Source: Flexilinea sp.
GTDB lineage: Bacteria > Chloroflexota > Anaerolineae > Anaerolineales > Anaerolineaceae
Direction: 5' to 3'
Length of the DNA: 37,741 nucleotides
NCBI GenBank assembly: GCA_017432685.1
Contig: JAFRIR010000130.1
Coordinates: forward strand, 1-37,741
Both the position numbers and the translations under genes were made by a program. Positions 1-37,741 of the stretch are shown here, piece by piece. Positions within the stretch are counted from its first letter, which is position 1. The number at the start of each line of letters is the position of its first letter. The notes beneath the pieces were generated by a model that was not told the origin of the DNA, ran no database searches, and saw only the letters and a program-made list of their open reading frames with translations.

Positions 1-60
1 GCGCGTGTCCGCTGATGGTACTTGGAGGGCGACCTCCCGGGAGAGTAAGAAATTGCCAAC
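1..60 (+). rRNA. rrf: 5S ribosomal RNA, 3' part (cut by window edge)
   Basis: The first 60 bases match the 3' half of bacterial 5S rRNA. They read GCTGATGGTACT, then a G-rich/C-rich hairpin, then GGGAGAGTAAGAAATTGCCAAC, which corresponds to the E. coli CCGATGGTAGT...GCGAGAGTAGGGAACTGCCAGGC region. The 5' half lies outside the window, so I cannot tell whether it belongs to a 16S-23S-5S operon or stands alone. It is on the + strand while the following genes are on the - strand. Confidence 0.9.
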
Positions 61-79
61 TTCACTTTTTTTGTTTTAA
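60..79 (+). terminator. T-rich tract ending the 5S rRNA transcript
   Basis: A T-rich run (TTCACTTTTTTTGTTTTAAG) directly follows the 5S 3' end. With the terminal 5S stem it would act as an intrinsic terminator. The upstream arm of that stem is outside the window, so this rests on position and the T-run only. Confidence 0.5.
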
Positions 80-132
80 GGGGTCGGATTTTGTAGACTC
101 GTGCGAAGCATGAGTCGGAAGGATCTGACCCC
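80..132. repeat. Small palindromic element, family C copy 1
   Basis: The ends GGGGTCGGAT (80-89) and ATCTGACCCC (123-132) pair with one mismatch. The interior forms its own stem, GACTCGTGC-gaa-GCATGAGTC. It resembles REP/MITE-like palindromes of the GGGGTCAGA type. A second copy follows at 213-279. Confidence 0.6.
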
Positions 133-159
133 GAAGACCCGGTAACGGGCAATCGGCGC

Positions 160-179
160 TGTCCTCCCCGAGGTACAGG
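160..179 (+). repeat. Dispersed repeat, family D copy 1
   Basis: The 19-mer TGTCCTCCCCGAGGTACAG is found again, inverted, at 37543-37561. The bases after it (GGTAC-GTCCCTCT) also resemble those next to the other copy, so a longer diverged element is likely. Confidence 0.55.
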
Positions 180-212
180 CCCACTTCGCGGTACCGTCCC
201 TCTTTCTCAAGC

Positions 213-279
213 GGGGTCAGATTCCTCCAACTCTTCGCTCGTGCTCCGCACATCGCGCGAGTCTGCGGAATCCGACCCC
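213..279. repeat. Small palindromic element, family C copy 2
   Basis: Outer arms GGGGTCAGATTCC (213-225) and GGAATCCGACCCC (267-279) are complementary apart from one position. It is the same family as 80-132. Positions 133-212 between the two copies contain no supportable gene. Confidence 0.6.
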
Positions 280-286
280 GAGCATT

Positions 287-1120
287 TTAAAACATCGTTT
301 CTTCGCGGTCGGAGTCGGTGGGAATATCGGGAAAGTAAAGCTCTTCCTGCCAGAGGTCATCGGGAGGCTCCGGTTCAGCGGGATCAGGCAGGTCCGGATC
401 GATCGGGTTCAGCGCTGTTTCCGGAAAGCAATAACTCCGATACCCGCAGTGCTCACAGCGGCGCAATTTTTCCGTTCGCGGGTAGTCCGCTTCTTCAGTT
501 TTCAGCATCTCCCGTGCAAGGGTCCGGAGCCATGTCATGTCCTGACCGTATTCCTCCTCCGAATAAGGCAGGCGGAGAGTTCCCTCCGGATACTGCGGGA
601 ACCAATAAACCATCTCAATGTTTTCCGCCGGAACCCCATGCATACCGGCGCCCAACAGCCGGGGAGCACAGGGACAGGCGAGAAAACGGTAAAGTCGGGT
701 CTGCGGAGAACGGGCGTAATGCGCTCGATCCGGCGGAAGAGAGCCTGTCTTCCAGTCAAAGACAGTCAGCCGGTCATCCGTCACAGCCAGGGCATCAAAC
801 TTTCCCAGCCACAACACATCCGCAAAGCTCAGTGAAACTTCTTTTTCCGCAAAAAGCTGCTGCGGTTTCCCGATCGGCTGTTTCCGGCAAAAGGTTTCGA
901 CCCATGTTACCAGCTCCGGTTCATCGGCGGGGAGGATCAGCGACTCACGGGGAAAGCCGAGAATCAGCTGACGCGCCAGCAGATGGAAGTCATCGCCCTC
1001 CCGGACATTACCCGATGCTGACGTTTCTACCGGCCAGACCAGCCGGCGGATGTAGCTGAGGTAATAGAGCCGCCTGCAGCGTTCAAAAGCGTTGATTTGG
1101 GTTTGAGTGAGTATGTTCAT
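287..1120 (-). CDS. PD-(D/E)XK nuclease with Fe-S cysteines (RecB/AddB C-terminal type)
   Basis: A 277-residue stand-alone nuclease. The catalytic core is visible as H46, E93, D109 (GKFDAL), D122 and K124 (FDWKTG), the RecB-family PD-(D/E)XK pattern. One N-terminal cysteine (C15, FERCRR) and a C-terminal CEHCGYRSYC group (C222, C225, C231) match the four-cysteine Fe-S staple of AddB nuclease domains. It lies downstream of two helicase-like genes and probably supplies their nuclease activity in processing double-strand DNA ends (inference). I chose the ATG at 1120. An in-frame ATG at 1180 would add 20 residues, but these are encoded by a 7-nt-period hairpin repeat and overlap the end of the upstream gene. 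Neither start has a clear Shine-Dalgarno sequence. The C-terminal tail is acidic and proline-rich. Confidence 0.85.
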   Translation of the reverse strand: MNILTQTQINAFERCRRLYYLSYIRRLVWPVETSASGNVREGDDFHLLARQLILGFPRESLILPADEPELVTWVETFCRKQPIGKPQQLFAEKEVSLSFADVLWLGKFDALAVTDDRLTVFDWKTGSLPPDRAHYARSPQTRLYRFLACPCAPRLLGAGMHGVPAENIEMVYWFPQYPEGTLRLPYSEEEYGQDMTWLRTLAREMLKTEEADYPRTEKLRRCEHCGYRSYCFPETALNPIDPDLPDPAEPEPPDDLWQEELYFPDIPTDSDREETMF

Positions 1121-1175
1121 AGTTAGTAGTTGATAGTTGGCAGTTTCTATCAACTGCCAGCTATCAACTAATTCC
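1121..1175. repeat. Heptamer-period repeat with inverted arms (H1)
   Basis: It reads as AGTTAGT/AGTTGAT/AGTTGGC, then a short loop, then a reverse copy (CAACTGCCAGCTATCAACTA). The 7-nt period is the same as in many other gaps of this window. It sits between the helicase stop and the nuclease start. Confidence 0.6.
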
Positions 1176-3426
1176 TCCATGTCGCGCGGAGCTTCATCAC
1201 AACGTTAGCTTCAGTGGTTTTGCCGTAACGCCCGGAGTTGAAGGAGACGTAAAGTCCCTTCTTTGCCCGGGTGATGCCTACATAAAGCAGCCTCAGCCGT
1301 TCCTTTACACCATCCAGCCAGGCTTCCCGACTGCCGTCACCCCGCCGATAGCGAAGCCCCGGTTCCACACCGGAGACCGCTTTCAGTGCCTGCAAAATCT
1401 CCGCCTGCAGGTCCAGGTTGTCGCGGACGTAGCGGGGTTTGTAGCGGCGATTGACGTACTGTGCCTCGGATCCATCCGGGAAATCATAATTGTTGCAGCT
1501 GGTGAGAAACACCTGATCCCATTCCAGCCCTTTGGCTTTATGATAAGTCGTCACTACGATCTTCCCGGGATAATCATTGGGGTCGAACTGCGAATCCGAG
1601 CCGCGCAGCCCGGCATAAAGATTGGCATTGGAAGCGATCTTTCGGACTTCTGCTGCCATGGAACCGAGGCCGAGCTCCGGGTTCATGCGCACGATCTGGG
1701 AAAGCAGTATCCCGATCTGTCCGGCACAGCAGAGGTCTTCCGAGGTATGGAAAAGATCCTGACCGATCAGCAGGATCAGCTGGTCAATAGGCAGAAATCG
1801 GGCGTCCAGCCAGCGTTTGAGAAAATAACGGAAACGGAAAATCGTTTGCTGCAGAAATTCTTCGAAGCCCAAGCTTTCGATCAGCTGCTGCAGGGAGTCC
1901 TCTGAGACCGGATAAAAGAATTCTTCAGGATGCTCCAGCGCTTCGAAAACCGCTTCTATCTTCGCCTGGTCTTCAGCGGTCAGGTGAAACTCGCCCTTTT
2001 CCCGCTCTCCGTAAAGCATACGAAACAACGCCAGACAGTGCTTACGGTTCAGGGGCAGAGAGAGCCAGTCCAGCACTACCGCGATCACATCCGCGGACGC
2101 CCGGGCTTTTTTGGTGCTCTTCAGTACCTCAACCACTTCGATCGGGAAATCCTCCAGCCGGTTCACGAACTCTTTGCCGTACTCATTGGAAGGGGTGAGG
2201 ATCGCGATGGTCTCGCTCGGGCGCTCCTGTGCATGTTTCACCGCCAGCCGGCTGATGGCATCGATCTCGTCCCGGGTGGAATAAAGCTGCGGGTCATAAA
2301 CAATGCGGGAAGGGTCGTCCGGCGGGTTGCCCTGTTTGTCACCTGGAGGCGTCAGACGGATAAAAGGCTTTGTCAAACCATCGCGGCAGGCGGGATTGGG
2401 ATGGGCATTGACGACATAATTCACCAGACGGTTGGCCTGGGCAAGCACACTTCGCTGAGACCTGCCGGCGGTTTCCATGGGCACGTTCAGCTGAGCCTTC
2501 GCGATGAAATTGCGCAGGTATTTCGGGTTGGCGGTGGTGAAGGTCTCGTTGATGGCCTGGTTCGGGTCCCCGACCCGCACCCAGTTGCCGGACCGGGCTG
2601 TCAGCAGCCGCAGCACTTCTTCCTGGATCAGTGAACTGTCCTGTGCCTCGTCCTCCAGAATGTAAGGCCAGCGGTTCTGCAGGTAGGCAAGGTAGGCGCT
2701 GTCTGAGGCAAGCAGCCTGTAGGCATTAAACATCAGGTCGGCAAAATCCATCGCCGGATAGTTCCGCAGCTGGGTCTGGTAAAAGCCATAAATGTCACAA
2801 ACCATCTCCAGCAGCGGACGGGCAAAGCGGTCTTCCATCTTATCCAGATTGGTTCGCAGCTCTTCCGGGGTGATGTGATAATCCTTCGCCTGTGAAATCA
2901 CATTGCGGACGATATCCGTCACGTCCTGCTGCCATTTCTCCCGGTAATGTTCATCCTGTTTCTCCGGACGCAGGTTTGGATCGATCACCAGGTCAAAGGT
3001 GTCGCGCATATCCGCGTCCAGCCACAGGTCCACCGCCCGCTGCAGCAGCGCGTTCGAGCCGACTTCATCCAGCACCGTAAAGTCATCTTCAATGCCCAGC
3101 TGCTGTGTATGACCCCGGATGATATCCAGCGCCATGCTGTGAAGGGTGCAAACCTTGTAGCCGATGCCCGGCAGCAGCCCGCGCTCTGCCAGGAAAGAGG
3201 CGATACGGGCGGAGAAGTTCAGCGCGGCGGCGTTGGAAAAGGTGACGATCAGGATCTCCTGATCCGGCTCCTGGTTCTCCGAAGCCCGGACCAGTTTTTC
3301 GATCAGGTCAGCTGCCAGCGCCGAGAGCGTGAAGGTCTTCCCGCTGCCGGGGACTGCCGAAATTCCCATAAGTCCGCCGGTGTAGGAGAGGATCTCCAGC
3401 TGCTCTTTTCGGGGAGTAAATGCCAT
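1168..3426 (-). CDS. UvrD/AddA-like superfamily 1 DNA helicase
   Basis: A 752-residue SF1A 3'-5' helicase/translocase. Motifs in order: Q-motif QLEIL, Walker A GSGKT (27-31), Ia VTFSNAAA (61-68), motif II EDEAQD (258-263), motif III GDPNQAI (286-292), motif V TYHKAKGLEWDQVFL and motif VI LLYVGITRAKKG near the C-terminus. It has no fused nuclease domain, unlike AddA and RecB. The nuclease is the next gene downstream (287-1120). The start ATG overlaps the upstream stop (TAATG), with GGGAGG six bases upstream, so translation is coupled to the AddB-like gene. The likely role is the motor of an AddAB-like end-resection or recombination-repair complex. A general UvrD repair helicase is the alternative. 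Confidence 0.9.
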   Translation of the reverse strand: MAFTPRKEQLEILSYTGGLMGISAVPGSGKTFTLSALAADLIEKLVRASENQEPDQEILIVTFSNAAALNFSARIASFLAERGLLPGIGYKVCTLHSMALDIIRGHTQQLGIEDDFTVLDEVGSNALLQRAVDLWLDADMRDTFDLVIDPNLRPEKQDEHYREKWQQDVTDIVRNVISQAKDYHITPEELRTNLDKMEDRFARPLLEMVCDIYGFYQTQLRNYPAMDFADLMFNAYRLLASDSAYLAYLQNRWPYILEDEAQDSSLIQEEVLRLLTARSGNWVRVGDPNQAINETFTTANPKYLRNFIAKAQLNVPMETAGRSQRSVLAQANRLVNYVVNAHPNPACRDGLTKPFIRLTPPGDKQGNPPDDPSRIVYDPQLYSTRDEIDAISRLAVKHAQERPSETIAILTPSNEYGKEFVNRLEDFPIEVVEVLKSTKKARASADVIAVVLDWLSLPLNRKHCLALFRMLYGEREKGEFHLTAEDQAKIEAVFEALEHPEEFFYPVSEDSLQQLIESLGFEEFLQQTIFRFRYFLKRWLDARFLPIDQLILLIGQDLFHTSEDLCCAGQIGILLSQIVRMNPELGLGSMAAEVRKIASNANLYAGLRGSDSQFDPNDYPGKIVVTTYHKAKGLEWDQVFLTSCNNYDFPDGSEAQYVNRRYKPRYVRDNLDLQAEILQALKAVSGVEPGLRYRRGDGSREAWLDGVKERLRLLYVGITRAKKGLYVSFNSGRYGKTTEANVVMKLRATWRN

Positions 3427-5669
3427 TATTCACCTCCCATGTTTGCAAAGGGCAGCATGCCGGCTGCCCGGAGCTGGTCTTCGATTGGCGGGGCGTCACT
3501 GACGCCGGGGTAGATCTCCGGGTCTTCCCGCAGTTCGGAGATGAATTCCACCTCCGGATAAGGCTCGCTGGGCCGGTCAAATTTGAAACGCCGTGTCAGT
3601 GTGGAAAAGAGGTAAAGCAGTTTGGAACGCTGTTCCATACCACCTTCGTTCAATTCCGAGGCGTAAGCACGGACCTGGGTGCGGCACCGTCGCAGCAAGC
3701 CGCAGAGCTGCCGTGTCATGTGTGCGTCGTTATAGGCGCCGGCGGTCAGGGCATCCCAGCGTTTTTCCGGCGGCCAGAAACGGCTGAGCACCGCGTCATT
3801 GGTCAGCTCACCGTAAAAGTGTTCCCACCAGCGGGGAGCGCCCACGTTCAGCCAGATCTGGTAGTCCGCTGTCCGGTTCATGGAAAGGAAGGCGGAGGTC
3901 AGCGAGATCAGCACGGTATCCTCCGGCTGTGCATAGATCTCTTCGTAGTATTTGGCGTTGACCATGCCGAGCCCCACCAGTTCAAAGTAATCCGCCCAGG
4001 TCAGGCGAAAGTCAGCCCTGCCCACCTTTTCCATGTAATCCAGTACTGCCCGGTATTTTGACATGGAATCCGCGGCTTTCTGAATGCCCAGATTGGTCTC
4101 CGGATCGGTGCGGAAGCCTTCACGGATTAGCACATCGGTGAAAAAATCGGAAACCACTCGGTCCGGGGAAAGCGCCTTGTTTTTGCGCTGGGTCTCGATC
4201 CATTTGCGCAGGATCTCGAAGCGTTCGGCGACAGGGTGCGGGATGCGCTGTCTTTTCTCATCCGAAAGGGAGGCGAAGGGTTTGATGTCGTAGGTGACCG
4301 TGTCCATCTCGTCCTGTTTCCGCTCCCGGAACATTCCCCCCACGATCAACTGCCCGCGCATCGGGTCCAGATCTTCGATGAAGCACTGCGCCATCTGGAC
4401 GATGTCCAGCAGACGGACCTGCGTCCCCGGGATCGGGTGCACCAGTTCGCAGAGTGTCAGCAGAGAACGGGTGACCCGTTCATTCAGCAGCGGACGGGAA
4501 GGACGGTGCAGGTAGACCCGGATGCCCTGCTCCCACAGACCGCGCTCCATTTCCGTATAAAGAACATCGGAAACCAGCGGAGCCAGGATCACGATATCTT
4601 TCGGCGCCACGCCCTGCACTTTGATGAGGTTTGCCACGTCATTGACCGCCTGGCGAATCATTTCGGGATAGTGATGACCGGAAGCAAAGCTGAAAGCCGT
4701 CCGAGGACTCACAGGAAGCTCACTGCTGCTCACCTTCGGATCCGTGATGACCCGTTCCATAGCTTGTACCGCAGGAGAGCTGACGAAGGACTCCTCAAAC
4801 TCCATCTTCACGGGACAGATCTCCTGCAGTGTCTCTGCAGAAAGCGGATCGCAGCCCATAAACCCGCGATAACCGCCGTCCCGGTCACTGATGAGCAGCA
4901 TGGAGCGGCACAGCGGTTCGATCTCCCGGACAAAATGATGAGCGGCAGGTACCTCTTCCTCCAGGTTGTCAAAGACGAAATGCAGCCGCTGTTCTTTCAG
5001 CCAGTTCCGGAAAACCGGGTTGGGCAGCAGCTGATGGGTGAAGACATCCAGCTGGAGGGAATAGTCCAGCAGATTGTTTTCCAGACATACCTGGCGGAAC
5101 AGGGCGCCGCATTCCTGTGCCTGATCAAACACGGGCAGAATCGCGCCATCTCCGCCCCAGCTCCCTTTCATCATGGTGGCATAGTCATCAAAAGGAATCC
5201 CGGCAGCAGCGCACTTGTGCATCGCCACCATCACCTGATTGAACACCCGGGAGGGAGAGGCAGTCAGTCCGTTGAAATAACCGGCGTTCCGGCGGGGTTT
5301 GATCAGCTTTGCCATGATGATCTGGGCTGCTTCGATGGTCAGGAACATCGGGTAGGCACGTTTCCGCCCGTACCCGCTCTCGTCGGCGATCAGCGGCCAG
5401 AAAAGCTTGAGGCAGCTTTGGATATAGCTGTTGTAGGTCGTGAGCTGAGGACGAATGCCTTCGCGTGAAATGAGGTCCTGATAGATGCTGCCGTAATTTC
5501 GTCCGGGCGTGAAGATCAGCGCCTGCGGCCAGGCATCACCGTTTTCCATCAGAAAACGCACCCGTTCCGCAGCAGCTGTTGACTTCCCGCATCCTGCCTT
5601 TCCCGAAAGCCAGATCCGGGCAGTTGGTGAGGACTCGATAAGTGTTGTTTGGTCTTTTGTAAAGATCAT
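3426..5669 (-). CDS. AddB-like degenerate SF1 helicase/ATPase
   Basis: A 747-residue protein with an intact Walker A (GKAGCGKST, residues 23-31) but degraded later helicase motifs. The motif II region reads VFDNLEEE rather than DEAQ, and the motif III region reads LISDRDGGYRGF. The C-terminal motif V-like segment (VLISLTSAFLSMNRTADYQIWL) and motif VI-like segment (LLRRCRTQVRAY) are still recognisable. This pattern of an active P-loop with an inactivated helicase is typical of AddB, but the C-terminal nuclease domain is missing and lies two genes downstream. It is the first gene of the set, and its stop overlaps the helicase start by one base. The ATG at 5669 lacks a strong Shine-Dalgarno sequence. 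Confidence 0.8.
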   Translation of the reverse strand: MIFTKDQTTLIESSPTARIWLSGKAGCGKSTAAAERVRFLMENGDAWPQALIFTPGRNYGSIYQDLISREGIRPQLTTYNSYIQSCLKLFWPLIADESGYGRKRAYPMFLTIEAAQIIMAKLIKPRRNAGYFNGLTASPSRVFNQVMVAMHKCAAAGIPFDDYATMMKGSWGGDGAILPVFDQAQECGALFRQVCLENNLLDYSLQLDVFTHQLLPNPVFRNWLKEQRLHFVFDNLEEEVPAAHHFVREIEPLCRSMLLISDRDGGYRGFMGCDPLSAETLQEICPVKMEFEESFVSSPAVQAMERVITDPKVSSSELPVSPRTAFSFASGHHYPEMIRQAVNDVANLIKVQGVAPKDIVILAPLVSDVLYTEMERGLWEQGIRVYLHRPSRPLLNERVTRSLLTLCELVHPIPGTQVRLLDIVQMAQCFIEDLDPMRGQLIVGGMFRERKQDEMDTVTYDIKPFASLSDEKRQRIPHPVAERFEILRKWIETQRKNKALSPDRVVSDFFTDVLIREGFRTDPETNLGIQKAADSMSKYRAVLDYMEKVGRADFRLTWADYFELVGLGMVNAKYYEEIYAQPEDTVLISLTSAFLSMNRTADYQIWLNVGAPRWWEHFYGELTNDAVLSRFWPPEKRWDALTAGAYNDAHMTRQLCGLLRRCRTQVRAYASELNEGGMEQRSKLLYLFSTLTRRFKFDRPSEPYPEVEFISELREDPEIYPGVSDAPPIEDQLRAAGMLPFANMGGE

Positions 5670-5717
5670 CTTTTTGTTTCACAATCAAGGAAGTAGGATA
5701 TAAATGACTTCCAAAAC

Positions 5718-5855
5718 TTAAGGGAACCTCTAAAAACTCCAATTTTTCTCTGTCCCGAGGAGATTCAGAGAATTTATTCTCTGAATCTCCTCGGGAGGTT
5801 TCCGGGGGCTGCCGCCCCCATACCCCCGCCCATTAGTTTTTAGAGGTGCCCTTAA
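5718..5855. mobile_element. MITE-like element, family B copy 1 (138 bp)
   Basis: Ends TTAAGGGAACCTCTAAAAAC and its imperfect inverse (GTTTTTAGAGGTGCCCTTAA) form 19-20-bp terminal inverted repeats bounded by TTAA. Inside are a 20-bp perfect hairpin (arms CCGAGGAGATTCAGAGAAT and its complement, 2-nt loop) and a second hairpin, GGGGGC-tgcc-GCCCCC. It encodes no protein. Full copies lie at 21470-21607 (138 bp) and 25484-25685 (with an insert). Fragments lie near 28298-28345 and at 31607-31660. Confidence 0.85.
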
Positions 5856-5924
5856 TACCTGACACCTGACACCTGCTCCCTATTTCCTACTTACTACTTC
5901 CTACTTCCTACTTACTACTTATCC
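5856..5924. repeat. Heptamer-period array (H2)
   Basis: Successive 7-nt units: CACCTGA x2, CACCTGC, then CTATTTC, CTACTTA, CTACTTC x2, CTACTTA x2. It starts directly at the end of B copy 1 and runs into the stop codon of the nucleoside kinase gene. Confidence 0.75.
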
Positions 5925-7628
5925 TTTCCAGGTGATGAAATCCTTCAGGTTGGAGCCGCCGACGAATTCCGAAAGGATGGAGTTGGCCGGGACAAGGCTC
6001 AGGTCCAGCGGGCGGACCCATTCCAGGAAAGCAAGCAGCCGTCTGGCTTCAACGTGTTCCGCAGTCCCATGGGGAACCATGCGCAGGGCAATATCCGCCA
6101 GGTTTTTCAGCGCGGAGACTTCGTAAACCAGCGAGGTGTTGATGAGCGTGTCCGCCAGATTCTGGTAAGGATTGATGTATTTCCGCTCTCCTGCGCGAAC
6201 CGATTCCCAGCGGGCGATAGTGGCTGCGGCACTGTAGCCCCGGTCACGGAAGTCGCGGACAATGCGGCGCAGCAGCCGGACGTCCAGCGTGGATACACGG
6301 TTATAGCGGTCCATGTTGATCTGCGTCATCGGCGCCACAAAGATCCGGTAAATGTTTTCAGGATCCAGATTTTCCTGCATCAGCGGGTTCAGTCCATGGA
6401 TGCCTTCCACGATCAGGATCTGGTTTTCCTTCATCTGCAGCACATCACCGGGAATCGATTTGCCGGTGACGAAATCGAATTTCGGGATCTGGACGGTCTC
6501 TCCGTTGATCAGCCGTCGGATGCAGTCCTGGAACAACGGAATGTTCAGCGCATGGACAGTTTCAAAGTCATAATCGCCGTTGGCATCCCGAGGGGTCAGA
6601 TCCCGGTCGAGGAAGAAGTTGTCCATTTCGATCGGGATCGGGGAAATGCCGTGGGTCAGCAGCTCGATGGAAAGCCGCTTGGAGGAGGTTGTTTTACCGG
6701 AAGAAGAAGGACCGGCGATCATCACGACTTTGATCTTGTCCCGGTGTTTGGAGATCGTTTCCGCAGCTTTGGTGAACTGACGGTCCTGCAGGGATTCTGA
6801 AACCAAAATCAGGTCTTCGATGCGCCCTTCATCAATGGCCTTGTTAACGGAGCTGAGCATGTGGATGTTCAGATTCTTTTGCCAGCTGCTGTATTCCTCG
6901 AAAATCGGGCGCATGCGCTTGTATTTTTCCAGCGCACCGATCTGCATGTTGGAGCCTGTGACCGGGTGACGCAGCAGGAACTGGTTTTCCCGCCCTGCAT
7001 CTTCCAGACGGAAATATTTCAGATATCCGGTAGAGGGAACCATGTAGCCATAAAAGTAATCCTGAAAATCATCCAGCTTATATGTCATCAGATACGGCTT
7101 TTTGCGGTAATTCAGCAGCTCGCATTTGTCTTCCTGATGTTTGGACTCGAAGAGAGCCTTTGCATCTGCCATGGGAATCTCCTCCCGGATGATCGGGTGA
7201 TCTGCTGAGGCCAGATGGCGCATTTCCTTCTCAAGCTGATGCCGGTCTTTTGTCGTGAAGGTTCGCGGTCCGTCAACCTTGCAGAGGATCCCACCGCCGT
7301 TGATGGAATGCATCACCACCAGATCGAAGCCGGAAAAGAGCTTTTCAAAACAGGCTGCCATCATGTAGACAAGCGATCGTTTGTAGATGACCTGTCCCTT
7401 GGAATCGGACATAGTCACAGGTTCTGCCCGCACACTGGTGTTGATGTTGTATCGCAGTTCCCGCAATTCGCCGTTCACGATCACGGCCATCAGTTCCGAT
7501 TCCAGCTCGGGGGTGAGGATCTCCATGAATTCTTCCAGTGTACTGCCGCGGGGACCTTCGATCAGACGTCCGTCCGGCAGCTCCACCTGGACCATCGCAG
7601 AAGGTTCAGAAAATTTAAATGCTCCCAT
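5919..7628 (-). CDS. TGS-domain nucleoside (uridine) kinase
   Basis: A 569-residue protein of the TGS/uridine-kinase fusion family. An N-terminal TGS domain (about 12-72) is followed by a threonyl-tRNA-synthetase second-additional-domain-like region (about 105-215). The C-terminal part is a phosphoribulokinase/uridine-kinase P-loop domain with Walker A GPSSSGKT (306-313) and the downstream ILIVEGIHGLNP strand. It probably phosphorylates uridine or cytidine using ATP or GTP. Substrate specificity cannot be read from sequence. I chose the ATG at 7628, six bases after AGGAGG. That Shine-Dalgarno lies in the last codons of mtaB and the start is 2 nt beyond the mtaB stop, so the two are co-translated. 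A longer upstream frame only overlaps mtaB and is not credible. Confidence 0.88.
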   Translation of the reverse strand: MGAFKFSEPSAMVQVELPDGRLIEGPRGSTLEEFMEILTPELESELMAVIVNGELRELRYNINTSVRAEPVTMSDSKGQVIYKRSLVYMMAACFEKLFSGFDLVVMHSINGGGILCKVDGPRTFTTKDRHQLEKEMRHLASADHPIIREEIPMADAKALFESKHQEDKCELLNYRKKPYLMTYKLDDFQDYFYGYMVPSTGYLKYFRLEDAGRENQFLLRHPVTGSNMQIGALEKYKRMRPIFEEYSSWQKNLNIHMLSSVNKAIDEGRIEDLILVSESLQDRQFTKAAETISKHRDKIKVVMIAGPSSSGKTTSSKRLSIELLTHGISPIPIEMDNFFLDRDLTPRDANGDYDFETVHALNIPLFQDCIRRLINGETVQIPKFDFVTGKSIPGDVLQMKENQILIVEGIHGLNPLMQENLDPENIYRIFVAPMTQINMDRYNRVSTLDVRLLRRIVRDFRDRGYSAAATIARWESVRAGERKYINPYQNLADTLINTSLVYEVSALKNLADIALRMVPHGTAEHVEARRLLAFLEWVRPLDLSLVPANSILSEFVGGSNLKDFITWKG

Positions 7629-7630
7629 TA

Positions 7631-8917
7631 TCATCCTCCTTCCCGGAAATCGGGTATCACGATACCGATCAGCTTCCCGTCCTGCCGTTCGCTGATCCGG
7701 ACGCTGTCGATCCGGTTGCGTACGGGAGTGGGGAAGATCGTTTTCACCGTCAGATAGTTTTCGGAAAGACCGTGCGTCTCCCACTGCCCGTCCGGCAGCT
7801 GTTGGGTCGACTCCCAAAGAACTTTACGGACCGATCCGATAAATGATGTTTCAAAGACAAATGTTTTTTGCTCGAACAAATCGCGCAGCTGTTTCGCGCG
7901 TTCCTTTTGAATTGCCTTCGGAACCTGGTCTTTCATCCGTGCTGCTGCCGTTCCGGGACGGGGTGAATAGGGGAAGATGTGTCCGCCCGCGAAGGGAAGC
8001 GAGTCAACGAATGCCAGTGTCTGCGCATGTTCCTCATCGGTCTCACCGGGAAAACCGGCGATCACATCCGTAGTGATGGCAAAAGCAGGGTTGACGGATA
8101 GGGCAGTCTCTGCCAGACGGCGGAATTCACCGAGGGTGGTTCGCCGGGCCATACGTTTGAGCACGGAATCGGATCCGGACTGTAAGGGCAGGTGAAAATG
8201 CGGACACATGCGCGGGTCTTCCCACAAGCGCAGAAAGCGATCTGAAAGGTTCCAGGATTCCAGCGAAGAGAGTCTGATACGCGGGATGTCCGTCTCCTTC
8301 AGCAGAAATTCGATCAGGTCTGCCAGTTCTTCACCCAGGTCGAGTCCCCAGGCGCCCAGATTCACTCCGGTCAGCACGATCTCTTTGCCTCCGGCGCTGA
8401 TGGCGGACTGCACGTCATGCAGCACCCGGGCTTTCGCTACACTGCGGGCTTTTCCGCGTACCAGCCGGGTCACGCAGAAGGTGCAATGGTTGTCACAGCC
8501 ATCCTGGATCTTGATGAAGGCTCTCGTCCGGGCATGTACACCGGGGAGTGTCACACGCTTCAACGGTTCCGTGTCAAAGTCGGTCTTTCCAAGTCCCAGG
8601 ACTGCTGCAGTCAGCTCATCTTTCTCCGCGTTGAGTATCACTTGTGAAACGCCCTCCATGGCAGCAGCTTCCCGAGGTTCCATGGAACTCCAGCAGCCGG
8701 TGACCACCACCTGCGCGCCGCCTTTTGCCGCACTGCGGACCTTGCCGCGGGAGTCGGAAGCGGCGGCGGCTGTCACCGAGCAGGTGTTGACCACCGCTAT
8801 ATCGGCGCTTTCCGCGTCCGGGACGATCTCATGTCCCAGTGCGGTGAACTGCGCCGCATAACGCTCGATTTCAGCCTGATTCAACCGGCAGCCGATTGTG
8901 TCAAAGAAGACTTTCAT
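7631..8917 (-). CDS. mtaB: tRNA t6A37 methylthiotransferase MtaB
   Basis: A 428-residue radical SAM methylthiotransferase. It would convert t6A at position 37 of ANN-decoding tRNAs to ms2t6A using SAM and Fe-S clusters. The N-terminal UPF0004 domain has C10 (TIGCRLNQAE), C46 (VNTCSV) and C75 (TGCWS) for the auxiliary cluster. The radical SAM CxxxCxxC is C141, C145, C148 (DGCDNHCTFCV). A C-terminal TRAM-like region follows. TIGCRLNQAE and the length fit MtaB better than MiaB or RimO. The ribosome binding site AAGGAG lies inside a 7-nt repeat array (H3) between proC and this gene. The stop is 2 nt before the kinase start. Confidence 0.9.
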   Translation of the reverse strand: MKVFFDTIGCRLNQAEIERYAAQFTALGHEIVPDAESADIAVVNTCSVTAAAASDSRGKVRSAAKGGAQVVVTGCWSSMEPREAAAMEGVSQVILNAEKDELTAAVLGLGKTDFDTEPLKRVTLPGVHARTRAFIKIQDGCDNHCTFCVTRLVRGKARSVAKARVLHDVQSAISAGGKEIVLTGVNLGAWGLDLGEELADLIEFLLKETDIPRIRLSSLESWNLSDRFLRLWEDPRMCPHFHLPLQSGSDSVLKRMARRTTLGEFRRLAETALSVNPAFAITTDVIAGFPGETDEEHAQTLAFVDSLPFAGGHIFPYSPRPGTAAARMKDQVPKAIQKERAKQLRDLFEQKTFVFETSFIGSVRKVLWESTQQLPDGQWETHGLSENYLTVKTIFPTPVRNRIDSVRISERQDGKLIGIVIPDFREGG

Positions 8918-8951
8918 TTACTCCTTACTACTTACTATTTTTTATTTATTT
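8918..8951. repeat. Heptamer-period array (H3) supplying the mtaB ribosome binding site
   Basis: On the minus strand it reads AGTAAGT/AGTAAGG/AGTAA before ATG. The AAGGAG in the last units is at the right distance to act as the mtaB Shine-Dalgarno. The other end of the array overlaps the proC stop codon (TAA). Confidence 0.65.
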
Positions 8952-9748
8952 CCCAGTTCTCTTGTTTTTTCAAGACAGGCGATCATGCCCTCGGTGACAG
9001 CCGTGCGCAGTCCTTCCTTTTCCATCGCTGCCAGGGCTGCCGCTGTGGTACCGCCGGGAGAAGTGACTTCGTTTTTGAGGATCACCGGATGCTTTCCCAC
9101 CTGCTTCATATAAGCAGCCGAACCGAGAACCGTCTGCAGCACGACCTTTTCGGAAAGCGGCCGGGGCAATCCCATCTGTACAGCAGCGTCGATCATGGAT
9201 TCGATGAATAGATAAACATAAGCCGGACCGGAACCGGAGACAGCCGTCACAAGGTCGAGATCGGATTCCCGTTTTACCTCAAACTGCATGCCAAGTGCAG
9301 AAAGGATATTTTCCGTAAGGATTTTCTGTTCCGGGAGAACCGCATCTGTGGCGAACCACCCGCAAACGCCTTCACTGATCCGGGCGGGGGTGTTCGGCAT
9401 GATACGTACTACCCGTTTGGCATCCAATGTGTCTCTGAAACGGCTGACCGGCACACCGGCAGCGATCGAAAGCAGCAATGCGTCAGATGGAATTTCTTCT
9501 CTGATACTGATCACAGCATCATCCAGAAACTGCGGTTTTACGGCGATCAGTACTGCGTCTGCGTGTCTGACTGCCTCTGCATTAGATGCGGAGATATTAA
9601 CACCAAGCTGTTCGTTCAGCTCTTGACATTTTCCCGAGTCGGGATCACTGATAAAAATTTCTTCAGCCTGCAAGACTTTGTTATTTACGATCCCGGTAAT
9701 GATGGCGCTGCCCATCATTCCGGCACCGATCACCGCAAATTTCATCAT
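8942..9748 (-). CDS. proC: Pyrroline-5-carboxylate reductase
   Basis: A 268-residue enzyme of typical length for ProC, which reduces 1-pyrroline-5-carboxylate to proline with NAD(P)H. Visible features: N-terminal Rossmann motif VIGAGMMGSAI; IAVKPQ; the conserved RIMPNTPA segment; and the C-terminal family signature VTSPGGTTAAALAAME. The start is one of two adjacent ATGs (9748 or 9745). AGGAGG lies 4 and 7 bases upstream respectively, which slightly favours the second. It is 14 nt downstream of the membrane-protein stop and 24 nt before mtaB, inside a five-gene operon. Confidence 0.93.
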   Translation of the reverse strand: MMKFAVIGAGMMGSAIITGIVNNKVLQAEEIFISDPDSGKCQELNEQLGVNISASNAEAVRHADAVLIAVKPQFLDDAVISIREEIPSDALLLSIAAGVPVSRFRDTLDAKRVVRIMPNTPARISEGVCGWFATDAVLPEQKILTENILSALGMQFEVKRESDLDLVTAVSGSGPAYVYLFIESMIDAAVQMGLPRPLSEKVVLQTVLGSAAYMKQVGKHPVILKNEVTSPGGTTAAALAAMEKEGLRTAVTEGMIACLEKTRELGNK

Positions 9749-9762
9749 TACACCTCCTGTGG

Positions 9763-11238
9763 CTATTTAGCGATTACCGAATTTTTCCCGTACCATGCTG
9801 CTACCGGAGTGTTTTCTTCCGGGTATTCGGAGAGCTCATGGTAGAAAAGAATATAAGGCCGGTAAGGAAAACGCTTCAGTACGGCATCCTTTACTTCCGG
9901 ATCCTTCAGAATTTTCAGTCTTTGTTTGTATGTGTAGCCATAGTGTCCCATTTGTCCGCTTCGGTATGAACGGTAAGCGCTGATGCTTGTGGTGTCAAAC
10001 CATTTGATGCGGGTCATCCCGAAACCAAAAACGATCATCACAGACAGGAGCAAAACCACACTGTACCGGTTTTTCCGGGCAGCAGGAAACCAGCGTTCAG
10101 GCAACGATTTCTTTTGAACCAGCCAGCCGATCCAATAAAAAATGTTGAATATTGCCAAAAACAGCATTCCAAAGAAAATGATGTTGGTAATCCTGCCTAA
10201 TTGACTCAGACTTTGCTCTGTCATTGCGTAGATTGGAGGATAGAACATCACGCCGGTCAGGCAGGTTGAATAGATGGTCACGAGTACCGGAAATTCGAAA
10301 CGGATCTCTGTATAAACAGCGATCCGCCACAGTATGGGGACCAGCGCAAGGATCAGTGTCCAAACAGGCAGGGTGAACCATTTTCCGAGGGAGAGTCCTG
10401 CTTCCCGAAAAGAGAGGAAAACCGATTGAAGCAGTCCCGGCTGGGCAAAAAAAGTTTGTCTGTTTGCATTGCCCGGGGCAGCCACATTCAAACCAAAAGA
10501 GACAAGATAACAAAAAACCGGGATCAACAGAAGTTTTCTGTCAGTATGTTTCTGCAGCAGCAGAAATATTTCCAGGCTTATCAGTATGGTTGCTGTTGTC
10601 AGTCCCGTCACCAGATTTCCGCCGCCGATGACCAGGAACAGAACGCTTGCTGCGATCAGTGTGCCGGTTCCATGTTCCCTGTTTTTGCGCAGGAGAAAGC
10701 GCAGTAAAATCGCAAAAGCCAGGGCTGAGAGTCCAAAGAAAAAGGTGTAATACACTGCTCCTGTGTACCAGTAGATACCCTGACTTGCGCGGGGCAGGAA
10801 CTGTGTGCAGAGGATCGACCAGATGGACGCAATGACACAGCATTCCGCTTTCGGTGCACCAAAAAGCTTGCCGAATATGGCAAAAATCAGGGAGAAATTG
10901 CCGATAAGCAGCATCGCGAGAATCAGCCAGGGACCGATCTGATAGTATTGTTCGCCAAAGATCATCGGATTCAGCGTGAACAGAAAAATCGCGCTGAAGG
11001 TTCCCTGCCAGCCGAAGTAAAGGTCATAAACACGATCCCACGCTGCCTTGAGAACAGAACCGAGCGATCCGGTACGTGTCCATGCCTGATAGGTTGGAAG
11101 CCCGTTGGAGTAGTCGTCCAGCGCCGGCACATCAAAGCGTGCAGCGTTGAGCATGGGGATCATCAGCAGAAGCAGGGCAAGGCATGCGAGAACAGCAAAA
11201 ATTTTGATCGGAATTCCGGCAGAAGTGAGGCGTTTCAT
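9763..11238 (-). CDS. Polytopic membrane protein (DUF6056-like, possible GT-C glycosyltransferase)
   Basis: About 491 residues with roughly 11-12 hydrophobic segments. An early acidic loop motif (FDVPALDDYSNG) follows the first transmembrane helix, and NVAAPGNANRQ lies in a later loop. An acidic pair in the first extracytoplasmic loop is typical of GT-C-type glycosyltransferases, and the arrangement resembles DUF6056 proteins. Function remains uncertain. I chose the ATG at 11238, which overlaps the upstream methyltransferase stop (ATGA). A longer frame to 11313 would run inside that gene. It is cotranscribed with proC. Confidence 0.7.
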   Translation of the reverse strand: MKRLTSAGIPIKIFAVLACLALLLLMIPMLNAARFDVPALDDYSNGLPTYQAWTRTGSLGSVLKAAWDRVYDLYFGWQGTFSAIFLFTLNPMIFGEQYYQIGPWLILAMLLIGNFSLIFAIFGKLFGAPKAECCVIASIWSILCTQFLPRASQGIYWYTGAVYYTFFFGLSALAFAILLRFLLRKNREHGTGTLIAASVLFLVIGGGNLVTGLTTATILISLEIFLLLQKHTDRKLLLIPVFCYLVSFGLNVAAPGNANRQTFFAQPGLLQSVFLSFREAGLSLGKWFTLPVWTLILALVPILWRIAVYTEIRFEFPVLVTIYSTCLTGVMFYPPIYAMTEQSLSQLGRITNIIFFGMLFLAIFNIFYWIGWLVQKKSLPERWFPAARKNRYSVVLLLSVMIVFGFGMTRIKWFDTTSISAYRSYRSGQMGHYGYTYKQRLKILKDPEVKDAVLKRFPYRPYILFYHELSEYPEENTPVAAWYGKNSVIAK

Positions 11239-12149
11239 TCGTTTTTGCCAGCCTTTCCGCTCATCCAGCGGCCGTAGACTGCCATCGAAAGCAGCCGTCC
11301 GGCTTTGTCGCAATTACAGACTTCTCCCACAGAAACTGTCCCGTTTCGTTTGCGGTTCACTTCCCTGAGCGCATTATAGAGCGTCACGGAAGAAGCCTTG
11401 ACGGCATATGCAGTCACCAGCATGAAATCGGCCTGATCCGAAAGCGCCCCCGCACAGGCCTCAAGCAGAGCCGGGAAGCCTTTATAGAATTCCCAGACTT
11501 CGCCCTTCGGTCCCCGTCCGAATTTGGGCGGATCGAGGATCACACCCTCATAAAACGAGCCGCGCCGGGCTTCTCGCTGCACAAATTTCAGCGCGTCATC
11601 AAGGATCCAGCGGATGCGGTCCAGGGGAACTTTGCTGAGGTCCTGGTTTTCTTTTGCCCAGGCGACAGCTTTTTTTGAGGCATCCAGATGGGTCACCTTT
11701 GCCCCGGCTGCCGCACAGGCCATGGTGGCAGCGCCGGTATAACCGAAGAGATTCAGGACCTTCATGGGTTTCCCGTAATTGCGGACCCGTTCCATAAGCC
11801 AGTCCCATTGGCAGGCCTGCTCCGGAAAAACACCCAGCTGCTTGGAGTTGGAGAGCATGGCCTTGAGTGTGAGGTTCCGGTAACGGAGCTTCCAGCTGTC
11901 GGGGAGTTTCTTTAAGGTTTTCCAGTGCCCGCCGTTTTCTTCCGCAGAGGGAATGAACTCCGCGCTGGCCTGCTTCCATTCGCTTTCATCCATCAGAGGG
12001 GTCCAGACGGCTTCCGCTTCCGGACGGATCAAGCGATAAGGTCCAAACTGCTCGAGTTTCCGCCCGTTCCCGCTGTCCAGCAATTGATAATCTTCCCACG
12101 CCGGGGAAGTCAGTAAATTCACGATCGGTGTTGAAGAATCATATTTCAT
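11235..12149 (-). CDS. Class I SAM-dependent rRNA methyltransferase
   Basis: About 304 residues. The N-terminal region has the DYQLLDSGNGRKLEQFGPYRLIRPE signature seen in the RlmI/RlmK-related cytosine or guanine methyltransferases. The Rossmann methyltransferase core follows: motif I VLNLFGYTGAATMACAAAG, acidic THLDASK, then the ILDPPKFGRG motif IV. It probably methylates 23S rRNA at an unassigned site. I chose the ATG at 12149, because homologues begin just before this point and a TATAAT lies six bases upstream, suggesting a leaderless transcript. An ATG at 12167 directly abutting GGAGG is the alternative. It is the first gene of the operon running to the nucleoside kinase. Confidence 0.83.
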   Translation of the reverse strand: MKYDSSTPIVNLLTSPAWEDYQLLDSGNGRKLEQFGPYRLIRPEAEAVWTPLMDESEWKQASAEFIPSAEENGGHWKTLKKLPDSWKLRYRNLTLKAMLSNSKQLGVFPEQACQWDWLMERVRNYGKPMKVLNLFGYTGAATMACAAAGAKVTHLDASKKAVAWAKENQDLSKVPLDRIRWILDDALKFVQREARRGSFYEGVILDPPKFGRGPKGEVWEFYKGFPALLEACAGALSDQADFMLVTAYAVKASSVTLYNALREVNRKRNGTVSVGEVCNCDKAGRLLSMAVYGRWMSGKAGKNE

Positions 12150-12155
12150 GAAATC

Positions 12156-12161
12156 ATTATA
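12156..12161 (-). promoter_or_regulatory. -10 box immediately upstream of the methyltransferase start
   Basis: TATAAT on the minus strand, six bases before the ATG at 12149. Transcription would start at or next to the ATG. The -35 region is weak (TCAGCA at 17 nt). Compare the U32 gene promoter at 16038. Confidence 0.45.
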
Positions 12162-12253
12162 CACCATCCTCCGGGAATTGCTGAGCGAGAGGACAGATAC
12201 AAACAATTATCGGCAGGGAAGAAAAAGCTACCAGGGACACCCTATATAATGAT

Positions 12254-12311
12254 AAAACAGCGTTAAAAACAGCAGTCGATTGTTGATATTAACGCTGTTT
12301 TGTGATATACT
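12254..12311 (+). promoter_or_regulatory. Promoter with built-in 13-bp inverted repeat for the AAA/DUF4143 gene
   Basis: TTGATA (12283-12288), a 17-nt spacer and TATACT (12306-12311) form a good sigma-70-type promoter. A perfect 13-bp inverted repeat (AAAACAGCGTTAA at 12254-12266 and TTAACGCTGTTTT at 12289-12301) places its right arm exactly in the spacer, as an operator would. A direct copy of the left half lies after the gene at 13611. Confidence 0.7.
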
Positions 12312-12341
12312 ATCTTCATAAATCATTATGGAGCGACAGTC

Positions 12342-13601
12342 ATGGCATATGTTCATCGGACAATTGAAGAAAACATCATAAAAACAGGAAAGTCATTTCC
12401 CTGTCTGGTTGTTTACGGTCCCCGTCAGGTTGGAAAATCGACAACGGCAGAAATGCTGTATGGAGACTCATTCAGAAAAGTTACACTTGATAACATTAAT
12501 GACAGGGCGCTTGCCAATCAAAATCCAAGAGCTTTTCTTGAAACATACGGATGGCCGCTGATCATTGACGAAATCCAGAAAGCGCCGGGATTATTGGATG
12601 AAATCAAGCAAAAAATTGATGAACAGCGTTTGATCTGGCTAAAAACCGGAACAGAGAGGCAGTTGATGTATATTCTTACAGGCTCCAACCAGTTTGAATT
12701 ACAGCAGGGAATCTCGGATTCTCTTGCCGGACGCTGCGGCATAATCAACATGGCTTCATTTTCTCAGGCAGAAAAATACAATTCTGCAGGGACTCTCTTC
12801 GATCCGGATATTGAACTTCTTTTGAAACATGAACGGGAAACTCCTGTGAAATACAGAACACGAGCAGAAATATTTTCTGATATTTTCCAGGGTGGGATGC
12901 CGGATGTTGTGACCGGAGTCTCACAAAGAGATGTGTATTACCGTTCTTATGTGAATACCTACATCGAAAAGGACGTGAGAAAGCTGATCACAGCTGATAA
13001 CGAGATGTTATTCCGGAATTTTCTTTCGATCGTTGCATTGCGTACATCACAGGAACTGCATTATGAAATCATAGCCAACAATGTTGGCATTGACACGCGG
13101 ACTTGTAAAAGATGGATATCGATCCTGGAAACATCCGGTATCATCTGCCTGATGCAGCCCTATATGGCCAACATATCAAACCGAATTATCAAAGCGCCAA
13201 AACTTTATTTTATGGATAGCGGGCTCTGTGCATATTTATGCCGATGGCCGAGTGCGGAATTACTCGAACAATGCGCTATGAACGGTGCCTTTTTTGAAAC
13301 TTACGCAGTCAGTGAACTGATCAAAAATCTTTATGCACACAATATTGATCCAAAGGATGTGCTCTATTATTACCGGGATGTAGATCAAAAAGAAATTGAC
13401 CTGTTGTTTATCAAAGAGAATTCAATTTACCCGATTGAAATCAAAACCGGGAGTTCTCCAAAAAACCCGACTCGCAATTTTTCAGTTCTTCAAAAATATC
13501 ATATGCCTGTCAAGCCGGGTTTGATCCTTGACACCTGCGATAAAATACGCCCTGTCAATGAACTGGCTTATACTTACCCTGTTTATTTGCTTGGAATGTG
13601 A
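12342..13601 (+). CDS. AAA ATPase with DUF4143 C-terminal domain
   Basis: A 419-residue protein. The AAA_14-type ATPase has Walker A GPRQVGKST (26-34) and Walker B LIIDEIQ (about 71-77). A central winged-helix/DUF4143 region is followed by a C-terminal PD-(D/E)XK-like segment, EIDLLFI...PIEIKTG (about 350-368). Proteins of this family are common, patchily distributed and mostly uncharacterised. The start ATG has GGAG eight bases upstream. The gene is the only + strand gene in its neighbourhood, looks AT-richer than its neighbours, has a promoter overlapped by an inverted repeat, and is followed by a near-copy of that repeat. This suggests a horizontally acquired unit. Confidence 0.85.
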   Translation: MAYVHRTIEENIIKTGKSFPCLVVYGPRQVGKSTTAEMLYGDSFRKVTLDNINDRALANQNPRAFLETYGWPLIIDEIQKAPGLLDEIKQKIDEQRLIWLKTGTERQLMYILTGSNQFELQQGISDSLAGRCGIINMASFSQAEKYNSAGTLFDPDIELLLKHERETPVKYRTRAEIFSDIFQGGMPDVVTGVSQRDVYYRSYVNTYIEKDVRKLITADNEMLFRNFLSIVALRTSQELHYEIIANNVGIDTRTCKRWISILETSGIICLMQPYMANISNRIIKAPKLYFMDSGLCAYLCRWPSAELLEQCAMNGAFFETYAVSELIKNLYAHNIDPKDVLYYYRDVDQKEIDLLFIKENSIYPIEIKTGSSPKNPTRNFSVLQKYHMPVKPGLILDTCDKIRPVNELAYTYPVYLLGM

Positions 13602-13610
13602 AATTTTGCA

Positions 13611-13652
13611 AAAACAGCGTTAAAAACAGCAATCGGTTGTAGTTTTTAACGC
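13611..13652. repeat. 3' copy of the flanking repeat and bidirectional hairpin
   Basis: AAAACAGCGTTAAAAACAGC is identical to 12254-12273 and in the same orientation. It also forms a perfect 11-bp hairpin (GCGTTAAAAAC 13617-13627, GTTTTTAACGC 13642-13652). It lies between two converging genes, so it could act as a two-way terminator. Confidence 0.65.
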
Positions 13653-13657
13653 AATCT

Positions 13658-16030
13658 TTATAAAACGGATTTGTCGTAGATGTTCGGGACGATTGTGTTT
13701 GAAGAAACTTTCCCTGCCAATATATTTTCATATTTCTTTAAGATATTGGAAGTTGTCTCATAATCTTCATTATCAAAGTTTAGTCTGAATGTTTTAACCT
13801 TAAAAGAATTGATGTTCTCCCGGATGTCAATGGGCTCGGTAGTTTGAATGGTGCAGAGACAGTTTTTACAATCGGTATCCAAATGGAAGCTGTCTTTCCC
13901 ACAGCGCAGGGTGTATTTTTCCGGATGTCCGTACTTCGCGCAGTGGATGCTGTTCTGCTTTTTCCCGGCGAAATTACCGATGGGACACTGATGTGTGACC
14001 ATCAGCGGGAGGCGTCCGTAAGCCAAAATCTCTGCCCGGGACCGGTCCGCCAGCCTATTGATCTCCTCTCGGCTCATTTCCACCGAAAGCCCGATGCTTT
14101 CCGCGCCCAGGGATTGCCAGAATTCATAGCTCCGGCTGTTCATCACATTGCCGGAGATATCCAGTGCGAAGGGCTTTCCGCTCTCCTTCACTGCCTGGTA
14201 ATGTCCGAGATTGTTGATGAGCCAACCGTCGATTCCGGCATCATGACAAAGCTTAAAAGAATCTGAGATATTTACTTTTATATAATCGCGCCAGATTCTT
14301 GGAAGTTTTATGTGTAATAATTTATTAAGATTATGAGCAGAAATTGCTGTATTATGGATATCTTTCATTAAGGTATCATTCATGTCCACATAGATACTCT
14401 TAACAAAATTACAGCGAAGAACAGCTTTGAATTGCGCCTTATTCTTAACAAATACGGATAGAGATTTATCTGATTCGGAATTGTCTGTATCCGGTGGTAA
14501 AACGACCGGGTAATTCCTTTCAGATTTCTTTAAGCTGATAAGCATGTTTTGCAATAAATCGATTGCAGTATTTCTTAAGCTGTTGAGTGAAGATTTGTTA
14601 AGGTAAAGTCCGTCTTCTACATCCGCATCGATCTGCTCTGCCCGGAAGATCGTGTTCCCGAGTTTGCCGATCTGTTCCCGCACGCTTTCAGCTGTCAGCG
14701 GCTGGTTCAGTGCGGCGGACGGTACCTCCCCGTTAATTTCCACCGTTTCACCGGCTGCAGTAAGGCGCAGCTGAGCCGGCTGCCCGGCACGCAGGGTGAC
14801 CTGAGCCTCAAGCGGAACCTTGCGGGTTATTGTTTCGTATCGGGGTTTGAGCGTATCCATCAGGCGTTTATCATAGGTCTGCCAGACCTCCTGATTTTCC
14901 CTGATTTCACCGCGGATCGGTACAAACACCTTTTTCCCGGCTTCCGAGGGTTTGTTCAGGTAAGTGCCGGCGCCTTCTTCGTCCTCGGTGCGGATCTCGA
15001 TCCCGTCACCCGGGATCATGTTTTTTTCAAAACGGATCGCTGCCAACTGTTTTTTTCGGTCATAGGAGAGCACCCTGCCGGCATAAACGCCCCAATGCTT
15101 CGGATGAGTCGGGCACATCATCTCCATTCCGGAATGAGTTTTGAGATAGCCTCTTGAAAATGCGCCCCGGTTGAAGAGCTGCTGCAGAACAAGAATATCA
15201 TCCGGGTCCACTTCATAGCGAGCGCCGCTGTAAAACAGGTCCAGATATTTGCGGTAGATTCCTGTCACACCCGCCACATATTCGGGTGACTTCATGCGTC
15301 CTTCGATCTTGAGCGAGGCTACCCCGGTTCTCAGCAGATCCGGCAGCAGCGGCAGGGTACAGATGTCTTTGGTGGAAAGCAGATGTCCTTGAGCGATTTT
15401 TTCCCGATCGCACAGTAAATCATAACACAGCCTGCAATTCTGCGCACACCGCCCGCGGTTACCGGAACGGTTCCCGAGTACGGAGCTCATCAGGCACTGG
15501 CCGGAATAGGAGACACACAGCGCTCCATGGATGAAGGTTTCGATGCGTATTTTCGAGTTGGCTGCAATGTGTGAGATTTCTCGTATGTTCAGCTCGCGGC
15601 TGAGGACAGCAGTCGTCAGCCCCATGGCTTCGAAGGCTTTCACATCGTCGAGGCTGTTGGCGGTGAGTTGTGTGGATGCATGGACCGGGAGCTCCGGCCA
15701 ATATTTCCGCACCAGCGAGATCGCCCCCAGATCCTGCATGATGAGACCATCCACCCCCATGGCATAAAGACCGTCGATAAAGGGGACAAGCGCTTCGAAT
15801 TCCTCATCTTTATAAAGCGTGTTGACGGTGACATAGACCTTTACCTGATAAGAGTGGCAAAGGTCACAGACCTGTTCCAGTGTCTCATCATCAAAATTTG
15901 AGGCGTAGGCACGGGCATTGAACAGCCGCCCGCCCAGGTAAACGGCATCTGCACCGTTGTTTACTGCCGCCTTCACGCAGTCAAAATTCCCGCAGGGAGA
16001 AAGCAATTCCGCTCTTTTTTGTTCGTCCAT
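13658..16030 (-). CDS. U32 family protein (RlhA/peptidase U32 type, two-half form)
   Basis: A 790-residue protein. The N-terminal U32 domain starts ELLSPCGNFDCVKAAVNNGADAVYLGG. The family signature ETFIHGALCVSYSGQCLMSS and the Fe-S cysteine set (GRCAQNCRLCYDLLC) lie around residues 165-210. A DUF3656-like middle region (about 380-480) is followed by a second U32-like half with its own cysteines (CPIGNFAG, HCAKYG, CKNCLC). Characterised relatives (RlhA, TrhP) hydroxylate RNA using prephenate-derived chemistry. Protease activity is the older name only. No Shine-Dalgarno precedes the ATG. A TATAAT lies seven bases upstream, suggesting leaderless expression. The part coding the start of the second half (about 14260-14640) is noticeably AT-rich compared with the rest. 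Confidence 0.85.
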   Translation of the reverse strand: MDEQKRAELLSPCGNFDCVKAAVNNGADAVYLGGRLFNARAYASNFDDETLEQVCDLCHSYQVKVYVTVNTLYKDEEFEALVPFIDGLYAMGVDGLIMQDLGAISLVRKYWPELPVHASTQLTANSLDDVKAFEAMGLTTAVLSRELNIREISHIAANSKIRIETFIHGALCVSYSGQCLMSSVLGNRSGNRGRCAQNCRLCYDLLCDREKIAQGHLLSTKDICTLPLLPDLLRTGVASLKIEGRMKSPEYVAGVTGIYRKYLDLFYSGARYEVDPDDILVLQQLFNRGAFSRGYLKTHSGMEMMCPTHPKHWGVYAGRVLSYDRKKQLAAIRFEKNMIPGDGIEIRTEDEEGAGTYLNKPSEAGKKVFVPIRGEIRENQEVWQTYDKRLMDTLKPRYETITRKVPLEAQVTLRAGQPAQLRLTAAGETVEINGEVPSAALNQPLTAESVREQIGKLGNTIFRAEQIDADVEDGLYLNKSSLNSLRNTAIDLLQNMLISLKKSERNYPVVLPPDTDNSESDKSLSVFVKNKAQFKAVLRCNFVKSIYVDMNDTLMKDIHNTAISAHNLNKLLHIKLPRIWRDYIKVNISDSFKLCHDAGIDGWLINNLGHYQAVKESGKPFALDISGNVMNSRSYEFWQSLGAESIGLSVEMSREEINRLADRSRAEILAYGRLPLMVTHQCPIGNFAGKKQNSIHCAKYGHPEKYTLRCGKDSFHLDTDCKNCLCTIQTTEPIDIRENINSFKVKTFRLNFDNEDYETTSNILKKYENILAGKVSSNTIVPNIYDKSVL

Positions 16031-16037
16031 GGGAATA

Positions 16038-16043
16038 ATTATA
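16038..16043 (-). promoter_or_regulatory. -10 box of the U32 gene, leaderless type
   Basis: TATAAT on the minus strand ends seven bases before the start codon at 16030, and no purine-rich ribosome binding site lies between. The mRNA would begin at about the A of ATG. No good -35 is visible. Confidence 0.5.
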
Positions 16044-16124
16044 CAATTGAATCAGAGCTAATGTTGTGAAAGAAATATAATTCGGCATTTGGAAAAAAAT
16101 TGTGTTTGGGCAGAAGCATTAGTC

Positions 16125-16164
16125 TTAAACAAAACGGAGCAGGGCTTTATTCCCTGCTCCGTTT
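16125..16164 (-). terminator. Intrinsic terminator of the secreted-protein gene
   Basis: A perfect 13-bp stem (AAACGGAGCAGGG 16132-16144, CCCTGCTCCGTTT 16152-16164) with a 7-nt loop. On the minus strand it is followed by TTTTGTTTAAG. It lies 16 bases past the stop of the gene ending at 16181. Confidence 0.9.
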
Positions 16165-16180
16165 GTCCGGTAACAACGGT

Positions 16181-16732
16181 TTACAATGATTCGAAATATT
16201 CGCGGTTGATCAGAACCAGCGCCAACTGCCCGTATTCATCCTCTGTTTCAGCCTTGCCTGCCAGAAGCGCGATCGTGCTGTCTCCGGCAACGGTATAAGT
16301 TTCATCAAAGCTCTCCGCATAAGCAGCTAATTTTTCATTTTCATAGGGTTCAGCATTTTCGAATCCATAGGATTCATAGAGAGCCTGGAAAGCGGGAACC
16401 AGAATTTCGCTGTTATAAAGGACGCTGTAACATTCAACTTCCCAGAGGGCTTCGGTTTCGTCGTCAAAATAGAAAACATAGGCGAAGCTTTCTTCTTCGG
16501 TTTCCTGGGAGGCTGTAATTGTTTTCCCGTATTTCTCATCCTGCTCCACGCTGATTTCCACATCATATTCATTCAGCATGTTATAGATCTCTTCAGCGGT
16601 TGTTTCCCATGAGATCATATCGCCGACGGTATCAAAGGTCAGAGATTTTTCTTCTACCGCGGTTTCCTGTGCGGAGACAGCAGAGAAACAAACGAGCATA
16701 ACAGCCAATACAACAAAGATAATTTTTTTCAT
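16181..16732 (-). CDS. Secreted protein of unknown function
   Basis: 183 residues. A clear Sec signal peptide (MKKIIFVVLAVMLVCFSAVSA, cleavage likely before QE) is followed by a very acidic, Glu- and Tyr-rich mature region with no family I recognise. There is no lipobox cysteine, so it is probably exported or periplasmic rather than lipidated. AAGGAG precedes the ATG by about nine bases. It has its own strong terminator and is separated from neighbours by gaps, so it is probably monocistronic. The pattern W-E-C-Y-S-V and repeated short acidic strands suggest a small beta-rich fold, but that is only an impression. Confidence 0.75.
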   Translation of the reverse strand: MKKIIFVVLAVMLVCFSAVSAQETAVEEKSLTFDTVGDMISWETTAEEIYNMLNEYDVEISVEQDEKYGKTITASQETEEESFAYVFYFDDETEALWEVECYSVLYNSEILVPAFQALYESYGFENAEPYENEKLAAYAESFDETYTVAGDSTIALLAGKAETEDEYGQLALVLINREYFESL

Positions 16733-16865
16733 TTTTTTAAACTCCTTATATCATATTAAATCAAGCTTGCAGCCTGATTTTTACTTTAAAACAAACTATT
16801 GACAGACAATGTTTCATGAATGGTTGTCATTTTATTATAGATCAGATATCTGTTCAAAACCTGGC

Positions 16866-16931
16866 GACGCATCACGGGATACAGCCCTGCCGTGCGGGCT
16901 TCGCCGCAGCATCAGACCTGTCTCCGTGTGC
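16866..16931 (-). repeat. Palindromic element, family A copy 1
   Basis: 66 bp, read on the minus strand as GCACACGGAGACAG ... GGCTGTATCCCGTGATGCGTC, with a central GGCGAAGCC. It is nearly identical (a handful of differences) to 20765-20830 in the opposite orientation. Outer arms are complementary. It lies 3' of the DUF1254 gene. The gap 16733-16956 holds nothing else I can identify. Confidence 0.75.
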
Positions 16932-16956
16932 TTTGTTCTGAATAGATTCATCATTA

Positions 16957-18339
16957 TCACCGTTTTGTCAGCGTTGGGGCCTTCCAGCTCCCATCCAGAA
17001 CGGACGTATCAGGAAGGTAAATACGCATAAACAGATGGAAACCCTCATTTCCCACCGGGAGCCAGTTTGCGGCGCCTTCTGCCGGTTCATCCGACTGCAG
17101 ATACAGGTCAAGCGAGCCGTCCGGATTCAGGACGAATTCACTTCGATCGCTGATGGAATAGCGGTCCAGAGGGTTGTCGATGAGGAAGTCATCATCCCCG
17201 TAGGCTGTGATGGACCAGAAACCGTTTTCTTCATGAGGCGGCAGCGCGTCCGGCTCAAAATGGAGAATATATTCATTATCAGCATTCAATGCTTCATGCG
17301 CATCATCGAACCCGGTCTTCATGTAAACCGCCACATCAACAGGATTGGCCCCGAAACCGCCGATGGCAACCAGAGCGCGGTAGTCATATTCCTGCCCGAA
17401 GCGGCTGATAGGTTCACCCATGAAGCGGAAACTTCCGTTGTTCACCAGGAATTGACCGGAGCTTTCCGTCAGTTCCGCTGTCAGTCCGCTCAGCATGGCC
17501 TTCCAGCGTTCCACGGCATCTTCGCCCAGAATGGAGGGATCAAAGGTCAGTCCGGGTCCCACGCCGATGGCTGAAAGAGCTTCCAGCACCGGTGCATCTT
17601 CGGGATAGCCGGGATTTTGAACAAGCAGCTCATTCACGCGGTCAAAGAAAGCCTTCGGACCCATGGTGATCGCCATTTGGATAGGGGTTCCATCATTTTC
17701 CGGCATATAGGTACCTTTGGGCTGTTCCTCACCGGAAAGCCAAAGAGAAAGCGTCCGCACATCCATCTGTGACTGAATGTCATAAATATTTTCCAGGTCA
17801 TCCGGGCCATAGCATACTGTACGGCCGAGGATCCAACCGATCGCGGTGGGAATTTCGACCCGTGTCATGCCCTCGGGCACTTCATCCTCAAAATCAGGTC
17901 CGGTCAGGAGATAGATCCTTTCGTCCTGAGTGTCCGCACCCGTACCGAGGATGGCTACGGTATCTGACCAGGCATCCATCACCTGGAAGTTCAGGAAGCG
18001 GTCTGCAGCGGGCTTTTTGATCACGAGCGCATCCTCGCTGAGGTCGTAGAAAATTTGCGTGTAGAGAGTATCCACATTCGGTGTTACCACCTGGCGGAAC
18101 TTTGCCGTTGCCAATGTCCTGGCGTGCCCCGCCTGGTTGATCGGGGCTTTGCCGTTGAGCGGTTCCTCAATGTTTGTCCCCACCCGAAGGGTGGCGTCCA
18201 TCAGAACCAGGGGAAAAGAATAAATATAGGCTTCCCGTACCAGCGCCCAGGTTTCATCAATTGTCATGGCAGAGGCTCCCTGTGCGATTCCGCTGGTCAG
18301 CAGCAGAATCGCCGTCAAAAAAATCATAAGTTTTTTCAT
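16957..18339 (-). CDS. Exported DUF1254/DUF1214 domain protein
   Basis: 460 residues. It has an N-terminal signal peptide (MKKLMIFLTAILLLTSGIAQGASA). A DUF1254 region follows, with AYIYSFPLVLMDATLR and VTPNVDTLYTQIFYDLS as typical motifs. The C-terminal DUF1214 region contains WSITAYGDDDFLIDNPLDRYSISDR. Family proteins are secreted or periplasmic and widespread, with no firmly assigned biochemical role. Length and domain order are complete. AAAGGA lies about 11 bases before the ATG. The gene is 43 nt downstream of the GT2 gene and could be cotranscribed with it, though the two have no obvious functional link. Confidence 0.88.
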   Translation of the reverse strand: MKKLMIFLTAILLLTSGIAQGASAMTIDETWALVREAYIYSFPLVLMDATLRVGTNIEEPLNGKAPINQAGHARTLATAKFRQVVTPNVDTLYTQIFYDLSEDALVIKKPAADRFLNFQVMDAWSDTVAILGTGADTQDERIYLLTGPDFEDEVPEGMTRVEIPTAIGWILGRTVCYGPDDLENIYDIQSQMDVRTLSLWLSGEEQPKGTYMPENDGTPIQMAITMGPKAFFDRVNELLVQNPGYPEDAPVLEALSAIGVGPGLTFDPSILGEDAVERWKAMLSGLTAELTESSGQFLVNNGSFRFMGEPISRFGQEYDYRALVAIGGFGANPVDVAVYMKTGFDDAHEALNADNEYILHFEPDALPPHEENGFWSITAYGDDDFLIDNPLDRYSISDRSEFVLNPDGSLDLYLQSDEPAEGAANWLPVGNEGFHLFMRIYLPDTSVLDGSWKAPTLTKR

Positions 18340-18382
18340 GATTATTCACATCCTTTCAATTTCGTTCCGAGCTTCCTCTCGG

Positions 18383-19372
18383 TCAAATGTGCGCACTTAT
18401 TCCTCGTGTTTTTTTCTTTCCGCACATCTTACAGATCAGATGGAACAGTTTTTTATCGATTTTCCAAACCTGCAGCATGATTTTCTTTTTCAAAGGCCAG
18501 CCTTTCGGAAAACCGGGAATCGAGTCCAATATGTTTTCTGCATCTCTGACCATTTCGTCATCAGATTCTGTCCTGACCAGAAGCCCTAAAGCAAACCCCC
18601 ACAGTACGACCTGATGTTCCTTTGAGGGGTATCCGTGATCGTTCAAAAAATCATACCGCTCCTTTGCCGAAAGAAATCCATCCCTTTTGTTTTCTTCAGA
18701 ATTTGTGTATGTAATACTGCCTGTCCGATAAGCATGATCGTAAAGAATATCGGAAATCAGCACGTTCCGTTTTGCCTTATAAATCAGTTTATGTGTTGCA
18801 GCGATGTCCTCATATACCCGACCTTCCGGATAACGGATTTCATTAAATAACTCCCAATAGTAAAGTTTGTTCCAGGCTGCAGCGCCTCCGAATTGGACAG
18901 CTGTTTCCTTTGAGACGATGCCAACCGGTCGCTTTGTCCCTGAGTTTTGAAAAAGCTCCCTCAGCCGCTCAAAAATCAAAGGATGTACAATATGACCGTT
19001 TTTCCATGAACGGCTTTGAAACGTCACAAGATCCGCGTCATATTCCCGGGCAGCCAATAACGGAATACGACAGAAGTCCGGTTCCACCCAGTCATCGGGA
19101 TCAATGAACATGATCCATTCACCGTGAGCGTGATCGATTCCAAGATTGCGGGCAGCGCTCAGTCCCCGGTTTTCGGTATGAAATATCGTGATACGATCAT
19201 CCTTTTCCCGATAGTTGTCGCAAATTCTTCCGCAGCTGTCTGTGGAGCCGTCGTCGATCAGGATGATCTCGATTTGGCGGTAAGTCTGGTTCAGGATGCT
19301 TTCCAGACATCGCTTCAGGTAACGCTCCACATTGTATATTGGAACGATCATGCTGATCAAATCATTTTCCAA
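18383..19372 (-). CDS. Family 2 glycosyltransferase
   Basis: 329 residues. The GT-A fold is clear: ISMIVPIYNVERYLKRCLESIL, then IEIILIDDGSTD for nucleotide-sugar binding, the NRGLSAARNLGI helix, and the metal-binding FIDPDDWVE. A later EDIAATH matches the ED(I/V) motif of this family. It would transfer a sugar from a nucleotide donor to a cell-surface polysaccharide or lipid. The acceptor is unknown, and no transmembrane segment is seen. The start appears to be TTG (19372), with GGAG ten bases upstream. The first in-frame ATG lies inside the conserved strand, so it is too late. The 90-nt gap to the TetR gene holds no repeat I recognise. Confidence 0.88.
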   Translation of the reverse strand: MENDLISMIVPIYNVERYLKRCLESILNQTYRQIEIILIDDGSTDSCGRICDNYREKDDRITIFHTENRGLSAARNLGIDHAHGEWIMFIDPDDWVEPDFCRIPLLAAREYDADLVTFQSRSWKNGHIVHPLIFERLRELFQNSGTKRPVGIVSKETAVQFGGAAAWNKLYYWELFNEIRYPEGRVYEDIAATHKLIYKAKRNVLISDILYDHAYRTGSITYTNSEENKRDGFLSAKERYDFLNDHGYPSKEHQVVLWGFALGLLVRTESDDEMVRDAENILDSIPGFPKGWPLKKKIMLQVWKIDKKLFHLICKMCGKKKTRGISAHI

Positions 19373-19462
19373 CTGAACCGAGCTCCATATTCGATGAATA
19401 TCAGGTTATTCCTGCATGCCGGGCTTCGAACTCATGAAACGTGAAAAACATTCACGCACGAA

Positions 19463-20107
19463 TTATTCCCTTACAAACTCCCGCAGCAGCGCTTTCTCCA
19501 GCATCACCAGCTCGTTTTCCGGATCGCTGTCATCAAAGACCATCACCAGCCCTACGGCATAGCGGGTGGCTGCTGCCAGCATGATGTGAAATGTGGCGGA
19601 GAACATTTCACGCTCTGAAATGTCAGTATTCAGCGTCCCATCCCTCAAACCCCGCTCATAGAGCTCATGAAACTGAACACCGAGTATTTTCACGATATTC
19701 AGGTAAGGGCTTTTCTCTTCTTCGGATTCGGTTTCATGGCGCAGGTAGCTGTTGAAATCATAATTGAAACGCAGTATGCCCGGATGATTCCGATAAAGGT
19801 CCAGAAAAGACTCAAGATAAAAACGAAGCCGTTCCGCCCCTGTCATCTTCGTGAGTTCTTCCGGACTCAGCAGTGCATTATGAGCTTCGATATAATCCTG
19901 CCACAGCCAGGCGCCTGTAGCGATGACCAGCTCCGCTTTGGTTGAAAAATAACGGAAAACCGTCGCCCTGCCGACTCCGCTGGCCTCAGCCACCTCCGTG
20001 ATGGAGACCGGGATGATCCCTTTTTCAGAGAACAGGCGGTAAGCTGTTTCCATGATATGCTGCCGTTTTTCCAGCTTCCAGTGCTTACCCGCGGTGTATT
20101 CTTTCAA
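19463..20107 (-). CDS. TetR/AcrR family transcriptional regulator
   Basis: About 214 residues. The N-terminal TetR helix-turn-helix is clear: RQHIMETAYRLFSEKGIIPVSITEVAEASGVGRATVFRYFSTKAEL. The rest is a helical ligand-binding domain with no ligand signature I recognise. I chose the TTG at 20107 (AGGA nine bases upstream). The longer reading to 20179 begins at the -35 hexamer of the gene's own promoter, so it would not be on the transcript. The promoter is flanked by two TGATACT-type palindromes, so autorepression is likely. The GT2 and DUF1254 genes downstream are possible members of the same regulon, by position only. Confidence 0.88.
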   Translation of the reverse strand: MKEYTAGKHWKLEKRQHIMETAYRLFSEKGIIPVSITEVAEASGVGRATVFRYFSTKAELVIATGAWLWQDYIEAHNALLSPEELTKMTGAERLRFYLESFLDLYRNHPGILRFNYDFNSYLRHETESEEEKSPYLNIVKILGVQFHELYERGLRDGTLNTDISEREMFSATFHIMLAAATRYAVGLVMVFDDSDPENELVMLEKALLREFVRE

Positions 20108-20133
20108 ACGATGATCTTCCTTTTCCTGACTTT

Positions 20134-20203
20134 TGATACTGTTGGTCTCAATTATATAGCGGAATTTTCTGCCTGTCAATAAAAAATGATACTTTGAGTA
20201 TCA
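20134..20203 (-). promoter_or_regulatory. TetR-gene promoter with two operator-like palindromes
   Basis: On the minus strand: TTGACA (20174-20179), a 17-nt spacer and TATAAT (20151-20156). A perfect palindrome, TGATACT-TTG-AGTATCA (20187-20203), lies just upstream of -35. A diverged version, TGATACT-GTT-GGTCTCA (20134-20150), lies at the expected transcription start. Two sites around one promoter are typical of TetR-family autoregulation. Confidence 0.8.
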
Positions 20204-20407
20204 ATAATATTGAGGTTGATGTTTTGATCTTACACTTGTTGACCATTTAAAACGCGGAACTGTATGTATAATCAGTTGATAATTAGCGGCAATTTGGCGA
20301 TAGCAGCATGGAGGGTAAAAAGGGACTGTCCGCAGGGATCTGCTGGCACTTTGTTGATGCAGTCTGCTGACCTGCTACTTGGTGGGAAAAAACGCGGTAT
20401 TCCGAAT

Positions 20408-20437
20408 CAACAGGAAGTGAGCAACATCTTCCTGTTG
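20408..20437 (+). terminator. Orphan terminator-like hairpin
   Basis: A perfect 10-bp stem (CAACAGGAAG 20408-20417, CTTCCTGTTG 20428-20437) with a 10-nt loop is followed by CTGTTTCTTTCATTTT. No gene I can support ends just before it. The region 20260-20407 could be a small RNA or gene remnant that it terminates. Confidence 0.5.
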
Positions 20438-20467
20438 CTGTTTCTTTCATTTTACATTCTCTCTATT

Positions 20468-20571
20468 AATTTGATATTCTATAATAAATCAATTAGAATA
20501 TCAAATTTTCATTTGAGTTAAATTTGATATTTGTGATGTTAACTCAAATTTAATTATATAATTTATCAAAT
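20468..20571. repeat. AT-rich cluster of inverted repeats with recurring ATTTGATAT
   Basis: A perfect 14-bp inverted repeat (AATTTGATATTCTA 20468-20481, TAGAATATCAAATT 20494-20507) is followed by a perfect 11-bp one (ATTTGAGTTAA 20511-20521, TTAACTCAAAT 20539-20549). TTTGATAT or its complement occurs four times (about 20470, 20498, 20523, 20564). No gene is present. The rest of 20572-20651 is AT-rich with nothing further seen. Confidence 0.6.
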
Positions 20572-20651
20572 ATTTTTATATTTCATTGAATTTCTTAAAT
20601 TTTATGGAATACAAGCACTGAAAAGCAGCTGTTTATAAAAAAACTGTTGTT

Positions 20652-20714
20652 ACTGTCTTTCAAGAAAGTATCTTGTGAGAAACTATCTCATAAGATACTT
20701 TCTCATAAGACAGT
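20652..20714. repeat. Long imperfect hairpin (63 nt)
   Basis: Outer arms ACTGTCTT (20652-20659) and AAGACAGT (20707-20714) enclose a 16-bp inner stem with one G-T pair (AAAGTATCTTGTGAGA 20665-20680, TCTCATAAGATACTTT 20686-20701) and a 5-nt loop, AACTA. The sequence is unrelated to repeat families A-D. Confidence 0.65.
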
Positions 20715-20764
20715 TTTCGGGAAACGATGTCTTGTAAAGTGAATGGGAATCAATTTGGTATGGA

Positions 20765-20830
20765 GCACACGGAGACAGCTCTGATGTTGCGGCGAAGCCC
20801 GCACAGCAGGGCTGTATCCCGTGCTGCGTC
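20765..20830 (+). repeat. Palindromic element, family A copy 2
   Basis: 66 bp, GCACACGGAGACAG ... GGGCTGTATCCCGTGCTGCGTC. It is a near-identical inverted copy of 16866-16931. The element overlaps no gene. 20831-20987 shows nothing more. Confidence 0.75.
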
Positions 20831-20987
20831 ATCGCGCACGGAGCCACAGCTGTATGTCCGAACAGGACAATATCGTGTCAGGATAAATGCGGTTGTTTTT
20901 ATCGAACTTTTATCTCAGGCGCTAACTTATATGCTATCTTAATCGCTTGACCCGGAAATCGACGGGGAAGGGTACTGCCCCGAAGGA

Positions 20988-21440
20988 TCAGCCTTCCTCG
21001 TCTTCCCAGTCTTCATCATCGTCGTCCCACTCCGGATATTGTTCCACTTCGCCTTTGCCGCGCAGCAGTTTCGGCTTTTCCGGCGCATCGGCGCTGGTCA
21101 CTTTTTGGACGGTTATGGCGAACACCCAGTCATCTCCGAAATCATAATGGAACCAGAACTTGCTGCCTTTGGCAAGACCGAGCTGGTCGATCGTGACCCG
21201 GTCCGTGGTCGCCTGTCCTTCATCTGAGTCACAAATGATCGTGTCATCGGTGTACAGGCGGCCATCCAGGCTGAACTCGTACATATGCTCAAAGCTGAAA
21301 TCAAAATGAAACAGGATGACGTCACATAATTTATCCAGGTTTTCCGACCCGTCGATTTCGATCACCCGATAGGCGGTTCGTGCCATCCGGTTTGGATATA
21401 TTTTCAGGGTATAGCGGTTGACAGACTTTTTTCTCGGCAT
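20988..21440 (-). CDS. pRiA4b ORF-3 family protein
   Basis: 150 residues of the plasmid pRiA4b ORF-3-like family (PF07929). It shows TAYRVIEIDGSENLDKLCDVILFHFDF, then FSLDGRLYTDD, then KFWFHYDFGDDWVFAITVQKV, matching the YDFGD-W core of the family. The C-terminus is strongly acidic (WDDDDEDWEDEEG). The biochemical role is unknown. The family is frequent on plasmids and in accessory regions. Here the gene sits between an AT-rich hairpin block and a MITE. The ATG at 21440 has only a weak ribosome binding site. Confidence 0.82.
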   Translation of the reverse strand: MPRKKSVNRYTLKIYPNRMARTAYRVIEIDGSENLDKLCDVILFHFDFSFEHMYEFSLDGRLYTDDTIICDSDEGQATTDRVTIDQLGLAKGSKFWFHYDFGDDWVFAITVQKVTSADAPEKPKLLRGKGEVEQYPEWDDDDEDWEDEEG

Positions 21441-21469
21441 AAGTTACCCCATGCATATAAAAATTGATT

Positions 21470-21607
21470 TTAAGGGCACCTCTAAAAATATCAATTTTTC
21501 TTTGTCCCGAGGAGAATCAGAGAATTTATTCTCTGATTCTCCTCGGGAGGTTTCCGGGGGCTGCCGCCCCCATACCCCCGCTCGGGAGTTTTTAGAAGTA
21601 CTCTTAA
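21470..21607. mobile_element. MITE-like element, family B copy 2 (138 bp)
   Basis: The length and layout are the same as copy 1: TTAA, TIR TTAAGGGCACCTCTAAAAA, 20-bp hairpin, GGGGGC-tgcc-GCCCCC, right TIR and TTAA. The 20-bp stem differs from copy 1 by a paired change (GAGATTCAG to GAGAATCAG, with CTGAATCTC to CTGATTCTC), so pairing is kept. The right TIR has several substitutions. Confidence 0.85.
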
Positions 21608-21644
21608 TTATAAACTTTGTTAGATGTTCAGAGCCCGAGAGGAC

Positions 21645-21705
21645 GCACATGGTGACAGGCCCCAAGTGTCGGCTTCGCGACAACATGGTGCCAGTCCCCG
21701 TTTGC
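21645..21705 (-). repeat. Palindromic element, family A copy 3 (diverged)
   Basis: It carries GCACATGGTGACAGGCCCC ... GTGTCGGCTTCGCGACAACAT ... CCAGTCCCCGTTTGC, with the family's GGCTTCGC core and ACAG/CAGTCCCC arms. It is diverged from copies 1 and 2. The gap 21441-21834 holds only B copy 2, this element and the promoter below. Confidence 0.6.
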
Positions 21706-21761
21706 TTCGTGCTGAATAGGTGCTGCTCCTTTTATAATAGAATTATCAAACTCTCCGAATC

Positions 21762-21820
21762 TTGACAAATCTAATCGTAAATGATAAGATACGATAAGAT
21801 ATGAGCAGATATGATTAGAT
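21762..21820 (+). promoter_or_regulatory. Promoter with four tandem decamers before the AlbA_2 regulator
   Basis: TTGACA (21762-21767), a 17-nt spacer and TAAGAT (21785-21790) form a near-consensus promoter. Four contiguous 10-bp repeats (ATGATAAGAT, ACGATAAGAT, ATGAGCAGAT, ATGATTAGAT; 21781-21820) start at the -10 box and run to the ribosome binding site AAGAAGAGG. One repeat per helical turn places all copies on the same face of the DNA. Confidence 0.8.
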
Positions 21821-21834
21821 AAGAAGAGGAAAAA

Positions 21835-23148
21835 ATGATATATCGGGAAAGTGAAACAACGGAACTGAAATCAATTGTTACGGATGACATAAAGAAGGAA
21901 ATCATTGCCTTTGCAAACAGCGAAGGCGGTAAGATTTATATCGGTATCAACGATGAAGGATCTGTGTGCGGAATCAGTGATCCGGATGGTGCAGCTCTCC
22001 AAATCAGTAATATGATCAGAGATAATATCAGGCCGGACCTGAGCCTTTTTGTGCATTATGAAACGGTCAATGATGATGGAAAAGACATTTTAGTCGTAAC
22101 TGTACAGCGTGGAACAGAGAGACCTTATTATCTTTCCGGAAAAGGTTTGAAGCCGTCCGGTGTATATATTCGTCAGGGATTTTCATCAGCTCCGGCCTCT
22201 GATTTTGCGATTCGCCGGATGATCAAGGATACGGACGGCGACAGTTTTGAAATAATGCGCTCTATGAATCAGGATCTGAGCTTTTTGGCAGCCGATAAAG
22301 AATTTGAGCTGAGAAAGATTAGCTTTGGAGATGCTCAGAAGAAAACGCTTGGCGTTATCGGGCAGGATGGGTTATTTACAAATCTGGCTCTTCTTCTGTC
22401 TGATCAGTGTCCGCATACGATAAAAGCAGCTGTTTTTGAAGGAACGGAACAGGATCGCTTCAAAAACCGGAAAGAATTTACGGGGTCTATTTTTGATCAG
22501 ATGAATGATGCTTATTCCTTTATTGATTTTTATAATGAAAACAGGGCAAGTTTTGACAAATTATACCGGATCGATCATAAAAGTTATCCGGAAACAGCCC
22601 TCAGAGAAGCGCTGCTGAATTGTCTGGTTCATCGGGAATATGGTATAAATTCCAGTACCCTGATCAGTATTTATTCCAACCGGATCGAATTCACTTCAAT
22701 CGGCGGGTTGCTGCCGGGACTCACGATTCGGGATATCATGATGGGAATTTCTGCCTGCAGAAACCCGAAGCTTGCGAATGTTTTTTACCGCCTTTCACTG
22801 ATTGAAGCGTATGGTACCGGTATCCGGAAAATATTAGGGGCTTATCAGGATCATCCTGTCAAACCAACGATTGAAACAAGCGAGAATGTTTTCAAGGTGA
22901 TCCTGCCCAATACAAATGAGATCCCGACGCAACAGACAGAAGAAAAAAAAGCACTCCCCAATATTGAAGGTTCGGCGGAGAAAATCATAAAATACTTGCA
23001 CGAAAATGGATCCATAAACCGCAGGGATGTTGAAAGGCTGCTGAACACCAGTCAGGCTTCCGGAGGACGGCTGCTCAAACAGATGGTGAGTTTGGGGAAG
23101 CTGGAACAATACGGTTCAGCGAGATCGACCCGCTACAGACTGCGTTAG
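21835..23148 (+). CDS. AlbA_2 / HATPase_c_4 domain regulator with winged helix
   Basis: 437 residues. The N-terminal Schlafen-type AlbA_2 putative DNA/RNA-binding domain is seen as ESETTELKSIVTDDIKKEIIAFANSEGGKIYIGINDEG. A GHKL-like HATPase_c_4 domain lies about 250-360 (ALREALLNCLVHREYGI ... RNPKLANVFYRLSLIEAYGTGIRKI). A C-terminal winged helix follows (IIKYLHENGSINRRDVERLLNTSQASGGRLLKQMV). Such proteins are usually called ATP-dependent transcriptional regulators and are common in accessory DNA. The decamer array in its promoter suggests autoregulation. The ATG at 21835 lies six bases after GAGG. It is probably monocistronic. Confidence 0.87.
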   Translation: MIYRESETTELKSIVTDDIKKEIIAFANSEGGKIYIGINDEGSVCGISDPDGAALQISNMIRDNIRPDLSLFVHYETVNDDGKDILVVTVQRGTERPYYLSGKGLKPSGVYIRQGFSSAPASDFAIRRMIKDTDGDSFEIMRSMNQDLSFLAADKEFELRKISFGDAQKKTLGVIGQDGLFTNLALLLSDQCPHTIKAAVFEGTEQDRFKNRKEFTGSIFDQMNDAYSFIDFYNENRASFDKLYRIDHKSYPETALREALLNCLVHREYGINSSTLISIYSNRIEFTSIGGLLPGLTIRDIMMGISACRNPKLANVFYRLSLIEAYGTGIRKILGAYQDHPVKPTIETSENVFKVILPNTNEIPTQQTEEKKALPNIEGSAEKIIKYLHENGSINRRDVERLLNTSQASGGRLLKQMVSLGKLEQYGSARSTRYRLR

Positions 23149-23173
23149 GCTTTCGGTGCTGCAGGATAAACAA

Positions 23174-23215
23174 AAACAGGGGGCGGGATCAATAACGATT
23201 CTGCCCCTGTCTTGA
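23174..23215 (+). terminator. Hairpin after the AlbA_2 gene
   Basis: ACAGGGG (23176-23182) pairs with CCCCTGT (23204-23210), with partial pairing further in, followed by CTTGATTTGTTATG. It lies between two converging genes and may serve both. Positions 23223-23251 contain a short GGGGACTG...CGACTGTCCC palindrome that resembles the ends of family A. Confidence 0.5.
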
Positions 23216-23279
23216 TTTGTTATGGGGACTGTTGCCGTCAGGCGACTGTCCCGCTGAAGTGATTCCCTGTCGTCTTTCC

Positions 23280-24455
23280 TCAGTCCTTGATCTCCGCGCA
23301 GAGCTCTTTGAGCACGGTGACAGCCTCCTTCAGCAGATCCCATGGGATGTTCAGCGCCGGCAGCAGACGGACGCGGTCCTTGGCGGTGAGGGCCAGCACG
23401 CCTCTGCCGATAGCGGCAGTGACGATTTTTGACGCCGGTCCCACCGGTTTGATGCCGATCATCAGCCCCATGCCGCTGATGGATTCAACGCCCTCTGCAC
23501 CCTCGAACTGCTCGAAGATATAAGCGCTCTTCTCCCGGACTTCCGACAGCAATTTGTCGTCAATGCGTTCGAGGATGGTCAGCCCGCCGGCACAGGCCAC
23601 CGGATTGCCGCCGAAGGTGGAACCATGATCTCCGGCATGCAGCACATCCTGCACCTTTTCACCCATCAGGCAGGCGCCCAGCGGCAGCCCGCCGCCGATC
23701 CCCTTGGCCGTGGAGACGATATCCGGCTGGATACCGTAATTCATGTAGGCATAAAGCTGTCCGGAACGGCCGTTTCCGGTCTGGACCTCGTCGATGATGA
23801 GCGGAATGTCGTTCTCTTTGGCAAACGCAGCGGTCTGTTTCACGAAATCTTCTGTGAGCGGCAGCACACCTCCCTCACCCTGGACGATCTCCATCATGAT
23901 GCCGGCGGCATTGGTTTTAAGCGCTGTTTTCTTTAAGCTTTCGAAATCATTGGCCGGTACATGAACGAATCCGGGCGTAAGGGGCTGAAATAGTTCATGG
24001 TAATGCTCCTGTCCGGTTGCTGCCAAAGTTGTTAAGGTTCGCCCATGGAAGGAGTTCAGCAGCGTGACGATGGTGAAGCACCCCGCCCCTTTTTTCTCCG
24101 CGGAATACTTGCGTGCCACCTTAATAGAGCACTCGTTGGCTTCCGCGCCGGAGTTGCCGAAAAAGACCTTTTTCATCCCGGTCCGTTCGCACAGCATCTT
24201 TGCCAGCATTGCACAGGGCTCGGTGTAATAGAGGTTGGAGGTGTGCGGGATCTTGTCCAGCTGTTCGATCACGGCCTGCTTCCAGACGTCATCCCCTGCC
24301 CCGAACACGTTCACCGCGATCCCGGAGCCCAGGTCGATATATTTTTTCCCGTTGTTGTCTACCAGTACGGAGCCTTTCCCGGAGACGATCTCCACCGGGA
24401 AGCGTGCGTAGGTATTGGCGACATATGTCTTGTCGATGTTTTGAAGTTCGCTCAT
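23280..24455 (-). CDS. argD: Acetylornithine aminotransferase
   Basis: 391 residues, full length for ArgD. This PLP enzyme converts N-acetylglutamate semialdehyde and glutamate to N-acetylornithine and 2-oxoglutarate. Seen: substrate and cofactor residues in FFGNSGAEANECSIKVARKY; NSFHGRTLTTLAATGQ; LIIDEVQTGNGRSG; and the PLP lysine in STAKGIGGGLPLGA; then GDHGSTFGGNPVACA. It is the last gene of argC-J-B-D. Start ATG with AGAAGG six bases upstream. The 98-nt gap to argB holds a family A palindrome. Confidence 0.93.
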   Translation of the reverse strand: MSELQNIDKTYVANTYARFPVEIVSGKGSVLVDNNGKKYIDLGSGIAVNVFGAGDDVWKQAVIEQLDKIPHTSNLYYTEPCAMLAKMLCERTGMKKVFFGNSGAEANECSIKVARKYSAEKKGAGCFTIVTLLNSFHGRTLTTLAATGQEHYHELFQPLTPGFVHVPANDFESLKKTALKTNAAGIMMEIVQGEGGVLPLTEDFVKQTAAFAKENDIPLIIDEVQTGNGRSGQLYAYMNYGIQPDIVSTAKGIGGGLPLGACLMGEKVQDVLHAGDHGSTFGGNPVACAGGLTILERIDDKLLSEVREKSAYIFEQFEGAEGVESISGMGLMIGIKPVGPASKIVTAAIGRGVLALTAKDRVRLLPALNIPWDLLKEAVTVLKELCAEIKD

Positions 24456-24480
24456 TGTTTACCTTCTGTTTGTGAAAAGC

Positions 24481-24542
24481 GCATCACGAGTCCCGCCCCT
24501 CTGTGCCGGCTTCGCGGCAGCATTGGTGCAGTCCCCGTGTGC
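24481..24542 (-). repeat. Palindromic element, family A copy 4, between argB and argD
   Basis: GCATCACGAG at one end, the GGCTTCGCGGCAGCAT core, and GCAGTCCCCGTGTGC at the other. Arms are partly complementary. As a hairpin inside the operon it could attenuate transcription or stabilise mRNA 3' ends (inference). Confidence 0.65.
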
Positions 24543-24553
24543 TTTTTTGCCTG

Positions 24554-25414
24554 TTACGCCCTGACCATGGTGCCTGCGCCCTCATCTGTCAGCAGTTCCA
24601 TCAGGATGGAATGAGGGATGCGGCCATCCATGATGACAACCTTCTTCACACCCGAGCGGATCGCCTCCACGCAGCACTCCACCTTCGGGATCATGCCACC
24701 GGCGATGATGCCCCGTTCTCTCAGTTGTTTGGCTTCCTCCACTGACATTTCGCTGATCAGGGTCGAGAGATCGTCCTTGTCCCGAAGGACCCCGGGAACA
24801 TCCGTCATCATCAAAAGGCGTTCGGCCTGCAGCGCCCCGGCGATGTAAGCCGCGGCGGTGTCACCGTTGATGTTGTAGGTGTTCCCTTCATCATCACAGC
24901 CGAGTGTCGCGATGACGGGAATATAGCCGGCATCCAGCATGTCAAGGATCGGCTCTGCATTGATGCAGGTGATGTTGCCCACATAACCCAGCCGTTCATC
25001 CTTGATCTCCGCCTGGATCATATGTCCGTCGATCCCGGACAACCCGATGGCATTGCCGCCGTAATGTTCGACCATGTTGACCAGAGACTTGTTGATCTTC
25101 CCGGCCAGCACCATCTGCGCGATGTCGACAGTTTCCTTGTCCGTGACGCGGAGCCCGTCGATAAACTGAGCCTCTTTGCCCAGCCGCTTCATCAAATCGG
25201 AAATTTCCGGACCGCCGCCATGGACCAGCACCACCCGGGCGCCGATGAGGGAAAGCAGCACGATGTCCTGCATGACCTGCTGCTTCAGGTCTTCATTGAT
25301 CATGGCGTTTCCGCCGTATTTGATGACGACGATTTTCCGGTAATAGCGCCGGATGTTCGGCATCGCCTGAACCAAAACCTCCGCCCGCTGTGCATTTGTT
25401 AAATGACTCTCCAT
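24554..25414 (-). CDS. argB: Acetylglutamate kinase
   Basis: 286 residues of the amino-acid-kinase fold. It phosphorylates N-acetylglutamate, the second step of arginine synthesis. Motifs: VVIKYGGNAMINEDLK (phosphate binding), VLVHGGGPEISDLMKRLG, the substrate loop INGDTAAAYIAGAL, and GIIAGGMIPKVECCVEAI. An N-terminal helix (LTNAQRAEVLVQAMPNIRRY) of the kind found in hexameric, arginine-inhibited ArgB enzymes is present, so feedback inhibition by arginine is plausible. ATG at 25414 with AAGGAG eight bases upstream. It is separated from argJ by 380 bp of repeats. Confidence 0.94.
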   Translation of the reverse strand: MESHLTNAQRAEVLVQAMPNIRRYYRKIVVIKYGGNAMINEDLKQQVMQDIVLLSLIGARVVLVHGGGPEISDLMKRLGKEAQFIDGLRVTDKETVDIAQMVLAGKINKSLVNMVEHYGGNAIGLSGIDGHMIQAEIKDERLGYVGNITCINAEPILDMLDAGYIPVIATLGCDDEGNTYNINGDTAAAYIAGALQAERLLMMTDVPGVLRDKDDLSTLISEMSVEEAKQLRERGIIAGGMIPKVECCVEAIRSGVKKVVIMDGRIPHSILMELLTDEGAGTMVRA

Positions 25415-25435
25415 TTGTTCTCTCCTTCGTCGAGA

Positions 25436-25478
25436 AAATGAGAAATTAGGAATCAGGAATGAGAAATGGAATATCAGA
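25436..25478. repeat. Heptamer-period array (H4)
   Basis: Units such as AGAAATT, AGGAATC, AGGAATG and AGAAATG follow one another at 7-nt spacing. It lies upstream of argB and directly next to B copy 3. Confidence 0.65.
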
Positions 25479-25483
25479 TTTCT

Positions 25484-25685
25484 TTAAGGGAACCTCTAAA
25501 AACATCAATCTTTCTCTGTCCCAAGGAGATTCAGAGAATTTATTCTCTGAATCTCCTCGGGAGGTTTCCGTGGGGCGAAGCTCCTGCTCCGCATATAAAT
25601 CGGGCGTCAGCCCGTACCTCTCGGAGCAGGTTATAATCCTGCCGCCCCCATACCCCCGCCCGGGAATTTTTAGAGGTTACTTTAG
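25484..25685. mobile_element. MITE-like element, family B copy 3, carrying a nested insert
   Basis: Left TIR TTAAGGGAACCTCTAAAAAC, the 20-bp hairpin (one mismatch), then right half and right TIR as in other copies. Between the two hairpins the usual GGGG is replaced by about 68 bp, giving 202 bp in all. The insert is itself palindromic (CCTGCTCCG ... CGGAGCAGG, with inner GGGC-gtca-GCCC). The element sits between heptamer arrays H4 and H5. Confidence 0.8.
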
Positions 25686-25722
25686 TTTTATAACCACAGA
25701 TAGTGGTAAATTCTCCGATCCA

Positions 25723-25799
25723 ATTTCTTCTTTCTCATTTCTCATTTCTCATTTCTTATTTACTATTTACTATTTACTATTTCCTATTTACTATTTAGG
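25723..25799. repeat. Heptamer-period array (H5)
   Basis: The clearest array: TTCTCAT x3, TTCTTAT, TTACTAT x3, TTCCTAT, TTACTAT, TTAGG. The stop codon of argJ (TAA on the minus strand at 25797-25795) lies within the last unit. Confidence 0.85.
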
Positions 25800-27009
25800 T
25801 TCTGTAGTCCCCGTTGATCTTCACATAATCATAGGTCAGATCGCAGCCCCAGGCTGTGGCGCCTGATTCACCCTGATGCAGGTCGATGAGAATATAAATT
25901 TCCTTCTCCAGCAAAATTTCTTTCGCCTTCTCCTCGGAAAAGGGTACACCCGCACCGTTTTCACAGACCAGAATGTTCCCCTTTTTGGATTCGAAGCGCA
26001 CTTCGATCCGGTCCACATCAAGCGGGACGCCCGCATAACCGATGGCGCACAGCACGCGGCCCCAGTTGGCATCCGCACCGAACATGGCTGCTTTGAGCAG
26101 CGAAGAACAGATGACGGATTTGGCGACGGTTTGTGCGGCAGCTTCATCCGGCGCATGGGTCACGCGGCACTCCAGCATTTTGGTGGCGCCTTCCCCGTCC
26201 GCAGCCATCTTGCGGCACAGATCCGTGGTCACGGCATGCAGCGCTTGCCGGAAGGTCTCGTAATCTTCCCCTTCGGCGCTGATTTCCGGGTTACCGGCCA
26301 GTCCGTTGGCGAGGATCGCCAGCGTATCGTTGGTGGAGGTATCTCCGTCGATGGAAAGCATGTTGAAAGAGGTCTTCACATCCGCGCTCAGCGCCTTTTG
26401 GAGCATTTCCGCAGAGACCGCTGCATCCGTGGTGATGAAGATCAGGGTCGTGGCCATGTTGGGATGGATCATCCCGCTGCCCTTGGCCATGCCGCCGATG
26501 CGGCAGGTGTGACCGGAAAGCTCGAATTCCATCGCCGCCTCTTTCTTGCGTGTATCCGTCGTCATGATGGCTTCGACCGCGTCTTCATTGCCATCTGTCC
26601 GCAGTCCGGCGACCAGCTCCGCCATCCCGTTTTGGATCGGGGTAATGCTGAGTTTCTGCCCGATGACGCCGGTGGAACCGATGACGATATCTTTCGGGTT
26701 GAGCCCCAGCGCATCCGCAGTCAGGGCGCACATTTGCCGCGCGATCTCCGGACCGTCCGCGTTGCAGGTGTTGGCATTGCCGGAGTTGACGATGATCGCC
26801 TGTGCTTTGCCATCGGCAATATTTTCTTTGGTGACGGCGATCGGCGCTCCTTTGACCAGGTTGGTTGTGTAGATCGCCGCGGCAGAGCACATTACGTCAC
26901 TGACCACCAGCGCCAGGTCTTTATCTGTATGATTTGCCCGGATCCCGCAGCGGATCCCGTTGGCTCTGAATCCTTTGGCGGCACATACGCCGCCGGAAAT
27001 TTGTTTCAT
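25795..27009 (-). CDS. argJ: Bifunctional ornithine acetyltransferase / N-acetylglutamate synthase
   Basis: About 404 residues. ArgJ moves the acetyl group from acetylornithine to glutamate, and bifunctional forms also use acetyl-CoA, recycling acetyl groups in arginine synthesis. The self-cleavage site is intact: KGSGMIHPNMATTLIF with nucleophile Thr187. Also seen: the IVNSGNANTCNADG and GSTGVIGQKL loops and the C-terminal GCDLTYDYVKINGDYRT. I chose the ATG at 27009 (MKQISGGVCAAKGF), which matches family N-termini and has GAGG nine bases upstream. The ATG at 27024 adds five residues drawn from repeat-like sequence. Confidence 0.94.
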   Translation of the reverse strand: MKQISGGVCAAKGFRANGIRCGIRANHTDKDLALVVSDVMCSAAAIYTTNLVKGAPIAVTKENIADGKAQAIIVNSGNANTCNADGPEIARQMCALTADALGLNPKDIVIGSTGVIGQKLSITPIQNGMAELVAGLRTDGNEDAVEAIMTTDTRKKEAAMEFELSGHTCRIGGMAKGSGMIHPNMATTLIFITTDAAVSAEMLQKALSADVKTSFNMLSIDGDTSTNDTLAILANGLAGNPEISAEGEDYETFRQALHAVTTDLCRKMAADGEGATKMLECRVTHAPDEAAAQTVAKSVICSSLLKAAMFGADANWGRVLCAIGYAGVPLDVDRIEVRFESKKGNILVCENGAGVPFSEEKAKEILLEKEIYILIDLHQGESGATAWGCDLTYDYVKINGDYRT

Positions 27010-27031
27010 CCCTTCATTCCTCATTTTCCGC

Positions 27032-27093
27032 GCACACGAGATACAGCCCTGCTGTGCAGGCTTCGCTGCAGCATCAGAGCAGTCTCCGCGTGC
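27032..27093 (-). repeat. Palindromic element, family A copy 5, between argC and argJ
   Basis: GCACACGAGATACAGCCCTG, then the GCAGGCTTCGCTGCAGCATCAG core, then CAGTCTCCGCGTGC. It is very similar to copies 1 and 2. It fills the whole gap between the two genes, starting 3 nt from the argC stop. Confidence 0.75.
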
Positions 27094-27096
27094 TTC

Positions 27097-28023
27097 TTAT
27101 TTAATGACAAGTCCTTCAGATTCATTTAATCCCAGCACCAGGTTCAGGTTCTGGATGGCCGCACCGGAGGCGCCTTTGCCGAGGTTATCAAACCGTGCGG
27201 TCAGCAAAATCCGTTCTTCATTGCCGTCAACCAGGATCTGCATATCGTCCCGTCCGGCAAATGCGGCAGCCGAAAGGAAACCGCCCTCGTCGGCATTCTC
27301 GTCAAAATGCACCAGCGGTCCCGGGTAATATGCTTTGTATGTTTCTTTAAGATTATCAAGGTTTCCTTTAAGGCCTTTTGCATAAAGCGGCACGGTCACT
27401 TCCATCCCGGCGTAATAATCAGCAACGATCGGACTGAAAAGCGGAGCGATGTTCAGCCCGCATACATGTTTCATTTCTTTAAGGTGTTTGTGCTGCTGGG
27501 TTAGACCATACTGGCGCGGCCCCTTGAGCAGGGGATCCCGATCAGGAGCTTCATATTCAGCGATCATCTTTTTCCCGCCGCCGGAATATCCGGTGAGCGA
27601 AAAGCAGCTCAGCGCGGCGTCCGGGGAGAGCAGTCCTTCATCGACGAGCGGTTTGACCAGTGCGATGAAGCCGCTGGCATGGCAGCCGGGGTTGGCGATT
27701 CGTTTGGAGTTTCGGATGGCATCCCGGAAGCCTTTCAGTTCCGGAAAACCGTAAGCCCAGCCTTCCGCAGTGCGGTGAGCGGTGGAGGTATCGATGATGA
27801 CGGTATCGGAGCCTTCCGCCAGTTCGACTGCTTCCATGGCAGCCGCGTCCGGCAGGCAGAGGAACACCGCATCCGCTGCATGAATGGCTTCCTTCCGCGC
27901 AGCGGGGTCTTTACGGTTCTCTTCAGACAGTTTGATGAGTTCCAGATCTTCACGGGCGCTTAACCGTTCATAAATACGCAGACCGGTGGTGCCGGCGCTG
28001 CCGTCAATAAAGATTTTTGTCAT
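27097..28023 (-). CDS. argC: N-acetyl-gamma-glutamyl-phosphate reductase (short, type 2)
   Basis: 308 residues from the ATG at 28023. It reduces N-acetylglutamyl phosphate with NADPH. N-terminal KIFIDGSAGTTGLRIYERL, the diagnostic HAADAVFLCLPDAAAMEAV, and the catalytic cysteine in ANPGCHASG (C114) identify the shorter type 2 ArgC rather than the roughly 340-residue form. HKHLKEM and the C-terminal dimer region are present. A start at 28038 would add MPRTD; neither has a good ribosome binding site. It is the first gene of argC-J-B-D. No ArgR box or T-box leader could be recognised upstream. Confidence 0.92.
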   Translation of the reverse strand: MTKIFIDGSAGTTGLRIYERLSAREDLELIKLSEENRKDPAARKEAIHAADAVFLCLPDAAAMEAVELAEGSDTVIIDTSTAHRTAEGWAYGFPELKGFRDAIRNSKRIANPGCHASGFIALVKPLVDEGLLSPDAALSCFSLTGYSGGGKKMIAEYEAPDRDPLLKGPRQYGLTQQHKHLKEMKHVCGLNIAPLFSPIVADYYAGMEVTVPLYAKGLKGNLDNLKETYKAYYPGPLVHFDENADEGGFLSAAAFAGRDDMQILVDGNEERILLTARFDNLGKGASGAAIQNLNLVLGLNESEGLVIK

Positions 28024-28038
28024 ATCTGTTCGGGGCAT

Positions 28039-28414
28039 CGATGATGACTGTCAGGCTGCCGAAAAAAATAATTGCAAAAGGATGCTGCCGACATAAATAC
28101 GAGGGTTATGCCTGAAAAAACAGCAGAATAATAAATAAACCGGCTCAGACAGGATCAGCGGATGCTTTTACCTCCTTTATTTCAGGATTGCTTCGATCAT
28201 CGTGTTTTAAAACTAAACCGAAAACGTTGTCTAAATTATATCTAAGGAGTGAAAAATATGTTTTTTCGACGTTTTGAATATGACGGTTGAAAAACAAGTT
28301 TCGGGCGAAGGCCCCATACCCCGCCTGGTAGTTTTTATAGGTACCCGAAAGAGTAAATGAAGTTCTTTACATCCTTAGACCTTTCTGAAACATTTACTTT
28401 TCCCCCGGATGTTC
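28039..28414. other. Gap between argC and the STAS operon: mini-ORF and MITE fragment
   Basis: AAGGAG at 28244-28249 followed by an ATG at 28258 opens a ten-codon frame (MFFRRFEYDG, stop 28288-28290) on the + strand. Directly after it, about 28298-28345, lies a degenerate right half of a family B element (CCCCATACCCC ... GTAGTTTTTATAGGTACCC). The mini-ORF may be the stump of a gene cut by the element, or chance. On the minus strand a strong AGGAGG near 28170-28177 has no start codon after it. Confidence 0.4.
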
Positions 28415-28443
28415 TTGAAAACCCGTGTCGACTCGGCTATAAT
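28415..28443 (+). promoter_or_regulatory. Promoter of the STAS-HAD-SpoIIE operon
   Basis: TTGAAA (28415-28420), a 17-nt spacer and TATAAT (28438-28443). The transcript would start near 28450, giving a leader of about 85 nt to the STAS gene. Confidence 0.75.
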
Positions 28444-28534
28444 TTATTTACTTGTAAATTGTCGTGGCTGTTTTTTATTTGTAATGATCATAAAAACCGG
28501 CTGCATTCCCGGACTGAAAAACGGAGGAAAACCT

Positions 28535-28834
28535 ATGAATATTGAATTTCTGAAGGACGGAACGACACTCACAGTAAAACCCGAAGGACGTATGGATGCG
28601 ACCACTTCGCCTGAGGCAGATCTCCGCATCCAGGCGGAAACGGAAGGTGTTACCGATATGATTCTGGATCTGGAACGTGTGGATTATATTTCCTCAGGAG
28701 GGCTTCGGGTCATATTATCATGGTATCAGGAAATGGAGCAGCGCGGCGGCAGTCTGAAAGTGCTGAATCCTAACGAATATATCAAAGAGGTTTTTGATTT
28801 GACCGGATTCCTTGGATTCCTGGAGATCGAATAG
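28535..28834 (+). CDS. STAS-domain anti-anti-sigma factor
   Basis: 99 residues, a single STAS domain like SpoIIAA/RsbV. Core strand LTVKPEGRMDATTSPE is followed by MILDLERVDYISSGGLRVILSWY. The phosphoacceptor region reads Y-I-S53-S54-G-G-L, where SpoIIAA has D-S-S-G-L, so the exact acceptor serine is uncertain. Such proteins bind an RsbW-type anti-sigma kinase when dephosphorylated, releasing a sigma factor or output regulator. The SpoIIE phosphatase two genes downstream is the expected partner that dephosphorylates it. GGAGG lies seven bases before the ATG. The longer upstream frame (from 28409) starts before the promoter. Confidence 0.9.
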   Translation: MNIEFLKDGTTLTVKPEGRMDATTSPEADLRIQAETEGVTDMILDLERVDYISSGGLRVILSWYQEMEQRGGSLKVLNPNEYIKEVFDLTGFLGFLEIE

Positions 28835-28874
28835 TATGCGTCCGGGGTCCGGAGAAAGAGAAACAGAGGATTTA

Positions 28875-29666
28875 ATGATGAGTGATGCTGGAAAGATTAA
28901 AGCTGTTTTTTTTGACGTGGATGGCACACTTCTCTCACACAAGCAAAATGATGTTCCGAAAAGCACACGCATTGCGCTGCATAAGCTCAGAGAAAAGGGA
29001 ATTCTCACCGTTGTGGCGACCGGCAGGCATATGATCGAATTTACCAAACTGCCTGTTGGAAACATCGACTTTGACGGTTATCTGATGCTCAACGGCCAGC
29101 TCCTTCTGGACTCGTCACGAAGTGTTTACGCAGGGACACCGATAGACGAGGGGGAGATGAAGATTCTCGCCGGGATATTCAACCGGAAGAAGATTCCCTT
29201 TGCCCTGATCGGCGCTAACGACCGCTATATCAATTATGTCGACGATACGGTTATCCGGACGCAAGCCGAAACCAAAGGCACGGTCCCGACCATCGGTGAT
29301 TATCACGGCGAAAAGATCTATCAGATCCTTGCCTTTGTCCCTGATGATGAAAAGCGTGTCCTTGAGGAGCTCTTAGACGAATGTTCAATCACTTCCTGGA
29401 ATGACACGGGGATCGATATCATCCCGAAAGGCGGAGGAAAGTCCTCCGGTATTCAAAAATTCCTTGATGAGCATGGGATGGACCGCAGTGAAATCATGGC
29501 CTTCGGCGACGGGGAAAACGACATTGATATGCTTCAATTCGCCGGCATCGGTGTAGCCATGGGAAATGCCGGTGATATCGTCAAAGCGGCAGCGGACTAC
29601 GTCACGGACAGTGTTGATGATAATGGCATTGAAAACGCGCTGCGTCATTTCGGACTGATCGATTAA
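28875..29666 (+). CDS. HAD-IIB (Cof-type) phosphatase
   Basis: About 263 residues. Motif I is KAVFFDVDGTLL with the nucleophilic Asp. Motif II is VVATGR, a C2-type cap follows, and motif IV is IMAFGDGENDIDMLQFAGIGVAMGNA. This is the Cof/YidA-like subfamily, which hydrolyses sugar phosphates, nucleotides or PLP. The substrate cannot be predicted. Two adjacent ATGs (28875, 28878) follow AGAGGA. A longer frame to 28812 overlaps the STAS gene and is not preferred. It lies between STAS and SpoIIE phosphatase genes, an unusual place for a HAD enzyme. Confidence 0.87.
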   Translation: MMSDAGKIKAVFFDVDGTLLSHKQNDVPKSTRIALHKLREKGILTVVATGRHMIEFTKLPVGNIDFDGYLMLNGQLLLDSSRSVYAGTPIDEGEMKILAGIFNRKKIPFALIGANDRYINYVDDTVIRTQAETKGTVPTIGDYHGEKIYQILAFVPDDEKRVLEELLDECSITSWNDTGIDIIPKGGGKSSGIQKFLDEHGMDRSEIMAFGDGENDIDMLQFAGIGVAMGNAGDIVKAAADYVTDSVDDNGIENALRHFGLID

Positions 29667-29695
29667 AGGATCGATATGAAAACCGGAGCGGTATC

Positions 29696-31477
29696 GTGAT
29701 TTCAAAAAAAAGGCTGTCCCTTTCCGTAAAACTGAACCTGTTGATCGCGGTGGTGATTCTGTTGCTTTCAACAGGGCTGATGTGGATCTCGTACCGGGTG
29801 TACAGTGATAAGATCAACGCTGTCTATATCCAGCAGGTGGAGCGGGCGGCAAAGGCAGCCGGGAATGAACTTATACCGGACTATGTGAGGTATTTCTGGG
29901 ATGAGATCAATACAGACAGTTTTCGTGAGATAAGGGCTGAGGCGATCCGGGCGGGCGATGAAAATATGATCCGCGACTGGCTGATCTCACGGCCGTCGTG
30001 GTTTTATTCGGAGCGGTTCCCGAAAGAGTGGGAGGAATATGATTTATCTGCCGCTGATGGCAGTTCCGGGCGGGATACGGAAATGACGCTGTACTATGAT
30101 TACCAGATTCTGACCGATATGTTGGAAACCTTCATGGAGGTTTTCGATATCAGCGTAGCTTATCTTCAGTTTGATGAGGATGGTGTAACCTATAACCTTA
30201 TGGATCCACAGGAGGATCTTTTCTACATCGGGTCTGTTGAGGAACCGATTCCTGAATTTTCAGAATACGGCGACAATGAATATATCCCGGCAACGATATA
30301 CCATTCGAGTTATGGCTGGCTTTGCAGCACAACATACCCGCTGGATGATACGACGTATGGTCTGCCCGCGGGGACGGTTGGAGTGGATACCGATATGGAG
30401 ATGGTGGCCCGGTCCTGCCGAATGTTTTTGGTGCACTGCTCGGTTTTTGTGGTCCTGATCACTGCGGCAGCGATGGCCGCGGGAATGTTTGTGATGCACC
30501 GGATCGTGGTCGATCCGCTGCGGCAGCTGGCCCAGGCGGCGACAAACTTCGCTGATGATGATGACAATTTGACAATGGATGACGTGATCCGGCTGGATAT
30601 CAATTCGGATGACGAGATCGGTGATCTGTACCGGCAGATCCGGGCAATGGAATCGCGTATCGTGAGCTATACGGATAATATGATGCGCATCACGGCGGAG
30701 CGTGAGCGGGTCAACACGGAACTGAACATGGCGGAAAAGATCCAGCGGGACATGCTGCCGGCTGTCTTCCCGGCTTTTCCGGATCATTCGGAGTTTGACC
30801 TCTATGCTTCCATGACACCTGCCCGGGAGGTCGGGGGCGATTTCTATGATTTCTTCCTGACGGATGAGACACACCTGGCAGTGGTGATCGCGGATGTTTC
30901 CGACAAAGGGGTGCCCGCCGCGCTGTTTATGATGGCTTCGATGATCCTGATCAGGTACCGCACGATCAAGGGCGGGACGCCGGCAGAGATCATGACAGAA
31001 GTCAATCGTTTGATCTGGCGGAGCAATCATTCAAGAATGTTTGTGACGGTTTGGATGGGGATCATCGACCTGACGACAGGGGTCATGACCTGCACGAACG
31101 CCGGCCATGAGTATCCATTCATCCGCGGGGCTGACGGTGAGTTCCGTATCCTGAAGGATAAACACGGACTGGTGGTCGGGGGAATGGAAAAGACCGTATA
31201 CCGGGACTATGAGTTGAAACTGGAGCCGGGCGACGCGGTGTTTGTTTACACGGACGGTGTGCCGGAAGCCAATGATCCGGCAGCGGAAATGTTCGGTATG
31301 AACCGGCTTGAAGCGTCCCTGAACCGCTCGCCGAAGGACAGTCCGCGGGAAATTCTCGACCGGGTCAAAGCCGACGTCGACGTCTTTGCTGACGGTGCAA
31401 AACAGTTCGATGACCTGACGATGCTGTGCCTCGAATACAAAGGCCCCGCAGCCCCGCAGCATGCGGATGCCGCGTGA
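29696..31477 (+). CDS. Membrane SpoIIE-type PP2C phosphatase with HAMP domain
   Basis: 593 residues. TM1 about 12-33, an extracytoplasmic sensor region about 34-240 rich in Asp/Glu and Tyr, TM2 about 243-268, HAMP about 269-335, a short coiled coil (TAERERVNTELNMAEKIQRDMLP), then a PP2C/SpoIIE serine phosphatase domain. Metal-binding acidic residues are seen in EVGGDFYDFF, VVIADVSDKGVPAALFM, VFVYTDGVPEA and FDDLTMLCL. It is likely to sense an outside signal and dephosphorylate the STAS protein of the same operon. The start is GTG (29696), with GGAG seven bases upstream. No RsbW-like kinase gene is present in the operon. Confidence 0.9.
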   Translation: MISKKRLSLSVKLNLLIAVVILLLSTGLMWISYRVYSDKINAVYIQQVERAAKAAGNELIPDYVRYFWDEINTDSFREIRAEAIRAGDENMIRDWLISRPSWFYSERFPKEWEEYDLSAADGSSGRDTEMTLYYDYQILTDMLETFMEVFDISVAYLQFDEDGVTYNLMDPQEDLFYIGSVEEPIPEFSEYGDNEYIPATIYHSSYGWLCSTTYPLDDTTYGLPAGTVGVDTDMEMVARSCRMFLVHCSVFVVLITAAAMAAGMFVMHRIVVDPLRQLAQAATNFADDDDNLTMDDVIRLDINSDDEIGDLYRQIRAMESRIVSYTDNMMRITAERERVNTELNMAEKIQRDMLPAVFPAFPDHSEFDLYASMTPAREVGGDFYDFFLTDETHLAVVIADVSDKGVPAALFMMASMILIRYRTIKGGTPAEIMTEVNRLIWRSNHSRMFVTVWMGIIDLTTGVMTCTNAGHEYPFIRGADGEFRILKDKHGLVVGGMEKTVYRDYELKLEPGDAVFVYTDGVPEANDPAAEMFGMNRLEASLNRSPKDSPREILDRVKADVDVFADGAKQFDDLTMLCLEYKGPAAPQHADAA

Positions 31478-31632
31478 TGTATGTCACGGACTCAGTCGAT
31501 CCCCGGATGTTACTGCAGCAGATCAGGCTCCTGAACATTCTTGCTTATGTCATGAGGACACTGTCGGACCAATTCGTCTGCAGTTATGTCCTCGATGAAC
31601 GAATCATTAAAGGCGCCTCTAAAAACTTATGA
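31477..31632 (+). pseudogene. Short coupled ORF, probably a gene end replaced by a MITE fragment
   Basis: An ATG overlaps the SpoIIE stop (TGATG) and opens a 51-codon frame (MYVTDSVDPRMLLQQ...). Its last seven residues and stop come from the B fragment at 31607. No family is recognised. Position suggests a third partner, such as an anti-sigma kinase, that has been lost, but nothing in the residues proves this. It could also be non-coding. Confidence 0.35.
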
Positions 31633-31660
31633 GCGGGGGTATGGGGCGGCAGCCCCATGA
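31607..31660 (-). mobile_element. MITE-like family B fragment (right half)
   Basis: TTAAAGGCGCCTCTAAAAAC, then GAGCGGGGGTATGGGGCGGC and AGCCCC, match the right end of B elements read in reverse. The large hairpin and the other terminal repeat are missing. It ends ten bases before the DnaA-box cluster. Confidence 0.7.
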
Positions 31661-31669
31661 ATGACAATC

Positions 31670-31795
31670 TGTGGATAACTTTGCGTTTTCTGTGGATAAG
31701 TCTGTGGATAACGTGGAAAAACTGTTGATAAACATTAAAATATTGTTGATAAACTTGTTGAAAACATGTTGATAAAACTTAAAAATTGTTCATAA
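31670..31795 (+). other. Cluster of eight DnaA-box-like 9-mers; candidate replication origin or DnaA-binding locus
   Basis: TGTGGATAA (complement of the DnaA box TTATCCACA) occurs at 31670, 31691 and 31703. TGTTGATAA occurs at 31723, 31744 and 31767. TGTTGAAAA lies at 31756 and TGTTCATAA at 31787. All are in the same orientation. Start-to-start distances are 21, 12, 20, 21, 12, 11 and 20 bp, close to whole helical turns. AT-rich DNA continues to 31932 without a gene, as expected for an unwinding region. No dnaA or dnaN is in the window. Confidence 0.75.
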
Positions 31796-31910
31796 ATAAA
31801 TTTGGATTCAAGTCAGTCTGAAATTATGTGATTCTTAGAAGTCTTTAAGATATAAAATTCAAGAAAAAAACATTAAGATTCGGCATTCTTAAATGTTATT
31901 TCAGTGAAAT

Positions 31911-31937
31911 AATCATTTCTTATTTCTGATTTTTATA
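31911..31937. repeat. Short heptamer-period array (H6)
   Basis: CATTTCT, TATTTCT and GATTTTT lie at 7-nt spacing, running up to the stop codon of the DUF4143 gene on the minus strand. Confidence 0.5.
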
Positions 31938-33285
31938 GAAATGGTGTCATATAGAGCGGAAGGAAAATAATGCCGTTCTCTTCGTTTAGATCTCCCGGGT
32001 GCAGCACATAGGCAGTGTGAAGCTGCTCAGCGTATTTTGCCATGAACTTCCGCATAGAGGCAAGAGCGTACCTTTTACCGGATTTTACTTCCACAGGTGA
32101 TATATTGTGCCGGTTTGTGATGACCTTTTTGGCTATCAGAAAGTCGATCTCCATACGATTTTCATTATGTTCCCGGTCATTGTTGGCATAGAAATAGAGC
32201 TTATGTCCACTTGCTGTCAGCATTTGAGCCACCATGTTTTCCATGATCATTCCCATATCTGCTTCCAGTTTGTCTAACAGCAGTTTTTTATAAATTTCTT
32301 CTGATACAATACTGTTTTCGTCAAAAGCATGGCTGACGAGCAACCCCGTGTCCCCCATATAACATTTCAGCAGACGACGGTCCTGATTTAGTTTAAGCCC
32401 AATGGCCGGATCTGTAGTGTTATAGCAATTGTTGACGATCATGGCGTCTGAAAGCCAAAAGAGCGGTTCGTCGTATTCCTTGAAACGGGCATCATTTTCC
32501 AGAGAGGACAGTTTAAAATGTCGATTCTGGTTCTGCAGCTGATTCGGTATCTCATCAAAGATAGCTTCCACTTTCAAGCGATCCTTGTCAGCACGCTTTT
32601 GAATGTCGTCGCGATACAATGTCAGAATCCTGCGTTTGACCCGGTCTGTTGCTGAAAAATCCTTTGTGTTCGCGAACTGTTTCACTGCCTGCGGCATACC
32701 GCCTACGATCAGATACTGACGGAACAGATCCATCGCTTTGCGATGCAGTGCCTGACCTAATGGTCGTTTTTTCTCAAAAAAGGATCGGATCAGCGGGTAC
32801 ATTGTATCGTTTCCAATCGCCCACAGGAATTCTTCAAAATCCATGGGATACATGTTTACAGGTTCTTCTTCAGAGGGAATCAGTATGTTTTTAACATTAT
32901 TCCTGATGGAAATGAGAGACCCGGTTTCAATGAAATCATATCGACCGTCTGCAACAAGGTACTTTACTGCGCTCCGGGCTCTCGGAAACAACTGCACTTC
33001 ATCCAAAATGATCAGAGAGTCCCGTTCATAAAGTGGGATGTTATATGCAGCTTTGAGTTTCAGAAAAAAAGTATCGAGATCATCAAGGTCGTTGAGGAAG
33101 AGATTACTGATTTCAGGAGAGGTACGGTTGAAATCGATCAGAATGTAACTTTTATATTCATTCTTCGCGAATTCTTCAACAATATAGCTCTTTCCTACAC
33201 GTCTGGCGCCTTGTATTAACAGGCAGCTTTTCCCGCTGTCTTCTTTTTTCCAGCGAAGGAGACGATCATAGATTTTCCGTTTCAT
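31933..33285 (-). CDS. AAA ATPase with DUF4143 domain (second copy type)
   Basis: 450 residues. An N-terminal AAA_14 ATPase has Walker A GARRVGKSY (26-34) and Walker B LIILDEVQLFPRA (about 92-104). The sensor-like IETGSLIS follows. A DUF4143 region has a C-terminal PD-(D/E)XK-like segment, MEIDFLIAKK...SPVEVKSGKRY. It is only distantly similar to the 12342-13601 protein, so it is not a recent duplicate. GAGAGGA lies seven bases before the ATG. Its promoter is embedded in 33-bp-spaced repeats. It runs opposite to its neighbours and lies next to the DnaA-box cluster. Function unknown. Confidence 0.87.
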   Translation of the reverse strand: MKRKIYDRLLRWKKEDSGKSCLLIQGARRVGKSYIVEEFAKNEYKSYILIDFNRTSPEISNLFLNDLDDLDTFFLKLKAAYNIPLYERDSLIILDEVQLFPRARSAVKYLVADGRYDFIETGSLISIRNNVKNILIPSEEEPVNMYPMDFEEFLWAIGNDTMYPLIRSFFEKKRPLGQALHRKAMDLFRQYLIVGGMPQAVKQFANTKDFSATDRVKRRILTLYRDDIQKRADKDRLKVEAIFDEIPNQLQNQNRHFKLSSLENDARFKEYDEPLFWLSDAMIVNNCYNTTDPAIGLKLNQDRRLLKCYMGDTGLLVSHAFDENSIVSEEIYKKLLLDKLEADMGMIMENMVAQMLTASGHKLYFYANNDREHNENRMEIDFLIAKKVITNRHNISPVEVKSGKRYALASMRKFMAKYAEQLHTAYVLHPGDLNEENGIIFLPLYMTPFL

Positions 33286-33320
33286 TTGACGATCCTCTCA
33301 CATATCTTATTTTAAAATAC

Positions 33321-33410
33321 ATTATATCCGGAAATCAAAGAAAAGTCAACGTAAAAATCAACGGAAATCAAAGAAAATATATTGGCAAAAATAACGGAAA
33401 TCAAAGAAAA
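33321..33410 (-). promoter_or_regulatory. Promoter with three iteron-like direct repeats
   Basis: On the minus strand TTGACT (33344-33349), a 17-nt spacer and TATAAT (33321-33326). The 16-mer CGGAAATCAAAGAAAA (+ strand) occurs at 33329, 33362 and 33395, exactly 33 bp apart. The first copy fills the promoter spacer and the others lie upstream. This suggests repressor binding sites, perhaps for the gene's own product. Confidence 0.8.
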
Positions 33411-33424
33411 AGCAACATAACTTC

Positions 33425-33462
33425 CAAATTTCTTATTTCTTATTTCAGATTTCTTATTTAAC
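33425..33462. repeat. Heptamer-period array (H7)
   Basis: ATTTCTT x2, ATTTCAG, ATTTCTT and ATTTAAC at 7-nt spacing, between the iteron-like repeats and the glutamate dehydrogenase promoter region. Confidence 0.7.
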
Positions 33463-33508
33463 TAAAATATTACATTAGCTGATTTAAATCGTTACAAACG
33501 TCAATTAT

Positions 33509-33521
33509 ATTGTCTGACAAT
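33509..33521. promoter_or_regulatory. Palindrome upstream of glutamate dehydrogenase
   Basis: ATTGTC-T-GACAAT is a perfect 13-nt palindrome about 95 bp before the gene, overlapping plausible -35/-10 sequences (TTGTCT, TACAAT, but only 12 nt apart). It could be an operator. The rest of 33522-33600 shows nothing clear. Confidence 0.4.
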
Positions 33522-33614
33522 TAAGGGTACAATCGAAACATGGAAAACTACCGCCTGTATTTTCCGTAAATTACAGAAATCGGGGCGGCTGCTCAATAAC
33601 CAGGGAGGAAAAAT

Positions 33615-34901
33615 ATGTCTGTAAGCAATGCTTATGAAATCGCCCGGCAGGAATTTGACCATGTTGCCGACATGCTTGATCTGGATGAGGAAGCCCGGGC
33701 TTTTCTTCGGGATCCAAAAAAGGAGTATCACGTTCGGATTCCTGTACGGATGGATGACGGGTCGCTGAAGATTTTTGACGGCTTCCGTGTACAGCACAAT
33801 GATGCACTGGGACCGAACAAAGGCGGACTGCGCTTCGCTGCCAATGAAACCATTGATACCGTTCGCATGCTGGCCATGAAGATGACCTGGAAATGCTCCG
33901 TTGCCAACATTCCACTGGGGGGCGGCAAAGGTGGTGTTGTGGTAGATCCCCGTGATCTCTCTGTCGGTGAACGGGAACGCCTGGTCCGCGGTTATGTCCG
34001 CGCACTGTTCCCGGCTTTCGGTCCCCGCAAAGATGTCCCCGCACCGGACATGGGCACCAATGCTCAGGATATGTGCTGGTTCATGGATGAATACTCCATT
34101 TTGGCCGGTAATTACACCCCCGGTACTGTCACCGGCAAACCGGTGGGCGGCGGCGGCTCGCTGGGGCGGACGGAAGCTACCGGCCTGGGCGTGATCATCT
34201 GCGTCCGTGAAGCAATGAAACAGCTTGGCATAGATTCCACCAAAACCACCGCTGCCATTCAGGGTTTCGGCAATGTGGCGCAGTACGCAGCCATTCATTT
34301 CATCAAGATGCTGGGCGGCAAAGTGAAGTGCGTTTCCTGCTGGAACCGTGAAGAGAAAAAGTCCTTCACTTTCCTGAAAGAAGACGGGATCGATCCGGCT
34401 TTCCTGATGAGCATTACCGATGCCTATGGAACGGTCTCCAATGAAAAAGCGGCAGCAGCCGGTTATCAGGTGCTGGATGGCGATGCCTGGATCAAACAGG
34501 ATGTCGATGTCCTGATCCCGGCAGCCCTCGAAAAACAGATCACCGCGGAAAATGTCGGTTTCATCAGTCCGAATGTGAAGATCCTTGCCGAAGCCGCCAA
34601 CGGCCCGACCACGCTGGAAGCGGATGCGGTCCTGCGGGAACGCGGCATGTTCGTGATTCCGGACTTCCTCTGCAATGCCGGCGGTGTGACCTGCTCCTAT
34701 TTTGAATCCGTACAGAATGACCAGAACTACTACTGGTCCGTGGAAGAAGTGCTGGAGAAACTGGATTACAAGATGTCCACCGCTTTCAACTCTGTTTATG
34801 AGATGTCCGTCGAAAAGAAAGCCTACATGCGTGACGCGGCTTACATGGTTTCCATCAAACGGGTCGCCGATGCCATGCGCTACAGAGGGTGGATCAAATA
34901 A
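33615..34901 (+). CDS. Glutamate dehydrogenase (Glu/Leu/Phe/Val family)
   Basis: 428 residues, typical for hexameric GDH, which interconverts glutamate and 2-oxoglutarate plus ammonia with NAD(P). Substrate and catalytic region: GPNKGGLRF, KMTWKCSVANIPLGGGKGGV and the KDVPAPDMGTNAQDM loop with the catalytic Asp. The Rossmann fold shows AAIQGFGNVAQYAA. A C-terminal NAGGVTCSYFE motif is present. In an amino-acid fermenter it would run in the glutamate-oxidising direction. GGGAGG lies six bases before the ATG. The gene is followed by an aminotransferase and carbamate kinase, separated by repeat-filled gaps, so each is probably transcribed on its own. Confidence 0.93.
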   Translation: MSVSNAYEIARQEFDHVADMLDLDEEARAFLRDPKKEYHVRIPVRMDDGSLKIFDGFRVQHNDALGPNKGGLRFAANETIDTVRMLAMKMTWKCSVANIPLGGGKGGVVVDPRDLSVGERERLVRGYVRALFPAFGPRKDVPAPDMGTNAQDMCWFMDEYSILAGNYTPGTVTGKPVGGGGSLGRTEATGLGVIICVREAMKQLGIDSTKTTAAIQGFGNVAQYAAIHFIKMLGGKVKCVSCWNREEKKSFTFLKEDGIDPAFLMSITDAYGTVSNEKAAAAGYQVLDGDAWIKQDVDVLIPAALEKQITAENVGFISPNVKILAEAANGPTTLEADAVLRERGMFVIPDFLCNAGGVTCSYFESVQNDQNYYWSVEEVLEKLDYKMSTAFNSVYEMSVEKKAYMRDAAYMVSIKRVADAMRYRGWIK

Positions 34902-35065
34902 ATTAGAAATCAGAAATGAGAAATAAGTAAGGAGTAAGGAGACAGAGATAAGAAGTTAGATAATGATGATACAAATACGTCGCGAAGCGACACCATAATT
35001 TTTCATTTCTAATTTCTAATTTTTCATTATCCGCTGCTCACTCCATACTTCTTACTTCTTATTTT
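34898..35065. repeat. Two heptamer-period arrays with a small hairpin between (H8, H9)
   Basis: H8 (34898-34968) reads ATTAGAA, ATCAGAA, ATGAGAA, ATAAGTA, AGGAGTA, AGGAGAC, AGAGATA and starts at the GDH stop codon. H9 (34998-35065) runs in the reverse sense (TTTCTAA x2, TTTTTCA, later CTTCTTA). A short GTCGC-gaa-GCGAC hairpin (34980-34992) sits between them. It is a weak terminator at best. Confidence 0.6.
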
Positions 35066-35157
35066 GAAAGTCTTTTGTCATTCATAACATAACGCCTTTG
35101 GAAAGAATATTTATAATTGGGGCTATATTCTTTATAAAGACAGGCAGGTATTATTTT

Positions 35158-36228
35158 ATGATCGCAATGACACGCGGGGTTCCGGCGCCGGAATCCTTCC
35201 CAATCGATGAAATTATCCCCGCATTCGAAAAGGCGATGCGGGAAGACGGACGCAAGGCGCTCGGCTATGTGGCGTCTCCGGGCTATATGCCGCTGATCGA
35301 GCTCATCGCGGAGCGAGAAGGCGTTCCCACCGATCATATCCTGATCGGCAACAGCTCGCTGGAGTTCATCCAGTTCATCACCATGACCGAAGCCGAACCG
35401 GGTGACCGGGTGTTCGCGGAGTCTCCTTCCTACGACCGGGTCAATCTGCTCTTCAAGCGCCGCGGGCTGAATCCCGTCGGCATCCCGCTCGAAATCGACG
35501 GTGTGGATCTGAACGTTTTCGAGGACGAACTGAAAAAAGGCGCCCCGAAGTTCTTTTATACCGTTGATGATTTCCAGAACCCGATGGGTGTGACCGTCTC
35601 GCTGGAAAAGCGAAAAAAGATCGTCGAACTGGCACAGAAGTATGATTTCATGATCCTCGAAGATGTGCCCTACCGTGAACTGCGCTATTTCGGTGAGGAT
35701 ATCCCGACCATGTACTCCATGGCGCCGGAACGTGTCGTGAAGATGAGCTCCTTCTCCAAGACCCTTGCCCCGGGTATGCGTCTCGGTTACCTGAACGGAC
35801 CGGCGGATTTCATCGCCCGTGTCAAGACCTGGGCGGGCAACACCTATATCGGTCCCGTCAGCCCGACACAAGCCCTGCTGTATCAATTTATCAAGATGGG
35901 GTACTACGAACCCAATCTGGTGAAATTGAAGGACCTTTATCGCCCGCGCATGGAAAAGGCGATCGAGATCCTCGAAAAAGAGCTGCCCGGTGCGGTGTTC
36001 CCGCGCCCGGAAGGCGGTTTCTTCATCGGAGTCACCCTGCCGGAAGGCAATGACATGGCGGAACTGATCCCGGCGGCCAAAGCAGCCGGTGTCCAGATCA
36101 CCGACGGACGCGGTTTCTATCTGAACCCGGATGACGGGAAACGCTTCCTGCGCGTTCCCTTCTGCGGGTTGAAACCGGAGGAAATGGAAGCGGCATTTGA
36201 GCTCCTCCTGCCGCTGATCAAAAAATAG
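35158..36228 (+). CDS. PLP-dependent aminotransferase, class I/II fold (2-aminoadipate/MocR-type)
   Basis: About 356 residues from the ATG at 35158. A fold-type I enzyme: the N-terminal short region (TRGVPAPESFPIDEIIPAFEKAM) is typical of the 2-aminoadipate transaminase / MocR C-terminal group. YTVDDFQNPMGVTVSLEKRKKIVELA, the Asp of ILEDVPYRELRY and the PLP lysine in MSSFSKTLAPGMRLGYL are visible, as is the C-terminal arginine region FLRVPFCGLKPEEM. There is no N-terminal GntR-type DNA-binding domain, so it is an enzyme only. With GDH next to it, it could feed amino groups to glutamate. A start at 35098 is possible but adds a hydrophobic stretch not seen in the family. Confidence 0.85.
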   Translation: MIAMTRGVPAPESFPIDEIIPAFEKAMREDGRKALGYVASPGYMPLIELIAEREGVPTDHILIGNSSLEFIQFITMTEAEPGDRVFAESPSYDRVNLLFKRRGLNPVGIPLEIDGVDLNVFEDELKKGAPKFFYTVDDFQNPMGVTVSLEKRKKIVELAQKYDFMILEDVPYRELRYFGEDIPTMYSMAPERVVKMSSFSKTLAPGMRLGYLNGPADFIARVKTWAGNTYIGPVSPTQALLYQFIKMGYYEPNLVKLKDLYRPRMEKAIEILEKELPGAVFPRPEGGFFIGVTLPEGNDMAELIPAAKAAGVQITDGRGFYLNPDDGKRFLRVPFCGLKPEEMEAAFELLLPLIKK

Positions 36229-36256
36229 TGATTAGTGATTAGTGTTTAGTGACTGG
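36226..36256. repeat. Heptamer-period array (H10)
   Basis: TAGTGAT, TAGTGAT, TAGTGTT, TAGTGAC: four units. The first TAG is the aminotransferase stop codon. Confidence 0.75.
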
Positions 36257-36339
36257 CGGCTCGTTGACAGGCTACCGCTGGATGGCTGATTTCTAATCAA
36301 TTTCCGGCTTGTCCGGAAGAAAAGAATAAGAGGTAAACA

Positions 36340-37293
36340 ATGACAAAGAAAGTAGCAGTCATCGCCATTGGCGGAAATTCACTGATTAAGGACAAACAGC
36401 ACCAGTCTGTGCAGAGCCAGTACCTGGCTGCGGATGAGACCGCGCGCCATATCGTGGAAATGATCAAAGAAGGCTGGGATGTGGTGATCGGTCACGGCAA
36501 CGGTCCGCAGGTTGGTTTCCTGCTGCAGAAGGCGGAAATCGCGGAAAAGGTCGCCAATCTCGCCATGGCTCCGCTGGAAGTTTGCGGCGCCCAGAGCCAG
36601 GGACAGATCGGTTACCAGTTGATCCAGTGCCTGCAGAATGAGATGGTCAAAGCCGGCATCAGCAAGCCGGCGGCGGCCGTGATCGAACAAACCGTTGTCA
36701 GCAAGGATGACCCGGCTTTCCAGAATCCGTCTAAGCCGATCGGCGGCTTCATGACCGAACAGGAAGCGAAGATCAAGGAAAGGGAATTGGGCTGGACGGT
36801 TGTGGAAGACGCGGGCCGCGGTTGGCGCCGGGTCGTTCCCTCTCCGCTGCCGGAAAGGATCGTGGAGCTGGATGCCATCAAGGCGCTCATCGATGCGGGG
36901 ATCGTTGTGGTCTCTGTTGGCGGAGGCGGTATTCCGGTCATTGAACACGAAGACGGGACGCTGGAGGGTGTTGCGGCGGTCATTGACAAGGATTTTGGCA
37001 ACAGTCTGCTGGCGCAGAACCTGAACGCCGACGTGCTGGTGATTTCCACCGCGGTGGAAAAGGTCGCCATCAACTTTGGTAAACCGGATCAGCAGTGGCT
37101 GGATCACATGACGCTGGAAGAAGCGAAGAAGTATATGGAAGAAGGGGTCCATTTCAAGAAGGGCTCCATGGCCCCGAAGATTCAGGCCATCATCAACTTC
37201 CTCGAAGCCGGCGGCAAAGAAGCCATCATCACCAACCCGGAGAATCTCCTTCGTGCCATTCACGGTGAGACCGGGACGCGAATCACAAGATGA
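36340..37293 (+). CDS. arcC: Carbamate kinase
   Basis: 317 residues, the usual length. It transfers phosphate between carbamoyl phosphate and ADP, making ATP, ammonia and CO2 in fermentative amino-acid or purine breakdown. Motifs: VIAIGGNSLIK, VVIGHGNGPQVGFLLQKAE, GRGWRRVVPSPLPERIVE, VSVGGGGIPVIE, GVAAVIDKDFGNSLLA and KGSMAPKIQAIINFLE. No arginine deiminase or ornithine transcarbamylase gene lies nearby, so the carbamoyl phosphate source is not shown. GAGG lies six bases before the ATG. Family A elements follow within 3 nt of the stop codon. Confidence 0.95.
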   Translation: MTKKVAVIAIGGNSLIKDKQHQSVQSQYLAADETARHIVEMIKEGWDVVIGHGNGPQVGFLLQKAEIAEKVANLAMAPLEVCGAQSQGQIGYQLIQCLQNEMVKAGISKPAAAVIEQTVVSKDDPAFQNPSKPIGGFMTEQEAKIKERELGWTVVEDAGRGWRRVVPSPLPERIVELDAIKALIDAGIVVVSVGGGGIPVIEHEDGTLEGVAAVIDKDFGNSLLAQNLNADVLVISTAVEKVAINFGKPDQQWLDHMTLEEAKKYMEEGVHFKKGSMAPKIQAIINFLEAGGKEAIITNPENLLRAIHGETGTRITR

Positions 37294-37294
37294 A

Positions 37295-37355
37295 GCACAC
37301 GGGGACGGTTTCAGCGTTGTCGCGCAGCCGACACGCAGGAACTGTCCTCATGTGC
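37295..37355 (+). repeat. Palindromic element, family A copy 6
   Basis: GCACACGGGGACGGTTTCAG, a TTGTCGCGCAGCCGACA core, then AGGAACTGTCCTCATGTGC. The outer arms pair imperfectly. It starts 2 nt after the arcC stop codon. Confidence 0.65.
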
Positions 37356-37387
37356 GGTCAATGGCAAGCTATACACTCTCAAATCAG

Positions 37388-37509
37388 GCACACACAAGGA
37401 CAGTTCCGCAACCTGATCCGTAAGGTGCGAGCTTCGCTCGTTCTGATTCGGATCAGGAGCTTCGCCCTGTGCAGGCTTCGCTGCAGCAGGATAACCGTCC
37501 CCGTGTGTC
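37388..37509 (+). repeat. Family A copy 7 interrupted by a nested palindrome
   Basis: The ends GCACACACAAGGACAGTTCC and CCGTCCCCGTGTGTC, with the family core GGCTTCGCTGCAGCAG, are separated by an inserted palindrome (CTGATCCG ... CGGATCAG, containing GCGAGC-tt-CGCTCG). The element is about 122 bp against the usual 62-66 bp. Confidence 0.6.
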
Positions 37510-37542
37510 TTGTCTGATAGAGGGTCAGTACCCGTATGGGGA

Positions 37543-37561
37543 CTGTACCTCGGGGAGGACA
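37543..37561 (-). repeat. Dispersed repeat, family D copy 2
   Basis: This is the inverted exact copy of the 19-mer at 160-178. The flanks (AGAGGGTCAGTACCCGTATGGGGA) are a diverged match to the sequence beside copy 1. The remaining 37562-37741 holds further fragments (GGGAACCGTCCCACCTGTCACC, and CAGATGGGGAC at the window end) and no gene. Confidence 0.55.
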
Positions 37562-37741
37562 GGTATACCTCCGGCAATTGGACGCCGTAGTGACAGTGGG
37601 CCGGTTGCCCGGCGCACCACAATGGATTTGTCCTTACCGGGTAGTGAGATTGCATGGTGTCTGTCCATTATCTGGCGATGAGGGTGCAAAGGGAACCGTC
37701 CCACCTGTCACCTTTGTCAACCTGTCGTGACAGATGGGGAC

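Follow-up and report, generated by a model that had tools for sequence, protein, structure and literature searches.

A conserved, directional array of eight DnaA boxes in an Anaerolineaceae genome as a putative non-origin locus for DnaA titration or inactivation

Introduction

In Bacillus subtilis, DnaA-box clusters (DBCs) are located outside oriC, and removal of all six of them led to early initiation of replication, as stated in PMC5295017. The Escherichia coli locus datA, consisting of five boxes and an IHF site, is described as a negative control of initiation (PMC5295017 and PMC4585315). Two further E. coli loci, DARS1 and DARS2, are each built around a three-box core, to which DARS2 adds Fis and IHF sites (PMC4585315). 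Unwinding at origins has been attributed to a basal system in which a DnaA box is followed by DnaA-trios (PMC8287927). The idea that chromosomal boxes titrate DnaA goes back decades, and according to the abstract of an E. coli paper from 2025, experimental evidence for it was still lacking. The part of the literature on origins in Anaerolineae, Chloroflexi and Anaerolineaceae that was covered here contained neither an account of an array such as the one described below nor an origin study for the phylum.

Here we analysed a window of 37,741 nucleotides (the whole stretch of DNA under study), which is contig C105 of the genome G000, a 3.97-Mb Anaerolineaceae MAG of 151 contigs (87% complete, 4.7% contaminated). 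An earlier note, made from the sequence of the window, had pointed to an array of DnaA boxes and had read it as a possible replication origin. Our comparison with related genomes suggests, with a probability of about 0.53, that the array is instead a chromosomal non-origin DnaA-binding locus that would titrate or inactivate DnaA.

Results

A phased array of DnaA boxes next to AT-rich DNA

The array comprises eight boxes within 126 bp (31670-31795), all in one orientation and with the TTATCCACA sense on the minus strand, as the earlier note had described. Three consensus boxes TTATCCACA at 31670-31678, 31691-31699 and 31703-31711 (minus strand, spacing 21 and 12) are followed by five weaker ones on the same strand. 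Three of these are TTATCAACA (31723-31731, 31744-31752 and 31767-31775) and two carry two mismatches, namely TTTTCAACA at 31756-31764 and the last and weakest box, TTATGAACA, at 31787-31795; the count of three perfect boxes and five variants was therefore correct. The box starts (31670, 31691, 31703, 31723, 31744, 31756, 31767 and 31787) reproduced the spacings of 21, 12, 20, 21, 12, 11 and 20 bp exactly, and an additional match with two mismatches at 31712 had not been counted before. Phasing of the eight boxes was pronounced at a helical repeat of 10.5 bp (R = 0.87, compared to R = 0.15 at 10.0 bp), in line with the proposal that most boxes share one face of the DNA; the P values for phasing are optimistic, because the array was already known when the weaker boxes were selected.

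From left to right the boxes become weaker, beginning with the consensus sequence, and the weak end faces AT-rich DNA with a palindrome in it. This stretch past the array (31797-31932), which had been taken to be AT-rich and gene-free, is indeed non-coding, and the 280 bp starting at 31670 have a GC content of 26%.

The array of eight DnaA boxes is real and not a product of chance. Within 140 bp there are six boxes with no more than one mismatch, a number that was reached in none of 5000 dinucleotide shuffles (mean 0.14, maximum 3), and the largest same-strand cluster in 100 shuffles of the whole window contained two boxes. Counted over the whole window, boxes with at most one mismatch stood out less: there were 12, compared to a shuffle mean of 6.95, and 4 of 100 shuffles matched this number. 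In 104 kb of sampled G000 sequence, three exact boxes were present where 0.8 were expected from base composition, and all three belong to the array. Likewise, all five pairs of TTATCMACA (within 24 bp) in G000 are found at the array, which is the only such cluster of the genome. A tRNA scan of the window and an Rfam search at gathering scores gave no hits.

Conservation of the array in the genus

Conservation in relatives had been named as a check on the array, and it was present in five of the 14 genomes of the genus (G000, G005, G006, G012 and G013). Each of these carries eight to nine boxes with at most two mismatches on one strand, apart from one opposite match in G013, and the offsets agree between the five genomes (0, 20-21, 32-33, 53-55, 74-76 and on). 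In all five, the consensus boxes are on the left side of the row and the weaker boxes on the right. The exact 21/12 geometry is common to G000, G005, G012 and G013, and G006 has 20/12. In the four genomes with the exact geometry, identity was 98% in the boxes and 61% in the spacers. In each of the ten pairs, homology began at -5 to 0 bp relative to the first box, although the aligned sequences reached 400 bp to the left; to the right it continued through the palindrome in two of the ten (G000-G012 and G005-G012) and stopped near the last box in the others. The glutamate dehydrogenases of G005, G006, G012 and G013 are 90-96% identical to the one encoded in the window.

The array was not found in the remaining nine genomes of the genus, two of which are 80-82% complete, and therefore does not serve a general need. 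Its patchy presence suggests an added control and not a basic need.

Pairs of TTATCMACA within 24 bp were detected in seven of the 14 genomes; the box rows of G001 and G007 are situated at another locus and were left out of the five. These two rows (G001:C11:65275-65337, L039; G007:C488:3110-3318, L042) represent a shared, differing row beside another pair of related genes, and such arrays may therefore have a repeated origin within the genus. Boxes in the 21/12 (or 20/12) geometry were also observed in 88 stretches from many phyla, including Meiothermus, Thermus, Competibacter, Clostridia and others.

Gene neighbourhood of the array

In the window, the array is flanked on the left by a gene for a SpoIIE-type phosphatase with a HAMP domain (29696-31477, plus strand) and on the right by a gene for an AAA_14/DUF4143 ATPase (31933-33285, minus strand). 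Both point their 3' ends towards the array, and in G012 the array also sits between two 3' ends. Further to the right, a gdhA-type glutamate dehydrogenase gene (33615-34901, plus strand) is found near the array in four of the five genomes, and to the left argC (27097-28038, minus strand), the first gene of argCJBD, is located on the array contig in three of the five. Both argC and gdhA are near the array in G000 and G006. G005 and G012 have gdhA without argC, with argJ on another contig, and G013 has argC near the array, with gdhA on another contig and no box cluster in the 20 kb around it. The AAA_14 gene is at the array in G000 and G012, and was found neither at the arrays of G005 and G006 nor in the 0.85 kb to the right of the array of G013. 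The nearest ORF on the left differs in all five genomes. Using gdhA in congeners to place the array on the chromosome yielded no position.

DnaA is a known transcription factor, and the distance from the array to gdhA downstream of it is about 0.4 kb in G005. The array might be a DnaA-controlled promoter region of a neighbour, be it gdhA, argC or the phosphatase operon. However, the flanking genes vary among the five genomes, and gdhA or argC/argJ is separated from the array in some of them, which makes a promoter for one gene unlikely. The two 3' ends facing the array in G000 and G012 also argue against a promoter, as do promoter-like matches near chance level (3 against a mean of 1.5 at 31400-32000).

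A palindrome beyond the array

About 80-100 bp past the last box, the window contains the palindrome TTAAGA-N8-TCTTAA (31873-31892). It is the sole such site in G000, and G005, G012 and G013 also have a single match per genome, always at the array; G006 carries a form with one changed base at its array, and G007 has one match elsewhere. A reversed control pattern occurred 0-3 times per genome, including once each in G005 and G013, and therefore only the placement of the palindrome is telling and not its number of one per genome. The motifs TTAAGA/TCTTAA were counted 14 times at the five array loci (shuffle mean 2.8, reached in 0 of 1000) and seven times at four probable oriC loci (shuffle mean 2.2, reached in 11 of 1000), figures that overstate the enrichment because the sequences are related.

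Folded as RNA, the palindrome gave -6.5 and -7.3 kcal/mol, which was better than 197 and 198, respectively, of 200 shuffled sequences. On the minus strand it is followed by a T-run. In G000 it is a possible terminator of the AAA_14 gene; however, the palindrome is present in G005 and G006 without an AAA_14 gene there. A terminator scan of 31400-32000 found none.

A candidate replication origin at another locus

The GC-skew check proposed for the array pointed to a different place. On contig C143 of G000, a pair of parS sites (46693 and 46740) is located 0.6 kb from a two-strand cluster of variant boxes (47363-47532), a stretch in which no exact consensus box was present. Similar box clusters were found in G005, G006 and G013, and also in G012 at the end of contig C62. 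A search of the parS locus for clusters of three boxes with at most one mismatch each detected none in G002, G004, G008, G009, G010, G011 and contig C87 of G012. Left and right of the C143-type locus, the skew flipped from negative to positive in G000 (-0.053/+0.053), G005 (-0.036/+0.068), G006 (-0.067/+0.058), G013 (-0.024/+0.042) and G004 (-0.080/+0.067). When split by gene strand at third positions, the skew was less clean because genes carry coding bias: plus-strand genes on the right gave +0.007 in G000 and -0.085 in G013, and minus-strand genes on the left were near zero in G000, G005 and G013.

The genome G004 is a single contig (2,945,494 bp). Along it, 20 samples of 20 kb were measured, and the GC skew was negative in the first two, positive in the next ten (290-1615 kb) and negative in the last eight (1740-2775 kb); on a fine scale it switched at 291-296 kb, beside exact parS sites at 296306 and 296353. 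In G004, dnaA is at 386 kb, which puts it at a distance of 91 kb from this switch, and dnaN is at 2.75 Mb. No flip was observed at parS in G009 (-0.030/-0.015), G008 (-0.021/-0.023) and G002 (+0.022/+0.026), and the assignment of the origin is therefore limited to the clade of the window and G004. G001 showed a weak flip at this locus (-0.068/+0.010), the skew of G009 was weak in all 12 samples, and the sequences of G010, G003 and G011 were too short on one side of parS. Judged on skew, parS and boxes conserved in relatives, the origin of the window's clade is probably the C143-type locus and not the array.

Genes of the parS locus were looked for in stretches from 10 of the 13 congeners, with an ABC-F gene present in 10/10, a cyclophilin gene in 9/10 and an NTase-like gene in 9/10; the exception, G012, was found later, and G003 and G011 were left out of this comparison. 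Between the oriC cluster and the NTase-like gene of G000 lies a second AAA_14/DUF4143 ATPase gene (G000:C143:47794-49092; L116:1095-2393), directly adjoining the cluster; G005 carries a homologue of it in the corresponding position. A protein with an eCIS core domain (PF13699) is encoded near the oriC cluster (L116:4339-6375).

The array as an origin

A negative-to-positive skew flip at the array was seen in none of the five genomes. In the two genomes with long flanks on both sides, the skew had one sign (G006 -0.080/-0.053; G012 +0.040/+0.041). Values in G000 and G005 were 0.000/+0.041 and +0.005/+0.053, with a right side of about 6 kb. The left flank of G013 gave -0.066 and its right flank was unused, the array contig ending 0.85 kb to the right.

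Other points raised about an origin at the array held in part. The gene-strand switch near 28.1 kb is present and coincides with a change of skew sign at 27-28 kb, not at the array. The 5S rRNA at position 1 also has a match, but this is truncated and scored 26.9 bits against an Rfam cut-off of 38. As had been remarked, dnaA and dnaN are not nearby; they are on contigs C28 and C101, respectively. No parS with up to two mismatches was found in the window.

Trios were searched with a loose pattern (NAN) and a stricter one (CTA/TAG-type runs). Loose runs of 3-8 triplets occur beside the array boxes in all five genomes. Stricter runs were absent beside the array of G000 and G005, and those at the arrays of G006, G012 and G013 were short and at unshared places. 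The oriC loci of G000, G004, G005, G006 and G013 did not contain stricter runs either.

The probable oriCs of other Anaerolineaceae contain, on the NTase side, a direct row of TGTGGATAA at 20-21 bp, which the array resembles. Unlike the array, they add opposed boxes followed by trio-like CTA runs (8 of 10 loci, with a pattern written after the runs had been seen), and no such runs are beside the array of G000 or G005.

Opposed boxes and CTA runs beside an NTase-like gene were observed in other genera at the loci L044, L046, L048, L051, L052, L054, L055 and L056. These NTase loci are candidate origins that are separate from dnaA and would include an unwinding module. Among the NTase loci of the family, the skew turned from negative to positive in G023, G032 and G029, weakly in G024 and G014, and not in G026 and G030.

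With a conserved box cluster adjoining AT-rich DNA, the array fits one feature of an oriC. If it were the chromosomal oriC, DnaA would fill the array and melt the adjoining AT-rich DNA. The directional phasing of the boxes, their likeness to the NTase-side row of the family and the loose NAN runs agree with such a function. Nevertheless, we consider it highly improbable, as G000, G005, G006, G013 and G004 have their skew flip at the C143-type locus, and G006 and G012 show none at the array; in addition, parS is at C143 and not in the window, CTA/TAG-type runs are missing beside the array of G000 and G005, and a fork moving left would meet the 5S rRNA fragment head-on.

The array could also be a second, conditional or dormant DnaA-dependent origin that fires when oriC is blocked, or too rarely to leave a skew. 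An origin-like anatomy with conserved boxes, the loose runs beside them and the near-zero skew of the left flank in G000 and G005, a pattern expected of a relocated or mixed-direction region, are compatible with this. A conditional origin in particular would use the array as a filament track into AT-rich DNA, gated by the palindrome and kept in the clade, next to a main oriC without a consensus box in G000. We regard a second origin as rather unlikely, and its conditional version as rather doubtful too, given that in G006 and G012 the skew clearly has the same sign to the left and right of the array, and that stricter trio-like runs are absent in G000 and G005 and unshared elsewhere.

The direct box row of the family oriCs at 20-21 bp leaves room for a further explanation, namely that one half of an old oriC was copied to this place and has no function, or that the array is an integrated plasmid origin of the iteron type. 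However, boxes that are preserved while spacers drift make a relic of this kind rather improbable, and besides gdhA, two followers and the arg genes there is no widely shared neighbour at the array. The iteron-type plasmid origin was rejected, as no shared replication gene was seen among the annotated neighbours of the array.

A dnaA-linked origin was likewise rejected, since contig C28 of G000 contains no exact box. The contig does have six boxes with one mismatch, whereas 200 shuffles gave five at most (mean 1.8). Two of the six, with the sequence TTATCCAAA, are located at the 3' end of dnaA (L006:8876-8922; dnaA L006:7418-8884), 38 bp apart and on opposite strands. The weak boxes may be what is left of an origin that was linked to dnaA.

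In a wider set of 61 genomes, 15 had no box pairs. Among the genomes of the family with a box pair, 0 of 26 have dnaA on the contig of the pair, and in 8 of 20 order-level relatives the pair is within 2 kb of dnaA; a pair and dnaA on different contigs are weak evidence, because most genomes are fragmented.

Discussion

A DnaA-titration or datA/DARS-like site, which the earlier note had offered as its alternative to an origin, is the reading best supported here, with a function that we infer from anatomy and conservation only. A locus that titrates or inactivates DnaA is favoured because the boxes are kept while the gene neighbours change, and because another locus looks like the origin. Several points run counter to it, among them that TTATCAACA is a non-consensus box and that a directional array from strong to weak boxes beside AT-rich DNA resembles one half of an origin.

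The DnaA of the host carries the motif GGRDHTTVIHA, which we take to be the motif that reads the boxes. DnaA might nucleate on the consensus boxes at the left of the array and then extend to the weaker boxes by cooperative binding, forming a filament whose spread a factor bound at the palindrome could help or limit. Occupied in this way, the array would hold eight or more DnaA molecules and lower the amount of free active DnaA, and the filament would perhaps stimulate ATP hydrolysis, as datA does. As a consequence, the array could delay or limit the firing of oriC, which in G000 has only weak boxes of its own.

For titration by chromosomal boxes, an array that occurs in one clade but was not detected in its congeners represents a natural comparison with and without the locus. 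Its graded and phased layout would also be a clean test case for directional DnaA filaments away from the origin.

Among the known systems, DARS1 and DARS2 are similar to the array in being non-coding DnaA-box loci, as the array is one away from the probable oriC. The array might in this case reload DnaA with ATP instead of removing DnaA, and the palindrome could hold an accessory protein. We consider this quite improbable, as the three-box core with specific flanks or IHF/Fis sites described for E. coli in PMC4585315 is not matched by the layout of the array with its eight direct repeats.

With datA, the array shares its non-coding position, several boxes and, in the palindrome, a possible site for a second protein. 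It differs in having eight one-directional boxes instead of five, and in its layout. The IHF consensus WATCAANNNNTTR, which is that of E. coli and may not apply here, was absent from 31601-31960 and occurred once in the window, at 20269; one feature of datA is therefore missing by sequence. With the B. subtilis DBCs, the array has in common what titration asks of the boxes, that is, several near-consensus boxes outside the probable oriC. Unlike those clusters, it is a single cluster of eight phased direct repeats, graded and accompanied by a palindrome, in five genomes of one genus. Because the layout differs and the IHF consensus is absent near the array, we claim membership neither in datA nor in the DBCs; by analogy, the array would work most like the DnaA-box clusters of B. 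subtilis and datA of E. coli.
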